From the NCBI RefSeq assembly GCF_034259325.1, contig NZ_JAXIVS010000005.1, positions 558,001 to 622,000 on the forward strand: a DNA stretch of 64,000 bases, in the 5' to 3' direction. A program made the position numbers and the translations under genes. The notes under the pieces are model-generated. The model was not told where the DNA came from and searched no databases. It saw nothing but the letters and a program-made list of their open reading frames with translations. This document shows positions 1 to 64,000 of the stretch, one piece after another; the first letter of the stretch is position 1, and every line of letters begins with the position of its first letter. The stretch is from Hyalangium ruber. Lineage in GTDB: Bacteria > Myxococcota > Myxococcia > Myxococcales > Myxococcaceae.

Positions 1-690
1 CAGCGCATCGGTCTGGATGAAGTCATCGAAGATGCCCACGCCCAGCGAGCGCTCCTTGGCGGAGATCATCCCGTGGGCCACCGAGTGGTCCAACCCGAAC
101 GGGTTGCCGATGGCCACCACCCAGTCCCCCACCTCGAGCCGATCCGAGTCTCCGAGGTACACCGCCGGCAGGGGCTGGAGTCCCACCTCGCGCAGCCGCA
201 ACAGCGCCACGTCCGTGGAAGCGTCCCGGCCCACCACCTCCGCGGGGAACTCGCGGCCGTCGCCCAGCCGAACGACGATCTGCCGCGCCTGGGCCACCAC
301 ATGGTTGTTCGTCACCACCAGCCCCTCGGGCGTCAGCACGAAGCCCGAGCCCGTCGAACGCCCCGCCTGCGCGAGCGCGTTCTTCGGCACGTTCACCGTG
401 GTGATGTTGACCACCGCCGCCTCCACCGCGCGGATCAGCGGCGCCAGCGAGGTGGGCGGAACGAAGGCGGGGATGCCTGGGTCCTCAGCGGCCCGCTCAC
501 GCCACAGTTCCAGGCTGCTGCCGGCCGAGCCTGCTCGCTCGCCCTGCCCCTGGAACCAGTTGGAGTGCTCGCGAGAGCGAGCCTGCATCCACTCCTCCAG
601 GCCTGACTGCGCACTCGCAGTAGAGGCGAGCACCAGGCACAGGAGGAGCAGACATCGCGGCAGAGAGGGAAGATCCATGAGTGGGGACAT
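1..690 (-). CDS. HtrA/DegP-like periplasmic serine protease (3' end cut by window edge)
   Basis: About 230 N-terminal residues of a trypsin-like serine protease of the HtrA/DegQ family, which degrades misfolded envelope proteins. A signal peptide (hydrophobic LLLLCLVLAS, then a cleavage-like ASTASAQ) is followed by a linker and the protease core. The catalytic His lies in VVTNNHVV and the Asp in STDVALLRL. GDWVVAIGNPFGL and a substrate-loop segment follow. The catalytic Ser (GNSGGP) and any PDZ domains would lie left of base 1. Two ATGs four codons apart (690 and 678) could start the gene; a GGAGG sits about 16 nt upstream of the first, so 690 is provisional. It reads the same way as grpE and ftsH to its right, suggesting a protein-quality-control neighbourhood. 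Confidence 0.88.
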   Translation of the reverse strand, partial: MSPLMDLPSLPRCLLLLCLVLASTASAQSGLEEWMQARSREHSNWFQGQGERAGSAGSSLELWRERAAEDPGIPAFVPPTSLAPLIRAVEAAVVNITTVNVPKNALAQAGRSTGSGFVLTPEGLVVTNNHVVAQARQIVVRLGDGREFPAEVVGRDASTDVALLRLREVGLQPLPAVYLGDSDRLEVGDWVVAIGNPFGLDHSVAHGMISAKERSLGVGIFDDFIQTDAL

Positions 691-741
691 GGCGACGGGG
701 CAACAACCTCCCCCCCCGCCTATTTCCCACCGGGCTGCCGG

Positions 742-1365
742 TCAAGCCTGAGCTGGGGCCACGTACTTGGCCACCTTCACCCGGGCCGGGCGGATGATCC
801 GATCCTTCATCCGGTAGCCTGCCCGCACCTCGGCCACGACGCGCTGGTCATCGTCCGGCTGGGTGGTGATCTCCATGTCGGTCGCCTCGGCGGTGTTGGG
901 GTCGTACGGCTGGCCCACCACCTGGATGCGCTCGATGCCGAGCCCCTGCGCCTTGGTCAGGAGCCCGTCGCGGATCATCTTCACGCCCTGGCCCAGCCCC
1001 GTGCTGGCCGCCTCCGGCCCGCTCATGCTGAGGCAGCGGTCCAGCTCATCGATGGCCTCCAGCAGCGACTGGGCCACGTTGCCGCGCTCCACGTCCATCA
1101 TCCGCTCGCGCTCGCGGGTGAGGCGCTGCTTGAACTCCTCGCGGTCCTTGTTGACCGCCTGGTAGGCCCGCGCCAGCTCGTCCACGCGACGGCGCGAAGC
1201 CTCCAGCTCGGCCTCCAGCCGCTGGCGCTCCGCGTCCACCGCGGGCGCGCCCGAGGCCTCCTGGGCGGAGGTGCCCCCTTCGGGTTGTGCCTGCTGCGAA
1301 GCCGTGGGCTCCGCCGGGCGAGCCTGCTCCTGCGTACCTTCCTGAGTGCGGGGGTTGCCGTCCAT
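742..1365 (-). CDS. grpE: GrpE nucleotide exchange factor for DnaK
   Basis: 207-residue GrpE homologue that releases ADP from DnaK in the cytoplasmic DnaK-DnaJ-GrpE chaperone cycle. The first 45 or so residues are a Gln/Glu/Ala-rich disordered tail. Residues about 45-120 form the long coiled-coil dimer helix. The C-terminal beta domain carries the family pattern (G-x-PYDPNTAEAT, then GYRMKDRIIRPARVKVAKY). The usual PxxHEA is PNTAEA here, a conservative variant. dnaK and dnaJ are not beside it. It lies between an HtrA-like protease and, after one small gene, ftsH, all leftward, so co-induction under protein stress is plausible but no heat-shock promoter was identified. Confidence 0.93.
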   Translation of the reverse strand: MDGNPRTQEGTQEQARPAEPTASQQAQPEGGTSAQEASGAPAVDAERQRLEAELEASRRRVDELARAYQAVNKDREEFKQRLTRERERMMDVERGNVAQSLLEAIDELDRCLSMSGPEAASTGLGQGVKMIRDGLLTKAQGLGIERIQVVGQPYDPNTAEATDMEITTQPDDDQRVVAEVRAGYRMKDRIIRPARVKVAKYVAPAQA

Positions 1366-1486
1366 ATCGAACCTGCGTCGCTCTCCGACGCCAGAGAGCG
1401 CGCCGTAATGGGTGTCGTTGTTGTCCTACATCCCTGACCAGGGCGAACCTAACCGCCGGTCAGGGCCTGTCAACGCACCTGTCACG

Positions 1487-1732
1487 CTAGTGCTCGGAAG
1501 GTGCCGGCTCCTGCTGCTCCAGGAAGCCGTGGTCCACCTGTCCGGTCACCTCGTCGATGATCTCCACCTGGGCTGCTCGGAGCGAGTAGTAAAGCAACCA
1601 CCGCTCCGCGGCCGTCAGAGTCCCGGCGGGAAGCGCCTTCTCGATCTCCTGCACCGTCAACCGCCCCTCGCGCAATCCCTTGGCGAAGAGGGCCTTACGA
1701 GCCATGTAGCTCTTCCCGATCCTGTTCTCCAC
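1487..1732 (-). CDS. Small protein resembling sigma-70 region 1.1
   Basis: 81-residue protein with GTG start and a very strong ribosome-binding site (GGAGGAGG six nt upstream). Residues about 15-58 (LFAKGLREGRLTVQEIEKALP, then a helix and VEIIDE) match the pattern of sigma-70 region 1.1: Lys/Gly turn, LTxxEI, LP, and a C-terminal hydrophobic strand with acidic end. In sigma factors this small helical domain blocks DNA entry to free sigma. A stand-alone copy could be a regulator or merely a shared fold. No catalytic residues and no membrane segment. It is flanked by grpE and ftsH in the same orientation. The family resemblance is my inference from the pattern only. Confidence 0.6.
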   Translation of the reverse strand: MENRIGKSYMARKALFAKGLREGRLTVQEIEKALPAGTLTAAERWLLYYSLRAAQVEIIDEVTGQVDHGFLEQQEPAPSEH

Positions 1733-1826
1733 GGCGCCTCCTCCTTCTGGTCAGAAGTTAATTCGCCTTTTGGACACCGCAGCCCGTGACAGGGGCCCCT
1801 TGTCCGATCGCCCAGCAAACAGGCGA

Positions 1827-3887
1827 TCAAACGTCCCGGGAGGACTCGGTGTGCTGGGTGGGAGGACTGCCTTCCTGCTCTCCCGCCGGGTGCGCGGCGA
1901 CCACCTGCCGAGCCTCCGGATGCAGCAGGCCCCGATCCGGAACCACCTTGGGCCCCAACAGCGGCGTCATGGCATCTTCTTCGATGACTTCGGTGGCCAA
2001 GAGTCGCGCGGCCAGGGCGTGAACCTTGTCGCGGTGGGTGCGCAGCACGTTCCGGGCGCGATCCAGCGCCTCGGTGACCAGCTTGCGCACCTCCTCGTCC
2101 ACCATGCGCGCCGTCTGCTCGGAGTAGGTGCGCACCTCGGGCACCCCCGCCGACCGCAGGAAGCCCGGGCCATGCTCGGCCCCCAGCGCCACGGGGCCCA
2201 GCGTGCTCATGCCGTAGTCGCGCACCATCAGCCGGGCGATCTCCGTGGCCTGTTTGATGTCGTTGGAGGCGCCGGTGGAGACCTCTCCGATGAAGAGCTC
2301 CTCCGCGGCCCGGCCGCCCATCATCTGCGCCATCTTGTCGCGCAGCTCATCCAGCGACATGAGGTAGCGGTCCTCCAGCGGCAGCGACATGGTGTAGCCC
2401 AGCGCCGCCAGACCGCGCGGGATGATGGAGACCTTCGTCACCCGCTCCGCGTAGGGCAGCATCCACCCCACCACGGCGTGGCCCGCCTCGTGGTGCGCGA
2501 CGATTTCCTTCTCGCGCTCGTTCATGCGGCGGTTCTTCTTCTCCAGACCCGCCACCACGCGCTCGATGGCCTCCTCGAACTCCGAGCGCGTCACCGCGTC
2601 ACGGTTGCGCCGCGCGGCCAGCAGCGCCGCCTCGTTCACCACGTTGGCCAGGTCGGCGCCCGCGAAACCCGGGGTGCGCGCGGCAATGGCCTTCAGGTCC
2701 ACGTCCGGCCCCAGCTTCACGTTGCGCGAGTGGATCTCCAGAACCCGCTCGCGGCCCCGCTTGTCCGGCCGATCCACCAGCACCTGCCGGTCGAAGCGGC
2801 CCGGGCGCATCAGGGCGCTGTCGAGGATCTCCGGCCGGTTGGTGGCCGCCAGAATGATGAGCCCGGTGCGGCCATCGAAGCCGTCCATCTCCGCCAGGAG
2901 CTGGTTGAGCGTCTGCTCGCGCTCGTCATGCCCGCCGGCGACGCCCGCGTTGCGGCTCTTGCCGATCGCGTCCAGCTCGTCGATGAAGATGATGCACGGG
3001 GCCTTGGCCGCCGCCTGGGCGAACAAGTCACGGACACGCGCGGCGCCCACGCCCACGAACATCTCCACGAACTCGGAGCCGGAGAGGCTGAAGAAGGGCA
3101 CGCCCGCCTCGCCCGCCACGGCCCGGGCCAGCAGCGTCTTGCCCGTTCCCGGCGGCCCCACCAGCAGCACGCCCTTGGGGATGCGGCCTCCCAGGCGGCG
3201 GAACTTCTCGGGCGTCTTGAGGAACTCGACGATCTCCCGCAGCTCGTCCACCGCCTCGTCCACGCCGGCCACGTCCTTGAAGCCCACGCCGGTGTCGGCC
3301 TCGGCCTGCACCTTCGCGCGCGTCTTGCCGAAGCTCATGACGCTCTGCGGCCCCTGGCCCATGCCGCCGGCCACCCGCCGCATCATGAAGCTCCAGAAGA
3401 GCAGCACCAGGCCCATGGGGATCAGCCAGATCCACAGCACCTCGGACAGGCCCGACTGCGGCACCGCCTCGTACTGGACGCCCTTCTCCTGCAGCAGCTC
3501 GACGAGCTTGTCGTCGCCTGACACGCGGTAGGCCATCCACGGCAGCGCGTTGAGCTCTCCCCGCAGCGGCCGCTCCTGGGCCGGCTGGGCCTGCGGCGCG
3601 GGCGCGCTCTCTTTGAGGAAGCCCTTCACCCACTCATCGGTCACCTGCACCCGGGTGAACTGGCCGCTCTCCACCGCCTCGCGGAACTGGCTGTAGCTGA
3701 CCCGCCGCACGCCCGCGTCCTGGAAGACGTTGCGGAACAGCAGGAACCCCAAAACCAGCAGGAGGATGTAGCCCAGCGGCGAGCCGAACTTGAACCCCTT
3801 GGAGGGCGTCTGCGGCTTCTCTGGCTTCCTGTTACGAGGGCCCAGCCCTCCGGAAGGTGTTGGATCCTGCTGCTTCATCGTCGGCAC
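1827..3887 (-). CDS. ftsH: ATP-dependent zinc metalloprotease FtsH (first of two paralogues)
   Basis: 686-residue membrane AAA+ protease that extracts and degrades membrane and soluble proteins as a hexamer. A charged N-terminus precedes TM1 (about residues 38-52), a periplasmic domain and TM2 (about 149-170). The AAA module has Walker A GPPGTGKT (244-251), Walker B FIDE (301-304) and the second-region-of-homology Arg fingers (RPGRFDR). The zinc site HEAGH is at 466-470. The GTG at 3887 has GGAGG 7 nt upstream and is preferred to the ATG at 3878. The C-terminal tail is extended and Pro/Glu-rich. A second, shorter FtsH lies at 46120-48036; that copy has the classic folP-glmM context, so this one is probably the lineage-specific paralogue. 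Confidence 0.95.
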
Positions 3888-4009
3888 GCTCGCCCCTCCC
3901 CAAACCCCCGCCCATGTGGCGAGGCGTCACACCTGCCGCCGAAAGATGGTCACCCCCGCCAGCCCGTCAACCCGCCGTACTCACAGTCCTGTCCGGGTGC
4001 GAACGACAG

Positions 4010-4939
4010 TCAACGGCAGTCAGTGCGATAGAAAGGTTGGCCAGTGAACTCGGAGCCCATCAGATAGCCCTTCCCGCCCGGGGTGAACGTCAGGGCCTCG
4101 GCCTGGGCCTGGCTCGCGCCGGGCACTTCGGCCACCTGTCCTTCGATCAGCTCCTCGAGGCGCTGCGCCTGGGGCCGACGGACCTCCCACACCCGGGTAT
4201 AGGTGCGCAGCAGCAGCCGCTCCCCCGAGGGGTGCAGGGACGCCGCCGTGGTCAGCCGGTCCACCTCCTGCGGCGCGCGCAGCGTGCCCAGCCGTGTGGC
4301 CTTCCCGACTCCGCCCGGGCTCAGGCCGTCCAGCGCATACACCTCGCCGAGCGAGTCCATCGTCTTGGTGATGACGGCCAGCCGCCCGGTGCGTGCATCG
4401 ATGATGAGGGACTCGGTGTTGCGCGGGCCCTCGGGGTAGGTGAACGCCAGCGTCTCCACGGGGAGGCTGACGTCCGCGAGCTGCTCCGGCTCCGGCAACC
4501 GATAGAGCCGCACCTGCTCGCGGCGCTGGAAGTTGTCCCCCGTGTCCGCCAGGTAGAGGCACGGCGGAGCATTGGCCCCCGGCGCGCACGGCCCCACGGT
4601 GATGTCCTCGACATCGCGCGGCGTGGCCCCCGTCAGCGTCACGGTGGCGCGCACCTTCCCGCTGTCCTCCACCGCATACAGCCGGAAGTCGTTGTCCGAG
4701 TCGTTGTGGGCCCAGAAGATGCCCGGGTGCCGAGCGCTGGCCGCCATGCCGGACAGCTCTGGCAGCTCCGCGGGCACGGTGCCCGTCTGCCGGGGCTCAC
4801 CATAGAGCGTGCAGCCGGGTACCCCGTCGGCGGGCGCGTAGTGGCCCGCATCGGGAGCCGAGGACTCGAGGGTGACGGGCTTGGAGCGCGAGCAGGCGCA
4901 CAGCAGGCCCGCGATCAGCAGCGGGGCCAGGCGTCGCAC
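4010..4939 (-). CDS. Lipoprotein, probable beta-propeller, function unknown
   Basis: 309-residue exported lipoprotein. A short signal peptide ends in a lipobox (LLCAC, Cys about 16). The mature part contains repeated short strands with turn motifs such as HNDSDND, YLADTGDN and RNTESLIID. These are typical of calcium-binding or propeller-type folds that bacteria display in the periplasm or on the outer membrane. No enzyme motif was recognised. Translation starts at a GTG one base after the stop of the upstream Nudix gene (TGA-C-GTG), so the two are translationally coupled. A structural role or ligand sensing is possible; the propeller assignment is inferred from the repeat texture. Confidence 0.75.
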   Translation of the reverse strand: MRRLAPLLIAGLLCACSRSKPVTLESSAPDAGHYAPADGVPGCTLYGEPRQTGTVPAELPELSGMAASARHPGIFWAHNDSDNDFRLYAVEDSGKVRATVTLTGATPRDVEDITVGPCAPGANAPPCLYLADTGDNFQRREQVRLYRLPEPEQLADVSLPVETLAFTYPEGPRNTESLIIDARTGRLAVITKTMDSLGEVYALDGLSPGGVGKATRLGTLRAPQEVDRLTTAASLHPSGERLLLRTYTRVWEVRRPQAQRLEELIEGQVAEVPGASQAQAEALTFTPGGKGYLMGSEFTGQPFYRTDCR

Positions 4940-4940
4940 G

Positions 4941-5348
4941 TCACGGTTCCAGGTCGAGCAGCTTCGCCAGCGTCTTCGCGTCCGCGTCGGGGAACTGGTA
5001 CTTCGCCATGTCCTCGAGCTTCACCCAGCGGTGGTCATGCACGCGCAGGTGCTGGATGGGGGCCTTCTCGTCGCGCAGCCGGCAGTGGAAGACGCGGAAG
5101 TCGATGTCGTAGTTCGGATACTCGTGGAGCGTGTGCATCGCCTGCTCCAGCACCCGGATCTCCACGCCCATCTCCTCGCGGAGCTCTCGCGCGAGCGCCT
5201 GAGCGTCCGCCTCGCCCGGCTCTACCCGGCCACCGGGGAACTCCCAGAGCAACGGCAGCGAGGCCTTCGGAGGCCGCTGGGTGATGAGGTAGCACCCTTC
5301 GTCGTTCTGGAGCATCGCGCCGACAACGCGGATCTGACGGCGACCCAT
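4941..5348 (-). CDS. Nudix (MutT-type) hydrolase
   Basis: 135-residue cytoplasmic Nudix hydrolase. The complete Nudix box GX5EX7REUXEEXGU is present (GG..PGE, then ALARELREEMGV), so metal-dependent diphosphate hydrolysis is expected. The short length, the start with a strand containing VVGAML, and a pyrimidine-like pocket segment (LWEFPGGRVE) fit the MutT/8-oxo-dGTP sub-branch that cleans the nucleotide pool. Substrate choice cannot be settled from sequence alone. The ATG at 5348 has GGAGAAG as ribosome-binding site. It is the first gene of a two-gene unit with the lipoprotein at 4010-4939. Confidence 0.9.
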   Translation of the reverse strand: MGRRQIRVVGAMLQNDEGCYLITQRPPKASLPLLWEFPGGRVEPGEADAQALARELREEMGVEIRVLEQAMHTLHEYPNYDIDFRVFHCRLRDEKAPIQHLRVHDHRWVKLEDMAKYQFPDADAKTLAKLLDLEP

Positions 5349-5478
5349 ACGCTTCTCCTGTCTCTCCCTGGGGGGAGGGGCGGCCTAACACAGCGCACGC
5401 CCGGCGCCAATCCTCTCACTGCCGGTGAGAGGCTGCGCACGGCCCCGCCAGGGTGCCACCCCCGCCTCCCCTGCCGGC

Positions 5479-6702
5479 TCACCGGGACGGCGTGTCCTTC
5501 TTTCGGCGCCCCTCCGCCGAGGAGCCAGCGCGCCGGCCCTGGCCTGCTCCCCCGCTCTTGTGCCCCGCGGTGCTCGAGCGGGCCACAGCGCTCCGGGAGC
5601 GGCCGCGCGAGGGGGCTCGCAGCAGGGCCGATACCTCACTGGCCGCCTCGGGCCGACCGTAGAACTGGCCCACGCGCCACAGGTGCAGGCGCAGCTCGTG
5701 GCCGAACTCCGCGCACGAGGCATAGCGGTCCGTCCGCCGGGGAGACAGGGCCCGGCGCAGGATGGGGCGCAGGCCCACGGGCACCGCCCGCGTCGCCTCC
5801 GCCACATCCCGAGGCGTCAGCGCCCGGATCCGATCGACGAACCCCCAGGTGAGCTTGTGGATGCGGCCCCGCAAGTCCCGCACCAGTGCGGTGGCGGCCT
5901 CGTCTCCCGGCCCCATCGCCACCGCCTCCTCCATGCGCTGCCGCAGCTCGTGCAGTTCGTGGGTGACGCGGTCCGAGCCCTCGACCAGGGGCCTGCCCGT
6001 CAGCAGGTGCAGCAGCACGGCGGCCAGCGAGAATTGATCCGTGCGCCCGTCGATGGTGCCCTTGCGCGTCAGCTCCGGCGAGGCATACGCGAGGTTGCCC
6101 GGCAGCGCGTCGTCCTCCGTGGGCTGGCGCCCCGGGAGCGCCGCCCACACGGTGCCGAAGTCGGTGAGCTTCACCTCGCCCCGCGAGCCCACCATGATGG
6201 TGCGCGGCGACACGTTGCGGTGGACCAGGCGCAGCCAGCGGCCCTCCTCGCTGGTGAGCTCGTGGGCGTGGTGCAGCGCATCGGCCACCTCGCTGCCCAC
6301 GTAGCAGGCGAACGCCTCGGTCAGGGGCTTGCTCGCCTGCGCTGCCGCCTCAATCAATGTGTCGAGCCGGTGCCCCTCCACGTACTCCAACACCAGGTAG
6401 GGGTCCCCCACGCTGCCGTCCACGTCGTGCATGCCGGCGATGCCGGGGTGCCTCAGCCGCGCGGTGATGGCCACCTCCTCCATCAGGCGCCGGTAATCCT
6501 CCTCCCGGCACTCGCGGCTCAACCGCTTGAGCACGACGTAGTCCCCGGTGTTGGTGTCGAACCTCCGCCGGGCGAGCAGCAGCTCCCCATGGACGGTCTG
6601 CTCCAAGGGGCGGATGAGCTCATAAGTCGTGCGCCCGGACTCCAGCAGCACGGGGCCAGCGGGGCCGGCGGCGGGGGGACGATCCAGTGGCGGACTGGTC
6701 AT
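5479..6702 (-). CDS. Hanks-type protein kinase homologue, probable pseudokinase
   Basis: 407 residues with a eukaryotic-type kinase fold at about 25-345 and a basic Ser/Arg/Gly-rich tail. The ATP-anchoring Lys is kept (VVLK, Lys59), as are DFG (181-183) and an APE-like ASPE. The glycine loop has no GxGxxG, the catalytic HRD is HRN (161-163), and the metal-binding Asn of the loop is Thr (SPRTIM). Phosphotransfer is therefore doubtful, although ATP binding and scaffolding remain possible. No transmembrane helix or PASTA repeats are seen. The ATG at 6702 follows AAAGGAG by 8 nt and is preferred to a start at 6735. It is divergent from the XRE regulator gene. Confidence 0.85.
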   Translation of the reverse strand: MTSPPLDRPPAAGPAGPVLLESGRTTYELIRPLEQTVHGELLLARRRFDTNTGDYVVLKRLSRECREEDYRRLMEEVAITARLRHPGIAGMHDVDGSVGDPYLVLEYVEGHRLDTLIEAAAQASKPLTEAFACYVGSEVADALHHAHELTSEEGRWLRLVHRNVSPRTIMVGSRGEVKLTDFGTVWAALPGRQPTEDDALPGNLAYASPELTRKGTIDGRTDQFSLAAVLLHLLTGRPLVEGSDRVTHELHELRQRMEEAVAMGPGDEAATALVRDLRGRIHKLTWGFVDRIRALTPRDVAEATRAVPVGLRPILRRALSPRRTDRYASCAEFGHELRLHLWRVGQFYGRPEAASEVSALLRAPSRGRSRSAVARSSTAGHKSGGAGQGRRAGSSAEGRRKKDTPSR

Positions 6703-6749
6703 GAAGGGGCTCCTTTTCCAGGAAAGATGGCTCAATGCCTTGGGACACT

Positions 6750-6790
6750 ACCCTGAGGGTAAATTTACAGCGACTCTACTTCGAGAGTAG
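6750..6790. promoter_or_regulatory. Divergent intergenic region with two short palindromes (possible operators)
   Basis: The 163-bp gap between the leftward pseudokinase and the rightward XRE regulator holds an 11-bp palindrome ACCCTGAGGGT (6750-6760). It also holds an inverted repeat CTACT-N5-AGTAG (6776-6790), with a short AT-rich stretch (AAATTTA) between them. Small XRE proteins usually bind such palindromes next to their own gene, so autoregulation is plausible. This is inference from position. Confidence 0.3.
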
Positions 6791-6865
6791 CCCTGGAATG
6801 GAAGATTGAGTGGAAAGACTCGGTGCCGGGTATGGCATAGGCTGGCGGACTGAACGGGGTTCCGC

Positions 6866-7096
6866 ATGAGTCAGAGAGAGCGGGCCGTCGCTCTGGGGGT
6901 CGCCATCCGCGCCGCCCGGGAGAGCGCCGGGCTCACGCAGGAGGATGTCGCCAGCCGAATCGATCTGCACCCGATGACGTACGGGGGCATCGAGCGCGGC
7001 CGACTGCTGCCCAGCGTCTCGACGCTGACGCGCATCTGCGTGCTGCTGAAGATAGACCCGGACCAGTTGCCCGACCTGCAGGACGTCCGCGACTAG
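6866..7096 (+). CDS. XRE/Cro-CI family DNA-binding protein
   Basis: 76-residue protein that is essentially one helix-turn-helix domain. Residues about 9-66 follow the Cro/CI pattern: LGVAIRAARESAGLTQEDVA (helices 1-2), then the recognition helix around HPMTYGGIERG. There is no sensor or dimerisation extension, as in small phage-type or restriction-controller repressors. Nine bases separate its stop from the next gene, a beta-CASP hydrolase, so the two probably form an operon. It may repress its own promoter through the palindromes just upstream. Target genes are unknown. Confidence 0.88.
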   Translation: MSQRERAVALGVAIRAARESAGLTQEDVASRIDLHPMTYGGIERGRLLPSVSTLTRICVLLKIDPDQLPDLQDVRD

Positions 7097-7105
7097 GGGA
7101 AAGCC

Positions 7106-8491
7106 ATGGCCTCCATCCACTTCCTGGGTGCCGCGGGCACCGTCACCGGCTCGAAGTTCCTGCTGGAGCACGAGGGCCGGCGGGTGCTCGTCGACTGCGG
7201 CCTGTTCCAGGGCCACAAGGAGCTGCGGCGGCGCAACTGGGAGCCGCTGCCCGTGCCCGCCTCGAGCCTGGACGCCATCGTCCTGACGCACGCCCATATC
7301 GATCATACGGGCGGGCTGCCGCGCGTGGTGGGCGAGGGCTACAACGGTCCGGTCTACTCCACCTCGGGGACGCGGGACCTGGCGGCGCTGCTGCTGCCGG
7401 ACTCGGCGCACCTGCAGGAGGAAGAGGCGCGCTACGCCAACAAGGAGCGCTACTCCAAGCACCAGCCGGCGTTGCCGCTCTATACGGTGGCGGATGCCCA
7501 GCGCGCCGTGAAGCTGATGGAGACGTTCGGCTACGAGCGCCCCAAGGAGATTCTCCCCGGCATCACCCTTACCTTTTATAGGGCGGGCCACATCCTGGGC
7601 TCGGCGGTGTGCGCCTTCGACCTGAAGAGCACGGGGCAGCGCGTGGTGTTCAGCGGGGACCTGGGCCGCTACAACGCGCCCATCCTGAGGGATCCGCAGG
7701 GCGTGAGCGCCGCCACCACGCTGGTGGTGGAGAGCACCTACGGGAACCGGGAGCACGGCGAGACGCGGCCGCACGACGCGCTGTGCAACGCGGTGAAGGG
7801 GGCCTTCGATCGTGGCGGCGTGGTGGTCATCCCCGCCTTCGCCATCGGCCGCACCCAGGAGCTGCTCTACCACCTGCGCAACCTGGAGGAAGAGGGCCGC
7901 ATCCCCGAGGTGGACGTGTTCGTGGACTCGCCCATGGCGTGCGATGCCACCCCCATCTACCTGGCGCACCCCGAGGAGCATGACCTGGGGATGAGCTCGC
8001 TGGTGGACCGGGGGGCCACGCCGCTGGCCACGCGGCGCACCCGGTTCATCACCTCGCCCAACGAGAGCAAGCGGCTCAACCAGTTCCAGGGGCCGGGCAT
8101 CATCATCTCCGCCTCGGGCATGGCCACGGGCGGGCGCGTGCTGCACCACCTCAAGCACCGGCTGCCGGATGCGCGCAACACCATCCTCTTCGTGGGCTAC
8201 CAGTCCGAGGGCTCGCGCGGGCGGCGCCTCCAGGACGGGGAGAAGGAGAGCCGCATCCACGGGCAGATGGTGCCGGTGGCGGCGGAGATCCGCACGGTGA
8301 GCGGCTTCTCGGCGCACGCGGACTGGCGGGAGACGATGCGGTGGATGGAGGGCTTCCAGTCCCCTCCCCGCCAGACGCTGCTGGTACACGGCGAGCCCGT
8401 GGCGCTCCAGGGGCTCAAGAGCCGCGTCGAGTCCCAGGGCTGGCAGGCCTACGTGCCCCGGTACCTGGAGCGGGTGGAGCTGGCGCGCTAG
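7106..8491 (+). CDS. Metallo-beta-lactamase/beta-CASP hydrolase, probable RNA-processing nuclease
   Basis: 461-residue cytoplasmic enzyme of the beta-CASP branch of metallo-beta-lactamases (CPSF73/YSH1-like; bacterial relatives act on RNA). Motif II HxHxDH (THAHIDHTGG, His62-His67) binds the two metals. The later motifs are present: GHILGSA with its His, SGDLG, VVESTYGNREH, the beta-CASP domain with FAIGRTQELLY, ISASGMATGGRVLHH, and SGFSAHADW near the C-terminus. Length and complete motifs suggest an active endo- or 5'-exonuclease. Coupling to an XRE regulator is less usual than the lone-gene state, but no toxin or antitoxin feature is visible. Confidence 0.9.
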   Translation: MASIHFLGAAGTVTGSKFLLEHEGRRVLVDCGLFQGHKELRRRNWEPLPVPASSLDAIVLTHAHIDHTGGLPRVVGEGYNGPVYSTSGTRDLAALLLPDSAHLQEEEARYANKERYSKHQPALPLYTVADAQRAVKLMETFGYERPKEILPGITLTFYRAGHILGSAVCAFDLKSTGQRVVFSGDLGRYNAPILRDPQGVSAATTLVVESTYGNREHGETRPHDALCNAVKGAFDRGGVVVIPAFAIGRTQELLYHLRNLEEEGRIPEVDVFVDSPMACDATPIYLAHPEEHDLGMSSLVDRGATPLATRRTRFITSPNESKRLNQFQGPGIIISASGMATGGRVLHHLKHRLPDARNTILFVGYQSEGSRGRRLQDGEKESRIHGQMVPVAAEIRTVSGFSAHADWRETMRWMEGFQSPPRQTLLVHGEPVALQGLKSRVESQGWQAYVPRYLERVELAR

Positions 8492-8505
8492 CCCTCGAAC
8501 GACGA

Positions 8506-8538
8506 GGCCCCGATCCTCCGCGGGGAAGGACCGGGGCC
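8506..8538. terminator. Bidirectional hairpin between convergent genes
   Basis: An 11-bp stem with one mismatch (GGCCCCGATCCT paired with AGGACCGGGGCC) and a 9-nt loop lies between the stops of the hydrolase and the Hint-module gene. It has no clear T-tract, so it would act as a strong structural or Rho-assisted end for both transcripts. Confidence 0.6.
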
Positions 8539-8557
8539 GGGGCGAGCATCTACCGCG

Positions 8558-10444
8558 TTACTTGCGGGCGGCGCCCTGCTTCACGTCGAGCCGCTTGAGG
8601 TAGTCCTTGTGCCAGACCTTGGGCAGGCTGGACATGACCGCCACCTGCGGGTGCTTCGGCGTCTCGAGCTCGAGCTGCATCGCGTTGTCGCCGACCAGGA
8701 AGCCACCGGCGAACATGGTGCGCTCCTCCTTGCTCAGCGAGGCCAGCTCCGCGTCCGTGCCCAGGGTCAGGTTGAAGACCTGGCCCTCGTAGGGGATGCG
8801 CTCGATCGAGGTGATGGTGGTGGTGCCACCCTTCGCCTTGACCTGATCCTTCACCTTCAGCGCCACCGCGGGGACCACCTTGCCGGAGGCGGTGATGACC
8901 GGGTGCTGCTCGGTCAGGCGCACGTCGTGGCCCGCGCTGTCACGCACGCGCACCAGCGGCTTGTCCTCGCCGCCGCGGGCAATGTCCATCACCGTCAGCG
9001 CCACACCCTTGTCGTTGGCGATGACCTTGTCGCCCACCTCGAGCTGCTCGATGGGGCTGCTGGTGCCGTCGGCGCGCAGGATGCTGGTGCCCTCGGCCAT
9101 GCAGCTGTTGCGGTAGAAGATCTTCTGCGTCACCAGCGCCTTCATGTCCGACGTCATGGAGGTGAAGCGATCCTCGATCAGGCCCCCGCCGCAGTCGGCC
9201 TTGGCCTTGATCTGCATCCACAGCGTGACCGCCTCGTTGAGGATCGTGTCCTTGTTGCAGGTGCCCGGGCCGCTGGCCGTGCGGGTGAAGTCCGCCAGGA
9301 ACGAGAACGCGGAGGCGCGCGAGCCGGAGACCAGCTGGTTGAGGAAGTCCGTCTCGACGTAGCAGACCTTGCCGGTGTTCACGAGCTGCAGGCGCAGCTT
9401 GGCCGACTCGAACTGGGTGATGCGGCACTCGGCGGCCTTCGCGCCCGCGTCATACAGGCCGTTGACGGGCAGGTAGACCTTCGCCTGCGAGTAGTTGCTC
9501 ACCGGCCAGTACGCGCTCGGGTTGCGCGTGCCGTCGGGCTTCGCGCCCGCGATGCCGGTGATGAGGCTGCCGGACGGGTAGGCCTGCAGCACGCCGTTGA
9601 CGTAGCCAGACACGGCATAGTCGCAGTCCGAGCCACCGCGCTGCTGGCAGATCACGATGTCCGAGCCCGCGCCGCCCAGCAGCTGCGCCGGGTGGAACAC
9701 CTGGATGCCCTGCTTCACCGGCGTGACGGCCGACTGCACCTGGGTGTAGGTGAACTGCTCGGCCCCGGTGCTCTCGTCCATGGCGATCATCAGCGACTCG
9801 GTGTTCAGGTGCCGAGAAGCATCCGCCGGGAGGGTCGGGTAGATGACGAGATCGCCCACGAAGTTCGTGCCGCCGCCGTAGTCCTCGCCCGCCGCGGAGT
9901 CGACCGGGATGTTGTCCGTGAGATCGGCGTTCGAGTCGTAGGCGATGACGTCGGTATAGATGTAGTTGGCGCCGCCCTCGCAGGCCACCACCGGGGTCAG
10001 CTCATAGGTGGTGCTGGTGCTGTCACCCTTCTCGTTGCCCATATAGAGGAAGTGGGTGCACCACTGCCCCGCCTCCGACTCCTGGGTCGAGATGTCACCG
10101 GGGCGCGAAGGGTTGGCCAGCGCCTTCAGCCGGGCCTCGCGCAGCCGCTGGAAGAGGTAGGGCGAGTTCTTGGGAGTCTTTCCGGACGCCTTGAGCCGGT
10201 TCTCCACGAAGCGGAACTGCGCCGCGTCCGCGAGGTCGATGCGAATCGAGTCCGAGGCCCGCTCGGCACGTGCCTGGAACTTCCGGCTCATGTACTGCGA
10301 GTCCGCGAGCAGGCTTGCCTTGTCCACGCTGGCGGTCGGCGGGTTCAGCGCGCTGGTCCACCCCGCCGACAGCAGCGCGACTGCGGAGACCGAGCCCACG
10401 GAGACAAAGGAACGCAACGCCTTCGATACCTTCTGGTTCTTCAT
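8558..10444 (-). CDS. Secreted protein with C-terminal Hint (intein/hedgehog-type) module
   Basis: 628 residues. The ATG at 10444 has GGGAGG 5-6 nt upstream and begins a clear signal peptide (KNQKVSKALRS, then SVSAVALLSAG). Residues about 80-440 are an unassigned exported region with Cys pairs. Residues 448-587 (bases 8684-9103) form a Hint fold: nucleophile Cys448 after FYRNS, the EQLEVGDKV strand pair, block-B TxxH (TEQH, 511-514), and a terminal FLVGDN at Asn587. The final block lacks the His-Asn pair of splicing inteins, and the residue after Asn is Ala. N-terminal cleavage or thioester chemistry is thus possible, but classical splicing is unlikely. Hint modules in exported bacterial proteins often cut off or release a passenger; here about 40 residues follow it. 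Confidence 0.8.
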   Translation of the reverse strand: MKNQKVSKALRSFVSVGSVSAVALLSAGWTSALNPPTASVDKASLLADSQYMSRKFQARAERASDSIRIDLADAAQFRFVENRLKASGKTPKNSPYLFQRLREARLKALANPSRPGDISTQESEAGQWCTHFLYMGNEKGDSTSTTYELTPVVACEGGANYIYTDVIAYDSNADLTDNIPVDSAAGEDYGGGTNFVGDLVIYPTLPADASRHLNTESLMIAMDESTGAEQFTYTQVQSAVTPVKQGIQVFHPAQLLGGAGSDIVICQQRGGSDCDYAVSGYVNGVLQAYPSGSLITGIAGAKPDGTRNPSAYWPVSNYSQAKVYLPVNGLYDAGAKAAECRITQFESAKLRLQLVNTGKVCYVETDFLNQLVSGSRASAFSFLADFTRTASGPGTCNKDTILNEAVTLWMQIKAKADCGGGLIEDRFTSMTSDMKALVTQKIFYRNSCMAEGTSILRADGTSSPIEQLEVGDKVIANDKGVALTVMDIARGGEDKPLVRVRDSAGHDVRLTEQHPVITASGKVVPAVALKVKDQVKAKGGTTTITSIERIPYEGQVFNLTLGTDAELASLSKEERTMFAGGFLVGDNAMQLELETPKHPQVAVMSSLPKVWHKDYLKRLDVKQGAARK

Positions 10445-10604
10445 TCGTCCTCCCTCTTCATCCATACCTGTCATGCGTGGCGTCACGCCGAGATGGGACG
10501 GCCTTCCGTGTCGCCATTCCATGGCAACACGGTCCCTGCCGGATTCGAACTGTTGGGATTGGCCCTCAGGCCCGGCGCTCGGCGCGAGCACCCCGTGACG
10601 ATAT

Positions 10605-10634
10605 TCACTATCAGAGAAAATGAGGGGAGTGCAA
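10605..10634 (-). promoter_or_regulatory. Candidate promoter for the Hint-module gene
   Basis: Read on the minus strand, TTGCAC (10634-10629) and TAGTGA (10610-10605) are 18 bp apart within the only AT-rich patch of this 262-bp gap. They lie about 160 bp upstream of the ATG at 10444. The -10 match is partial. Nothing else was recognised in this gap. Confidence 0.3.
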
Positions 10635-10706
10635 GGATTCTTAGTTATTCTCGCATGACTGGATTTCCCAGCTTAAGAGAATCCAAGCAAGAGTCCCGCG
10701 CTGGGC

Positions 10707-11630
10707 TCACCACGCCACGGGAGCGATGCAGTAATTGAAGGTGGCGTCCCTGCAGCAGCCATACGCGCATATCCCTCCCGCGTTCGAGCACCAGTCCTCG
10801 TAGACGCATCCCTGGAAGGGATCGCACCCATAAGAGTGCTCACACGGGGAGTAGGGACAGACGACGTTCTCCACGAACGCGCATTGGCCCGCTCCGTTGC
10901 AGGCGGAAACCATGCACAGGTTGCCCGAGTCGCACCACGTCCCGGCGGGCTTGGGGTTGGGGACACACTGCCCGGCGGAGCAGGTGCCGGTGGACTCGTA
11001 GCACTGGTCTGGCGGGGGTCCGGCATCGCAGCTCGCCCCCTCGGCCTTCAGCGCATACTGGCAGGTGGTACCCGAGCAGGTGCCATTGGGCTCATGGCAC
11101 GGGCTGGGAGGCGTATTGCAGGCGCCACAGGACAGCTGCACCCCTGTGATGTTGAGCTGGAACTTGCCACAGGACCAACCCGCTCCATCCACCGTGATGC
11201 TGACCTCCTGCCCCGCCGACAGGTTGACGGACACCCCCGAGGTGGAGCCACCGGGCGCATTGTCATTGCAGCCGAGTGTCGCGCTGGAGTTCCAGTCGGT
11301 GACCACCAGGACCGTGTCGTAGTTGGAGCCGTGGGTGGTGTACGTGAAGCTGCCGGTGTACGGGGCCATCCAGCGGAAGCTGAAGTCCGAGGCGGAGCTG
11401 TTGCTCTTGCAGGAGGGAGTCACCTCGTTGCGCGCGCCACAGGTGCTCCCCTGGGCGACCGCGGTCCCCGTCCGGAGTCGGAGATCGATATAGGAGGTAT
11501 TCACGAGCGCCGCTTTGCTGACGGCCAGGGAAGGCGCGTCGTCGACGGTGGAAGGCTCACAGGCCCCCAACAGACAACCCCAGACAACGACGGCGAGCAT
11601 TCGCACGAACTCCGGCCCCATAAGACGCAT
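10707..11630 (-). CDS. Cys-rich surface lipoprotein with PPC-like domain
   Basis: 307-residue lipoprotein. The start is the ATG at 11630, four bases after AGGAGG. The signal peptide ends in lipobox LLGAC (Cys about 24). Residues about 45-165 form a beta-sandwich segment (YDTVLVVTDW, CNDNAPGG, SVNLSAGQEVSITVDG). This matches the bacterial pre-peptidase C-terminal (PPC) pattern, normally attached to secreted enzymes. The rest has over 25 Cys in short repeats (CxxxxGxC spacing) like the Cys-rich stalks common in myxobacterial surface proteins. There is no catalytic domain, so it is likely an adhesion or scaffold component. It is divergent from the BON-domain genes. Confidence 0.75.
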   Translation of the reverse strand: MRLMGPEFVRMLAVVVWGCLLGACEPSTVDDAPSLAVSKAALVNTSYIDLRLRTGTAVAQGSTCGARNEVTPSCKSNSSASDFSFRWMAPYTGSFTYTTHGSNYDTVLVVTDWNSSATLGCNDNAPGGSTSGVSVNLSAGQEVSITVDGAGWSCGKFQLNITGVQLSCGACNTPPSPCHEPNGTCSGTTCQYALKAEGASCDAGPPPDQCYESTGTCSAGQCVPNPKPAGTWCDSGNLCMVSACNGAGQCAFVENVVCPYSPCEHSYGCDPFQGCVYEDWCSNAGGICAYGCCRDATFNYCIAPVAW

Positions 11631-11915
11631 GATTCCTCCTGGAGAGAAAAGGGAGGGGCCGATGGCACGCCAATCCCCAGCGCTTCGCCGGGGCTGCAGC
11701 CGCGAACGCACAGCCCCCACGACACGAAGACACGCTTAGCGTAGCCGAGCGACCGAGCAGCCTCAATCGGCATCCCTGTCTTTTCGGGTGAGAGGCTTTG
11801 GCTTTCATTCCCTGGCGGCACGCTCCTCCCCTGCCCGCCGCTCGGGCGCGGGAGGGGTACGTTGCCGGTCGCGAGCCGGAGCCTGAACGTCTTGGAGTTA
11901 CCCGGGGAGGCTGCG

Positions 11916-12815
11916 ATGGCAGACAGGCGCTACGAGGACGACAGACGCGGACAGGACGAGCGGCGCAGACGGGATCCCGAAGAGGAGCGGCGAGGCGAGC
12001 GGCGCGCGGAGATGTACCGGGGTCCCGATGAGAGGGGCTATGGAGGGGGCGAGCGGCTGGGCCGACGTGAGCGGAGCGAGCGCGGGAGCCGATATGCCGA
12101 GCGGCCGAGCCGGGACCGGGACTTCGATCCGAGGGCCAGCCCGAGCGGCGCCTTCCATGAGGACAAGAGCCGCATGGGCCCGGAGCGTGGCCGCTATGGC
12201 ATGGGGTCGCGGGGCTATCGCGAAGCGCCGGAGCACCGGGAGCGCGACCACTCGCACCTGGCGGGGCTCCATGACATGGACGACATGTCGGAGCTTCGAG
12301 AGGGCTATCGGGAGCACCGCCGGCAGCGCGACGATTACCCGCCACGCTATGGCCACGGCCCAGGTGTGGAGAACATGGATGCGCCACGCCTGGGCTATGG
12401 AACCAGCACCACGCGCGGTGATGATCATGACATGGGCCACGGTGGCTTCCTCGGCGGGGGGAACTACCGCTCGGGCTCACCGATGCCCACGGGACGGGGC
12501 CCCAAGGGCTACCAGCGCTCGGACGAGCGCATCCGCGAGGACATCTGCGACCGGCTGATGATGGGCTGGATGAACGCGGAGAACGTCGACGTCGAGGTGC
12601 GCAACGGCGAAGTCACCCTCAAGGGCATGGTGAAGAGCCGGGACGAGAAGCGCGCCATCGAAGCGCTCGCCGAGTCCGTGCTGGGGGTGAAGGACCTCAT
12701 CAACATGCTGCGCGTCGAGCGTACGGACCCGCTCCGGGCCTCGGAGCGTCCCGAGCCGCACGGCGACAAGCTGGCCGTGGCCCAGGACTCGGAGAAGGGC
12801 CCGATGCATTCGTGA
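11916..12815 (+). CDS. BON-domain protein with long Arg/Asp/Gly-rich N-terminus
   Basis: 299 residues. Residues 1-195 are low-complexity and strongly charged (RRYEDDRRGQDERRRR and similar, many RG and DR pairs), so probably disordered. Residues about 201-268 are one BON domain (SDERIREDICDRL, then VDVEVRNGEVTLKGMV and a GVKDLINMLRV end). BON is an alpha-beta module that binds phospholipid or envelope components; OsmY is the best-known example. There is no signal peptide, so it is probably cytoplasmic or membrane-peripheral. The ATG at 11916 has GGGGAGG 6 nt before it and is preferred to an in-frame start at 11862. It is 33 bp upstream of a paralogue, forming an operon. Confidence 0.85.
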   Translation: MADRRYEDDRRGQDERRRRDPEEERRGERRAEMYRGPDERGYGGGERLGRRERSERGSRYAERPSRDRDFDPRASPSGAFHEDKSRMGPERGRYGMGSRGYREAPEHRERDHSHLAGLHDMDDMSELREGYREHRRQRDDYPPRYGHGPGVENMDAPRLGYGTSTTRGDDHDMGHGGFLGGGNYRSGSPMPTGRGPKGYQRSDERIREDICDRLMMGWMNAENVDVEVRNGEVTLKGMVKSRDEKRAIEALAESVLGVKDLINMLRVERTDPLRASERPEPHGDKLAVAQDSEKGPMHS

Positions 12816-12848
12816 CGTGACGGGGCCCCGCACGAAAGGAACCCAACG

Positions 12849-13307
12849 ATGGCGAACCGCTATGGCGATGAAGAGGAGTACGACCGACCTCGGGACGAGG
12901 ACGAGCGCTACTGGCACGAGCGCAACTGGGGCAAGGGCGGAGGCTACGCCGCCGGCGCCGCGGGCATGGGCCGGGAGCCCTTCGGGGACGAGTGGCGAAC
13001 GGCTCGCTCACGCGGCACGGGCAAGGCCCCCAAGGGCTACGTCCGCTCGGACGAGCGCATCCGCGAGGACGTCTGCGAGCGGCTGATGTACAGCCCCTAT
13101 GACGCCAGCGAGGTGGAGGTGACCGTCACCGGTGGCGAGGTGACCCTGAGTGGCACGGTGCGCCACCGCGCCGAGAAGTGGGGCATCGAGGACGTGATCG
13201 AGGACGTCGTGGGGATACACGACATCCACAACCAGATCCGGATTCAGCGAGGCGAGACACAGCAGTCGCTCCCCTTCACGGATGAGCCGCGGCACTTCCA
13301 CTCCTGA
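12849..13307 (+). CDS. BON-domain protein, paralogue of the preceding gene
   Basis: 152 residues: a charged N-terminal part (DEEEYDRPRDEDERYW, then a Gly/Ala-rich patch), and a BON domain at about 66-135. The domain begins with the same PKGYxRSDERIREDxCxRLM block as the upstream protein, then VEVTVTGGEVTLSGTV and GIHDIHNQIRI. This shared entry block with short N-termini of unlike length indicates tandem duplication followed by divergence of the disordered part. No signal peptide. The pair may act as stress or envelope-binding proteins; no ligand can be named. Confidence 0.85.
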   Translation: MANRYGDEEEYDRPRDEDERYWHERNWGKGGGYAAGAAGMGREPFGDEWRTARSRGTGKAPKGYVRSDERIREDVCERLMYSPYDASEVEVTVTGGEVTLSGTVRHRAEKWGIEDVIEDVVGIHDIHNQIRIQRGETQQSLPFTDEPRHFHS

Positions 13308-13325
13308 GGTGCCGGAGCGGAGAGC

Positions 13326-13355
13326 GAGGGCGTCGTCCACCCAGGCGGCGCCCTC
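13326..13355 (+). terminator. Hairpin after the BON operon
   Basis: Stem GAGGGCG (13326-13332) pairs with CGCCCTC (13349-13355) just after the second BON gene, followed by a C-rich run rather than T. It lies 125 bp before the next start, so it plausibly separates the two transcription units. Confidence 0.45.
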
Positions 13356-13480
13356 CCCCGAGGGCTGTCCAGGTTTGTCTTTCGTATTGATGAGAATCGA
13401 GCGCTTGCGCCGCTGCTCGCCAGGTCAGGGGCCCTGCTAAGCTCTCCATCCGTGCGGGTCTTCCCGTGGGAGAGCGCCTC

Positions 13481-16285
13481 ATGAGGTTTCACCGATGGGT
13501 TGTCGCGGGCTGCGCGCTGGTGCTCGGCCTGCTGCCAGGGCCGGCTCGGGCGCAGACCTCCGAGCTGCCCGTGTACGTGAGCGATCAGTTCAAGTCGGTC
13601 GCCAAGAAGGCCTCGCGGCAGCTCGTCACGAGCCACATCGTCTCGGCCTGTCCCGACAACAAGCCGCTGTGCAAGCCGATCGTCGAGCAGCTCGCGGTCG
13701 CCACCGAGGCGGCCATCTCGAAGGATCAAGCAGGGCTGGAACGGGCGCTCAACACCTTCTTCGTCAAGAGCTCGGTGGCGGGGCTCGTCGAGGTCGTCCT
13801 GGGCGATCTCGCCGACACCCAGCAGAGTGAGTACCCCCGGCTCGCCGAGGCCCTCGAGCCCGTCAGCCAGTGTCTGGTCGCGTCGGTCATCGCGGGCCGG
13901 GAGGCAGGCCAGACCCTCGAGGAGTGTCGGTTCGACCCGGACGAGCTGAAGGCGCTGAAGTCGGAGGCCGAGCGCCTCGTCTGCCGCGTCAATCCTCGGG
14001 CCTGCCCGCTCGTGGACAAGGTGGTGAACCTGCTGGAGCAGCGCCCCGTGAAGGTGGACGAGGTGGTGTACGGGCTGTCCCAGATCGTCGAGGGCGCTCC
14101 CTTCCACCGCAAGCGCGAGAGCCTCTATCTGTACAGCCTCGGCGACTTCCTGGCCCGGGCGCCCGAACATGGGCTGTACGACGCCACCTGGTCGTTCCTC
14201 ACCAGCCCCGACCGCAAGTCGCGAATCTGGGACCGGGTCGGCGTCGAGGAGCGAGCCATCGCCAGCGGCGCGTTCTTCGAGTACCGCTTCCTCAACGGCA
14301 CCGAGGACGACATGATCCTCCAGCTCTTGAGGGACTGTGGGCTGCCCACGGACGCCTATGATGGGTGGATCCGCGCCCGCGCGAGCCTGCCCGCCTTGCG
14401 CCAGTCCCTGCTCGTCGGCAGCGACATCCAGGAGCAGGTCGAGCCGCTCAGCGCGCTGCTCACCTACAAGCAGTGCAGCGCCGGCACGGAGGACCATCAG
14501 AAGCGACTGCAGGAGATGCGCAACCAGGTGCAGAGCCTCCTGGTGCCCCTGGAGTTCCGGAGCGCGATCCGGCGCTACGGGGTCGTCGCCCTCAGCGCGG
14601 CGGCGCTCCTCGACTACGTGCGCTCCTCCAACGAAGAGCAGCTGAGCGCCAGCATCACCCGGACGACGGTGTTCGGCGTGGCCCAGTCCGTGGCCGCCCA
14701 GCAGATCACCCAGCGGCTCCAGGCCGAGCAGGGCCGCACTCCTGCTCCCGAGAGCCGGCTGACCGGCGTGACGATGGTGGGGCCGGGCGACGTGCTGGGC
14801 ACCTGTGAGTTCCAGCGCGTGAGCGCCCTGCTCGGCCTGCCGTACACCGTGGCCGATCTGAACGCGCCCCGGTGCTTCGAGCTGAACAGCCGCACGACGG
14901 TCCTGGGCATCACCGATCTGGTGGACCTCGGCGAGCGAGAGGACGCGCCCATCGAAGTGGAGGCCAAGGCCTTCGCCCAGTTGCTGAAGCACGCCTACTT
15001 CCAGCAGAACACGCCGGCCAGCGGGTTGAACAGCGAGCTGCTCGCGCGGCTGGTCGAGGAGTCCGAGCGCTTCCTTGGCGAGGTGATGGGCTCTCAGTCC
15101 CCCACCGTCACCCAGGCTTGGCCGGAGATCCGCGACGCCCTCGTCCGCCTCAACGCGAGCCCCGGGGACATGGAGGCCCGAACGAAGCTGCAGGCCCGGG
15201 CCTATGCCCTCGCCGCCACGGTGCCCGCCCCCGCCAGTGGGCCTTCGCTCACCGAGGAGCGCTTCGTCCAGCTGATGCTCGATGGCGTCTCCTCCGAGAT
15301 CGAAGGCCGGCTCGCCCCCGTCTGGCAACAGTGGCTCGCGCGCAAGCGCCAGCTCGAGGCCCAGCAGAACCCCTCGGCGGCGGAGCAGGCCGAGCTTGCC
15401 GGGCTGCGGTCCCGCTCGCAGCGCCTGCCCCAGCCCCGGGAGGTCCGGGCGTTCCTGGAGATTCCCAAGGAGCAGCGCGCCGTGGAGGTGTTCAAGCTGC
15501 TGCGCGGCCTGCTGCGCGCCATCGCCCCGGAGATCCTGGAGAAGATCGAGGGCACCCTGCCCATCGGGCCCCTCGCCCAGGCCGCCCAGGATGGCGTGGA
15601 GCGACGGACCGACGACTCCCGCCGGCGGATGATGCGCATCGGCGCCGACTTCCTCGTCGCGCAGGCGGACAAGCTGGCGATCCGGATCGTGGGCGCCGAT
15701 GCCGCTCGGTGCCAGGAGGATGACCCGAAGTGGCGCAGCATCCTCAACCGGCTCCAGGCGGCCTGTACGGCGCACCTCCTCATCCAGAGTGCCTACCACC
15801 CCATCGCGGACTACCTCAGCGAGGGAGGCTTCACGGCTCCAGGAGCGGCCCGGCTGGCGGATACCTCCTACCGCCAGCTCCTCCAGTCTCCCCTGCTGGC
15901 CTCGACGCCCGTCATCCTCAACGTGGGGCTGGGGGTCAACTGGGTGCGCCCGAACAAGCTCGACAGCGACTTCGTCACGCTCACCGTCGTCGACAAGTTC
16001 GGCCTGGCGCTCATCAAGTACAACGGCCCGAGCTATGGCTTCGAGGCCGGCCCCTTCGTGGGAGGCTTCCTCGATGCGCTGGTGCGCACGGCCTCGGGGG
16101 TCGAGGAGAAGTACTGGCTCGCCGGGTTCACCGTGGGCTTTCCTCGCATGGCCGGATTGGATCTGGGCCTCGAGGCTCACGCCGCGGCGGCCATGCCCTT
16201 CACGTTCACTCCCGACAAGCCCCAGCTCACGCTAGGGCTCACGGTGGTCGTCCCCTTCAGTACCGTGTTCGACTCAGGCGAGTAG
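13481..16285 (+). CDS. Very large exported protein of unknown family
   Basis: 934 residues from the ATG at 13481 (GGGAG 9-10 nt upstream; a GTG at 13466 is the alternative). The signal peptide (RFHRWVVAGCALVLGLL, then ARAQ) exports it to the periplasm or beyond. The body to about residue 780 is mostly helical, Leu/Ala/Glu-rich with scattered Cys and no recognised catalytic motif. The last 150 residues alternate hydrophobic and polar residues in short strands (VILNVGLGVNWVRP, DFVTLTVVDKFGLAL, LTLGLTVVVPF). They end in a beta-rich tail that could insert in the outer membrane as a small barrel. That last point is inference. A 12-bp gap to the next small gene suggests an operon. Confidence 0.8.
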   Translation: MRFHRWVVAGCALVLGLLPGPARAQTSELPVYVSDQFKSVAKKASRQLVTSHIVSACPDNKPLCKPIVEQLAVATEAAISKDQAGLERALNTFFVKSSVAGLVEVVLGDLADTQQSEYPRLAEALEPVSQCLVASVIAGREAGQTLEECRFDPDELKALKSEAERLVCRVNPRACPLVDKVVNLLEQRPVKVDEVVYGLSQIVEGAPFHRKRESLYLYSLGDFLARAPEHGLYDATWSFLTSPDRKSRIWDRVGVEERAIASGAFFEYRFLNGTEDDMILQLLRDCGLPTDAYDGWIRARASLPALRQSLLVGSDIQEQVEPLSALLTYKQCSAGTEDHQKRLQEMRNQVQSLLVPLEFRSAIRRYGVVALSAAALLDYVRSSNEEQLSASITRTTVFGVAQSVAAQQITQRLQAEQGRTPAPESRLTGVTMVGPGDVLGTCEFQRVSALLGLPYTVADLNAPRCFELNSRTTVLGITDLVDLGEREDAPIEVEAKAFAQLLKHAYFQQNTPASGLNSELLARLVEESERFLGEVMGSQSPTVTQAWPEIRDALVRLNASPGDMEARTKLQARAYALAATVPAPASGPSLTEERFVQLMLDGVSSEIEGRLAPVWQQWLARKRQLEAQQNPSAAEQAELAGLRSRSQRLPQPREVRAFLEIPKEQRAVEVFKLLRGLLRAIAPEILEKIEGTLPIGPLAQAAQDGVERRTDDSRRRMMRIGADFLVAQADKLAIRIVGADAARCQEDDPKWRSILNRLQAACTAHLLIQSAYHPIADYLSEGGFTAPGAARLADTSYRQLLQSPLLASTPVILNVGLGVNWVRPNKLDSDFVTLTVVDKFGLALIKYNGPSYGFEAGPFVGGFLDALVRTASGVEEKYWLAGFTVGFPRMAGLDLGLEAHAAAAMPFTFTPDKPQLTLGLTVVVPFSTVFDSGE

Positions 16286-16297
16286 AGGAGACAGACG

Positions 16298-16513
16298 ATG
16301 GCCACGAGGGCGAAGAAGACCGCCAGGAAGTCGACCCAGAAGAAGGCCCCCGCCAAGAAGGCCCCCGCCAAGAAGGCCAGCGCGGAGCCCGTGCGCCTGG
16401 CGATGTCGAAGCCCAAGTCCAACTACTGTCCGGATGACGGGCGCCTGCTGCGCGCCGACCGCACCTGCCCCGTCACGGACTGCCAGTACCACGACACGCC
16501 CGTACCGGAATGA
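16298..16513 (+). CDS. Mini-protein with histone-like Lys/Ala tail and Cys/His cluster
   Basis: 71 residues. Residues 6-28 are a KKAPAKK-type tail built by a 15-bp tandem repeat (16340-16354, 16355-16369, partial to 16378), like the DNA-binding tails of bacterial histone-H1-like proteins. The C-terminal half has Cys44, Cys57, Cys62 and His65 (YCPDDGRLL, then CPVTDCQYH), a possible one-zinc knuckle. No family was recognised. A nucleic-acid-binding role fits both halves but is inferred. It follows the exported orphan by 12 bp and is convergent with the oxidoreductase, 7 bp away. Confidence 0.7.
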   Translation: MATRAKKTARKSTQKKAPAKKAPAKKASAEPVRLAMSKPKSNYCPDDGRLLRADRTCPVTDCQYHDTPVPE

Positions 16514-16520
16514 CGCCGCC

Positions 16521-18899
<2,379 letters not shown>

Positions 18900-19000
18900 G
18901 GGGTCTCCCGGGGGCAGCTCGCGCCGGCGTCTGCCGGTGCGGTGGCCCCTCGCCCCACTCTAACGTCCTGGCCGCGCGAAGAGCGCGCCAGGCAACCTGC

Positions 19001-19540
19001 TCAGCACTCGGTTCCGCCCGCCGCTTCGATGGTGAACACCTGGCGCGCCTCGGGGAAGACCAGGATGTGCAGATCGGCGTGGTGGCAGAAGTCATCCGTC
19101 GACACCTGCCACCAGTGGTAGTAGCCGGAGCGGTACGCCTCGGACGTCCCCACCTGCGTCTCGATGGTCGGCACCAGCGGATCGAGGAACCGGAGCGCCG
19201 ACTGCGTGTCCTCCATGCTCCGCTCGGGGTGCTCCGAGTCCCGCTCCCAGGGCTTCGACAGGTCCGAGGCCCCCACCTCGAAGGCCATGGGCACCACGTC
19301 CGCGAAGGCGAGCTCCCCCGCCGACGGGGCGAACTGGAAGGCGCGCACGGTGGCGTTCTCCCCGGCGGCGGCCAGCACCTCGGCGCTCACCGGAACCTCC
19401 ACCAGCGAGGTGTCTCCCACCGCCTGCGAGGCCTTCTTCAGGCTCGTGGCCTGAGCAGGTGCGTTTTCCTGCGCTTCCTTGCTACACGCCACGCCCAGGG
19501 TGGCAGCCAGAGTGAGGGCCAGTAACGAGAAGCGCGTCAT
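19001..19540 (-). CDS. Small lipoprotein, function unknown
   Basis: 179-residue lipoprotein. Signal peptide RFSLLALTLAATLGVAC ends at lipobox Cys19, and the next residue is Ser, which favours outer-membrane sorting. The mature part is acidic and has one region with YYHWWQVSTDDFCHHADLHILVF, rich in His, Trp and Cys. That could form a metal site, but no family was recognised. The ATG at 19540 follows GGAGCCCTGG. A 100-bp gap separates it from the oxidoreductase start, which reads the same way, so co-regulation is uncertain. Confidence 0.7.
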   Translation of the reverse strand: MTRFSLLALTLAATLGVACSKEAQENAPAQATSLKKASQAVGDTSLVEVPVSAEVLAAAGENATVRAFQFAPSAGELAFADVVPMAFEVGASDLSKPWERDSEHPERSMEDTQSALRFLDPLVPTIETQVGTSEAYRSGYYHWWQVSTDDFCHHADLHILVFPEARQVFTIEAAGGTEC

Positions 19541-19585
19541 CCAGGGCTCCTGTCTCAGCGGGCCAGATCAGCCCGCAGTGGAATG

Positions 19586-19603
19586 ATTCGATGATGCTCG
19601 AAT
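19586..19603. repeat. Short inverted repeat upstream of the lipoprotein gene
   Basis: ATTCGA-N6-TCGAAT (19586-19591 and 19598-19603), followed by TTTTA on the plus strand. It lies about 45-65 bp upstream of the lipoprotein start and 75 bp after the chemosensory operon, so it could be an operator or an operon end. No stronger case can be made. Confidence 0.3.
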
Positions 19604-19676
19604 TTTACAGAAGCATCAAGTTAGAACCGCATTCCAGGCCAGAGGCGCTAGTCCAGCCAGACTTGTGAAACCGGTT

Positions 19677-20051
19677 TTACTCCCGGAGGAAGTTGGCGAT
19701 CTTCAGCCACAGCTCGCCGCCGTTGACGGGCTTGGTGATGTAGTCCGTACAACCACTCTCGTAGCCGCGCTCCACATGCTCGGCGCCGCTGAGCGTGGTC
19801 AGCAGGAGGATGGGCGTGTTGCGCGTGGCCTCCTCGGCCCGCAGCCTCCGGCACGCCTCGAAGCCATCCATCCCCGGCATCATCACATCCAGCAGGATGA
19901 GGTCCGGGTGCTCGGAGAGGGCCACCTGCACCGCCTCCGCGCCATTGGAGGCGGTGAGCAGCTCGTACGGCCCCACCTGGAGCAGCAGCCGCTCCATCAT
20001 GAGCACCGTGGGTGAGTCATCGACCAGTAGGATCTTCTTCGCCGCGGACAC
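19677..20051 (-). CDS. Stand-alone receiver (CheY-like), last gene of the chemosensory operon
   Basis: 124-residue response regulator made only of a receiver domain. The acidic pocket (VDDS), phospho-acceptor Asp in LLDVMMPGMDG, conserved Thr in LLLTT and Lys in TKPV are present. The start is GTG at 20051, four bases after GGGAGG; longer frames use a TTG. It lies downstream of cheR, 31 bp away. Aligned without gaps over its full length, it agrees with the receiver at 25922-26296 at about 89 of 124 positions by my count. It is therefore a recent duplicate that caps the other end of the same operon. It lacks a DNA-binding output, so it should act by protein contact. Confidence 0.93.
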   Translation of the reverse strand: MSAAKKILLVDDSPTVLMMERLLLQVGPYELLTASNGAEAVQVALSEHPDLILLDVMMPGMDGFEACRRLRAEEATRNTPILLLTTLSGAEHVERGYESGCTDYITKPVNGGELWLKIANFLRE

Positions 20052-20082
20052 TGCCCCTCCCAAGGGTTTTGCCAGATGAATG

Positions 20083-20976
20083 CTACTGGTTCGCGCGCAC
20101 CGCGTAGACCGTGGGCATCACCAGGCGGACACGGTGGGTCAGCCCCGTCAGGCTCTCAGCGTGGCCGATGAAGAGATAGCCCGCCGGCCCCAGGTAGCTC
20201 AGCAGCCGCTCCAGCGCCCGCTGCTTGGAGGCCGCGTCGAAGTAGATGAGCACGTTGCGGCAGAACACCAGATCGAAGCGCCCGCTCACCTCATAGTCGT
20301 CGGCATGCAGGTTGAGGCGCTGGAAGCGCACCAGCTCCCGCAGCTCCGGGCCGGCCTTCATCCGCCCCTCCTGGCTGCCGACGCCCTTGAGCATGAAGCT
20401 CTTGAGGTACTCCGTGGGGATCTCCCGCGCCTTGTCCAGCGGCCACAGCGCCTGCCGGGCCCGCTCCAGCACCCGCGTGGACAGGTCCGTGGCGAGGATC
20501 TCGATCCTCCAGCCCTCCTCGGGCGGCAGATGGCGGCGCAGCACCATGGCCAGGGTGAAGGGCTCCTCGCCCGACGAGCACCCGGCGCTCCACACGCGCA
20601 CCGAGCGCGAGCCCGAATCCGTGGCGCCCTGGGCGCGCCAGCGGGGAAGCAGCTCGCGCTCCAGCCACTGGAAGTGCTTGGGCTCGCGGAAGAAGTGCGT
20701 CTCGTGGGTGCAGATGGCCTCCACGAGCTTCATCCGCTCGGCCGCATCCTCCTCGGCCCGCTTCAGGTATTCGCTCAGGGAGATGTCCCCCAGCTCCCGC
20801 AGCCGGCGAGACAGCCGCCCCACCAGCAACGCCTTCTTGGCGGGCCCCAGGTGGATGCCCGCCTCGCGGTAGATGAGCTGCTGGTAGCCGCGGAAGATCC
20901 GGTCCGGCACCTCGGGAGCGCCCGGGAAGGGCACGGACTCGGGAACTCGGGACATGAGCGATAGCGCCCCATTCAT
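20083..20976 (-). CDS. cheR: CheR chemoreceptor methyltransferase
   Basis: 297-residue SAM-dependent enzyme that methylates Glu residues of chemoreceptors for adaptation. The N-terminal helical domain (FRGYQQLIYREAGI, THETHFFREP) and the SAM-binding core (VRVWSAGCSSGEEPFTLAM, LATDLS, FDLVFCRNVLIYFD) are complete. No TPR extension is present. The ATG at 20976 overlaps the cheW stop by four bases (ATGA), indicating translational coupling; a second ATG at 20955 is possible. No CheB methylesterase is encoded in this cluster, so demethylation must come from elsewhere or be replaced by CheD action. Confidence 0.94.
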   Translation of the reverse strand: MNGALSLMSRVPESVPFPGAPEVPDRIFRGYQQLIYREAGIHLGPAKKALLVGRLSRRLRELGDISLSEYLKRAEEDAAERMKLVEAICTHETHFFREPKHFQWLERELLPRWRAQGATDSGSRSVRVWSAGCSSGEEPFTLAMVLRRHLPPEEGWRIEILATDLSTRVLERARQALWPLDKAREIPTEYLKSFMLKGVGSQEGRMKAGPELRELVRFQRLNLHADDYEVSGRFDLVFCRNVLIYFDAASKQRALERLLSYLGPAGYLFIGHAESLTGLTHRVRLVMPTVYAVRANQ

Positions 20977-21512
20977 CGCGCGGCTTCCTTGGAGGACGTC
21001 TCCGCCTGGACGGGCGGGGCCTCGGAGGCCTTGAGCGCGCCGGCGGCGAGCAGATCCTGTCCCTGGAGCACCCGATCGATGTCCAGCAGGAGGATGAACT
21101 TCTTGCCGGCCCGGCCCAGGCCCACGAGGTAGTCGACGCGCACGGGGGTGCCGAACGCGGGCGGCGGCTCCATGTCCCCGGGGCCGAGCTCCACCACCTG
21201 GCCGATGGCATCCGCCAACACGCCCAGCACCAGCTTGTCGCCCTGGAGTGACACCTCCACCACGACGATGCAGCTGCGGCGCTGGGGGGTACACGGCGCG
21301 AGCCCGAACTTCACCGCGAGGTCGATGACGGGCAGCACGCTGCCGCGCAGGTTGGTGACGCCGCGGATCCACGCGGGCGCACCGGGCACGCGCGTCACCG
21401 TGTCGTACTCGATGATCTCCCGCACCTGCAGGATGCCCAGCGCGTACTCCTCGCCGGCGACGAAGAAGCTCAGGTACTGCGAGACGACCGCGGGGGTGGA
21501 AGGTTGGCTCAC
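20973..21512 (-). CDS. cheW: CheW coupling protein
   Basis: 179-residue scaffold that links chemoreceptors to CheA. The two five-stranded SH3-like sub-barrels are recognisable: YLSFFVAGEEYALGI, VREIIEYDTVTRVPGAP, IRGVTNLRGSVLPVIDL, then FILLLDIDRVL. The start is GTG at 21512, six bases after GGAG and 13 bp after the MCP stop; a longer frame would overlap the receptor gene. The C-terminal 25 residues (Ala/Glu/Ser) are a disordered tail not found in short CheW proteins. Confidence 0.94.
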   Translation of the reverse strand: MSQPSTPAVVSQYLSFFVAGEEYALGILQVREIIEYDTVTRVPGAPAWIRGVTNLRGSVLPVIDLAVKFGLAPCTPQRRSCIVVVEVSLQGDKLVLGVLADAIGQVVELGPGDMEPPPAFGTPVRVDYLVGLGRAGKKFILLLDIDRVLQGQDLLAAGALKASEAPPVQAETSSKEAAR

Positions 21513-21525
21513 GGGAGTCTCCTCA

Positions 21526-23232
21526 TCAGAAACGCTTGAATTCACGGTCCTCATCGGGCAGCGCAGGGGCGTTCTCCCGAGGTACCTGGGTGGGGCTGGT
21601 GCTGGCAATGGCCTTCAGGGCAGCAGCGGCCTGACTGGTCGGGCCGGAAGGGACCTGAACGCGAGGCACCAGTTTACCGCCAGCGGGCGGAGGGCTCCAA
21701 CCCGGGCGACGCGACGGCTCCTCGGCTGCCGCTACCCGGAAGACGGACACGAGCACCTGGAGCGCCTCGGCCTGGGCCGACATCTCCTCGGCCGTGGAGG
21801 CCAGCTCCTCGGCCGCCGAGGCATTGCGCTGGGTCACCTGGTCCATCTGGATCATCGCCCGGTTCATCTGGTTCACGCCGGAGGCCTGCTCGGTGGAGGC
21901 GGAGACGACCTCCTGCACCAGCTGGGCCGTCTTGTGGATGGAGGGCACCAGCTCGCCCAGCAGGCTGCCGGAGCGCTCGGCCACCTTCACGCTCTGGGCG
22001 GCCATGGTGCCGATCTCCCGCGCCGCGCCCTGGGCGCGCTCGGCCAGCTTGCGCACCTCGGTGGCCACCACCGCGAAGCCCCGGCCGTGCTCGCCGGCCC
22101 GCGCCGCCTCGATGGCCGCGTTCAGCGCCAGCAGGTTCGTCTGGTAGGCGATCTCCTCGATGATGGTGACGCGCTCGGCGATGGCGCTCATCGCCTCCAC
22201 CGTCTCCGTCACGGCCTTGCCGCTGTCGGCGGCCTCGCTGGCCCCCTTGAGGGCCATCTGCGCCATCTGCCGGCTGTGGTTGCCGTTCTCCTGAATGGTG
22301 GCGCTCATCTCCTCGAGGCTGGCGGTGGTCTCCTCCATGCTGCTGGCCTGCTCGCTGGTGCCCTGGGACAGGCTCTGCGAGGAGGAGGACACCTGCGCCG
22401 CCGCCGCGGCCAGCGCCCGAGCGCCCTCGCGCACATCGCGCAGCGTCTGCTCCAGCCGCTGCACCATGCGCTTCATCGCCGCCAGCAGTCGGCCCGCCTC
22501 ATCCCCGGTGGTCGCCTCGATGCTCACGGTGAGGTCGCCCTCGGCGATGCGGTCGGCCACCTTCACCGCCGCCGCCAGGGGAGCGGTGATGCTCCGGGCC
22601 ACGACGAAGCAGAGGACCGCTCCCAGCAGCACGCTGCCCACCATCACGGTGCCAATCCACCGCCGGGCGGAGTCGTGGGCGGTGGCAGCCTCGGCCGTCG
22701 TCTGTCGCGCGCCCTTGACGAAGGTGGCCACCAGCGCGTCCACCTTGCCCGTGAGGACCTCGAAGTCCTTCGACGACTGGACCTGGAGCGCCTCGATGCT
22801 CCGCCTGTCCCCGTTCTTCCGCGAGAGTTCCATCAACTGATGGTGACGACCGAGGAAGTCCTCCCAGGGCTTCTTGGTCTCCTCGAGCAGCTGGCGCTCC
22901 GCCACGGGCAGCACACTCTGCTCGTACCCCTTCAGGGATCGCTCGAACTCCTGGCGGGACTGCTCCGCCTCGCCCTCGAGTCGCTCCTTCGCCTCGGGGG
23001 ACAAGGCCACGAGGTGACTCAGCTCGGCGTTGCGCAGCTTGAGCAGGCTGCCGCGCACCTTCGCGAGGTGTTGGACACCGGGCCCCCACTGGTTGGCGGC
23101 CTCATCCGCCACCCGGCGCAGGTCCTCGATCACATCGAGGGCGAAGAACCCCAACCCCGAGGAGAGCACCAACAAGGAGAGGAACGCGACCAGGAGCTTG
23201 GTGGTGATCTTGAAGTTCCGGAACCAGATCAT
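21526..23232 (-). CDS. Methyl-accepting chemotaxis protein (transmembrane)
   Basis: 568-residue chemoreceptor. TM1 is at about 11-33 and TM2 at about 194-216. Between them lies a four-helix-type periplasmic sensor of about 160 residues without recognisable ligand motif. A HAMP domain follows, then the signalling hairpin with tip [23 protein letters not shown]. After it comes a Pro/Ser-rich tail of about 80 residues. The tail ends in charged residues without the NWETF pentapeptide that tethers CheR or CheB. It lies within the operon between cheA and cheW and is the likely input of this pathway. Confidence 0.95.
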
Positions 23233-23259
23233 GAAGTTCTCGCGAGTCGAGGCACGGGC

Positions 23260-24924
23260 TCAGGCGGCGGCGGTGGGCCCTGGAGCCACCAGGAGCTTGC
23301 GCAGGAGCGTGGAGACGTCGAGGACGAGGGCGACACGACCATTGCCGAGGATGGCGGAGCCCGAGACGCCGGGAAGGTGCTGGAAGAGCCGGCCCAGGGG
23401 CTTGATGACCGTCTGCGTCTGGCCGAGCAGCGCGTCCACGGCGAAGCCGGCCTGGTGGCCCTGGCCATAGCCGACGATGACCACGCTCTCGCGCTCGGCG
23501 GGCGGACCCTCCATGGCGAAGTGGTCGCGCAGGCGCAGGAAGGGCAGCGGCTGGCCTCGGAGGTTGAGGACTCCAGAGCGGCCCGGCTGCCGCTCCGTGG
23601 GGGGCAGGTCCACGCACTCGATGACGCTCTCCAGGGGCAGCACGTACGTCTCCTCCCCCACCCCCACCAGGAAGCCCTCGATGATGGAGAGCGTGAGCGG
23701 CAGGCGCAGCGTCAGCGTGGTCCCCCGGCCCGCCTGGGTGTCGATGGAGATGGCGCCTCGCAGCGCCTCGATGTTGCTGCGCACCACGTCCAGGCCGATG
23801 CCCCGGCCGGACAGCTCGGTAAGGCGCTCGGCGGTGGAGAAGCCCGGGGTGAAGATGAACTGGTAGAGCTCATCGTCCGGACGCTCCTCGGTGGGCCCGA
23901 GCAGCCCCATGGCGCGGGCCCGGTCCCGGATGCGCCCCGGGTCCAGCCCCGCCCCATCATCGGAGACCTCGACGAGGATTCCGCCCGCCTCATGGCGGGC
24001 ATGGAGCCGCAAGGTGCCCATGGGGTTCTTGCCCCGCGCCTTGCGGACCTGGGGCGGCTCGATGCCATGGTCCACCGCGTTGCGCACCAGGTGCGTGAGC
24101 GGATCGCGGATCAACTCCACCACGGCGGTGTCCACCTCCACCTCTTCCCCGCTCAACTCCAACCGCACCAACTTGCCCGTGGCCGTGCTCAGGTCGCGCA
24201 GCGTCCGCGCGAAGGGCTGGAAGGCGCTGCCGATCGGCACTAGGCGCGCCTTCATCACCAGCTCCTGCAAGTCCTGGTACAGCCGGTCCGACTCACGGTG
24301 GGCCGCCAGCAGCTCCTGGGGCGAGTAGCGCCCGGGCTGCTCCAGCATCGTCGTCAGCCGCCCACGGGCGATGGCGATCTCCCCCGTGAGGTCCAACATC
24401 CGATCCAGCCGGTCCAGCCCCACCCGCAGCGTCCGCTCCCGTGCTGGGGCTGGCACGGCCTCGGTGAGCCGCTCGGCGGCGGGAGCCTCGCCCTCGACGG
24501 CAGGTGCGGAGCTCGCGGGCGACGCCGCCTCGGGGGGACCTCCTGCGCGCGCCGCGGCCACCAGCCGACGCTGGATCTCCCCCGGATCGACGCCCGCCCG
24601 CTCGTTCACGTTGGGGATGCCGATCAGCAGCCGGAGCGCATCCACCGCCTGCAGCAGCAGGGTCGCCAGGGCCGCCGTCCTGGGCACGGCCCGCGCCGAG
24701 AGCTTCTCGATCAGATCCTCGACCGTGTGCGCCAGCTCGGAGGCTGCCGGAAAGCCCATCAACAGGGCATTGCCCTTGAGCGTGTGGATGGACCGGAAGA
24801 GCCGCTCGAACACCTCGCTCCCGGCGGACGTCTCGATGGAGAGGAAGGTCTGCTCCATGCCCGCGAGCAGCTCGGTGGCCTCGGCGCGGAACACCGCGCG
24901 GACCATCTCCAGATCCGGACGCAT
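23260..24924 (-). CDS. cheA: CheA histidine kinase, short form without CheY-binding P2 domain
   Basis: 554-residue chemotaxis kinase. P1/HPt at the N-terminus has the phospho-acceptor His in SIHTLKGNA. Residues about 105-165 are a Pro/Ala/Glu linker in place of P2. P3 dimerisation, the P4 ATPase (HLVRNAVDHGIE N-box, DDGAGLDPG, GRGIGLDVV, GRGTTLTLRLPL) and the CheW-like P5 domain complete it. Lack of P2 suggests that one of the two receivers is reached directly. The ATG at 24924 shares its first base with the cheD stop (TGATG); a GTG at 24927 is the alternative start. Confidence 0.95.
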   Translation of the reverse strand: MRPDLEMVRAVFRAEATELLAGMEQTFLSIETSAGSEVFERLFRSIHTLKGNALLMGFPAASELAHTVEDLIEKLSARAVPRTAALATLLLQAVDALRLLIGIPNVNERAGVDPGEIQRRLVAAARAGGPPEAASPASSAPAVEGEAPAAERLTEAVPAPARERTLRVGLDRLDRMLDLTGEIAIARGRLTTMLEQPGRYSPQELLAAHRESDRLYQDLQELVMKARLVPIGSAFQPFARTLRDLSTATGKLVRLELSGEEVEVDTAVVELIRDPLTHLVRNAVDHGIEPPQVRKARGKNPMGTLRLHARHEAGGILVEVSDDGAGLDPGRIRDRARAMGLLGPTEERPDDELYQFIFTPGFSTAERLTELSGRGIGLDVVRSNIEALRGAISIDTQAGRGTTLTLRLPLTLSIIEGFLVGVGEETYVLPLESVIECVDLPPTERQPGRSGVLNLRGQPLPFLRLRDHFAMEGPPAERESVVIVGYGQGHQAGFAVDALLGQTQTVIKPLGRLFQHLPGVSGSAILGNGRVALVLDVSTLLRKLLVAPGPTAAA

Positions 24925-25922
24925 CACCCACCCCCCAACTTCTTGACCAGCGCCGACCCGTCATCCGTGCGAAAGCGCAGCTTGCGGCCCGTGGTGCCCC
25001 CCAGATCCTCGGCGACGAGGGAGATGCCCAGCTCGCCGAGCAGCTGCCGGGCCAGCTCCGCGTTGCGCTGGCCCAGGCCCGCCTTCCCGCCGGGAGCGAT
25101 GCCGCCCACGGCCGCGCCGCCGAACACCTTGGCCCGCAGGTGCTGGCGCTGGCTGCCCAGCCGCTCCAGCTCCGACACGAGCGCGGGGATGGCGGTATCG
25201 CCGAAGCGACCGGCGGCGCCCGAGGCCCCGGGGGCGCTCGGCAGCAGGAAGTGGTTCAGCCCGCCGATGTGCAGGTGCGGATCCCACAAGCAGACCGCGA
25301 CGCACGAGCCCAGGATGGTGGTCACCTCGGAGGGATTGCGGGAGACGAAGATCTCCCCCGGATGGAGGAACACCCCGCGGACATCAGAGGCAGCGGAGGC
25401 CACGGAAGGCGGCGGAACCCCGGCGGGCAGGGCGACCTTGCCCACCGCCGGAAGCGCCACGCCGCCGTGCGTGGCGAGCAGCTCCAGGATCTCGAAGTCC
25501 TCCTCATCAAAGCCGCGCTTCTGGGGCAGCAGCCGGAAGAGCGCGAGCACCCCTCCCACCTGCCCACCACTCGACAGGGGGATGCACGCGGAGAGCTCCG
25601 CCTCCTGAGCGCTCGAGCTGACACCGCGGGTGCGGCCGGCGATGTACACCCCACCCTCGCGGGCCACCTGGCCGAGCAGGTCCGGGGCGGACATGAGAGC
25701 GTGGACCCGCGCCTCGGGCAGGCCCAGGCTCGCGGCGTGCGCGAAGCCCGTCCCGCTGGAGTCCCGCGCCAGCACCACGAACTCCTCGCACCCGATGAGC
25801 TGGGAGACGATCTCTCCCACGGCCTCCAGTGCCTCGGCCGGGCGTTGACAGCTCTTCAGTCGCTGAAGGGCGGCGGCCGCCCGTGGGCGGAGGGGGGGAT
25901 GTCCGGGTGCGTCATTCGACAT
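24924..25922 (-). CDS. cheD: GAF-CheD fusion: sensor domain plus receptor deamidase
   Basis: 332 residues. Residues about 25-165 look like a GAF domain (ALEAVGEIVSQLIG, FVVLARD, VGGVLALFRL) that often binds small ligands. Residues about 180-330 are CheD, which deamidates Gln residues of chemoreceptors. Catalytic Cys207 lies in TILGSCVAVCLWD and His224 in GGLNHFLLP; FGG.AVGGI follows. Plain CheD proteins are about 150-200 residues, so the added sensor is unusual and could gate deamidation by a signal. It is translationally coupled on both sides (TGATG junctions at 25922 and 24924). The GTG at 25925 is an alternative start. Confidence 0.88.
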   Translation of the reverse strand: MSNDAPGHPPLRPRAAAALQRLKSCQRPAEALEAVGEIVSQLIGCEEFVVLARDSSGTGFAHAASLGLPEARVHALMSAPDLLGQVAREGGVYIAGRTRGVSSSAQEAELSACIPLSSGGQVGGVLALFRLLPQKRGFDEEDFEILELLATHGGVALPAVGKVALPAGVPPPSVASAASDVRGVFLHPGEIFVSRNPSEVTTILGSCVAVCLWDPHLHIGGLNHFLLPSAPGASGAAGRFGDTAIPALVSELERLGSQRQHLRAKVFGGAAVGGIAPGGKAGLGQRNAELARQLLGELGISLVAEDLGGTTGRKLRFRTDDGSALVKKLGGG

Positions 25923-26296
25923 CACGGTCCCAGGAAGCTCTCGATCTTCGCCCTCAGCTCATTGCCGTCGAAGGGCTTGGTGACGTAGTCGTTGCAGCCG
26001 CTCTCGTAGCCGCGCTCCACGTGCTCGGAGCCGCCGCGCGTGGTGACCAGGATGATGGGGGTGGTGCTCGTGGGCGCCTCGGCCCGCAGGCGCCGGCACA
26101 CCTCGAAGCCATCCATGCCCGGCATCACCACGTCCATCAGGATGAGGTCCGGGCGCTCGGCGAGCGCGGTGTCCACGGCCTCCTGACCACTGGTGGCGCT
26201 GAGCAGGGCGTACGGCCCATCCTGGAGCAGCAGCCGTTCCATCAAGAGGACCGTGGGTGAATCATCGACCAATAGGATCTTCTTCTGGGCTGACAT
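25922..26296 (-). CDS. Stand-alone receiver (CheY-like), first gene of the chemosensory operon
   Basis: 124-residue single receiver domain, with VDDS, Asp in LMDVVMPGMDG, Thr in LVTT and Lys in TKPF. The start is the ATG at 26296; upstream in-frame codons lack coding character. The ribosome-binding site is weak (GAGAAAG). It is the near-twin of the receiver at 19677-20051, and the two bracket the che operon. One may signal to the output and the other act as a phosphate sink, as in multi-CheY systems. That division is inference. Its stop shares a base with the cheD start (TGATG). Confidence 0.93.
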   Translation of the reverse strand: MSAQKKILLVDDSPTVLLMERLLLQDGPYALLSATSGQEAVDTALAERPDLILMDVVMPGMDGFEVCRRLRAEAPTSTTPIILVTTRGGSEHVERGYESGCNDYVTKPFDGNELRAKIESFLGP

Positions 26297-26582
26297 GGCT
26301 TTCTCTGGAAGGGTCCCGGGCGCCGAGCCGGGCGGAATGCCCCCTACGCTCCCACCCACCCAGAGAATCTCTCTGAGTACACGTGCCCCCACCTCACGGC
26401 ACCCTGGCCTCAACCCTGGTGTTATCACACGTTGTTTCACGATCAATTCGGCGGCCCCTTTAGGGATTGGCTGCCTCCTGCCCCATCCCTTCGGGTAGAG
26501 GTTCCCCGCTGCCCGGCAGCCGAGTTCGGTTAGGCTGCCCGGCCCTCAGGCAACCCCTTCTGCTCTTACGGAGTTTCCGCTC

Positions 26583-28234
<1,652 letters not shown>

Positions 28235-28238
<4 letters not shown>

Positions 28239-28987
28239 GGCACGCCGTGCGGACGCGATCTCCGAGACAGGGACTGGCGCTCGCGGCGGCCGCGGCGCTG
28301 GCGGGGCTGGTCGGCTGCGCGCCCACCACCGTGAGCCCCATGGTGATGCGGTTGGGGCCTGGGCCCTCGAGCGGCAGCTCCGTCCATGGAGGCATCCGCA
28401 GCGGGCCACGACTGTCGGCCCCGGTCGCCGCGCGCACCGGCTCCGACAACTCCGGAGTGCCCTTTGGCGGAGACCAGGCCAGCTTCTCGACGCGGCAGTG
28501 GTCGATGGCCTACGACTTCGCCGTCACCCGGCACTTCAACGAGAAGCTCTCCATGCACCTGGGGGTGAATGGAGAGATCTACTACCCGCTGCCGCTGCCG
28601 GGCTATGGCGTGTACGGGGGTCTGTCGACCTGGTACGGCACGGAGCAGTTGGGCATCGCCCCCGCGGTCGTGGTGCGGGGGGCCACGGACTTCGGCATCG
28701 AGACCCGGGGCGGGCCCGGGAGCATCCTCGGCGCCGAGGCCTCCAGCGCCCTCTACTTCTGCCCGGAGCCGCGGGTCGCCCTGGGACTGGTGCCCTTCTT
28801 CGGCGTGCATCAGGTCTTCAACGAGGCGGAGAGCAACACCGCGCTGTACTACGGAGGCGCCTTGGTGTTTCAGATCCCGCTGGGCAAGGTGGACAAGATC
28901 GAGTTCTCCGGAGGCTTCGGCCGGGCGAACGTGCTGAGCGAGGCGAGCTGGAACGTCCCCATCGTCGGGGCGCGGTGGGGGCGCTGA
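28235..28987 (+). CDS. Lipoprotein between hutU and hutI, possible outer-membrane beta protein
   Basis: 250 residues starting at a GTG that overlaps the hutU stop by four bases (GTGA); a second GTG at 28247 is possible. The basic leader is followed by [15 protein letters not shown], lipobox Cys about 28, so it is anchored to a membrane. The mature part has short amphipathic strands ([44 protein letters not shown]) resembling an outer-membrane beta-barrel assay of 8-10 strands. No family is named with confidence. It is sandwiched in the hut operon; hutI begins three bases after its stop. A link to histidine uptake is inference from position only. Confidence 0.75.
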
Positions 28988-28989
28988 GC

Positions 28990-30255
28990 ATGGAGCCGCT
29001 GGCGCTGCTCGTCCGCAACACCTCCGAGGTGCTCACCCTGGAGGGCACGCACCGCGAGCCCGCCGAACAGGCGCTCACCGCCCGCCCGCGTGCCTGCGTG
29101 GGGGTGCGCGGGGGCCGCGTGGCCTGGGTGGGCCGCGAGGAGGAGCTGCCCCCCGGCGCCGTGGACTCGGGCACCGAGGTGCTGGATGCCCAGGGGTGCA
29201 TGGTGGGCCCGGGCTTCGTGGATCCGCACACGCACCTGGTCTTCGCGGGCGAGCGCTCCACCGAGTTCGACCTGCGCTGCCAGGGCGCCACCTATCTCGA
29301 GATCGCCCAGGCGGGCGGCGGCATCCTCAGCACCGTGCGCGCCACGCGCGCGGCGAGCCAGGAGGAGCTGGTGCGCCTCGCCCTGCCCCGCCTCCAGCGC
29401 CTGCTGGAGTACGGCGTCACGACGGCGGAGGTGAAGAGCGGCTACGGGCTCGACGTGGAGAACGAGCTGAAGATGCTGCGCGCGGTGCGCCAGCTCTCGA
29501 CGCTCTCGCCGGTGGAGCTGGTGCCCACGCTGCTGTGCGCCCACGCGGTGCCGGAGGAGTACAAGGGCCGCCGCGAGGAGTACGTGGAGCTGTGCGTTCG
29601 CGAAATCCTTCCCGCCGTGGCGAAGGAGGGCCTGGCGCGCTTCTGCGACATCTTCGTCGAGCAGAGCGCCTTCACCCCGGACGAAGCCCGCCGGCTGCTC
29701 ATCGCCGCGAAGGCGCTGGGCTTGCGGCCGCGCCTGCACGGAGATCAGCTCACCTCGGGCGGAGGCGCCGAGCTGGCCGCCGAGCTGGGGGCCGCCACCG
29801 TGGACCACCTGGAGCAGGTGAGCGAGGCGGGTATCCGTGCGCTGGCCACAGCGGACGTCACCGCCGTCCTGGTGCCTACCTCCACCCTCTTCCTGCGCAT
29901 GCGCCCCTACGCGCCCGGCCGGAAGCTGCGCGAGGCGGGGGTCAACGTCGCTTTGGGCACCAACGTCAATCCTGGTTCGGCGATGACGGAGAACCTTCCC
30001 CTGGCGCTGGGGCTCGCCTGCCTGGAGAACGGGCTGACGGCGGCCGAGGCGTACTGGGCGGCCACCCGAGGCGCCGCGCTGGCGCTGGGCCTGGCCTCTC
30101 ACGGTCGGCTGGCGGTGGGAGACATTGCCGACCTGGTTGTCTTTTCGTGTTCAAACTACCGGCACCTGCCCTACCACCTCGGAGTGAACCACGCTCGGAC
30201 GGTGTTGAAAGCAGGCCGTGTTGTCATTCGAGACGGAGTGACACACTGTACTTGA
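28990..30255 (+). CDS. hutI: Imidazolonepropionase
   Basis: 421-residue metal-dependent amidohydrolase that opens the imidazolone ring in the third step of histidine breakdown. Metal ligands are seen in DPHTHLVFAG, the later His in RLHGDQL, and HLEQVSE. EVKSGYGLD and GTNVNPGSA are hallmarks of the family. Length is typical (about 400-420). The ATG at 28990 is only 3 bp after the lipoprotein stop, so translation is coupled. The product would be N-formimino-glutamate; the enzymes before and after (HutH, HutG/HutF) are elsewhere. Confidence 0.96.
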   Translation: MEPLALLVRNTSEVLTLEGTHREPAEQALTARPRACVGVRGGRVAWVGREEELPPGAVDSGTEVLDAQGCMVGPGFVDPHTHLVFAGERSTEFDLRCQGATYLEIAQAGGGILSTVRATRAASQEELVRLALPRLQRLLEYGVTTAEVKSGYGLDVENELKMLRAVRQLSTLSPVELVPTLLCAHAVPEEYKGRREEYVELCVREILPAVAKEGLARFCDIFVEQSAFTPDEARRLLIAAKALGLRPRLHGDQLTSGGGAELAAELGAATVDHLEQVSEAGIRALATADVTAVLVPTSTLFLRMRPYAPGRKLREAGVNVALGTNVNPGSAMTENLPLALGLACLENGLTAAEAYWAATRGAALALGLASHGRLAVGDIADLVVFSCSNYRHLPYHLGVNHARTVLKAGRVVIRDGVTHCT

Positions 30256-30268
30256 GGGGGGGACCCTC
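30254..30268 (+). terminator. Small hairpin at the end of the hut operon
   Basis: GAGGG (30254-30258) can pair with CCCTC (30264-30268) directly at the hutI stop, followed by CTTCTTG. The stem is only five base pairs, so the assignment is tentative. Confidence 0.3.
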
Positions 30269-30272
30269 CTTC

Positions 30273-30304
30273 TTGACAGTTCAGCCCAGGCGGGAGGACA
30301 TAAA
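30273..30304 (+). promoter_or_regulatory. Candidate sigma-70 promoter for the amidotransferase gene
   Basis: A perfect -35 hexamer TTGACA (30273-30278) is followed by CATAAA (30299-30304), a four-of-six -10 match but with 20 bp spacing. No better -10 exists at 17 bp. It lies 45 bp before the ATG at 30350. Confidence 0.4.
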
Positions 30305-30349
30305 GCCTCTCGTCGGGGCCGGCCGTTATTATTCCGTCGTTCGAGCGCT

Positions 30350-31177
30350 ATGTGCCGCCTGTTTGGATTTCGTTCCTCAGTTCCCGCTGCTGTCCATCCC
30401 GCCCTGGTGACGGAGAAGAACTCTCTTGTCATCCAGTCGCGTGAGCACAAGGACGGCTGGGGAATCGCCGCGTATGGAGTCGAGCAGCGCCCCCTCACCG
30501 CGCACGGGGTGGGCCCGGCCCACAGCGACCCGGACTTCCACCGGGTGAGCAGCCTGGTGTCTTCCCACACGGTGGTCGCGCACGTCCGGCAGGCCTCCGT
30601 GGGAGCCGTCGAGCTGCGCAACTCGCACCCCTTCCTGCTGGGCCGCTGGTCCTTCGTCCACAACGGCACGCTGAAGGACTTCGAGCGGCATCGCTCCTCG
30701 GTGGAGGCGCTCATCCGGCCGGATCTGCGCACGAACATTCGCGGGACGACGGACTCGGAGCGCTGCTTCCACATCTTCCTCACCCGGCTGTCGGCGCGCG
30801 GGAACGTGGACGACTCGGTGCGGCTGGAGGACGTGGCCAGCGCGCTGGCGGAGACGATGGGGCTGGTGGCCGCCCTCACGGACGAGCCGGGCAAGGATCG
30901 CTCGGCGATGAACTTCCTGGTGACCAATGGCGAGGTGATGGTGGCCACGCGGCGGCACCGCACGCTCTACATCTCCGACGGTCGCCGCTCGTCGACCTGC
31001 ACGACTTCGGCGCCGATCCGGCACGGCACGCAGCTCAACCAGCTGCTCATCGCCAGCGAGGTGCTGTGCGGCAACCAGACCGCGTGGAACGAGGTCTCCG
31101 AGGAGGAGGTCATCGGCGTGGACGGCAAGCTCGTGCTTCACCGCTGGCGCCTGTCGGATCTCGCGGTGGTGGGCTAG
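30350..31177 (+). CDS. Class II glutamine amidotransferase domain protein
   Basis: 275 residues. Met-Cys at the start (MCRLFGFRS) provides the N-terminal nucleophile Cys of Ntn amidotransferases after Met removal. DGWGIAAYG, VVAHVRQASVG, NSHPFLLGRWSFVHNGTL and TDSERCFHIF are the family motifs that bind and hydrolyse glutamine. It has no acceptor or synthase domain, as in the YafJ/EgtC branch. EgtC cleaves a gamma-glutamyl group in ergothioneine synthesis, but egt genes are not here, so no substrate can be given. A single transcription unit between hutI and the convergent tsaE. Confidence 0.85.
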   Translation: MCRLFGFRSSVPAAVHPALVTEKNSLVIQSREHKDGWGIAAYGVEQRPLTAHGVGPAHSDPDFHRVSSLVSSHTVVAHVRQASVGAVELRNSHPFLLGRWSFVHNGTLKDFERHRSSVEALIRPDLRTNIRGTTDSERCFHIFLTRLSARGNVDDSVRLEDVASALAETMGLVAALTDEPGKDRSAMNFLVTNGEVMVATRRHRTLYISDGRRSSTCTTSAPIRHGTQLNQLLIASEVLCGNQTAWNEVSEEEVIGVDGKLVLHRWRLSDLAVVG

Positions 31178-31189
31178 CGCCCTTCCGGC

Positions 31190-31666
31190 TCACGCGAGCC
31201 AAGCGGTGAGCAGCTCCGCGGGCCTGGGTCCAAAGGCCTCGGCGTGCAGCTCTCGCGCGTCTTCTCCCGAGGGGCGCAGGGTGATGCGCAGGTACTCGCG
31301 CGGCGCCGCCTCGGGGATCCGGTCCAGCCATTCGACCAGCACCGCGCTCTCGCCTCCGAGCAGATCGAGGAAGCCGGTGGCGTACAGCTCGTCATAGTCC
31401 GCGATGCGGTAGAGGTCCGCGTGGTGCAGCGGAATGCGCCCGTTGTACGGGTAGACGATGGCGAAGGTGGGGCTGGCCACCTCGGAGCGTGGCACCTGGG
31501 CTCCCTGGGCCACCCCGCGCACCAGGTGCGTCTTGCCCGCGCCCAGGTCGCCAATGAGCCCGACGAAGTCCCCCGGCTGGAGCAGCTCGCCCAGCCTCAC
31601 GCCAAGGCGGTGCGTCTCCTCGGGAGACTCCGAGCGCACGGTGCGCGTCAGGGTCGGCGCGCTCAT
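31190..31666 (-). CDS. tsaE: TsaE, tRNA t6A-modification ATPase
   Basis: 158-residue P-loop protein that drives the TsaB-TsaD complex making N6-threonylcarbamoyladenosine at A37 of tRNAs reading ANN codons. Walker A GDLGAGKTHL is near residue 38. SPTFAIVYPY and HADLYR (with the switch-like Asp) and LVEWLDRIPE are conserved family blocks. The ATG at 31666 overlaps the stop of nnrDE by four bases (ATGA); a GTG at 31675 would give three more residues. It is the last gene of pdxJ-acpS-nnrDE-tsaE. Confidence 0.95.
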   Translation of the reverse strand: MSAPTLTRTVRSESPEETHRLGVRLGELLQPGDFVGLIGDLGAGKTHLVRGVAQGAQVPRSEVASPTFAIVYPYNGRIPLHHADLYRIADYDELYATGFLDLLGGESAVLVEWLDRIPEAAPREYLRITLRPSGEDARELHAEAFGPRPAELLTAWLA

Positions 31667-33195
31667 CGGTCCCACCGCGTCCAGACGTCACAGAGGCCCT
31701 TGATGAGATCGGTGGCGATGAGCCCCACCTTCCCGCGCTTGCCCGCCGCGAGGTCTCCCGCGAGGCCGTGGACGTAGACCGCCGCCCAGATGGCATCGGG
31801 CACCTGGAAGCCCTGGGCGAGGAACGCGCCGCAGATGCCCGAGAGCACATCTCCCGTGCCTCCGGTGGCCATGCCGGGGTTTCCGGTGGGGTTGATGTAG
31901 AGGTCCCCGTCCGCACTCACGGTGAGGGTCCGCGTGCCCTTGAGGACGAGCGTCACCCCGTGCTCCATCGCGAACTCCCGGGCCAACTCCAGGCGGTGGG
32001 CCTGGACCTCTTTGGTGGAGCGCCCCGTGAGCCGGGCCATCTCGCCCGGGTGCGGCGTGAGCACGACTTGCCGCTTCGCGCCACGCAAGGCGCTCAGGTC
32101 CGTGGCCACGGCGTTGAGCGCGTCCGCATCGAGCACCACGGGCGCCTCCACGCGCGCGAGCAGTTCGGCGATGAGCTTGCCCGTCTCCGGCCCTCGGGGG
32201 ATGCCCGGGCCGATGACCAGCGCATCCTTGCCCTCGGCCGCGGCCAGCAGGGGCTCCAGGTCCGCGAGGCCCAGGGGCCCCGAGGCCTCCAGCGGAATCC
32301 CCATCAGCTCGGGCGCGAAGGACAGGACGGTGTCGACCACCTCCGCGCGGGTGGCCACGGAGACGAGCCCCGCCCCCGAGCGCAGAGCCGAACGGGCCGC
32401 CATGGCCGCGGCGCCCGTCTTGCCCCGGCTGCCCGCCACCACCAGCACGTGCCCGTACGTCCCCTTGTGGGAATCCGCACGACGAGGGGGTAGCACGCCA
32501 CGGGCGTCCGCCTCCTCCACGAGCCTCGGCACCAGCCCGGTGAGGGCATGCAACGTCGCGGGAGAAAGACCGATGTCCACGCGCCGCAGCTCGCCACAGC
32601 GAGAGGCGCCCGGCTCCAGCACCTGTCCCCGCTTCAGCAGCCCAAAGGAGACGGTGACGTCTGCCTCCACACACGGCGTGAAGGCCTCACCGGTATCACT
32701 CTGAAGCCCGGAAGGGACATCGGCGGCCACCACCTTCGCCCCCGCCGCCCGCCACCCGTCGATGCGATGGATGGCATCCGCGAACTCCCCGGCGGGCGCC
32801 CGGCTGAGCCCCGTGCCGAAGAGGGCATCCACCACCACGTCCCCTCTCCCCAGCGTCGGCAGCGCCTCCAAGCCCTGCGCGGTGAAGCCATCGGCCTCGA
32901 GCGCTCGCAGGTTGCGCTTCGCCTCGGCCGTCATCTTCGCCCGGTCGCCCACCAGCGCCACGTCCACGCGCGCCCCACCCTCTCGGAGAAAACGCGCGGC
33001 CACCAGCCCATCCCCACCGTTGTTGCCCGGCCCGCAGACCACGGAGAAGCGCCCACCCGGGCCCGCCACGCTCCGAGCCGCCTCCGCCAACGCCCGGCCC
33101 GCGTTCTCCATGAGCAGCGCCGAGGGCATTCCATGCTGGGCCTCGGCGGCCTGCTCGGCCTCGCGCATCTGTGCGGCGGTGAGGACGCTCTGCAT
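31663..33195 (-). CDS. nnr: Bifunctional NAD(P)H-hydrate repair enzyme (epimerase and dehydratase)
   Basis: 510-residue fusion that repairs damaged NAD(P)HX. The N-terminal half is the YjeF_N epimerase (MENAGRAL, CGPGNNGGDGLVAAR, VVDALFGTGL, ADVPSGL). The C-terminal half is the ADP-dependent dehydratase with KGTYGHVLVVAGS, VIGPGI, VLDADALNA, LTPHPGEMARL and GGTGDVLSG. The domain order and total length match the usual bacterial Nnr. It lies 2 bp after the acpS stop and overlaps tsaE, so the four genes are one transcript. Confidence 0.96.
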   Translation of the reverse strand: MQSVLTAAQMREAEQAAEAQHGMPSALLMENAGRALAEAARSVAGPGGRFSVVCGPGNNGGDGLVAARFLREGGARVDVALVGDRAKMTAEAKRNLRALEADGFTAQGLEALPTLGRGDVVVDALFGTGLSRAPAGEFADAIHRIDGWRAAGAKVVAADVPSGLQSDTGEAFTPCVEADVTVSFGLLKRGQVLEPGASRCGELRRVDIGLSPATLHALTGLVPRLVEEADARGVLPPRRADSHKGTYGHVLVVAGSRGKTGAAAMAARSALRSGAGLVSVATRAEVVDTVLSFAPELMGIPLEASGPLGLADLEPLLAAAEGKDALVIGPGIPRGPETGKLIAELLARVEAPVVLDADALNAVATDLSALRGAKRQVVLTPHPGEMARLTGRSTKEVQAHRLELAREFAMEHGVTLVLKGTRTLTVSADGDLYINPTGNPGMATGGTGDVLSGICGAFLAQGFQVPDAIWAAVYVHGLAGDLAAGKRGKVGLIATDLIKGLCDVWTRWDR

Positions 33196-33197
33196 CG

Positions 33198-33575
33198 CTA
33201 GGCTCGCTCCTGCAGGATGACGGTGGCCGCGGCCACCCCCGCGTCATGGGTCATCGTCAGCAGCGCGTCCACCCGCCGCTGCTCCATCACCTCTCGGGCC
33301 ACGCCGCTCACCACGAACCGAGGCATGCCGGCGCCGCGCACCACCTCCATGTCCCGCCAGCGGATGCCCGGCGGTGCCCCGAGCGCCTTCACCAGGGCCT
33401 CCTTGGCGGCGAAGCGCGCGGCATAGGCGCTGGCCGAGTCGGCCCGAGCCCCGCACAGGGCCCGCTCGGCGTCCGTATACACGCGCTCCAGGAAGCGCTG
33501 GGCGCGCGGGCCCTGGAGGATGCGCTGGATGCGCTCCACCGAGCAGATATCCATCCCCAGGCCGACGATCGCCAT
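33198..33575 (-). CDS. acpS: Holo-acyl-carrier-protein synthase
   Basis: 125-residue AcpS-type phosphopantetheinyl transferase that activates the acyl carrier protein of fatty acid synthesis. Metal-binding Asp is in GLGMDICSVERI, and the second motif is RFAAKEALVKAL with its Glu and Lys. The end has MTHDAGVAAATVI. Size is normal for the trimeric AcpS form. It starts 4 bp after the pdxJ stop. The pairing of pdxJ and acpS is common in Proteobacteria. Confidence 0.95.
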   Translation of the reverse strand: MAIVGLGMDICSVERIQRILQGPRAQRFLERVYTDAERALCGARADSASAYAARFAAKEALVKALGAPPGIRWRDMEVVRGAGMPRFVVSGVAREVMEQRRVDALLTMTHDAGVAAATVILQERA

Positions 33576-33579
33576 CGCC

Positions 33580-34305
33580 CTACCCCGGGTTGCGCATCAA
33601 CTCCAACATCTCACGCACCGCGCGCTCGAAGCCCACCAGCACCGCCCGTCCCACGATGGCGTGCCCGATGTTCAGCTCGTCGATCTCCTTGATACGCGCG
33701 ACCGGCTGCACGTTGTCGTAGTTGAGCCCGTGTCCGGCGGCCACGCTCATGCCCAGCTTCGCGGCGGCCTTGGAAGCGTCGAGGATGCGGCTCAGCTCCC
33801 GCCCCCGCTCGCGCTCGTTGCGCGCCTCGCAGTAGCGCCCGGTGTGGATCTCGATGCGGTCGGCGTCCACCTTGTGCGCCGCGCGCACCTGGTCCAGGTC
33901 CGGATCGATGAACAGCGAGACGGTGATCTCCCCGTCCTTGAGGTTCTTGATGATCTTCGCCACCGACTCGCGCTGACCGGCGACATCCAGCCCGCCCTCG
34001 GTGGTGAGCTCCTCGCGCCGCTCGGGCACCAGCGTCACCACGTCCGGCTTGTACTCGTAGGCGATCTTCACCATCTCCGCGGTGGCGGCCATCTCCAGGT
34101 TGAGCAGCGTCTGGCACGTCTCCCGGAGGATGCGCAGGTCGCGGTCCTGGATGTGGCGCCGGTCCTCTCGCAGGTGGATGGTGATCTGCTGCGCGCCGGC
34201 CAGCTCGGCCAGCGCCGCGGCCGTCACCGGATCCGGATACGTGGTGCGCCGCGCCTGCCGCAGCGTCGCCACATGATCCACATTCACACCCAGTCGCTGT
34301 CCCAT
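33580..34305 (-). CDS. pdxJ: Pyridoxine 5'-phosphate synthase
   Basis: 241-residue TIM-barrel enzyme that condenses deoxyxylulose phosphate with 3-amino-2-oxopropyl phosphate in the DXP-dependent route to vitamin B6. The N-terminal signature [14 protein letters not shown], then [14 protein letters not shown]-type block ([16 protein letters not shown]), [25 protein letters not shown] and GHGLNYDN are all present. First gene of the leftward operon, with divergent start 133 bp from the hybrid kinase. No promoter motif stands out in that gap. Confidence 0.97.
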
Positions 34306-34438
34306 GGCCCACTCCTCGTGCGCGCAGGGGGCGCGCCGGCCCTTCTATTGGTGGCTGGCGCGCGGATGTCAACTCATCCTCGCAGCCGCACTCAGTTATA
34401 ACTCTCACGGCTCGTTGAGCATGGGGAGGCAGCGCACG

Positions 34439-37400
34439 ATGTCTCAGGTTCCAGGATTTTCGCTGGGCGAGCTCCTCCACGAGGGACGCCGGTCGGTGCT
34501 GTACCGCGCCACGCGGGTCAGGGACGGGCGCCCCGTCGTCCTGAAGATGATGAACATGGCCATCGCGGCGGAGCGCGTCCTCGTGCGCCTGCGCCATGAG
34601 CTCGAGGTGCTCCGGTTCCTGAATGGGCGGGGTGCCATCCACGCGCTGGAGCTGCTCTCCAACGCGGACCAGCCCGTGCTGGTGCTCGAGGACGTGGGAG
34701 GCACGTCCCTGCGCGCCTGGATGAAGGGCATGGCCCTGGGGGTGCGCGACGCCCTGGTGCTCGGCGGAAGGCTCGTGGCCCAGCTCCAGCAGGTCCATGC
34801 CCAGCGGGTCATCCACAAGGACCTGAACCCCAGCAACATCCTCGTCATCGAGCGTGGGGGCGCGGGCGCCGCTGAGGTCGAGCTGCGGCTGATCGACTTC
34901 GGCATCGCGGCGACGCTCAGCCGGGAGACGCCCTCGTTCAAGAACCCAACCATGGTGGAGGGCACGCTGCCCTACATCGCCCCGGAGCAGACGGGGCGCA
35001 TGAACCGCTCCGTGGACTACCGCGCCGATCTGTACTCGCTGGGGATCTGCCTCTACGAGCTGCTGACGGGGACCGTGCCGTTCACCGCCACGGATCCGCT
35101 GGCGCTGATCTACTGCCACCTGGCCCAGCCGCCCGAGCCGCCCCACGTGCGAAGCGCGACGGTGCCCAAGGCCGTCTCCGCCGTGGTCATGAAGCTGCTG
35201 GCCAAGGATGCCGAGAGCCGCTACCAGTCCCTCGAGGGACTGCAAGCCGACCTGACCCGCTGCCTGGAGCAGCTCGACCAGTCGGGCTGGATCGCGCCCT
35301 TCGAGCCCGGCCTGGATGAGCAGCCCCTGGGCCTGCAGCTTCCCCAGAACCTCTACGGCCGCGAGAACGAGGCCGAGCAACTGCTCGCGGCGTTCTCCCG
35401 TGTGTGCGAGGGGAACGTACCCGGAGCAGGCACAGGGAAGGCCGAGCTGCTCCTGGTCATGGGCGAGTCGGGCGTGGGCAAGTCATCCCTCGTGCGCGAG
35501 CTGCACAAGCCCATCACCCAGCGGCGCGGGCTCTTCCTGGCGGGGAAGTTCGATCCGTACCAGGGCAGCGCCGTGCCCTACTCCGCCTTCGCGCGCGCCT
35601 TCGACGCGTTCTGCCACTACCTGCTCACCGAGAGCGAGGAGGCGCTGGCGGGCTGGCGCAAGCGGATCCTCCGGGCCGTGGGCGAGAACGGCCAGGTCAT
35701 CATCGAGCTCGTCCCCAGCCTGGAGGCCGTCATTGGTCCCCAGCCGGCGCTCTCGGAGCTGGATCCCCTGGCGCGCCAGAACCGCTTCCAGCTCACCTTC
35801 CAGCAACTCCTGAGCGCGGTGTGCCACCCGGAGCATCCGCTGGTGCTCTTCATCGATGATCTGCAGTGGGCGGATGGGGCCTCGCTGAAGCTGCTGGAGA
35901 CCCTGCTGGTCGGCTCCGGAATCAAGAACCTCCTGCTCATCGGGGCCTACCGCGACAACGAAGTGCGGAAAGGCCACCCGCTCCTCCAGTTGATCGAGGA
36001 CACGCTCGTGGCGGGGGTGATGATCTCGACGTTGAGGCTGGGCAACCTGACGGTGGACGACGTCACCACGCTGGTGGCGGATACGCTGAAGAGCGGGCGC
36101 GAGCGGGTCCAGGAGCTGGCGAACCTCGTCTACGCCAAGACCCGGGGCAATGCGTTCTTCGTCCACCAGTTCCTGCACTCGCTCCACGAGGCGGAGCTGC
36201 TGGTGCGCCGCCCCACCCTCTCCCGGAACGAGCAGTGGAGCTGGGACATCACCGCGATCCGGGGGCGCTCGGCCACCGACAACGTCGTCGAGTTCCTCGA
36301 GAAACGGCTCGAGAAGCTCCCCCCTCGTGCGCGAGAAGTGCTGGAGGTGGCGGCCTGCCTCGGAGGGACGTTCGAGCTGAAGACCCTGGCGCTCGTGGCC
36401 AACGCACGCGTGGCTGGCGCCAAAACGCCTCCCGACGGGAGCGCGGAGCAGCTCGAGGTGATGCGCGGACTGCTGCGCGAGCTCTGGCCGGCGATCGACG
36501 AGGAGCTCATCATCCCCAGCGAGCAGGCCTACAAGGTGGTGCGGACCGAGCAGCCCGACGCGGCCGAGCTGGCGCAGTGTAGCTTCTCCTTTCAGCACGA
36601 CCGGGTTCACCAGGCCGTCTACGCCGGCATCCCGGAGCAGCAGCGGCAGCTCCTGCACCTGGAAATAGGCCGGCGCCTGCTCGCCGCGCTCCCGAGCGAC
36701 GTGCTGGAGCGGCGCCTCTTCGAGGTGGCCGACCAGTACACCCATGGACTCCCTCTGCTGACCGACCCGGCGGAGCGCCATCGCCTGGCGGGCATCAACC
36801 TGCGCGCGGGGACGAAGGCGAAGGCGGCCAACGCCCACGGCACGGCGCTGCAGTACCTGCACAACGGCCTGACACTCCTGCCGAACGAGCGCTGGGAGCA
36901 GGACTATGCGCTGACCCTGGAGCTCCACTCGGAGCTGGTCGAGGCGGCCTATCTGAGCGGCGCGTTCGAGCGCATGGAGCAGCATGCGCAGGAGGTGCTC
37001 GCCCACGCCCGCGAGCTGCTCGATGTGATTCCAGTGCAGGTGACCCGGCTCCAGGCCCTCCAGGCCCAGAGCCGCCTCACCGACACGGTGTCCTTGAGCC
37101 TCCTGGTGCTCTCCCAGTTGGGCATCTCACCGCCCGCCAACCCCACGCCGGAGGACCTGGATGCCGCCTTCGCGGCCAACCGGGCCCTGCTGGGAGACAG
37201 GGGCGCGGAGGAGATCGCCGCGCTGCCCCCCATGAGCGATGCCAGGCTCCAGGCGGCGCTGTGGGTGGCGAGCAACAGCGTCTCCACGCTGTGGAACGCC
37301 GCGCCCGCGCTCTACCCGTTCGTCATCCTCGAGCTGATCCAGCGCATGGTGCGCCAAGGCAACACCGCCTACTCCGCCGTCTTCTACGCCAACTACGGAC

Positions 37401-40291
37401 TGATCCGGTGTGCCGCGGCGGATGACATCGACGAGGCGTACCGCTGGGCGCTGATCGCCAACGAGGTGAGTCGCCGGTTCGACACCAAGCGGACCCGCTT
37501 CCGGACGATGTTCGTGGTCTACAACTTCCTGTGGCACTGGAAGCACCCCATCCACGAGATCCTCCGCCCCCTCCGGGAGACGTACACCCTGTCCCTGGAG
37601 AACGGCGATCCCGAGCAGGCCGCCTGGTGTCTCATCGCCCAGGGCATGGCGGCCCTCGCCTCGGGGCGACCGCTGCCCGCGATGAAGGCCATGCTCGAGG
37701 AGCATCTGGCCAGCATCGCCCGGCTCCAGCAACCGCGCACGGCGGAGCTCACCCGGATCTCCCTCCAGAGCACGCTCCTGCTCAGCGGGGAGGCCGAGCG
37801 CCCCTGGGAGATCGTGGGCGAGGTGTATGACGAGCGCATCGCGGTGGAAGGCTATCGCGCCGACAACAACCTCGTGGCGTTGTCGATGCTCTACTGCAAC
37901 CGGCTCATCCACGCCTATCTCTTCGGGCAGTACAAGCGGGGCCTCGAGGATGCGAAGGTGCTCGACACCTGCATCATGGGGCCCGCCGCCACGGTGATTC
38001 CGCCGCTGGTCAACCTCTATGACTCCCTGACGCGGCTGGCGCTGGTGGAGGAGATGGACGCGCAGGAGCGCGCCGCCACCCTGGAGCGGGTGGAGCTCAA
38101 CCAGCAGCGGCTGCGCATGTGGGCCCAGCACGCGCCCATGAACCAGCAGCACCGCTACGAGCTGGTGGACGCGGAGCTCGCCCGCGTTCGAGGCGACCGG
38201 TGGCGCGCCGTCGAGCTCTACCAGGCGGCCATCCGTGGCGCCCACCTCCAGGGCTTCGTTCGGGAGGAAGCGGTGGCCAACGAGCGCGCCAGCCTCTTCT
38301 GGCAGGCCCAGGACAACCCGGAGTACGCGCTCATGCACCTGCGGCGCGCCCGGCGCCTCTATGAGTCCTGGGGCTCCACGGCGAAGCTCGCGGCGCTGAT
38401 GAAGCGCCATGCGCAGCTCGAGCTGATGGCGCCCCTGCAGCGCGCGAGCACGGTGCCGGAGTCCAGCCAGTCCTCGACCGCCCAGAGCTCCTCGCTGGAT
38501 GTGCTGTCCATCATCCGATCCGCTCGCGCCATCTCGAGCGAGATCGTCCTGTCGGACCTGATGCACACGGTGCTGCGCATCATCCGCGAGAACGTGGGCG
38601 CCCAGTACGGCGCGCTGGTGGACTTCGATGAGCGCCAGGGCTGGCTCATCCGCTGCCAGACGGAGAACGAGAGCCGCACGGCCGCCGACCTGCCCATGAG
38701 CGTGCTCCACTATGTCCGTCGCACGCTCAAGCCCGTGGTGCTGGACGACGCCAGCACCCAGCCTCCCTATTCGGTGGATGCGGTGGTGCGCGCCCGGGGC
38801 CTGCGCTCCGTGCTGTGCATCCCCCTGGTCTACCGGGAGCGCCACCATGGGCTGCTCTACCTCGAGAACTCGCTGGCTACCCAGGCGTTCAGCGAGGCCC
38901 GGCAGGGTGTCGTCGAGATCCTCGCCGCCCAGGCCGCGGTCGCCCTGGACAATGCCCAGCTCTACCATCACATGGCGGAGCAGAACCGCGCGCTGGAGTC
39001 CTCCCGCGGAGCGATCGAATCCGCCCAGCGCCAGATCCAGGACATCATCGACAACTCGCCCGCGGTGATCTTCGTGAAGGACCTCGAAGGCCGCTACCTC
39101 CTGATCAACTCGCCCTTCGAGAAGCGCAGTGGCCTCTCTCGCGAGGACCTGCTGGGCAAGCGAGACGCGGACGTCTTCCCGGCCGAGCATGCCCGCAGGC
39201 TCCAGGAGAACGACCGCCGCGTGGCCGAGAGCGGCACCACGCTCGAGTTCGAAGAGGACGTGCAGCAGGGGGACGAGGTACGGACCTTCCTCGCCCTGAA
39301 GTTCCCTATGCGAACGGAGAACCAGCGGGTCTACGCGATCTGCGGCATCTCCACGGACATCACCGACCGCAAGCGAGCGGAGATCGCGCTCCAGCAGGCC
39401 AATGAAGAGCTCGAGCGCCGCGTCAACGAGCGCACCGAGCAGCTCCACGTCGCGCAGCTCCAGCTCGTGGACCGGGCCCGCCATGCGGGCATGTTCGAGA
39501 TCGCCAGCAGCATCCTCCACAACCTCGGCAACGCGCTCAACAGCATCTCCGTCAGCAGCACGTGGCTGCGAGAGCACGTGCAAGCGCTGCCCATCGCCAG
39601 CCTGGGCAGGCTCGCCACGCTGCTCTCTCGCCCCAGCGCGGAGCTGGCGAAGTTCCTCACCGAGGATGAGCGGGGAGTCCACGCCCCCCGGTTCCTGAAC
39701 GAGCTCCATCGCAAGTTCCAGGCCGAGGGCGAGCTGCTCCTCAAGGAGACCGACAACCTGTCCGAGCTGGTCGAGCACGTGCATGGCGTCATCGGCACCC
39801 AGCAACAGTATGCGCGCACCCGAATCACCCTGCGCGAGCGGCTGTGCCTGCACGAGCTCGTCGAGGACGCGCTCCGCCTCTGCGCCATCGGGGGCCACTT
39901 CGACAACATCATCCAGCGCGAATACGGAGACGAGCAGCCGGAGTTGTACGAGCGGCACGTGATCGTCCAGATCCTGGTGAACCTCATCACCAACGCGAAG
40001 AACGCGGTGCTCGAGGCGCAGAGTGGCAACAAGCCGCGCATCACGATCTCGGTTCACCAGGACGCCACCCAGACGACGGTGACGGTGAGCGACAACGGCA
40101 TCGGCTTCGATGAGGGTGTCAAGAGCCGGCTGTTCTCGTTTGGTTTCACCATGCGGGCCAAGGGTCATGGCTTTGGCTTGCACAGCGCCGCATTGAGCGC
40201 CCAATCGCTCGGAGGCCGAATCGAAGCCCACAGCGAAGGGCCAGGGTTGGGAGCGAAATTCCAGCTCATCCTGCCGCGCGCCAGCTCTTGA
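34439..40291 (+). CDS. Giant hybrid Ser/Thr kinase - AAA ATPase - TPR-like - GAF - PAS - histidine kinase
   Basis: 1950 residues. The ATG at 34439 has GGGGAGG 9 nt before it. Order: a complete Hanks kinase (about 5-275; Lys36, HKDLNPSN at 126-133, DFG 153-155, APE), then an AAA/STAND-type ATPase (about 300-600; Walker A GESGVGKS 342-349, Walker B LFIDDLQWAD). A long helical repeat region follows (about 650-1340). Then come GAF (about 1368-1505), PAS (about 1528-1650) and a histidine kinase with H-box LHNLGNALNS (His1694) and HATPase (NLITNAKNA, DNGIGF, GHGFGLHS). There is no membrane segment. The layout resembles HstK-type proteins of cyanobacteria. Both kinase modules look active, so it may couple Ser/Thr and His-Asp signalling; its response regulator is not adjacent. 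Confidence 0.92.
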   Translation: MSQVPGFSLGELLHEGRRSVLYRATRVRDGRPVVLKMMNMAIAAERVLVRLRHELEVLRFLNGRGAIHALELLSNADQPVLVLEDVGGTSLRAWMKGMALGVRDALVLGGRLVAQLQQVHAQRVIHKDLNPSNILVIERGGAGAAEVELRLIDFGIAATLSRETPSFKNPTMVEGTLPYIAPEQTGRMNRSVDYRADLYSLGICLYELLTGTVPFTATDPLALIYCHLAQPPEPPHVRSATVPKAVSAVVMKLLAKDAESRYQSLEGLQADLTRCLEQLDQSGWIAPFEPGLDEQPLGLQLPQNLYGRENEAEQLLAAFSRVCEGNVPGAGTGKAELLLVMGESGVGKSSLVRELHKPITQRRGLFLAGKFDPYQGSAVPYSAFARAFDAFCHYLLTESEEALAGWRKRILRAVGENGQVIIELVPSLEAVIGPQPALSELDPLARQNRFQLTFQQLLSAVCHPEHPLVLFIDDLQWADGASLKLLETLLVGSGIKNLLLIGAYRDNEVRKGHPLLQLIEDTLVAGVMISTLRLGNLTVDDVTTLVADTLKSGRERVQELANLVYAKTRGNAFFVHQFLHSLHEAELLVRRPTLSRNEQWSWDITAIRGRSATDNVVEFLEKRLEKLPPRAREVLEVAACLGGTFELKTLALVANARVAGAKTPPDGSAEQLEVMRGLLRELWPAIDEELIIPSEQAYKVVRTEQPDAAELAQCSFSFQHDRVHQAVYAGIPEQQRQLLHLEIGRRLLAALPSDVLERRLFEVADQYTHGLPLLTDPAERHRLAGINLRAGTKAKAANAHGTALQYLHNGLTLLPNERWEQDYALTLELHSELVEAAYLSGAFERMEQHAQEVLAHARELLDVIPVQVTRLQALQAQSRLTDTVSLSLLVLSQLGISPPANPTPEDLDAAFAANRALLGDRGAEEIAALPPMSDARLQAALWVASNSVSTLWNAAPALYPFVILELIQRMVRQGNTAYSAVFYANYGLIRCAAADDIDEAYRWALIANEVSRRFDTKRTRFRTMFVVYNFLWHWKHPIHEILRPLRETYTLSLENGDPEQAAWCLIAQGMAALASGRPLPAMKAMLEEHLASIARLQQPRTAELTRISLQSTLLLSGEAERPWEIVGEVYDERIAVEGYRADNNLVALSMLYCNRLIHAYLFGQYKRGLEDAKVLDTCIMGPAATVIPPLVNLYDSLTRLALVEEMDAQERAATLERVELNQQRLRMWAQHAPMNQQHRYELVDAELARVRGDRWRAVELYQAAIRGAHLQGFVREEAVANERASLFWQAQDNPEYALMHLRRARRLYESWGSTAKLAALMKRHAQLELMAPLQRASTVPESSQSSTAQSSSLDVLSIIRSARAISSEIVLSDLMHTVLRIIRENVGAQYGALVDFDERQGWLIRCQTENESRTAADLPMSVLHYVRRTLKPVVLDDASTQPPYSVDAVVRARGLRSVLCIPLVYRERHHGLLYLENSLATQAFSEARQGVVEILAAQAAVALDNAQLYHHMAEQNRALESSRGAIESAQRQIQDIIDNSPAVIFVKDLEGRYLLINSPFEKRSGLSREDLLGKRDADVFPAEHARRLQENDRRVAESGTTLEFEEDVQQGDEVRTFLALKFPMRTENQRVYAICGISTDITDRKRAEIALQQANEELERRVNERTEQLHVAQLQLVDRARHAGMFEIASSILHNLGNALNSISVSSTWLREHVQALPIASLGRLATLLSRPSAELAKFLTEDERGVHAPRFLNELHRKFQAEGELLLKETDNLSELVEHVHGVIGTQQQYARTRITLRERLCLHELVEDALRLCAIGGHFDNIIQREYGDEQPELYERHVIVQILVNLITNAKNAVLEAQSGNKPRITISVHQDATQTTVTVSDNGIGFDEGVKSRLFSFGFTMRAKGHGFGLHSAALSAQSLGGRIEAHSEGPGLGAKFQLILPRASS

Positions 40292-40300
40292 GAAACGAGA

Positions 40301-40357
40301 ACACCGTGGGCGAGGTGTCAGCTTGCACCCTCGCAGGTGAAAATCACCCCACGGTGT
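40301..40357. repeat. Perfect 10-bp inverted repeat after the hybrid kinase gene
   Basis: ACACCGTGGG (40301-40310) and CCCACGGTGT (40348-40357) flank a 37-nt stretch with an inner pair CGAGG/CCTCG. This makes a long branched hairpin ten bases after the kinase stop. The T-tract is weak (CTCTTTA). It is either an intrinsic or Rho-assisted terminator or a protein-binding site near the cytochrome promoter, which lies within the same 168-bp gap. Confidence 0.5.
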
Positions 40358-40459
40358 CCCCTCTTTACAGCACGTGCTGAGTAATCAGACGATTCCCTCT
40401 CCTCGTTGCTCCACCTCGGTGGCGAGCACGAGGTCCGAAACTCGGGATGGGGGACAATC

Positions 40460-43231
40460 ATGCAAGGCTTTGCGAGAGCTGTCTTTGCCGCGCTTTTGTT
40501 CGCGTTGCTTTCCACAGACAGCGAGGCTTCCGCCGCGCCGTCCTTTACCGTCTTCGAGAGTGGTCAAGTCAGGCCCCTGGCCCTCTCTCCGAATGGCAAG
40601 TTCCTCTTCGCCGTCAACACGCCAGACAATCGCCTCGAGATCTTCCACGTCGAGAGCAGCGGGCTCGTCCACCGCGCCTCGGTGCCCGTGGGCCTCGAGC
40701 CCGTCGCGGTCGCGGCGCGCGGCGATGACGAGGTCTGGGTCGTCAATCACCTCTCCGACAGCGTGAGCATCGTGAAGCTCGGGCTGGGGGGCTATCACGG
40801 CACCGTGGTGCGGACCCTGCTCGTGGGCGATGAGCCGCGCGACATCGTCTTCGCCGGCCCCGGCAGGCGGCGCGCCTTCATCACCGCCGCCCACCGTGGC
40901 CAGAACGTCCCCTTCGATCCGAAGCTCACCACGCCGGGAGTTGGCCGGGCCGATGTCTGGGTCTTCGACGCCGAGAACCTGGGTGCCTCGCTGGGCGGCA
41001 TTCCGGTCAACATCCTCACCCTCTTCAGCGACACCCCGCGCGCGCTCGCGGTGACACCGGATGGCTCGCGCGTCTACGCGGCTGCGTTCCACTCCGGCAA
41101 CCGCACCACGGTGCTTCACGAGTTCCAGGTGCCCGATGGGGGCGAGGCCAAGGGCGGCGTGCCCGGCCCGAACACCAACTTCCAAGGCATACCCGCGCCC
41201 GAGGTGGGGCTCATCGTCAAGTTCGATGGCCAGAACTGGGTGGACGTGCTCAACCGCTCGTGGAACGACGAGGTGCGCTTCTCGCTGCCGGACAAGGACG
41301 TGTTCGTCATCGATGCGATGGCGTCTCCGCCGAAGCAGGTGGCGGGCGCCTCCGGCTCCTACTCCGGCGTGGGCACCATCCTGTTCAACATGGCCGTCAA
41401 CCCGGTGAACGGGAAGGTGTACGTCAGCAACACGGAGGCCCGGAATGACCTGCGCTTCGAGGGGCCTGGCACCTTCGCCGGCACCAGCCTCCGGGGGCAC
41501 CTGCATGAGAGCCGCATCACCGTGCTGAGCGGCTCGGCCGTCGCGCCCCGGCACCTCAACAAGCACATCAACTACAACGCCTGCTGTGCCCCGCTGCCCA
41601 ACGCCGAGAATGAGAAGAGCCTGGCGCAGCCGCTCGGCATGGCGGTGAGCTCCAACGGCGCCACGCTCTATGTGGCCGCGTTCGGTTCCTCGAAGGTCGG
41701 CGTGTACGCCACCGCCGCGCTCGAGGCCAACACCTTCGTGCCCAGCACGACGAACCAGATTCCGCTGAGCGGCGGTGGCCCCACCGGCATGGTGTTGGAT
41801 GAGGCGCGCGGGCGCATGTACGTGCTGACGCGCTTCGACAACGCGATCTCCATCGTCAACACCGTCACCCGCCAGGAGATCGCCCACCTGCGGATGTACA
41901 ACCCCGAGCCGCCCAGCGTGGTGGAGGGCCGCCGCTTCCTCTACGACGCGCGCCACAGCTCGAGCCACGGTGACTCGTCCTGCGCGAGCTGCCACATCTT
42001 TGGCGACTTCGACAGCCTGGCCTGGGATCTCGGCAACCCGGACGGAACCGTGGCGGACAACCCGAGCCCCATGGTCCCTCCCCTGCCCGGACGCGGCACC
42101 GATCCCACGTTTGGCTTCAATCCCGACTTCCACCCGATGAAGGGTCCCATGTCGACCCAGAGCCTGCGCGGCATGGCCAACCACGGGCCGATGCACTGGC
42201 GCGCCGACCGCACCGGCGGTCAGGAGGAGCCCAACGCACAGCCGAACGAGGGCTCCTTCGACGAGGCCGCGGCCTTCAAGAAGTTCAACCCGGCGTTCAT
42301 GGATCTGCTCGGGCGCAGCGCGCAGCTCACCCCCGCGGAGATGCAGAAGTTCACCGACTTCATCCTGCAGGTCGCCTACCCGCCCAACCCGGTGCGCAAC
42401 CTCGACAACTCCCTCACACCGAGCCAGCAGGCGGGGCGGGACTTCTTCTTCAACGTGACGCTCGCACCGCAGGGCACGTGCGAGACCTGTCACCGGCTCG
42501 ATCCCACCGCCAACCCCGGAGAGGGCCCCGCCGCCGGCTTCTTCGGCGCCGACGGCCGCACGTCATTCGATCCGGGGCCGCAGTTCTTCAAGGTCCCGCA
42601 CCTGCGCAACATGTACCAGAAGGTCGGCATGTTCGGCGCCGGCTTCGCCTTCGGCTTCCTCGGCGAGGACCCCTTCATGGGCGATCAGGTCCGCGGCCTC
42701 GGCTTCAACCACGACGGGACCATTCCGGACCTGTTCCGCTTCAGCAGCGGCTTCGACCAGAACGCGTTGAATCCGGACGGACTGCCGAACACGCCTCAGA
42801 GCGCCAAGGGCAAGCGGGACATGGAGGAGTTCATGCTGGCCTTCGACAGCAACCTGGCGCCGATCGTCGGCCAGCAGGTGACGCTCACCGCCGCCAACCA
42901 CCTCGTCGTGGCCCCCCGCATCAGCCTGCTGAAGGCTCGCGCGGACGCCGGCGAGTGCGAGCTGGTGGCCAAGGGCCGGATCGCCCTGCTCGAGGTGGGC
43001 TACCTCTACCAAGGTGGCGGGAAGTTCGCGGGCGACCGGCAGGCGCAGGCCCCGCTCCATGACGCGGTCCTGCGCACGCTCGTCATCGCCAGCGGAGGGG
43101 TGCTGACCTATACCTGCGTTCCCCTGGGCTCGGGTGAGCGCATCGGCATCGATCGCGACCTCGATGGCTTCCTGGATGGGGACGAGCGGGCCGCCGGCAG
43201 CAATCCGGCGGACCCCACCAGCACCCCCTGA
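40460..43231 (+). CDS. Exported beta-propeller/di-haem cytochrome c protein
   Basis: 923 residues from the ATG at 40460 (GGGGGA 5 nt upstream; frame open to 40406). The signal peptide ([18 protein letters not shown], cleavage near ASAAPS) exports it. Residues about 45-490 are YVTN-type propeller repeats ([36 protein letters not shown] and later copies). Two haem c sites follow: CASCH at 508 and CETCH at 674. Between them sits [21 protein letters not shown], typical of a large exported di-haem group related to MauG/cytochrome peroxidases. It may be an electron-transfer or oxidising enzyme in the periplasm or outer membrane; the substrate is unknown. It is convergent with glmM, 8 bp away. Confidence 0.88.
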
Positions 43232-43239
43232 GCCGCCCC

Positions 43240-44631
43240 TCAGCTCAACGCGTGGGAGAGCGCCTCGGCGATCTCCTTCGCGTAGGCCTCGTTGCGCGCC
43301 GCGTTCTCACCCTCGATGAGGATGCGCACCTTCGGCTCGGTGCCCGAGAAGCGCACGAGCACCCGGCCGTCGCTGCCCAGCCGCTGCTCCACGCTGTGGA
43401 TGACCTTCATCACCTCGGGCAACTCGCCCAGCTCGCGCTTCTGCTTCACCACCACGTTGAGGAGCGTCTGGGGCACCGGCTCGAAGATCGACGCCAGCTC
43501 GCTCAGCGGCTTGCCCTGGCGGCACATCACCGCCAGGAGCTGCAGCGCCGCCAGCGTCCCGTCACCCGTGGTGGAGTGGTCCAGGAAGAGCAGGTGTCCG
43601 CTCTGCTCGCCGCCGAGGTTGTAGCCGTGCTTGCGCATCTCCTCGACGACGTAGCGGTCACCCACGCGCGTGCGGGCCACCTTGACGCCGAAGCGCGACA
43701 CCGCGCGCTCCAGGCCGATGTTGCTCATCACCGTGGCGACCAGCGTGTTCTTCTTCAGCTCCTGGCGCGCCACCAGCTCGCCCGTGCAGATGGCCATGAT
43801 GGCGTCGCCGTCGACGACCTTGCCCTTCTCATCCACGACGATGAGGCGATCCGCGTCGCCGTCGAGCGCCAGGCCCAGGTGGGCGCCGTGCTCCAACACC
43901 GCGCGCGCCAGCCCCTCGGGGTGCAGCGCGCCGCACTTGTCGTTGATGTTCTTGCCGTCCGGCGCCACGCCCAGCGGAATGACCTTGGCGCCCAGCTCCT
44001 CGAGCACCGCGGGTGCCGTCTTGTAGGCCGCGCCGTTGGCGCAGTCGACGACGATGGTCATCCCCTCCAGCGTCAGCTCGCGCGGGAAGGTGGCCTTGAG
44101 GAAGACGATGTAGCGGCCCCGCGCGTCATCCAACCGGAACGCGCGGCCGATCTTGTCCGCCGTGGGCCGGATGGTGTCCATGGTGCCCGAGGACAGCAGC
44201 TCCTCGATCCTCGCCTCGGTCTCATCCGGCAGCTTGAAGCCGTCGCGCCAGAAGAACTTGATGCCGTTGTCCTGGTACGGGTTGTGGGACGCCGAGATGA
44301 CCGCGCCCGCATCCGCCCGCATGGACGTGGTGAGGTTCGAGATGCCCGGCGTGGGCAGCGGCCCGGTGAGCCACACATCCACGCCCATCGAGGTGATGCC
44401 CGCCGCGAGCGCCTGTTCGATCATGTAGCCGGACAGCCGCGTGTCCTTGCCGATGATGACCCGGTGCTGGTGCGGCCCGTTCCGAATGAGGAACGCGAGC
44501 GCCCGCCCGAGCTGCATCGCCACCTCGGCTGTCATCGGATAGACGTTCGCCTCTCCGCGCACGCCATCCGTGCCGAACAGCCGCTGTGACGCCCGCTCCT
44601 CCTTGGGAGACATGTTCATCTTGTAAGCCAT
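43240..44631 (-). CDS. glmM: Phosphoglucosamine mutase
   Basis: 463-residue enzyme converting glucosamine-6-phosphate to glucosamine-1-phosphate for peptidoglycan and lipopolysaccharide. FGTDGVRG near the start, catalytic Ser in [12 protein letters not shown], the metal loop LDGDADRL and the phosphate-binding [11 protein letters not shown] near the end mark the GlmM class. The ATG at 44631 adds a short [12 protein letters not shown] leader; the ATG at codon 7 is an alternative. Fourth gene of the tilS-ftsH-folP-glmM block; a 153-bp gap separates it from folP, so it may have its own promoter. Confidence 0.96.
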
Positions 44632-44784
44632 GTGTGCCGCCTCTCACCTTTTCCCGCGCCAGAACACCCCGGCGCCCCATCCCCGCAGGGCTTATACCGC
44701 GCCCATCACGGGCTCGAAGCTAGGAAGCCAAAGCCATCTGGGCAACCGCCCAACCATGCGTATTCCAAGGGATCACCTGTCCCT

Positions 44785-46035
44785 TCAGCCGCCCACCTTG
44801 CCCGAGGCGTAGAGCGTGCCGCCCTCGGTGGCGGAGCGGATGGCGTCCACCACGGAGAGGGCATCGCGCGCCTCCGCCACGTCGTGTACCCGGACGAAGT
44901 CAGCACCCCCCAGGGCCGCCACCGTCGCCACCGAGCCCAGGGTCGCCGCCAGGCGCTCGCTCGCGGGCTTGCCGCCAGTGAGCGTCCCCAGGAAGCCCTT
45001 GCGGCTGGTGCCCACCAGCACTGGCAGCCCCAGCACGCGCAGGTCCGCGAGCCGGCGCAGCAGGAAGAGGTTGTGTCCTAGCGTCTTGCCGAAGCCGATG
45101 CCGGGGTCCACCAGGATGCGCTCCCGGGCCACACCGGCCGCCACGGCGCGCGCCACACCCTCTTCCAGGAAGGCGTGTACCTCGTCCATCACGTCCTCGT
45201 AGCGAGGCGCCTGCTGCATCGTCTCCGGAGTGCCTTGAATGTGCATGAGGCAACAGGCCGCGCCCGCCTCCGCGACGACGCGCGGCAGCTCCGCGTCGAA
45301 GTGGAAGCCGCTGATGTCGTTGATCTGCGTCGCGCCCGCCTTCAGCACCTCCCGGGCCACGACCGCCTTGGTGGTGTCCACCGAGAGGGGCACCTGCGTG
45401 TGCGCGCGCAGTCCCTGGATGACGGGCAGCACCCGAGCGAGCTCCTCCTCGGCGGAGACCGGCTTCGAGCCCGGCCGCGTCGTCTCCCCGCCCACGTCCA
45501 GCACGTCCGCGCCCGCCTCGGCCAACCTCAGTCCGTGGGCGATCGCCGTGTCCGGCGTGGCGAACTGCCCGCCGTCCGAGAAGCTGTCCGGCGTCACGTT
45601 CACCACACCCATGACATAGGTGCGCGCACCGAACTCGAAGGTCCGCCCGCCCAGCACGAGCGGAGCCGGCGTGGCCACCGTCTCCAGCGCTCGGGTAAGC
45701 GCGCCTGCCAGCTCGGCGAGCTCCGCGTTCTCCCGCGCCGCGGAGATCAGCCGATCGAACTGCTCGCGCCGTCCCACCAGGAGCCCACTGCCCAGCCGGG
45801 TGCGCGGGTCTCCCGCGACGTAGACGGGGAACTCCTCCCGCCCCGGCGCGGTGGACGCCTCGAAGAGACCCTTGAGGAAGCGGCCCTCCACCCGCGTCAG
45901 CCCCGTGAGCAGCAGCCGGTACTGCGGCAGCTTCTCCAGCAGGTACTCACGGGCGCTGGTGGGCAGCCCCATGCGGCGGAAGGCGAGATCGATCTCCGCT
46001 GGACGCTCGGCGAGCAGCGGGTGGGCGCGAATCAT
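44785..46035 (-). CDS. folP: Dihydropteroate synthase with N-terminal extension
   Basis: 416-residue folate enzyme joining p-aminobenzoate to the pterin pyrophosphate. The TIM barrel is at about 140-410: VMGVVNVTPDSFSDGGQF, DVGGETTRPGS, LSVDTTKAVV, INDISGF, LMHIQGTP, DPGIGFGKTLGHN, VGTSRKGFLG. Ordinary FolP is about 280 residues; the first 130 or so (RRMGLPTSAREYLLEKLPQYRL) are an extra domain without assigned role. The start is the ATG at 46035 (GGAG 9 nt before it). A strong terminator lies between ftsH and this gene, so it probably has its own promoter within that spacer or read-through control. Confidence 0.93.
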   Translation of the reverse strand: MIRAHPLLAERPAEIDLAFRRMGLPTSAREYLLEKLPQYRLLLTGLTRVEGRFLKGLFEASTAPGREEFPVYVAGDPRTRLGSGLLVGRREQFDRLISAARENAELAELAGALTRALETVATPAPLVLGGRTFEFGARTYVMGVVNVTPDSFSDGGQFATPDTAIAHGLRLAEAGADVLDVGGETTRPGSKPVSAEEELARVLPVIQGLRAHTQVPLSVDTTKAVVAREVLKAGATQINDISGFHFDAELPRVVAEAGAACCLMHIQGTPETMQQAPRYEDVMDEVHAFLEEGVARAVAAGVARERILVDPGIGFGKTLGHNLFLLRRLADLRVLGLPVLVGTSRKGFLGTLTGGKPASERLAATLGSVATVAALGGADFVRVHDVAEARDALSVVDAIRSATEGGTLYASGKVGG

Positions 46036-46064
46036 GACGCGGGCTCCAGGGCGATAAACGCAAG

Positions 46065-46097
46065 AAGGCCCTCCCAGCACTGCGCGGGGAGGGCCTT
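46065..46097 (-). terminator. Intrinsic terminator after ftsH (second copy)
   Basis: On the minus strand AAGGCCCTCCC (46097-46087) pairs over 11 bp with GGGAGGGCCTT (46075-46065), loop about 11 nt, followed by CTTGCGTTT. It begins 22 bp after the ftsH stop and ends about 30 bp before the folP start. Confidence 0.75.
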
Positions 46098-46119
46098 GGG
46101 TTCTACCGAAGCCTCAGGC

Positions 46120-48036
<1,917 letters not shown>

Positions 48037-48216
48037 GTGTTTGCTGCCCTTTCAAAGCTCGGCGGAATGCGGGCCGCGCTGGAATTCCTCCAGCTATTTC
48101 AATGACTTGGTCCGACGCTTGGCGAACTGCCCTGCCTCGGACCGTATCAGCAACACCAAAGAGCCCCCAACTATTTAGGGCCTTGTGCCCATCCTCCGCC
48201 CCTCATTGTGCAGACT

Positions 48217-49569
48217 CTATAACGGAGCGCTGCCCCCGTCGCTCGGGATGGGAGGCAGCGCCCAGAGCGACTGTCCGCCAACCAGCTTACGGCCAGGCGG
48301 CCCCCAGATCCCCGGGACCCAGAGCAGTCGCCCCTCGGAGTCCGTCACCACGGGCTGGAGATCCCGACGCTCGGCGGGCACTCGAAGGTCCACGAACACA
48401 TCTTGGAGCTTTCGCGATCCCTGGGCACCTGACACCCGATCGCCTGCTCGGCGCGTTCGCACGGTGAGCGGCCAGCGCGTGTCCTCGGGCAGCGTCAGGA
48501 CCAGCGCTCCTGGCGGCGCGGCCTGAGCGCTCACCTGGAAGCGCCAGCCCGTACCCTTTAGAAGACCCGCGGCCCCCGCTCCTTCCAACGTCAATGTGCC
48601 GCGCGAAGCGCCCTGGGGGCGGACACAGCGCACACTGCCTCCCGCCGCTCGGAGCTGGAGGCCCGCGCTCAGGGTCGCGGACCGTCCCCGCGCCACTGCT
48701 TCGAGGACCCGCGCGAGGGTGGCGTCATCCACCACGGCTCCTACCTGAGCGAGCAGCCGTGAGAGCACCCGCCGCCTCAGTGGGGGCTCCAGCGCGCGGA
48801 CGCCCACCGCGTCCAGGCTCCCCTCCGGCCGCACCAGCCGGCGCCAGGCCGTGTCCGCCAGCTCGCTCAGCAGCGCGTCGTCCTCGGCCGCCAGCCGCGC
48901 GAAGGAGGCCAGCTGCCGCGCCACCGGGAAACCCGCCGCCCGGGAGAGCGCGGGCAGCACGTCGTGGCGCACCCGCGAGCGGAAGAGCCGAGGGTCCTCA
49001 TTCATCGGATCCACCACGAAGCCCACCGACTGCTCGCGAAGGAACGCCTCGATCTCCCCACGCGTGCGCTCGAGCAGCGGGCGGACGAGCGTGCCCCTTC
49101 GCGACAGGACGCCTGCCGCGCCTCGCAGGCTCGTGCCCCGCGCCAGCCGCATCAGGAGCGTCTCGGCCTGGTCCGAGGCCGTATGCGCGGTGGCCATCGC
49201 CGCCAGCCCCCGCTCCAGGCGAACGGCCTCCAGCGCCGCGTACCGCGCCTCGCGTGCGCGCTGCTCCACGCCCGCTCCCGCCTTCAGGCGCAGTTGGCGC
49301 ACGTGGCACGGGAAGCCATGGAGCGCGGCCAGCCGCTCGACCGCCCGCACCTCCTCTACCGCCTCGGGCCTCAGACCATGGTCCAACGTGGCCACCTCCA
49401 CCGAGAGGCCCAGTCGCCCGCACACCCGGGCCGTGCCCTCGAGCAGCGCGACGGAGTCCGCTCCCCCCGAGACGGCGATCAGCACCGAACGGCGCTCCAG
49501 CCCGAAGTACCGGTACGCCGCTTCGAGCGTCGTCGTTATCAATGCGGTGGCAGGGCCGGTGCGGCGCAT
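48217..49569 (-). CDS. tilS: tRNA(Ile)-lysidine synthetase
   Basis: 450-residue PP-loop ATPase that adds lysine to C34 of tRNA-Ile(CAU), changing its codon reading from AUG to AUA. The P-loop is AVSGGADSVALL near residue 32. TLDHGLRPEA, HTASDQAETLLMRLARGTSLRG and RSRVRHDVLPAL are family blocks, and a C-terminal substrate domain ends in VPGIWGPPGRKL. The ATG at 49569 has no good Shine-Dalgarno sequence just upstream. It is the first gene of the leftward conserved block, with 180 bp to ftsH containing an AT-rich patch that may hold the ftsH promoter. Confidence 0.94.
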   Translation of the reverse strand: MRRTGPATALITTTLEAAYRYFGLERRSVLIAVSGGADSVALLEGTARVCGRLGLSVEVATLDHGLRPEAVEEVRAVERLAALHGFPCHVRQLRLKAGAGVEQRAREARYAALEAVRLERGLAAMATAHTASDQAETLLMRLARGTSLRGAAGVLSRRGTLVRPLLERTRGEIEAFLREQSVGFVVDPMNEDPRLFRSRVRHDVLPALSRAAGFPVARQLASFARLAAEDDALLSELADTAWRRLVRPEGSLDAVGVRALEPPLRRRVLSRLLAQVGAVVDDATLARVLEAVARGRSATLSAGLQLRAAGGSVRCVRPQGASRGTLTLEGAGAAGLLKGTGWRFQVSAQAAPPGALVLTLPEDTRWPLTVRTRRAGDRVSGAQGSRKLQDVFVDLRVPAERRDLQPVVTDSEGRLLWVPGIWGPPGRKLVGGQSLWALPPIPSDGGSAPL

Positions 49570-49732
49570 CGGTCAGAGGGGGGAATGGATTTTCCAACGG
49601 CCCGGTTACATCGAGCACCGTCGGTTGAAGGTGGTGGGGGTGGTTCTTATGCTCCTCATAGCCGGACGATGGGGGGAATGGTTGGGGCGGCAGCGGGTGT
49701 TGAGAATATTGATCTTCGAAACTTCATAGCGT

Positions 49733-49855
49733 TGGACCTAGGGGTCCCCCCCCTCCCCCTCTGGGTCCACGGGACCGCTGAGACTTGTTCTCCGCGGTCC
49801 CTCTTTCCGGAGCGCCCCGGGCTTCTTTCTCGAAGAAGCCCGGGGCGTTTCCCTT
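49733..49855 (+). ncRNA. Candidate small RNA with three stem-loops (Pxr-like)
   Basis: SL1 (49733-49769): TGGACC/GGTCCA with inner AGGGG/CCCCT closing an 11-nt loop that exposes a run of eight C (49746-49753). SL2 (49771-49801): GGGACCGC/GCGGTCCC plus inner GAGA/TCTC and loop CTTGT. SL3 (49813-49847): a perfect 15-bp stem with loop TCTCG, then TTTCCCTTTT. No plus-strand gene lies to its left, so a transcript must begin nearby; TTGAGA (49700-49705) could be its -35, but the -10 is poor. C-rich loops commonly pair with Shine-Dalgarno sequences. I recall that the M. xanthus developmental sRNA Pxr has a similar layout and a C-run; this identity is not verified. It could also be a leader or attenuator for the RHH genes. 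Confidence 0.6.
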
Positions 49856-49857
49856 TT
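49813..49857 (+). terminator. Strong intrinsic terminator
   Basis: CGCCCCGGGCTTCTT (49813-49827) and AAGAAGCCCGGGGCG (49833-49847) form a perfect 15-bp stem with a 5-nt loop, followed on the plus strand by TTTCCCTTTT. The opposite side has no T-tract, so it ends a rightward transcript. Confidence 0.8.
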
Positions 49858-50068
49858 GGGGCTCCGTTTCGAGGTCCTACCTCCGCCCCCATCTCCCCTC
49901 CTTTTCCACGCTCCCGGGATGCTTCCGCTCCGATAGAAGTCTCTTGACTGTCGGATGGCGCACCCCGTCGAAAGGGGCGTTGAAACCGTTGACCGGCTAG
50001 TTCGTCTGTCGGATAACCCCCCCGGTGTGTCTCAGGTCGTCACCTCGCATCCGCTCCGGAGACTCGGT

Positions 50069-50272
50069 ATGGCAGGCACCGACAAGCGCAAGCAATCGCT
50101 GTACTTCCCCGAAGAGATGTTGAAGGAAATCCAGGAGGAGGCGAACCGCCAGGACCGTTCCCTGTCGTGGGTGGTTCAGCAGGCGTGGAAGATCGCCCGC
50201 GAGCGCATCAAGGCCTTCCCTGCCGTCAATGATGTCACCGGCGACGAACGCCAAGATCCTCGCGAGGAGTAA
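50069..50272 (+). CDS. Small ribbon-helix-helix-like protein (first of a tandem pair)
   Basis: 67 residues from the ATG at 50069 (GGAG 8 nt upstream). The core RKQSLYFPEEMLKEIQEEA followed by RQDRSLSWVVQQAWKIA fits a ribbon-helix-helix fold: a strand KQSLYFP, then two helices with a SLSW turn, as in MetJ/Arc-type DNA-binding proteins. I recall a conserved small-protein family of this pattern in myxobacteria, without known function. A basic strand would contact the DNA major groove, so it may be a regulator. It is 8 bp ahead of a paralogue, making an operon downstream of the structured RNA candidate. Confidence 0.8.
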   Translation: MAGTDKRKQSLYFPEEMLKEIQEEANRQDRSLSWVVQQAWKIARERIKAFPAVNDVTGDERQDPREE

Positions 50273-50280
50273 ACACGAGC

Positions 50281-50547
50281 ATGTCGTCCACCGATCATCG
50301 CAAGCAGAGTCTCTACTTCCCGGAGGACATGCTCGAGGAGATCCAGCGCGAGGCGACGCGGCAGGACCGCTCGCTCTCGTGGATCGTCCAGCAGGCCTGG
50401 AAGGTAGCCCGCGGCGACATCCGCAAGATGCCGTCCGTCAATGACGTGCTCACGCCGGCGCCCAAGCCGGTCACCCCCGCGCCGGTGCCGGCGGCTGCCC
50501 CCGTGGCGGCGGCGGCGCCGACCGACGGCGAGCCCAAGCCCCAGTAG
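50281..50547 (+). CDS. Small ribbon-helix-helix-like protein (second of a tandem pair)
   Basis: 88 residues. The first 55 match the upstream protein closely (HRKQSLYFPEDMLEEIQ, RQDRSLSWIVQQAWKVAR, PSVNDV). The C-terminus adds a Pro/Ala linker (TPAPKPVTPAPVPAAAP) of about 30 residues without structure. Same strand-helix-helix core, so hetero- or homodimers with the neighbour are plausible. The ribosome-binding site lies in the end of the previous gene (GAGGAG). Tandem duplication is clear; function is not known to me. Confidence 0.8.
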   Translation: MSSTDHRKQSLYFPEDMLEEIQREATRQDRSLSWIVQQAWKVARGDIRKMPSVNDVLTPAPKPVTPAPVPAAAPVAAAAPTDGEPKPQ

Positions 50548-50559
50548 CGGGCCGTTGCT

Positions 50560-50586
50560 CCCGGCCCCCTCAGCGGGTGGGCCGGG
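50560..50586. terminator. Hairpin between convergent genes
   Basis: CCCGGCC (50560-50566) pairs with GGCCGGG (50580-50586) and overlaps the stop of the leftward nucleotidase-domain gene. No T-tract, so only a tentative terminator for the RHH operon and its neighbour. Confidence 0.35.
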
Positions 50587-51403
50587 AGGGCCTGGCGCAG
50601 TTCTCGAAGACGATGCGGCTGGCCTCGCGCAGGGGCCGCGCATCGCTCGAATAGACCGACTTCATGTAGGCCGAGGCGATGTTGGAGTCCACGCCGCCCA
50701 GCTTGCGTGACTGCACCGGGTTGCGTGCGGGGTCCTGCCCTGCGCCCGCGAAGATGGGCCCGTAGCCGTCGCCTCCCTGGAGGAGGAAGTCGGCCATGGC
50801 CACCCGGTAGAAGACGTTGGCGCGCGGCGGCAGTTGCACCGCGCGATTGCCCACCTGCATCGCCAGCACGCGCTGGCCTCGGGGGCGCCCGCAGTCCACG
50901 CGCACGGTGGTGCTCTCGGAGACGTGCAGGAAGCCGCCGAATGGTGTGCCGATGGGCTGCCCCTCGGGGAAGAGGCTGCCCACGGAGTGCTCCATCATGT
51001 CCACCAGCTGCTGCTCGGTGAGGTTCACCGTCACCAGGCGGTTCTCGAAGAGGAGCACCTCGTGGAACACGCCGTCGGTGAGCGGGCCGCTGGGCAGCAC
51101 CGTGCGGTTGATGCAGAGGCCCTCGGCGCGAATGGAGCCACCGTTGATGATGCCCAGCTCCGCGCGCCCCGCGAGGTCTCCGGAGTCATCCTCCGCATGC
51201 TGGTAGGCGTCAGCGGCCATCTGCCCCAGGGCGTTGTTGTCGTGCCGGGCGAAGGGCCGGTCCAGGTAGACGTTCTCGCCCAGGATGCCGATGACGGCGT
51301 CCGGGTTGGCCACGAGCGGCTGGCACGGATCGTTGTACGCCAGGCAGCCGAGGCCCGGGACGAGCGCGGCGGCCAGGAGGGCGGCGAGCAGCGGGCGGAT
51401 CAT
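50570..51403 (-). CDS. Lipoprotein with lone 5'-nucleotidase C-terminal domain
   Basis: 277-residue lipoprotein; signal peptide LLAALLAAALVPGLGC with lipobox Cys20. The mature part matches only the substrate-binding C-terminal domain of UshA/5'-nucleotidases: DNNALGQMAADAY, IINGGSIRA, FENRLVTVNLTEQQL and LLQGGDGY. The N-terminal metallophosphoesterase domain with the catalytic metals is absent, so it should not hydrolyse nucleotides alone. It could bind nucleotides, be a degenerate remnant, or work with a separate enzyme. Its ATG shares a base with the stop of the TonB-dependent receptor gene (TGATG), which implies joint expression. Confidence 0.85.
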   Translation of the reverse strand: MIRPLLAALLAAALVPGLGCLAYNDPCQPLVANPDAVIGILGENVYLDRPFARHDNNALGQMAADAYQHAEDDSGDLAGRAELGIINGGSIRAEGLCINRTVLPSGPLTDGVFHEVLLFENRLVTVNLTEQQLVDMMEHSVGSLFPEGQPIGTPFGGFLHVSESTTVRVDCGRPRGQRVLAMQVGNRAVQLPPRANVFYRVAMADFLLQGGDGYGPIFAGAGQDPARNPVQSRKLGGVDSNIASAYMKSVYSSDARPLREASRIVFENCARPSRPTR

Positions 51404-54258
51404 CAGTAGCGGGCCCTCAGGGTGAGATAGACGGACTGGCCCTCGCGCGGCAGCAGGCCCGGGACGCGGTCCGGGCGGGGCACGTCATCGCGCAGGTCAT
51501 GGTCGAAGAGGTTCTGGGCCACCAGCGCCGCCTCGAAGTGCTCGGCGATGGGCTCGGTGCGCAGCTGCGCGGTGATGAGGCTGTAGGCGGGGATTTCGTA
51601 GCGGCGGATGAGCTCCAGCACCGAGCGGCTGTTGTTGCGGCGCTCGGCGCCCGCGCGCACCACCACGTCGAAGTTCACCCAGTCGCCGATGGGCATGGAC
51701 ACGCCCGCGTTGAAGCGCGCCTGGGGGGTGTCGGTGAGCAGGCGCGACTGGGAGGGCAGCTCCAGGTCCTCGGCGCGGAAGAAGCTGGCGTTGACCCAGG
51801 CGTTGGCGCGCTTGGAGGCCTCCAGGCGGGCCTCGGCCTCGACGCCGTAGACGCGCACGCCCAGCTCGCGGTTGCGCAGGGGGATGATGTTTCCGGTGAT
51901 GTCCACCGGGATGATGGGCGAGTGGAAGCGCTCGTAGAAGGCGTTGCCACGCAGGCGCACGCGCGAGTCGCCGGCGGCCTGGATGAGGTCCACGCCCAGC
52001 TCCACGGTGTCCACGGTGGCGGGGCTCAGCAGCGGGTTGCCCTCGAAGCGGCCCTGGTTGTAGTCGCTGTTGGGGATGCTCTCGACCAGCTCCTGCAGCG
52101 TGGGCGAGCGGAAGGCCCGCCCGTAGAGCGCCTTGAGCACCAGCGAGTCGGTGGCGGCGAAGACCAGGCCCACGCGGGGGTTGATGCTGGGCACCAGCCG
52201 GGTGCCGTTGATGACGCCATCGTCATCCGTGGTGGGAAGCTGGGTGGCGTCCACGCGCACACCGAAGGTGAGCGTCAGCGGCTCGACCACCGTCCACTGG
52301 TCCTGGGCGAAGAAGCCCAACGTCATGCGCCGGGTGGCGGCGCCATCGGCCAGCTCCGTCACGTCCACCAGCCCCTCGGGCGGGGCGAGCGTCGGCCGCA
52401 TCCGATTGTCCACGGTGTAGTTGGTCGCGTACTCGTAGTTGCCCAGCATCTGCATCTCGGCCACCACGCCCAGCGAGAGGCGGTTGGCGCTGCCCAGGGC
52501 CATGTCCGTGTCCGCGCCCAGGCCCAGGGTGCGCACGGTGACGCGCGTCTGCTCCAGCATGCCCTCGGGGAAGATCTGGTTGGCCGCGTCCCCGGTGCGG
52601 AACTTGTCGGGGGTGATCTGGAAGAGCCGGCGGGTGTTCTGCTGATCGCCGTAGCCGCGCAGGCGCAGCACGATGCCCTCGGCCACCGGGCGCTCGTACT
52701 CGACATCCAGCAGCGCCACGCTCCAGCTCAGCTCCGAGTCCTCGCCCACCGAGTCGAACAGCCCCATGAGTGCCTGGCGGTCCTCGGTAATGAAGCGCAC
52801 CGAGGAGCTGACGCGCCCGGCGTCGCCGAGGTTGTAGGACATGCCCACGCCCACGTTGAACAGCAGGCGCTCGTCATGGGTGCGACCTGCGGGCTGGTCG
52901 GCCTCGCGCAGCTCCTGGTTGAGCGTGTCCGCGGAGAGCGCGTCCTGGTCGATGGCCACCGAGTCCCCGCCCTGCGACCACACGTCCAGGTCGCCGTAGA
53001 GCTTGAGGTTGCCGGCGGTCAGGCCCGTGGAGGCATGGCCATCCAGCGTGAGCCCCGCCGACTCGTCCTGATTGGGGAAGCCGCCGCCCGAGGCCGTGAC
53101 GCGCACCCCCTCGCTGTGGTCCGTGACGAGGTTGACCACGGCCAGGAACGCCCCCGCGCCGTAGAGGGCCGAGCCCGGACCGCGGATGACCTCGACGCGG
53201 TCCAGGTTCTCCACGGGCAGGTTCATCAGCGCCCGGCCATCGAAGAAGTTGTTGAGGCGGTGGCCATTGAGGAGGAAGAGCACCTCCGCGTCGTTGCGCA
53301 GCCCTCGGACGGCGACGCGGTGGAAGCCCTGCACGTCCCGGCTCACGGTGAGCCCGGGCACCACGTCCAGCACATCCGCCACGGTGCGCGCCCCGAGCGC
53401 CTGGAGCTGCTCACGCCCCAAGGTCGCGGCGATGGCGGGCACCCGGGCCACGGACTCCGCGTGGCGCGTGGCGAGCGCCAGCGGGTCCTCCGCGCTGTAG
53501 AGGGCCAGATCCTCCTCCAGCTCCGAGCGCTGCACGGAGCTCTTGCTCGCGGGCGCCGTGGAGGGCTCCGAGGAAGCCTCGGGAGGGGACTCTACCGGGG
53601 CGGCCGCCACCGGGGCGGGCTTCGACGCGGGAGCAGACGCCGGGGTGGACTTGGAAGGCGCGGGCGCTCCGGACTTGCGCCCTCCGGTGCGCGGGGCGGG
53701 AGTCGGGACCGCGGCGGGCTCCCCTTCTGGAAGATCCGCGGCGAGCACGGCCAGGGCGTCGTCATCCCGGTCAGCCGGCTTCTTGGTGGGGCGCGGAGTG
53801 CCCTTGGCGGGCGGAGGGGGCGGCGGCGGCTCGCGGGTCTCCGCCACGGGCGTCTTGGTGCGCGGGAGCTCTCCGGCCACGAGGACGCGGGTGGGCCGGG
53901 CGGACGTCTGGAACAGGGGCACGCGCTCCCCGCTCTTGAGGATGCCCTCGACGTAGTACTCGACGCCAGGAGGCACCATGTGCTCGGCGGGGATGGCGCC
54001 CCGGTACAGGTCGCCGTACTGCCGCTCCAGGGGTGTATCGGTGTACTGCTCGCCGGGCCCCCGATAGCGGATCACCAGCTCCGACATCCGGTTGGCGTCA
54101 TCCACCAGGGTGCCTTCGAGCTTCAGCGGCTGATCCGCCTCGGCCCGGGAGGGTGCGGTGTGCAACAGGACCGCCTGCTCCTCGGCGGGAGCGGGCAGCG
54201 CCACCAGGAGCACGAGTACGAGGAGCGTCGAGCGTGCGAGAGCGTTCTTCAAGAGCAC
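51403..54258 (-). CDS. TonB-dependent outer-membrane receptor with extra N-terminal domain
   Basis: 951 residues. GTG start at 54258, a signal peptide (STLLVLVLLVALPAPA), then about 100 residues of an Ig-like segment and a Pro/Lys/Ala-rich linker (PPPPPPPAKGTPRPTKKP) of about 110 residues. The plug domain starts near 260 (ARTVADVLDVVPGLTVSRD, VLFLLNGHRLNNF, VEVIRGPGSALYG). The barrel ends in YLTLRARY, a normal aromatic terminus. Such receptors import siderophores, haem, cobalamin or sugars using TonB energy. The extra exported domain plus linker before the plug is not part of standard receptors. Divergent from a ChaN-like gene 108 bp away. Confidence 0.92.
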   Translation of the reverse strand: MLLKNALARSTLLVLVLLVALPAPAEEQAVLLHTAPSRAEADQPLKLEGTLVDDANRMSELVIRYRGPGEQYTDTPLERQYGDLYRGAIPAEHMVPPGVEYYVEGILKSGERVPLFQTSARPTRVLVAGELPRTKTPVAETREPPPPPPPAKGTPRPTKKPADRDDDALAVLAADLPEGEPAAVPTPAPRTGGRKSGAPAPSKSTPASAPASKPAPVAAAPVESPPEASSEPSTAPASKSSVQRSELEEDLALYSAEDPLALATRHAESVARVPAIAATLGREQLQALGARTVADVLDVVPGLTVSRDVQGFHRVAVRGLRNDAEVLFLLNGHRLNNFFDGRALMNLPVENLDRVEVIRGPGSALYGAGAFLAVVNLVTDHSEGVRVTASGGGFPNQDESAGLTLDGHASTGLTAGNLKLYGDLDVWSQGGDSVAIDQDALSADTLNQELREADQPAGRTHDERLLFNVGVGMSYNLGDAGRVSSSVRFITEDRQALMGLFDSVGEDSELSWSVALLDVEYERPVAEGIVLRLRGYGDQQNTRRLFQITPDKFRTGDAANQIFPEGMLEQTRVTVRTLGLGADTDMALGSANRLSLGVVAEMQMLGNYEYATNYTVDNRMRPTLAPPEGLVDVTELADGAATRRMTLGFFAQDQWTVVEPLTLTFGVRVDATQLPTTDDDGVINGTRLVPSINPRVGLVFAATDSLVLKALYGRAFRSPTLQELVESIPNSDYNQGRFEGNPLLSPATVDTVELGVDLIQAAGDSRVRLRGNAFYERFHSPIIPVDITGNIIPLRNRELGVRVYGVEAEARLEASKRANAWVNASFFRAEDLELPSQSRLLTDTPQARFNAGVSMPIGDWVNFDVVVRAGAERRNNSRSVLELIRRYEIPAYSLITAQLRTEPIAEHFEAALVAQNLFDHDLRDDVPRPDRVPGLLPREGQSVYLTLRARY

Positions 54259-54366
54259 GACGATGGTCCATTGCCACTACCTGCCAAGTCAAGGAAGGGG
54301 GGTGGGAGGGTGCCGCCGTTTTTTTGCCGCCCCCGGAAGTGCGTGCGACCTTGCTCGCCGCTCTTC

Positions 54367-55926
54367 ATGCGTGCGTCGCTTGCCCTCCACCTTGCTCTGT
54401 TTCGCCGGCAGAAGGCCCAGATTGCCCGTGCCGTCGAAGGTCAGACCTCCGCCTTTCGGGCCTACGAGGCCCGCTATCGGCGGCGGACGGCGGGATACCG
54501 CCTTGAACTGCCCCTGACCTCGGTACACCAGCGGGTGCGTGCCGCCGATGTCGTGTACGTGGGCGACTACCACACGCTCCCCCTGGCCCAGGAGACGTAC
54601 CTCGGGTTGGTGGAGCGGGCGCTGGAGACAGGCCGTCGGGTCGTCCTGGCGCTGGAGTGCGTCGAGGGACGGCATCAGGCCCCGCTGGACGCGTATCTCG
54701 AGGGCAAGCTGCCAGAGCGCGCCTTGCTCGATCGGCTGGGTCGAGCGCCCGGCGTCGGCGTGGATGGGTGGTCGGGCTTCCGTCCCCTGCTCTCCTTCGC
54801 CCGGCGCCACCGCCTGCAGGTGGTGGGCATCGATCGGCGGGTTCAGGGAGAGCGCTCGCTGGAGCTGCGGGATGCGTACGCGGCCGAGCGGATCGCCCGG
54901 GTGGCTCGGGCCGAGGATCGCCCGCTGGTGTTGGTGCTGGTGGGCCAGTACCACGTGACGCCATGCCACCTTCCGGCGCAGGTGGAGCGGGCGCTCGGGG
55001 CGGCACATGCGCGCCGGGGGCTGGTGGTGTACCAGAACTGCGAGGGCGTCTACTGGCGGCTGGCGCGGGAGAGCCGCGCCGGCGCGGTGGAGGCGGTGGA
55101 GCTGCAGGACGGCTCGCTCTGCCTGCTCAACGCCTCCCCCGTGGTGTGCCAGCAAAGCTTCCTGGACTACCTGGAGGCCGAGACCGGTGACGCGCCGATC
55201 CGGGAGCGCGGCGCGGCGGAGCGCTTCCGGGAGATGTCCGGGTTGATCGCCCGGCTCGCGGGAGTGCCGATCGGCCGGGCGCTGGACGAGGTGGAGGTGG
55301 CGACCGCGGCGGACGAGGATGTGCTCTCGCGCATCCAGCAGCGCGGGCGCTTCACCCAGGCGGAGCTGGGGCAACTGCGGCGACACATCCTGTCGCGGGA
55401 GAGCAGCTACATTCCCCGGGCGCGCACGGCGTACCTGGCCTCGCTGTCGCTGAACCACGCAGCGGAAGAGGCGGCGCACTTCGTGCGGCACTGCGCGGTG
55501 GGAGACGCGATGGAGGCACCACGGCGGGCCTCGGATGCGTTCTACGCGCGGTGCATGGAGGAGGCGCTGGGGTTCTTCGGCTCGAAGCTGGTGAACCCGA
55601 GGCGCGGCTGCGCGGGGCCCGCGGAGTGGGCACGGCGGTTCGCATCGACGCGAGGCGTGGATCGGCAGATCGCCGCGTTCGTGCTGGCGCACAAGGCGGC
55701 GGAGACGGAGGGGCCGGACGAGGCGGTGAAGCTGCTCCCGCTGCGCAAGGACCGGCTCTTCCACGGCGTCAGCCACGCGCTGGGCTACCAGCTGGGCGAC
55801 GCGCTGTACCGGGCCTTCGACACGGGCCGGGTGGAGAAGGCGGACATCCGCACGTTGTTCCGAGATTCCCTGCCGGACCCGCGCGGCGCCTACTTCCACT
55901 GGGTCCACCGCGTCAGCGGAGCCTGA
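54367..55926 (+). CDS. ChaN-like (haem-binding uptake/TIKI-fold) protein
   Basis: 519 residues. Residues about 55-250 match the ChaN/Tiki pattern: ADVVYVGDYHTLPLAQ (Asp/Tyr/His site), VVLALECVEGRHQ, and LVLVLVGQYHVTPCHLP. ChaN-type proteins bind haem in iron-regulated loci. This copy has no signal peptide and has an extra helical half (about 290-519) with FVRHCAVG and Trp/Arg motifs that I do not recognise. The ATG at 54367 has no strong ribosome-binding site; an in-frame GTG at 54343 is an alternative start. It diverges from a TonB-dependent receptor, which supports but does not prove an iron or haem link. Confidence 0.8.
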   Translation: MRASLALHLALFRRQKAQIARAVEGQTSAFRAYEARYRRRTAGYRLELPLTSVHQRVRAADVVYVGDYHTLPLAQETYLGLVERALETGRRVVLALECVEGRHQAPLDAYLEGKLPERALLDRLGRAPGVGVDGWSGFRPLLSFARRHRLQVVGIDRRVQGERSLELRDAYAAERIARVARAEDRPLVLVLVGQYHVTPCHLPAQVERALGAAHARRGLVVYQNCEGVYWRLARESRAGAVEAVELQDGSLCLLNASPVVCQQSFLDYLEAETGDAPIRERGAAERFREMSGLIARLAGVPIGRALDEVEVATAADEDVLSRIQQRGRFTQAELGQLRRHILSRESSYIPRARTAYLASLSLNHAAEEAAHFVRHCAVGDAMEAPRRASDAFYARCMEEALGFFGSKLVNPRRGCAGPAEWARRFASTRGVDRQIAAFVLAHKAAETEGPDEAVKLLPLRKDRLFHGVSHALGYQLGDALYRAFDTGRVEKADIRTLFRDSLPDPRGAYFHWVHRVSGA

Positions 55927-55974
55927 GCGAGCGCCAGGGCGCCTGTGCTACGTTCCCTGCGGGGGGAATGACGC

Positions 55975-56628
55975 ATGGAGAAGGTGATCGACGGCAGACA
56001 CAGCGGGGTGAGTTCCGGTGCGCCTCCGTCCGAACTGAGAACCGCCCTTCGGGGATTCGTCACACAGGCCATCGCCGTGTCCCTGAGCGTGGGATGGCCC
56101 ACCCTGGTGCGGTTGAAAGTACTGCCCGCCCTCGCCTTCTCCGCCGGCGGCCCCCTGTGGCGCGAGCGCGTGGACCTCTATGGCTCGGCGTTTCTCGGAG
56201 TGATCGCGAGCCTGGCGATCGGTGACTTCGTCGCGCGCAGGCACCCGGGAAGAAGCGCTTTCGTCCACGGCGGCATCGCCTTCGGCGGGGTGTTCCTGCT
56301 CTCCAAGGTCTTCTCCGTGCTCTGGAGTGACTCCTTCGTCCACGTCTACGATCTGCTCTGGCCCCCACACCCGTTGTTCGTCCTCGCGGGCATCTGGCTG
56401 GGACAGCGGCAGTGGTTCCACCGGCTCAGCTTGTACGCTGGCCTGCTGTGCTGGCCGCTGCCTGGCGCCGTGGCCCTCTACTTCCTGGGAACGGAGCTGC
56501 ACCTCACTCCCTCGCCCAGGATCCTCCCCTTCAATCTCGTCCTGGTCAGCTTGCTGCTCTTCCCGCTGGCCCTGGTCCGCACGCTGAAGGTCGGGCGGCA
56601 GCTCAGCTCGCCCCGGCGTCTGAAGTGA
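55975..56628 (+). CDS. Multi-pass membrane protein, function unknown
   Basis: 217 residues with about five or six hydrophobic segments (FVTQAIAVSLSVGWPTLV, YGSAFLGVIASLAIG, IAFGGVFLLSKVFSVLW, LFVLAGIWLG, LSLYAGLLCWPLPGAVALYFLG, LVLVSLLLFPLALV). No transporter or enzyme signature is seen. It has a polar N-terminal tail and a basic end. It follows the ChaN-like gene by 48 bp on the same strand. No family recognised. Confidence 0.7.
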   Translation: MEKVIDGRHSGVSSGAPPSELRTALRGFVTQAIAVSLSVGWPTLVRLKVLPALAFSAGGPLWRERVDLYGSAFLGVIASLAIGDFVARRHPGRSAFVHGGIAFGGVFLLSKVFSVLWSDSFVHVYDLLWPPHPLFVLAGIWLGQRQWFHRLSLYAGLLCWPLPGAVALYFLGTELHLTPSPRILPFNLVLVSLLLFPLALVRTLKVGRQLSSPRRLK

Positions 56629-56773
56629 CGTAAGCCGCCGCACAGCCGAGCCCAGGCCATCGATTTAGCCGATGGCTGTCAGCCACATTTTCTATTTGCC
56701 GAAGGGTTGGGTGTCTCCAACTTTGAGGGGTGTCGCCGTGAATCCACCCCGTTCGAGTTGGAGCTGAACGCCC

Positions 56774-57589
56774 ATGGACCGCTCGAAGATCTTCTATCCG
56801 AGCATCAGCCAGGCCGCGGGGCTGATGCTGGTGTTCATTGCCTTCGCCATCGTGGTGGCACTGCCTTTCGAGTCGTTCGCAGCGCTTCTGCCAGCCCCCC
56901 TGAACACCAACCCCCTCATTCAATCCGCGTTGGGATTGGTGGGGTATGGTCTGGCGGTCGGGCTCACCATCCGGCGAGGGCTGCGGAACAAGTCCCTGCT
57001 CGATGGCGAGCGGCCTGCCCTGCGCTTCACGCGAGTGCCAGCGGGCATCCTGGCGATGGCCTGCATCCTGACCGTCTTCATGGGGTTCATCCTCACCGTG
57101 CTCATCGGATTGCTCCCCACACCGGGGTGGTACGAGCAGGTCATGGACGAGGCTCTGCGCCCCAACGTCTTCTCCTTTGCCTCCGTCGTGCTCCTAGCGC
57201 CCTTGCTGGAGGAAGTGCTGTTTCGTGGGCTCATCCTCGAAGGGCTGCTCAAGAACTATCGGCCGTCCACGGCGATTGCCGTGTCGGCGTTGCTGTTCGG
57301 GGTGGTGCATCTGAACCCCTGGCAGGGCATCGCGGGCGCCCTCATGGGCATCTTCCTGGGCTGGCTCTATTGGAAGACGCGCTCGCTGCTGCCCTGCATC
57401 CTGGTTCATGCCACCAGCAACCTGCTCTGCTATCTGGTGGGGACGTCGAGCAGCAACACCACCTCCAACATGGCCGCGAACCTGCTGAGCGGCCCTCCCC
57501 TCATCGCACTGTTCTTCGGCTCGGCGGCCGTCTTCGCGGGCGGGTGGTGGTGGCTGGGAAAGAGCGTGCGGAGACATGTGGCGGCCTGA
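56774..57589 (+). CDS. CPBP-family intramembrane metalloprotease
   Basis: 271-residue integral membrane protein of the CPBP/Rce1-like (ABI) family. The three diagnostic motifs are there: EEVLFRG (Glu pair with Arg), FGVVHLNPWQG (His) and HATSN near the third catalytic helix, within about eight transmembrane segments. Bacterial members process or mature exported peptides and appear in bacteriocin immunity. Substrate unknown. The 145-bp gap before it has an AT-rich TTTTCTATTT patch but no good promoter. It is convergent with the MmcQ/YjbR gene. Confidence 0.88.
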   Translation: MDRSKIFYPSISQAAGLMLVFIAFAIVVALPFESFAALLPAPLNTNPLIQSALGLVGYGLAVGLTIRRGLRNKSLLDGERPALRFTRVPAGILAMACILTVFMGFILTVLIGLLPTPGWYEQVMDEALRPNVFSFASVVLLAPLLEEVLFRGLILEGLLKNYRPSTAIAVSALLFGVVHLNPWQGIAGALMGIFLGWLYWKTRSLLPCILVHATSNLLCYLVGTSSSNTTSNMAANLLSGPPLIALFFGSAAVFAGGWWWLGKSVRRHVAA

Positions 57590-57610
57590 GTCCCCGCCGC
57601 GCGCCCCTTC

Positions 57611-58105
57611 TCAGCGTGTACGCTTCGCCGCCGTCCCGGCTTTCTTGCGAGTCGTCGGCGTCTTCGGGGCAGCGGCCTTCTGCACTCGCGGCGCGGCGAC
57701 CTTCTTCTTCGTAGCAGGGGCGCTCGGGGCCTCCGCCGCCGAGCCGATCTGCGCCACGAGCTTCTTCGGGGCAATGGCGCGGTAGCTCTCATCGATCCAC
57801 TGGCGCAGCATCTCGATCGGAGGCTTCTGTCCCTTGGCGAAGCTGGCCGACACCCAGCCGCTCTTGCCGAGCCCGTAGCCCGTGGGCGTGGCGAACGGCA
57901 ACATCAACGCCGCGTCCTTGGAGTGGGGCAGCTTCACGGAGAGGCCCAGCCCCCCCTGCTCGTGTCCCATGAAGAGGAAGGCCTTGCCCTTCACCTTGAT
58001 GGCGCGGTGGCCCCAGGGCATGTCCTCATGGGTGCCAGGGTAGCCGAGCGCGAAGTCGCGCAGCGCCAGCTCATGCGGATTGTCGAGGCTGTTGGTCGCG
58101 GACAT
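57611..58105 (-). CDS. MmcQ/YjbR-family protein with Lys/Ala-rich C-terminal tail
   Basis: 164 residues. Residues 1-118 match MmcQ/YjbR (ALGYPGTHEDMPWGHRAIKVKGKAFLFMG, GLSVKLPHS, GYGLGKSGWVSASF, WIDESYRAIAPKKL), a CyaY-like double-wing fold often suspected to bind DNA. Residues 125-164 form a basic tail (ATKKKVAAPRVQKAAAPKTP, then RKKAGTAAKRTR) like the tails of bacterial histone-type proteins. The tail is an addition to the normal 110-120-residue family member. DNA binding is inferred. Ten bp separate it from the lipoprotein gene reading the same way. Confidence 0.85.
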   Translation of the reverse strand: MSATNSLDNPHELALRDFALGYPGTHEDMPWGHRAIKVKGKAFLFMGHEQGGLGLSVKLPHSKDAALMLPFATPTGYGLGKSGWVSASFAKGQKPPIEMLRQWIDESYRAIAPKKLVAQIGSAAEAPSAPATKKKVAAPRVQKAAAPKTPTTRKKAGTAAKRTR

Positions 58106-58115
58106 GGGCTCCTAT

Positions 58116-59171
58116 CTAGCCCCCTCCGTCCCGCGAGTCACTCCGGACGATCCGGAACCGCAAGGCCTGGGAGCGCAGCGCCTCCGAGTCCCGGTCGCCC
58201 AGCACATTGGGTACGTACCAGAACGCTCCCTCGGCGGAGAGCGCCCAGAGCTGGTACTCGCCCACGGGGATGGCGCCCAAGGGCGTGAGCGCCTGTCCTC
58301 CGTCCGGAGCCACCGAGACGACCTGCGCCTGAGGGACGACGAAGAGCTGCAGGCTCTCCGCCGACGCCTCGCGGGTCACATCCCCCTGGAGCACCGAGAC
58401 GAAGGGCAGCGGGTTGATGAGCAGGGGCACGATGACCTGGGAGACGCCTCCATCCGACTCCCGGGGCACCGCCTGCCCTGGCCGAGGAACGAACCGCAGG
58501 AAGAACTGGGGGAACAACTCCGGAACCCCGTCACCGTTCAGATCATCCCCGTCCCCGTCTCCGTCTCCATCCCGCAGTCGGACGAAGAACCGAGCCTCCT
58601 CGCCGCGCAGGAGTCCCAGGCCATCGGCCTCTACGGAGAGCGAGACCAGCGACAGCGGCGCGTCCTCCAACGTCACCACGCCGCCATCCGTCCCCTCCCC
58701 CGCCACCCGGAAGGCGGGAGGCCCATGGCGCATCCGCCGGGCCAGCGTCAGCTCCTGCTCCACCGCCTCACCGGCTGCAACCTCCACCTCCCCCCCTGCC
58801 TCCGGGCTCCAATCCCCGGCGCCCGGCTGCGCCAGCACATCCACGGACAGGTCCGCGTCCCCATTCGCATCCAGGAACCCCCAGAGCCGGTACGGCCCCG
58901 GCAGCACCTCGGAGAACCGATAGCGCGAATCCCCCGCCTCCAGCCGCAACGAGGAGACAGCGGTGACATACCGGGGAATCGCAGGGCCCTGGGGAGGCCC
59001 CTCGCCCGGAGCGAAGAGGAACACGTACGCATCCCCCTGAAGGACGCCGGGGCCCGCCACCTGCCCTTCCACGCGGCCACGCGGCGTGTCCGGCGCGCCC
59101 TCCTGCGGGCACCCGCCGAGCAGCAGCAGCACACAGGCGCAGAGCGCCACACGCGAGGAGTTCACGAACAC
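58116..59171 (-). CDS. Lipoprotein, function unknown
   Basis: 351 residues; GTG start at 59171 (another at 59165), signal CVLLLLGGC with lipobox Cys about 21. The mature protein consists of two or three beta-sandwich-like segments (GRVEGQVAGPGVLQGDAYVFLFAPG, YRFSEVLPGPYRLWGFLDANGDADLSV). They are of the transthyretin/CNA-B type found in bacterial surface proteins. A later Asp/Gly repeat (DGDGDGDGDDLNGDG) resembles a calcium-binding or thrombospondin-3-like stretch. No enzyme motif. Divergent from the carboxylase gene. Confidence 0.75.
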   Translation of the reverse strand: MFVNSSRVALCACVLLLLGGCPQEGAPDTPRGRVEGQVAGPGVLQGDAYVFLFAPGEGPPQGPAIPRYVTAVSSLRLEAGDSRYRFSEVLPGPYRLWGFLDANGDADLSVDVLAQPGAGDWSPEAGGEVEVAAGEAVEQELTLARRMRHGPPAFRVAGEGTDGGVVTLEDAPLSLVSLSVEADGLGLLRGEEARFFVRLRDGDGDGDGDDLNGDGVPELFPQFFLRFVPRPGQAVPRESDGGVSQVIVPLLINPLPFVSVLQGDVTREASAESLQLFVVPQAQVVSVAPDGGQALTPLGAIPVGEYQLWALSAEGAFWYVPNVLGDRDSEALRSQALRFRIVRSDSRDGGG

Positions 59172-59243
59172 GGCTCACTCTATCCTTCCGGTCGCCCCTC
59201 CAAGTGGGTTTGATGCGGCAGTCACCTCGTGGGAGTGCGCCAT

Positions 59244-60827
59244 ATGAAGATGAAGGATCGCGTGGAGAAGCTCGCCGAGCACCGCCGCCGCAACGAGGGC
59301 ATGGGAGGCCCCGAGCGCGTCGAGCGCCAGAAGGCCAAGGGCAAGCTGGACGCCCGCTCGCGCCTGAAGCTGCTCTTCGATCCAGGCACCTTCGAGGAAC
59401 TGGGGCTGCTGGCGGCCCACCACGGCAACCTCCCGGAGGAGGAAGAGGCGGACAAGCCCTCCTCCGCCGACGGCGTCATCACCGGTACGGGAGAGATCGA
59501 CGGTCGTCCGGTGGCCGCCGCCATCTACGACTTCACGGTGTTCGGCGGCTCCATCGGCGAGATTGGCGAGCGCAAGGTGGCGCGGCTAAGGGATCTGGCG
59601 CTCAAGAACCGCATCCCCATGGTGTGGCTGGTGGACTCGGCGGGAGCGCGGCTGGATGCGTCCTCGGGCATCGATCCGCGGCGCATCGCCGGCTTCGCGG
59701 ACACGGGCTACCTGTTCCGCGAGCAGGTGGTGATGAGCGGGGTGATTCCGCAGGTCGCGGCGATGGTGGGCCCGGGCGCGGCGGGCACGGCCTACATCCC
59801 CGCCCTGGCGGACTTCGTGCCCATGGTGAAGGGAACCAGCTCCATCGCCATCGGCGGCCCGTACCTGGTGGAGTCGGTGGTCGGCGAGAAGGTGACGGAG
59901 GAGGAGCTGGGCGGCTCCAAGGTCCACAACGAGATCTCCGGCGTCGCGGACGCGGAGTACCCGGACGACGCGACGTGCATCACCGCGGTGCGCGAGTACC
60001 TGTCGTTCTTCCCGTCGAGCTGCGAGGACAAGCCGCCGCGCCGTGCCTCCACGGATCCGTTCGACCGACGGGACGAGGACCTCTTGAAGGTGGTGCCGGA
60101 GAGCCCTCGGCAGGCGTTCGACATGCACAAGGTCATCCTGTCGCTGGTGGATGAGCGGAAGTTCTTCCCGCTCAAGCCGCGCTGGGCGCGCAACCTGATC
60201 ACGGGCCTGGCGCGCATCGACGGCTACCCGGTGGGCATCGTCGCGAACAACTCGATGTACCTGGGCGGCATCCTGGACGTGAACGCGGCGGACAAGGCGG
60301 CGCGGTTCGTGAACCTGTGCGACGCCTTCAACATCCCGCTGCTGTTCCTGCAGGACGTGCCGGGCTTCATGGTGGGCACGAAGGTGGAGCAGCAGGGCAT
60401 CATCCGCCACGGAGCGAAGATGATGTACGCGGTGGCGAGCGCCACGGTGCCCAAGTTCACGGTAGTGGTGCGCAAGGGCTACGGCGCGGGCTACTACGTG
60501 ATGAACGGCCGGGCGTTCGAGCCGGACCTGCTGCTCGCCTGGCCGGGAGCGGAGATCGGCGTGATGGGACCGGAGGGCATGGTGTCCATCGCGGCGCGCA
60601 AGCTGCTGCAGAGCGCCGAGAGCCCCGAGGCGGCCGAGGCGATGAAGAAGGAGCTCTCGGACAACCTGCGCCAGCACATCCGCATCGAGCGCACGGCGGC
60701 CCTGGCCATGGTGGACGACGTGGTGGATCCGCGGGACACGCGGCGGCTGTTGGCGCGGGCGCTCAAGCGCACGGCCAACAAGAAGGTGGAGCGCCCCTTC
60801 CGCCGCCGGGAGATCTCCCCGGTCTGA
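59244..60827 (+). CDS. Acyl-CoA carboxylase, carboxyltransferase (beta) subunit
   Basis: 527-residue member of the carboxyltransferase family (propionyl-CoA/methylmalonyl-CoA type). The ATG at 59244 follows GGGAG by 8 nt; an in-frame GTG lies at 59229. RRRNEGMGGPERVERQKAKGKLDARSRL, FTVFGGSIGE, WLVDSAGARL, GPGAAGTAYIPAL and, in the C half, LFLQDVPGFMVG and ARKGYGAGYYVM-like block (VVRKGYGAGYYVM) define the two crotonase-type halves. It needs a biotinylated alpha subunit, not found nearby. It would carboxylate acyl-CoAs for odd-chain or branched metabolism or polyketide precursors. Confidence 0.92.
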   Translation: MKMKDRVEKLAEHRRRNEGMGGPERVERQKAKGKLDARSRLKLLFDPGTFEELGLLAAHHGNLPEEEEADKPSSADGVITGTGEIDGRPVAAAIYDFTVFGGSIGEIGERKVARLRDLALKNRIPMVWLVDSAGARLDASSGIDPRRIAGFADTGYLFREQVVMSGVIPQVAAMVGPGAAGTAYIPALADFVPMVKGTSSIAIGGPYLVESVVGEKVTEEELGGSKVHNEISGVADAEYPDDATCITAVREYLSFFPSSCEDKPPRRASTDPFDRRDEDLLKVVPESPRQAFDMHKVILSLVDERKFFPLKPRWARNLITGLARIDGYPVGIVANNSMYLGGILDVNAADKAARFVNLCDAFNIPLLFLQDVPGFMVGTKVEQQGIIRHGAKMMYAVASATVPKFTVVVRKGYGAGYYVMNGRAFEPDLLLAWPGAEIGVMGPEGMVSIAARKLLQSAESPEAAEAMKKELSDNLRQHIRIERTAALAMVDDVVDPRDTRRLLARALKRTANKKVERPFRRREISPV

Positions 60828-60830
60828 GGC

Positions 60831-61625
60831 CTACTTCGCCGGACCGGGCTTCACCGCACGCGTGGCGCAAATCGTAGGGAGGTGCTCGGAGAGTCGATCT
60901 CCCTCGACGTGCTTGTCCTCGAAGAAGCCGGCGAGGAGGAAGCCCGCGTCGAGCTGCCCGCCGATCTGGTCCTCCAGCGAGTGCGCGATGCACAGCGGCT
61001 CGCCCTTGTCGGTGTACCGGCGCCGCTCCTGGTCGGTAAGGCTGGTGAAGTCCGAGTAGGGCATCCGGTACTTGAGCGTCAGCACCCCCTTCGACTCCTC
61101 CTCGGGATCGAACAGGAAGCCGATCGGGTTGCAGAACCCGGACAGCATCGCCCCTCCCGGCCGGAGGACACGGAAGGCCTCACGCCACACGCGCCGCACG
61201 TCTTCCACGAAGCAGTTGGAGCACGGGTGGAAGATGAGGTCGAAGCTGTTGTCCGGGAAGACGGACAGATCCCGCATGTCTCCCTCGACGAGCCGGATTG
61301 ACAAGCCCTCGCGCTCCGCCACCATCCGGTCCTGCCCGAGCTGCGCGGGCGAGTTGTCGAAGATCGTCACCCGCGCCCCCGCCGCCGCCAGCACCGGCCC
61401 TTGCTGCCCGCCCGCGCTCGCCAGGCCGAGGACTTCCTTGCCCTTCAAGTCGCCGAACCACTCCCGAGGCACGGGCTTGCGCGGCGTCAGCACCACGCTC
61501 CACTCGCCCCGGCGCGCGGCGGCGATGACCTCCGGACTCACGGGCACCGTCCACCGGTCGCCCGTGGCTACCTGCCGGTCCCACGCCTCGCGGTTGTACT
61601 CGCGAACATCCACGTCAGCCTTCAT
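60831..61625 (-). CDS. Class I SAM-dependent methyltransferase
   Basis: 264-residue methyltransferase. Motif I is [13 protein letters not shown], followed by [15 protein letters not shown] (motif II, ribose Asp), [20 protein letters not shown] (motifs III-IV) and a small C-terminal cap with a Trp/His-rich stretch. The [12 protein letters not shown] part is a sub-family feature whose substrate is unknown to me. Overlaps the SDR gene by 11 bp, so they are expressed together. Convergent with the carboxylase gene, 3 bp away. Confidence 0.85.
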
Positions 61626-62391
61626 GCAGCACCCGTCCTTCCATGCCTCCAGCGATGGTCACCACCTCGCCCGTCACGTGCCCGGAGACCCGGTCCGAGG
61701 CGAGTGTCACGATGACTCGCGCCACGTCCTCGGGCTGACCGACTTTGCGGAGCGCCATGGTCCGCGTCACCCGGTTGAGGAACGCCGGGTCCTGGAGCTT
61801 CGCCCGGTTGCGATCCACCTCCGTCCAGCCCGGGCACACCACGTTCACCCGCGCCAGCGGAGCGATGCGCCCCAGCTCGTTCTTCAGGCTCTTCAAGAAG
61901 CCGTTGGCCAGCGCGCCCTTCGCCGCCGCGTAGTCCGCGTGTCCCGCCTCACCGAAGAGGCCCGCCGTGGAGCTGACGATCACCAGGCTCCCCGTCCCCG
62001 TGGTGGCCACGTGCCGCAGGAAGGCACGGCACGTGAGGAAGACGCTGTCCAGGTTCTCCGCCATCGTCTGGCGCCAGCGCGCCAGTGACATCTGCCACAC
62101 CGGCTCGTCCGCCGACGGCCAGTGCCCCGCGTTGGCCACCACCACGTCCAGCCGACCCAGCGCCTTCACCGCCGCGGGGACGAGCGCATCCACCTCGGCC
62201 TCGGCCGTCAGGTCCGCGCGCAGGGCCACTCCGCCCACGTCCTTGGCGAGCGCGAGGGCTTTGTCCTCGTTCGTCCGGTAATGCACCGCCACCCGCGCTC
62301 CCTCTTCCTTGAAGGCGCGCACGATGGCCGTGCCGATTCCCCCAGCGCCGCCCGTGACGAGGACGCCCTTGCCGCTCAGTTCGGTTTCCAT
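61615..62391 (-). CDS. Short-chain dehydrogenase/reductase (FabG-like)
   Basis: 258-residue classical SDR. The Rossmann TGGAGGIG nucleotide loop, NAG motif (VVANAGH), catalytic Ser in VSSTAG and YxxxK (YAAAKG) are complete. VCPGWTEVD follows the active site, and the C-terminal EVVTIAGG is typical of 3-oxoacyl reductase-like members. HYRTNED at the end of the second strand hints at NADP(H) use. Substrate unknown. The ATG at 62391 follows AGGA. Overlaps the following methyltransferase gene by 11 bp. Confidence 0.92.
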
Positions 62392-62467
62392 GAATCAGGT
62401 TCCTGACGTTACCTGCCCATCGTCGATGTTGCCCCGATCGGGCGATGCGTATCTACGATGGACTTCC

Positions 62468-62911
62468 ATGTCCCAGCTCGCGAGCGCCTACGCCGTCACC
62501 CTGCCCCAGCTCGCCGAGCTCGGCCGCGCTCAGCCCGGGGCTGAGTTCTGGCGCCAGCTCAAGCGAGATGCCCGGGTGGTGGCGCGGTTCGAGCATTCGG
62601 GCCACGTCATCAACGTGGTGCTGGCGGAGCTGGAAGAGCGCGACTTGCGCCTGCCGCTCGATACGACGGAGCCGGACCTCGCGGCCCTCTCGCGGCGCCA
62701 CACGAGCCTCGTGGCCTGCCTGGCGCCCGGCGAAGGTCCCGGGCTCGCCGAGGCCATCGAGATGCTGGGGCCCGCCGAGGACGAGTGGCCCCTGATGGGG
62801 ATGGAGTTCCAGTGCCCTCCGGAGATCCTCCGGGCCGGGCGGGACTTCCTGCTCCAGTGCATCCGAGCGCCCCTCCAACCCGAGGAGCGCCTGCTGCTCT
62901 TCGTCGGCTGA
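62468..62911 (+). CDS. Small conserved-looking protein, family not recognised
   Basis: 147 residues from the ATG at 62468 (weak GGAC upstream; divergent from the SDR start by 76 bp). Helical N-terminus (LPQLAELGRAQPGAEFWRQL), then strands VVARFEHSGHVINVVLAELEER and a mixed segment with LVACLAPGEGPGLAEAIEMLG, WPLMGMEFQCPPEIL. No signal peptide, no membrane segment, no known catalytic motif. Convergent with the kce gene, 8 bp away. Confidence 0.65.
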   Translation: MSQLASAYAVTLPQLAELGRAQPGAEFWRQLKRDARVVARFEHSGHVINVVLAELEERDLRLPLDTTEPDLAALSRRHTSLVACLAPGEGPGLAEAIEMLGPAEDEWPLMGMEFQCPPEILRAGRDFLLQCIRAPLQPEERLLLFVG

Positions 62912-62919
62912 GCTCGCGC

Positions 62920-63747
62920 CTACGACAGGCGCAGGAGCTGCCGCGCCTCCTGCGGCGTCGCCAGCGTGCGACCCTTCGCCTGGGCCCGCTTCGCCGCATC
63001 GGCCACCAGCTCCCAGTTGCCCTTGGCCAGCACGCCCTTGGACACGTAGATGTTGTCCTCGAGCCCCACCCGGGCGTTGCCGCCCCGCTCCGCCGCCAGC
63101 TCCACGAACGGCAACTGGTGCCGCCCCACCGCCGCCACCGTCCAGGTGCTTCCCTCCGGCAGCGAGGAGATCATGAAGTCCAGCACCTCGGCCCGCGCCG
63201 CCAGCGTTCCCGGCACGCCGAGCACGAAGTCGAAGTGCGCCGGCAGGTCCACCAGGCCCTCCTTGGCCAGGTAGCGCGCCTCGTCGATCATCCCCACGTC
63301 GAAGCACTCGAGCTCCGGCTTGAGGCCCAGCGCCCGGATCCGCTTCGCGATGTCCCGCACCAGCGGGCGAGGGTTCCAAAACACCTCCTCGCCGAAGTTC
63401 ACCGTACCCGTCGTCAGCGTCGCCATGTCCGGCCGGTCCGGCCCCGTGAGCGTCAGCGGGCCGCAGCGCTCGTCCACGGTCATGCCCACCGCGCCACCCG
63501 TGGACGTCTGGATGAGCACGTCCGTGCGCTTGCGGATGGCCCGGATGGCCGCCCGGAACAGCTCCGCGTCCTGAGAGGGCTTGCCGTCCGCCGTGCGCAC
63601 GTGCAGGTGGACCATCGCCGCGCCGGCCTCACGGCACTTGGCCGCGTCCTCGGCGATCTCCTCCGCCGTAATGGGAAGGTGCGGCGTCTGCTCGCGCGTC
63701 GTCTCCGCCCCTACCATCGCGGCGGTAATGACCATCGGCTTGCTCAT
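62920..63747 (-). CDS. kce: 3-keto-5-aminohexanoate cleavage enzyme (BKACE family)
   Basis: 275-residue beta-keto acid cleavage enzyme (DUF849/BKACE). The Zn-binding VHLHVR, GMTVDERCGPLTL (Glu) and HWELECFD-like ELECFDVG blocks with GLEDNIYVSKG are present. Kce turns 3-keto-5-aminohexanoate plus acetyl-CoA into acetoacetate plus 3-aminobutanoyl-CoA in lysine fermentation; other BKACEs use other beta-keto acids. The start is the ATG at 63747. The neighbour, 19 bp upstream in transcription order, looks like the next enzyme (kal), which makes the lysine route the best guess. Confidence 0.85.
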   Translation of the reverse strand: MSKPMVITAAMVGAETTREQTPHLPITAEEIAEDAAKCREAGAAMVHLHVRTADGKPSQDAELFRAAIRAIRKRTDVLIQTSTGGAVGMTVDERCGPLTLTGPDRPDMATLTTGTVNFGEEVFWNPRPLVRDIAKRIRALGLKPELECFDVGMIDEARYLAKEGLVDLPAHFDFVLGVPGTLAARAEVLDFMISSLPEGSTWTVAAVGRHQLPFVELAAERGGNARVGLEDNIYVSKGVLAKGNWELVADAAKRAQAKGRTLATPQEARQLLRLS

Positions 63748-63766
63748 GGGTAGGCCCCTTCCTCGG

Positions 63767-64000
63767 TTACCGCTGGATGCGCTGCTTGTCCTTGGGAACG
63801 ACGCAGGTGCCCGAAGCACGGCACACCACCACCGGCTCCGACAAGAGATCCGCCGCCGAATCGTTCACGTCCGTGCGCGGCCGAATCACCTTCCGTGCCT
63901 CGAAGCGCATCTTGCGCGACGTGTTGCCGACAGTGACGATCTCCCCCTCCGCCTCGATGAAGTCCCCGGCGTACACGGGCGCCAGGAACTCCACCGCGTC
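63767..64000 (-). CDS. kal: 3-aminobutyryl-CoA ammonia-lyase-like hotdog protein (5' part cut by window edge)
   Basis: About 77 C-terminal residues of a hotdog-fold protein. [20 protein letters not shown], then [15 protein letters not shown] and [13 protein letters not shown] resemble Kal, which removes ammonia from 3-aminobutanoyl-CoA to give crotonyl-CoA. Hotdog thioesterases share part of this pattern, so the assignment rests mainly on its partner kce. Transcribed ahead of kce. The start codon lies outside the window. Confidence 0.72.

Follow-up and report, generated by a model that had tools for sequence, protein, structure and literature searches.

We identify a conserved RNA gene beside tilS in Hyalangium ruber and across the class Myxococcia, and we give a probability of roughly 0.62 to the reading that its product is a stand-alone trans-acting small RNA, induced by a SigR-type stress response, that pairs through an exposed C-rich loop with G-rich ribosome-binding sites. 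The gene lies in the window, by which we mean the whole stretch of 64,000 nucleotides analysed (contig NZ_JAXIVS010000005.1, positions 558,001 to 622,000). Its three hairpins form a conserved RNA gene: the sequence is conserved, the stems covary, the strand and the synteny are consistent among relatives, a promoter motif lies upstream, and a sigma factor matching that motif is present. The RNA belongs to a known kind, the C-rich-loop sRNAs, as a previously unnamed new family.

Structure of the RNA and its locus

Positions 49733-49857 of the forward strand fold into exactly three hairpins (ViennaRNA), with a minimum free energy of -81.1 kcal/mol compared with -49.1 +/- 3.7 for shuffled sequences (z -8.75; 0 of 200 shuffles equally stable), which bears out the three consecutive hairpins described in an initial annotation of this DNA. 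The exposed C8 loop that the annotation placed in SL1 also stands, with C8, then U, then C3 unpaired in the predicted fold and an unpaired probability of 0.96-1.0 at 49745-49755 and of 0.87 and 0.67 at 49756-49757, as does its interrupted 12-bp stem in SL2 (Table 1). For SL3, described as a 15-bp perfect stem with a T-rich tail, stem and tail were both recovered, the predicted stem having 20 bp and not 15. Calling it a perfect terminator was an overstatement, since the tail (TTTCCCTTTT) is interrupted and the SL3 hairpin itself is absent from the sites of a terminator consensus scan, which returned two smaller sites overlapping SL3 (shuffled sequences, 0.5 +/- 0.8).

The 5' end of the RNA likely lies near 49709, upstream of the start given in the annotation; this position is read from the promoter motif and holds to within a few nucleotides, while the 3' end was placed from the SL3 hairpin and its T-rich tail. 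Extending the fold to the likely 5' end adds an unpaired leader only. The region had been described as free of coding frames, which is not strictly so: a chance 327-aa open reading frame (48964-49947, forward strand) spans the RNA and is partly antisense to tilS. We take the RNA to be non-coding because of its covariation and because loop lengths differ by one to a few bases among relatives.

Table 1. Features of the tilS-side RNA locus, in window coordinates
Feature	Position	Strand	Description
tilS (tRNA-Ile lysidine synthetase)	48217..49569	-	divergent neighbour
Predicted ECF (SigR/SigH-type) promoter	49675..49701	+	-35 GGAAT (49675-49679), 19-nt spacer, -10 GTT (49699-49701)
Proposed small RNA, ~145-150 nt	49709..49857	+	from fold, conservation and covariation
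SL1	49733..49769	+	12-bp stem and 13-nt C-rich loop; from fold and covariation
SL1 loop, UCCCCCCCCUCCC	49745..49757	+	exposed; proposed seed; includes CCUCC (anti-Shine-Dalgarno core)
SL2	49771..49801	+	8+4 bp with 1x1 internal loop; covarying stem
SL3 and interrupted T-rich tail	49809..49857 (hairpin 49809-49851, 20 bp predicted)	+	probable terminator in family f1
TIGR04563-family RHH-like gene 1	50069..50272	+	ATG read at 50069; searched stretch 50072-50272
TIGR04563-family gene 2	50281..50547	+	RHH-like

Conservation and covariation

Of 60 genomes searched with a 181-nt query, 37 had a match, H. ruber among them, and the best 30 matching loci all carry an identical 25-nt core, which occurs a single time in the H. 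ruber genome when up to three mismatches are allowed. Exact copies of the core were found in 47 contigs of a species-level collection, from Myxococcus (including M. xanthus AM003), Corallococcus, Pyxidicoccus, Archangium, Hyalangium, Citreicoccus and Anaeromyxobacter, from MAGs titled Myxococcaceae, Myxococcales, Archangiaceae, Deltaproteobacteria or Proteobacteria, and from one record titled Comamonas. The last, a contig of Comamonas sp. KCTC 72670 (L041:5694-5772), bears the myxobacterial RNA together with tilS (65% identity) and a TIGR04563 gene (97%), probably because the record has a wrong name or is a mixture.

The distribution was assessed with a covariance model of SL1 and SL2 only. 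This model matched 124 of the 145 genomes of the order, so that SL1 and SL2 recur in other myxobacteria, a comparison that the initial annotation had proposed. It matched 125 of 147 genomes of the class and 125 of 195 of the phylum, with no match outside the class among the 195 phylum genomes searched. The matches fall in families f1, f2, f3, f5, f6, f7 and f9, and one positive genome (G145) belongs to a second order of the class; its copy is also beside tilS and ftsH. Several of the 21 negative genomes of the order are fragmented assemblies, and the RNA looks truly absent from one genus (g20) with small genomes, in which three of three were negative. One genome (G036) carries two tandem copies 22 nt apart (L126:2001-2076 and 2099-2173).

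Covariation, likewise named as a check in the annotation, was examined over the 21 pairs of SL1 and SL2 in 87 aligned matches, 75 of them distinct. Standard pairs fill 98.5% of the pair cells, a count biased towards the model to which the alignment was fitted. Both sides have changed in 16 of the 21 pairs (10.2 in shuffles), and double-change cells number 177 (35.8 in shuffles, 10-38 in slid controls), all of these counts being inflated by the non-independence of related sequences. Among the 75 distinct sequences, SL1 shows both-side changes in 9 of its 12 pairs with 99.6% of cells paired, and the loop core CCC-U-CCC is invariant in all 75, the first C-run varying in length. Read on the opposite strand, the element would present a G-rich, quadruplex-like loop; we dropped this reading and assign the RNA to the forward strand, as first annotated, because pairing falls from 98.5% to 85.8% of cells. 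By eye, SL3 follows directly after SL2 in family f1 loci, and in several other families SL3 is missing and a T-run comes immediately after SL2, which is then probably the terminator.

Promoter motif and sigma factor

The motif GGAA(A/T)-N17-20-GTT is present in 57 of 84 distinct 100-nt upstream regions (shuffled mean 0.71, maximum 4), and in none of the 84 on the opposite strand or downstream. A scan over spacings of 8-29 placed 60 occurrences at 17-20 and 8 at the remaining spacings. SL1 follows the end of the GTT at a distance of 18-34 nt in 55 of these 57 loci, and at 54 and 68 nt in the other two. The SigR consensus is given as GGAAT-N18-19-GTT (PMC9205884; here and below, papers are cited from excerpts), and the window motif, with its spacer of 19, conforms to it; Corynebacterium glutamicum SigH promoters also agree with the motif upstream of the RNA (PMC10012870). 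The string GGGGGGAATGG occurs twice upstream of the RNA (49578-49588 and 49671-49681), and within the scanned 49601-49735 only the second copy sits in a GGAA(A/T)-N17-20-GTT pair.

The remaining 27 of the 84 upstream regions are without the motif. It is missing in 8 of 9 loci of family f7, and the ninth (L130) is the 68-nt outlier, though f7 has the sigma factor. The f7 loci L127, L128, L131 and L145-L148 have no GGAAT/GTT pair and share another conserved upstream stretch (around GGTTCTGRACGGT), which is possibly a different promoter. A sigma-70 candidate picked by eye, TTGAGA-N17-TTCATA, was dropped: a consensus scan reported no sigma-70 promoter at the locus, and position-wise conservation is weak there and strong at GGAA(A/T)-GTT. 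As possible marks of a promoter and terminator of its own, the RNA has the conserved motif and the 3' hairpin with its T-rich tail, and the scans yielded no sigma-70 promoter and only the smaller sites that overlap SL3.

Among the ECF sigma factors of H. ruber, one stands out by its much higher SigH_actino score (178.8 vs 102.1 bits). The curated cut-off of 251.55 was reached in 0 of 5 and 0 of 142 genomes, and because the sigma factor lies below it in all of them, "SigR-like" denotes resemblance only. The sigma gene is followed by a gene for a zf-HC2 zinc-finger protein, which is the usual layout of such sigma/anti-sigma pairs. A SigH-like sigma factor was found in 130 of 142 genomes at E <= 1e-38. 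A GGAAT-N18-GTT-like motif, sought in the 250 nt that precede the sigma gene, is present at 16 of 34 loci (L189, L190, L195-L197, L200-L204, L206-L210 and L214; shuffled 0.40, maximum 3; reverse strand 0), that is, at 15 of 19 loci outside family f1 and 1 of 15 inside it, with none upstream of the sigma genes of H. ruber and of genome G022. This pattern suggests autoregulation of the sigma factor, mostly outside family f1. In a tally made by hand, 116 genomes have both the sRNA and the sigma factor, 7 have neither, 14 the sigma factor only and 5 the sRNA only (Fisher p 2.9e-4, uncorrected for kinship and assembly gaps, which confound it).

The loop and its possible targets

An invariant loop carried on covarying stems is the pattern that a base-pairing seed would show, and the exposed C-run could pair with purine-rich ribosome-binding sites, its duplexes being predicted at -21.3 kcal/mol with GGGGAGGGG and at -8.1 kcal/mol with GGAGG. 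Long complements in mRNAs were rejected as a footprint of targets, since the 12-nt complement GAGGGGGAGGGG is not enriched in either of two genomes (23 in H. ruber vs 20 for the reversed control; 5 vs 8 in the second), and one match in each of the two is the antisense of the RNA gene itself. By eye, the starts of the RHH genes and of tilS beside the RNA show no extended complementarity to the loop.

The same observations could be read without base pairing, with the C-rich loop acting as a protein-binding site, for example as a sponge for a KH/S1-domain protein or as a site for Rho. The loop sequence is indeed unusually strictly conserved and its long complement is not enriched, both of which would suit a protein ligand. 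We nevertheless consider this reading unlikely, given that the C-rich-loop sRNAs sX13 and NfeR1 act on mRNAs, that Pxr is thought to do so, and that the loop includes the CCUCC anti-Shine-Dalgarno core in a predicted open state.

Relation to Pxr

The initial annotation raised the possibility of a Pxr homologue, which holds for the architecture of the RNA and not for its membership in the family. The window locus scores 22 bits (E 0.1) against the Rfam Pxr model (RF01812), whose gathering threshold is 80 bits, and none of 15 loci of the tilS-side RNA, the window copy included, matches at E <= 0.5. The true Pxr of H. ruber scores 128.9 bits on another contig (L031:1501-1608; G000:C3:474446-474553, reverse strand), where it is flanked by a GNAT gene and a sigma-54 response regulator, as in the pxrR-pxr-pxrA arrangement of M. 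xanthus. A published pxr primer is an exact match to the 3' end of this gene. At E <= 0.001 Pxr was detected in 93 of the 145 genomes, 61 of which exceed the cut-off; every one of the 93 belongs to family f1. Orthology is therefore rejected.

What the two RNAs have in common is three stem-loops, a C-run in the SL1 loop, a 3' terminator-like stem, hosts in family f1 and a host without Hfq (PMC5684412). The loop reads C7-A-C4 in Pxr and C8-U-C5 in the window RNA, each C-run being broken by one base. Pxr differs in its locus between nla19/pxrR and pxrA, its sigma-54 promoter, its other stems and its narrower distribution, whereas the neighbours of the window RNA are tilS and the TIGR04563 genes. 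In M. xanthus, Pxr no longer blocks development once the fifth base of its loop is changed (PMC5684412), and the direct targets of Pxr were described as unknown in 2025 (excerpt of PMC11928866). The resemblance to Pxr is real at the level of a possible working mode, not of membership.

A diverged member of the Pxr family, an old paralogue that also gates development, would account for the shared architecture of three hairpins with a singly broken SL1 C-run and for the weak Rfam score, and Pxr paralogues are described in Cystobacter (PMC5568312). We regard such an origin as decidedly unlikely. The score is far under the gathering threshold and none of the 15 loci matches at E <= 0.5, the true Pxr resides elsewhere in the same genome, no sigma-54 regulator lies beside the window RNA, and some families that carry the RNA, f5 and f7 for instance, gave no Pxr match at all. 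As a separate observation, Northern blots that were probed for Pxr SL1 and include delta-pxr lanes have bands labelled non-specific in their legends (excerpt of PMC5684412), and these bands may in part be the tilS-side RNA through cross-hybridisation.

Neighbouring genes and termination

A divergent tilS adjoins the RNA in 86 of 87 loci, and the exception has just 456 nt of upstream sequence. A TIGR04563 gene is within reach in 61 of the 87 loci and in none of the other 26, some of whose stretches are short; where the two adjoin, the gene begins ~100 to ~585 nt beyond the end of the SL2 match. We do not consider either TIGR04563 gene of the window part of the RNA unit, the type of gene 1 being a frequent downstream neighbour.

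The annotation had offered as a second option that the element is a 5' leader or attenuator of these downstream ribbon-helix-helix genes, and same-strand TIGR04563 genes do follow the RNA in most f1 and many f5 and f7 loci. This role is very unlikely because the RNA persists in the 26 loci in which such a gene was not found and because the gap varies so widely. The RNA moreover closes with a stable hairpin and T-rich stretch, either SL3 and its tail or SL2 and its T-run, and no alternative antiterminator fold was noticed in an unsystematic inspection. That the element is a mere transcription terminator or boundary between tilS and the RHH genes is more improbable still: stable hairpins with a T-rich tail, and two terminator-like sites overlapping SL3 where 0.5 are expected, would fit, but a terminator has no need of an invariant C-rich SL1 loop, and a conserved promoter-like motif lies upstream on the same strand.

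Relation to other C-rich-loop sRNAs

The tilS-side RNA combines a conserved exposed loop with a conserved structure, as C-rich-loop sRNAs do, and no family of Rfam 15 matches within the window at curated thresholds. In description it resembles alpha-r14/NfeR1 of rhizobia (RF02344), a 123-nt Hfq-independent RNA of three hairpins with an exposed CCUCC-type anti-Shine-Dalgarno motif (PMC10746234). NfeR1 differs in having a sigma-70 promoter and in carrying its motif in three places, CCUCCUCCC standing in unpaired parts of three hairpins, whereas here the C-rich loop is confined to SL1 and reads UCCCCCCCCUCCC. Membership of alpha-r14 was rejected: full-length scores of 33.4 bits, and of 44.8 bits in one orthologue, are both under the gathering threshold of 58.8, and 14 of 15 loci, the window copy included, have no match at E <= 0.5. 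None of 8 genomes exceeded the cut-off, and the H. ruber genome has no match at E <= 1. The likeness to alpha-r14/NfeR1 is likely convergent.

CcsR1-4 of Rhodobacter sphaeroides carry an anti-Shine-Dalgarno-like motif. They resemble the tilS-side RNA as sRNAs of an alternative-sigma stress network, but theirs is the RpoE/RpoHI/RpoHII network, and they are co-transcribed with the upstream gene ccaF1 (PMC8307010). The Xanthomonas sRNA sX13 acts, independently of Hfq, through C-rich apical loops on G-rich motifs near start codons (PMC3771888); it has three C-rich loops against one here, and the comparison is one of description, not of sequence. PmaR of Agrobacterium also engages its targets by an accessible C-rich loop, but it is a single spoon-like stem from another phylum whose described targets are mostly up-regulated (PMC6234868). 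We found no tilS-linked or second C-run sRNA of myxobacteria in the excerpts of open-licence literature that were searched. Differentially expressed sRNAs are mentioned in M. xanthus (excerpt of PMC9548883), and an unnamed record of the tilS-side transcript may exist among them.

Proposed mechanism and significance

For the expression of the RNA, its induction by stress, its mode of action and its targets, we infer the following course. The gene would have been inherited vertically in the tilS upstream region within the class Myxococcia. Stress would free the SigR/SigH-like ECF sigma factor from its zinc-finger anti-sigma, and the freed sigma would transcribe the gene from GGAAT-N19-GTT, a motif recognised by its conservation and presumed to be used in this way. 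Transcription would stop at SL3 or, where a family has none, at SL2. The product would be a highly stable RNA that does not depend on Hfq, whose gene is stated to be missing from myxobacteria (PMC5684412) and which sX13 (PMC3771888) and NfeR1 (PMC10746234) also do without. Held open by SL1, the invariant C-run-U-C-run loop would pair with G-rich Shine-Dalgarno regions (GGAGG or GGGGAGG type) of several mRNAs and block ribosome entry. We propose this pairing because the loop is invariant on covarying stems, because of the predicted base-pairing energy, and because sX13 and NfeR1 set precedents. The tilS-side RNA is thus probably a stress-triggered translation brake, distinct from Pxr.

A broader and quite tentative idea is that two C-run-loop sRNAs work side by side in these bacteria, Pxr under nutrient status and sigma-54 and the wider-spread RNA under stress and a SigR-like ECF sigma, with similar seeds that compete for overlapping G-rich ribosome-binding sites. 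If this were true, the translation of genes for growth and development would be a point where stress and nutrient signals meet. In the excerpts of myxobacterial literature searched, no sRNA other than Pxr was found to be characterised functionally. A second, more widely conserved C-run sRNA, with an invariant loop core and a stress-sigma motif, offers a test case in M. xanthus, and it bears on two questions: whether both RNAs work through the C-run, and whether one translational brake serves stress and development in bacteria without Hfq.
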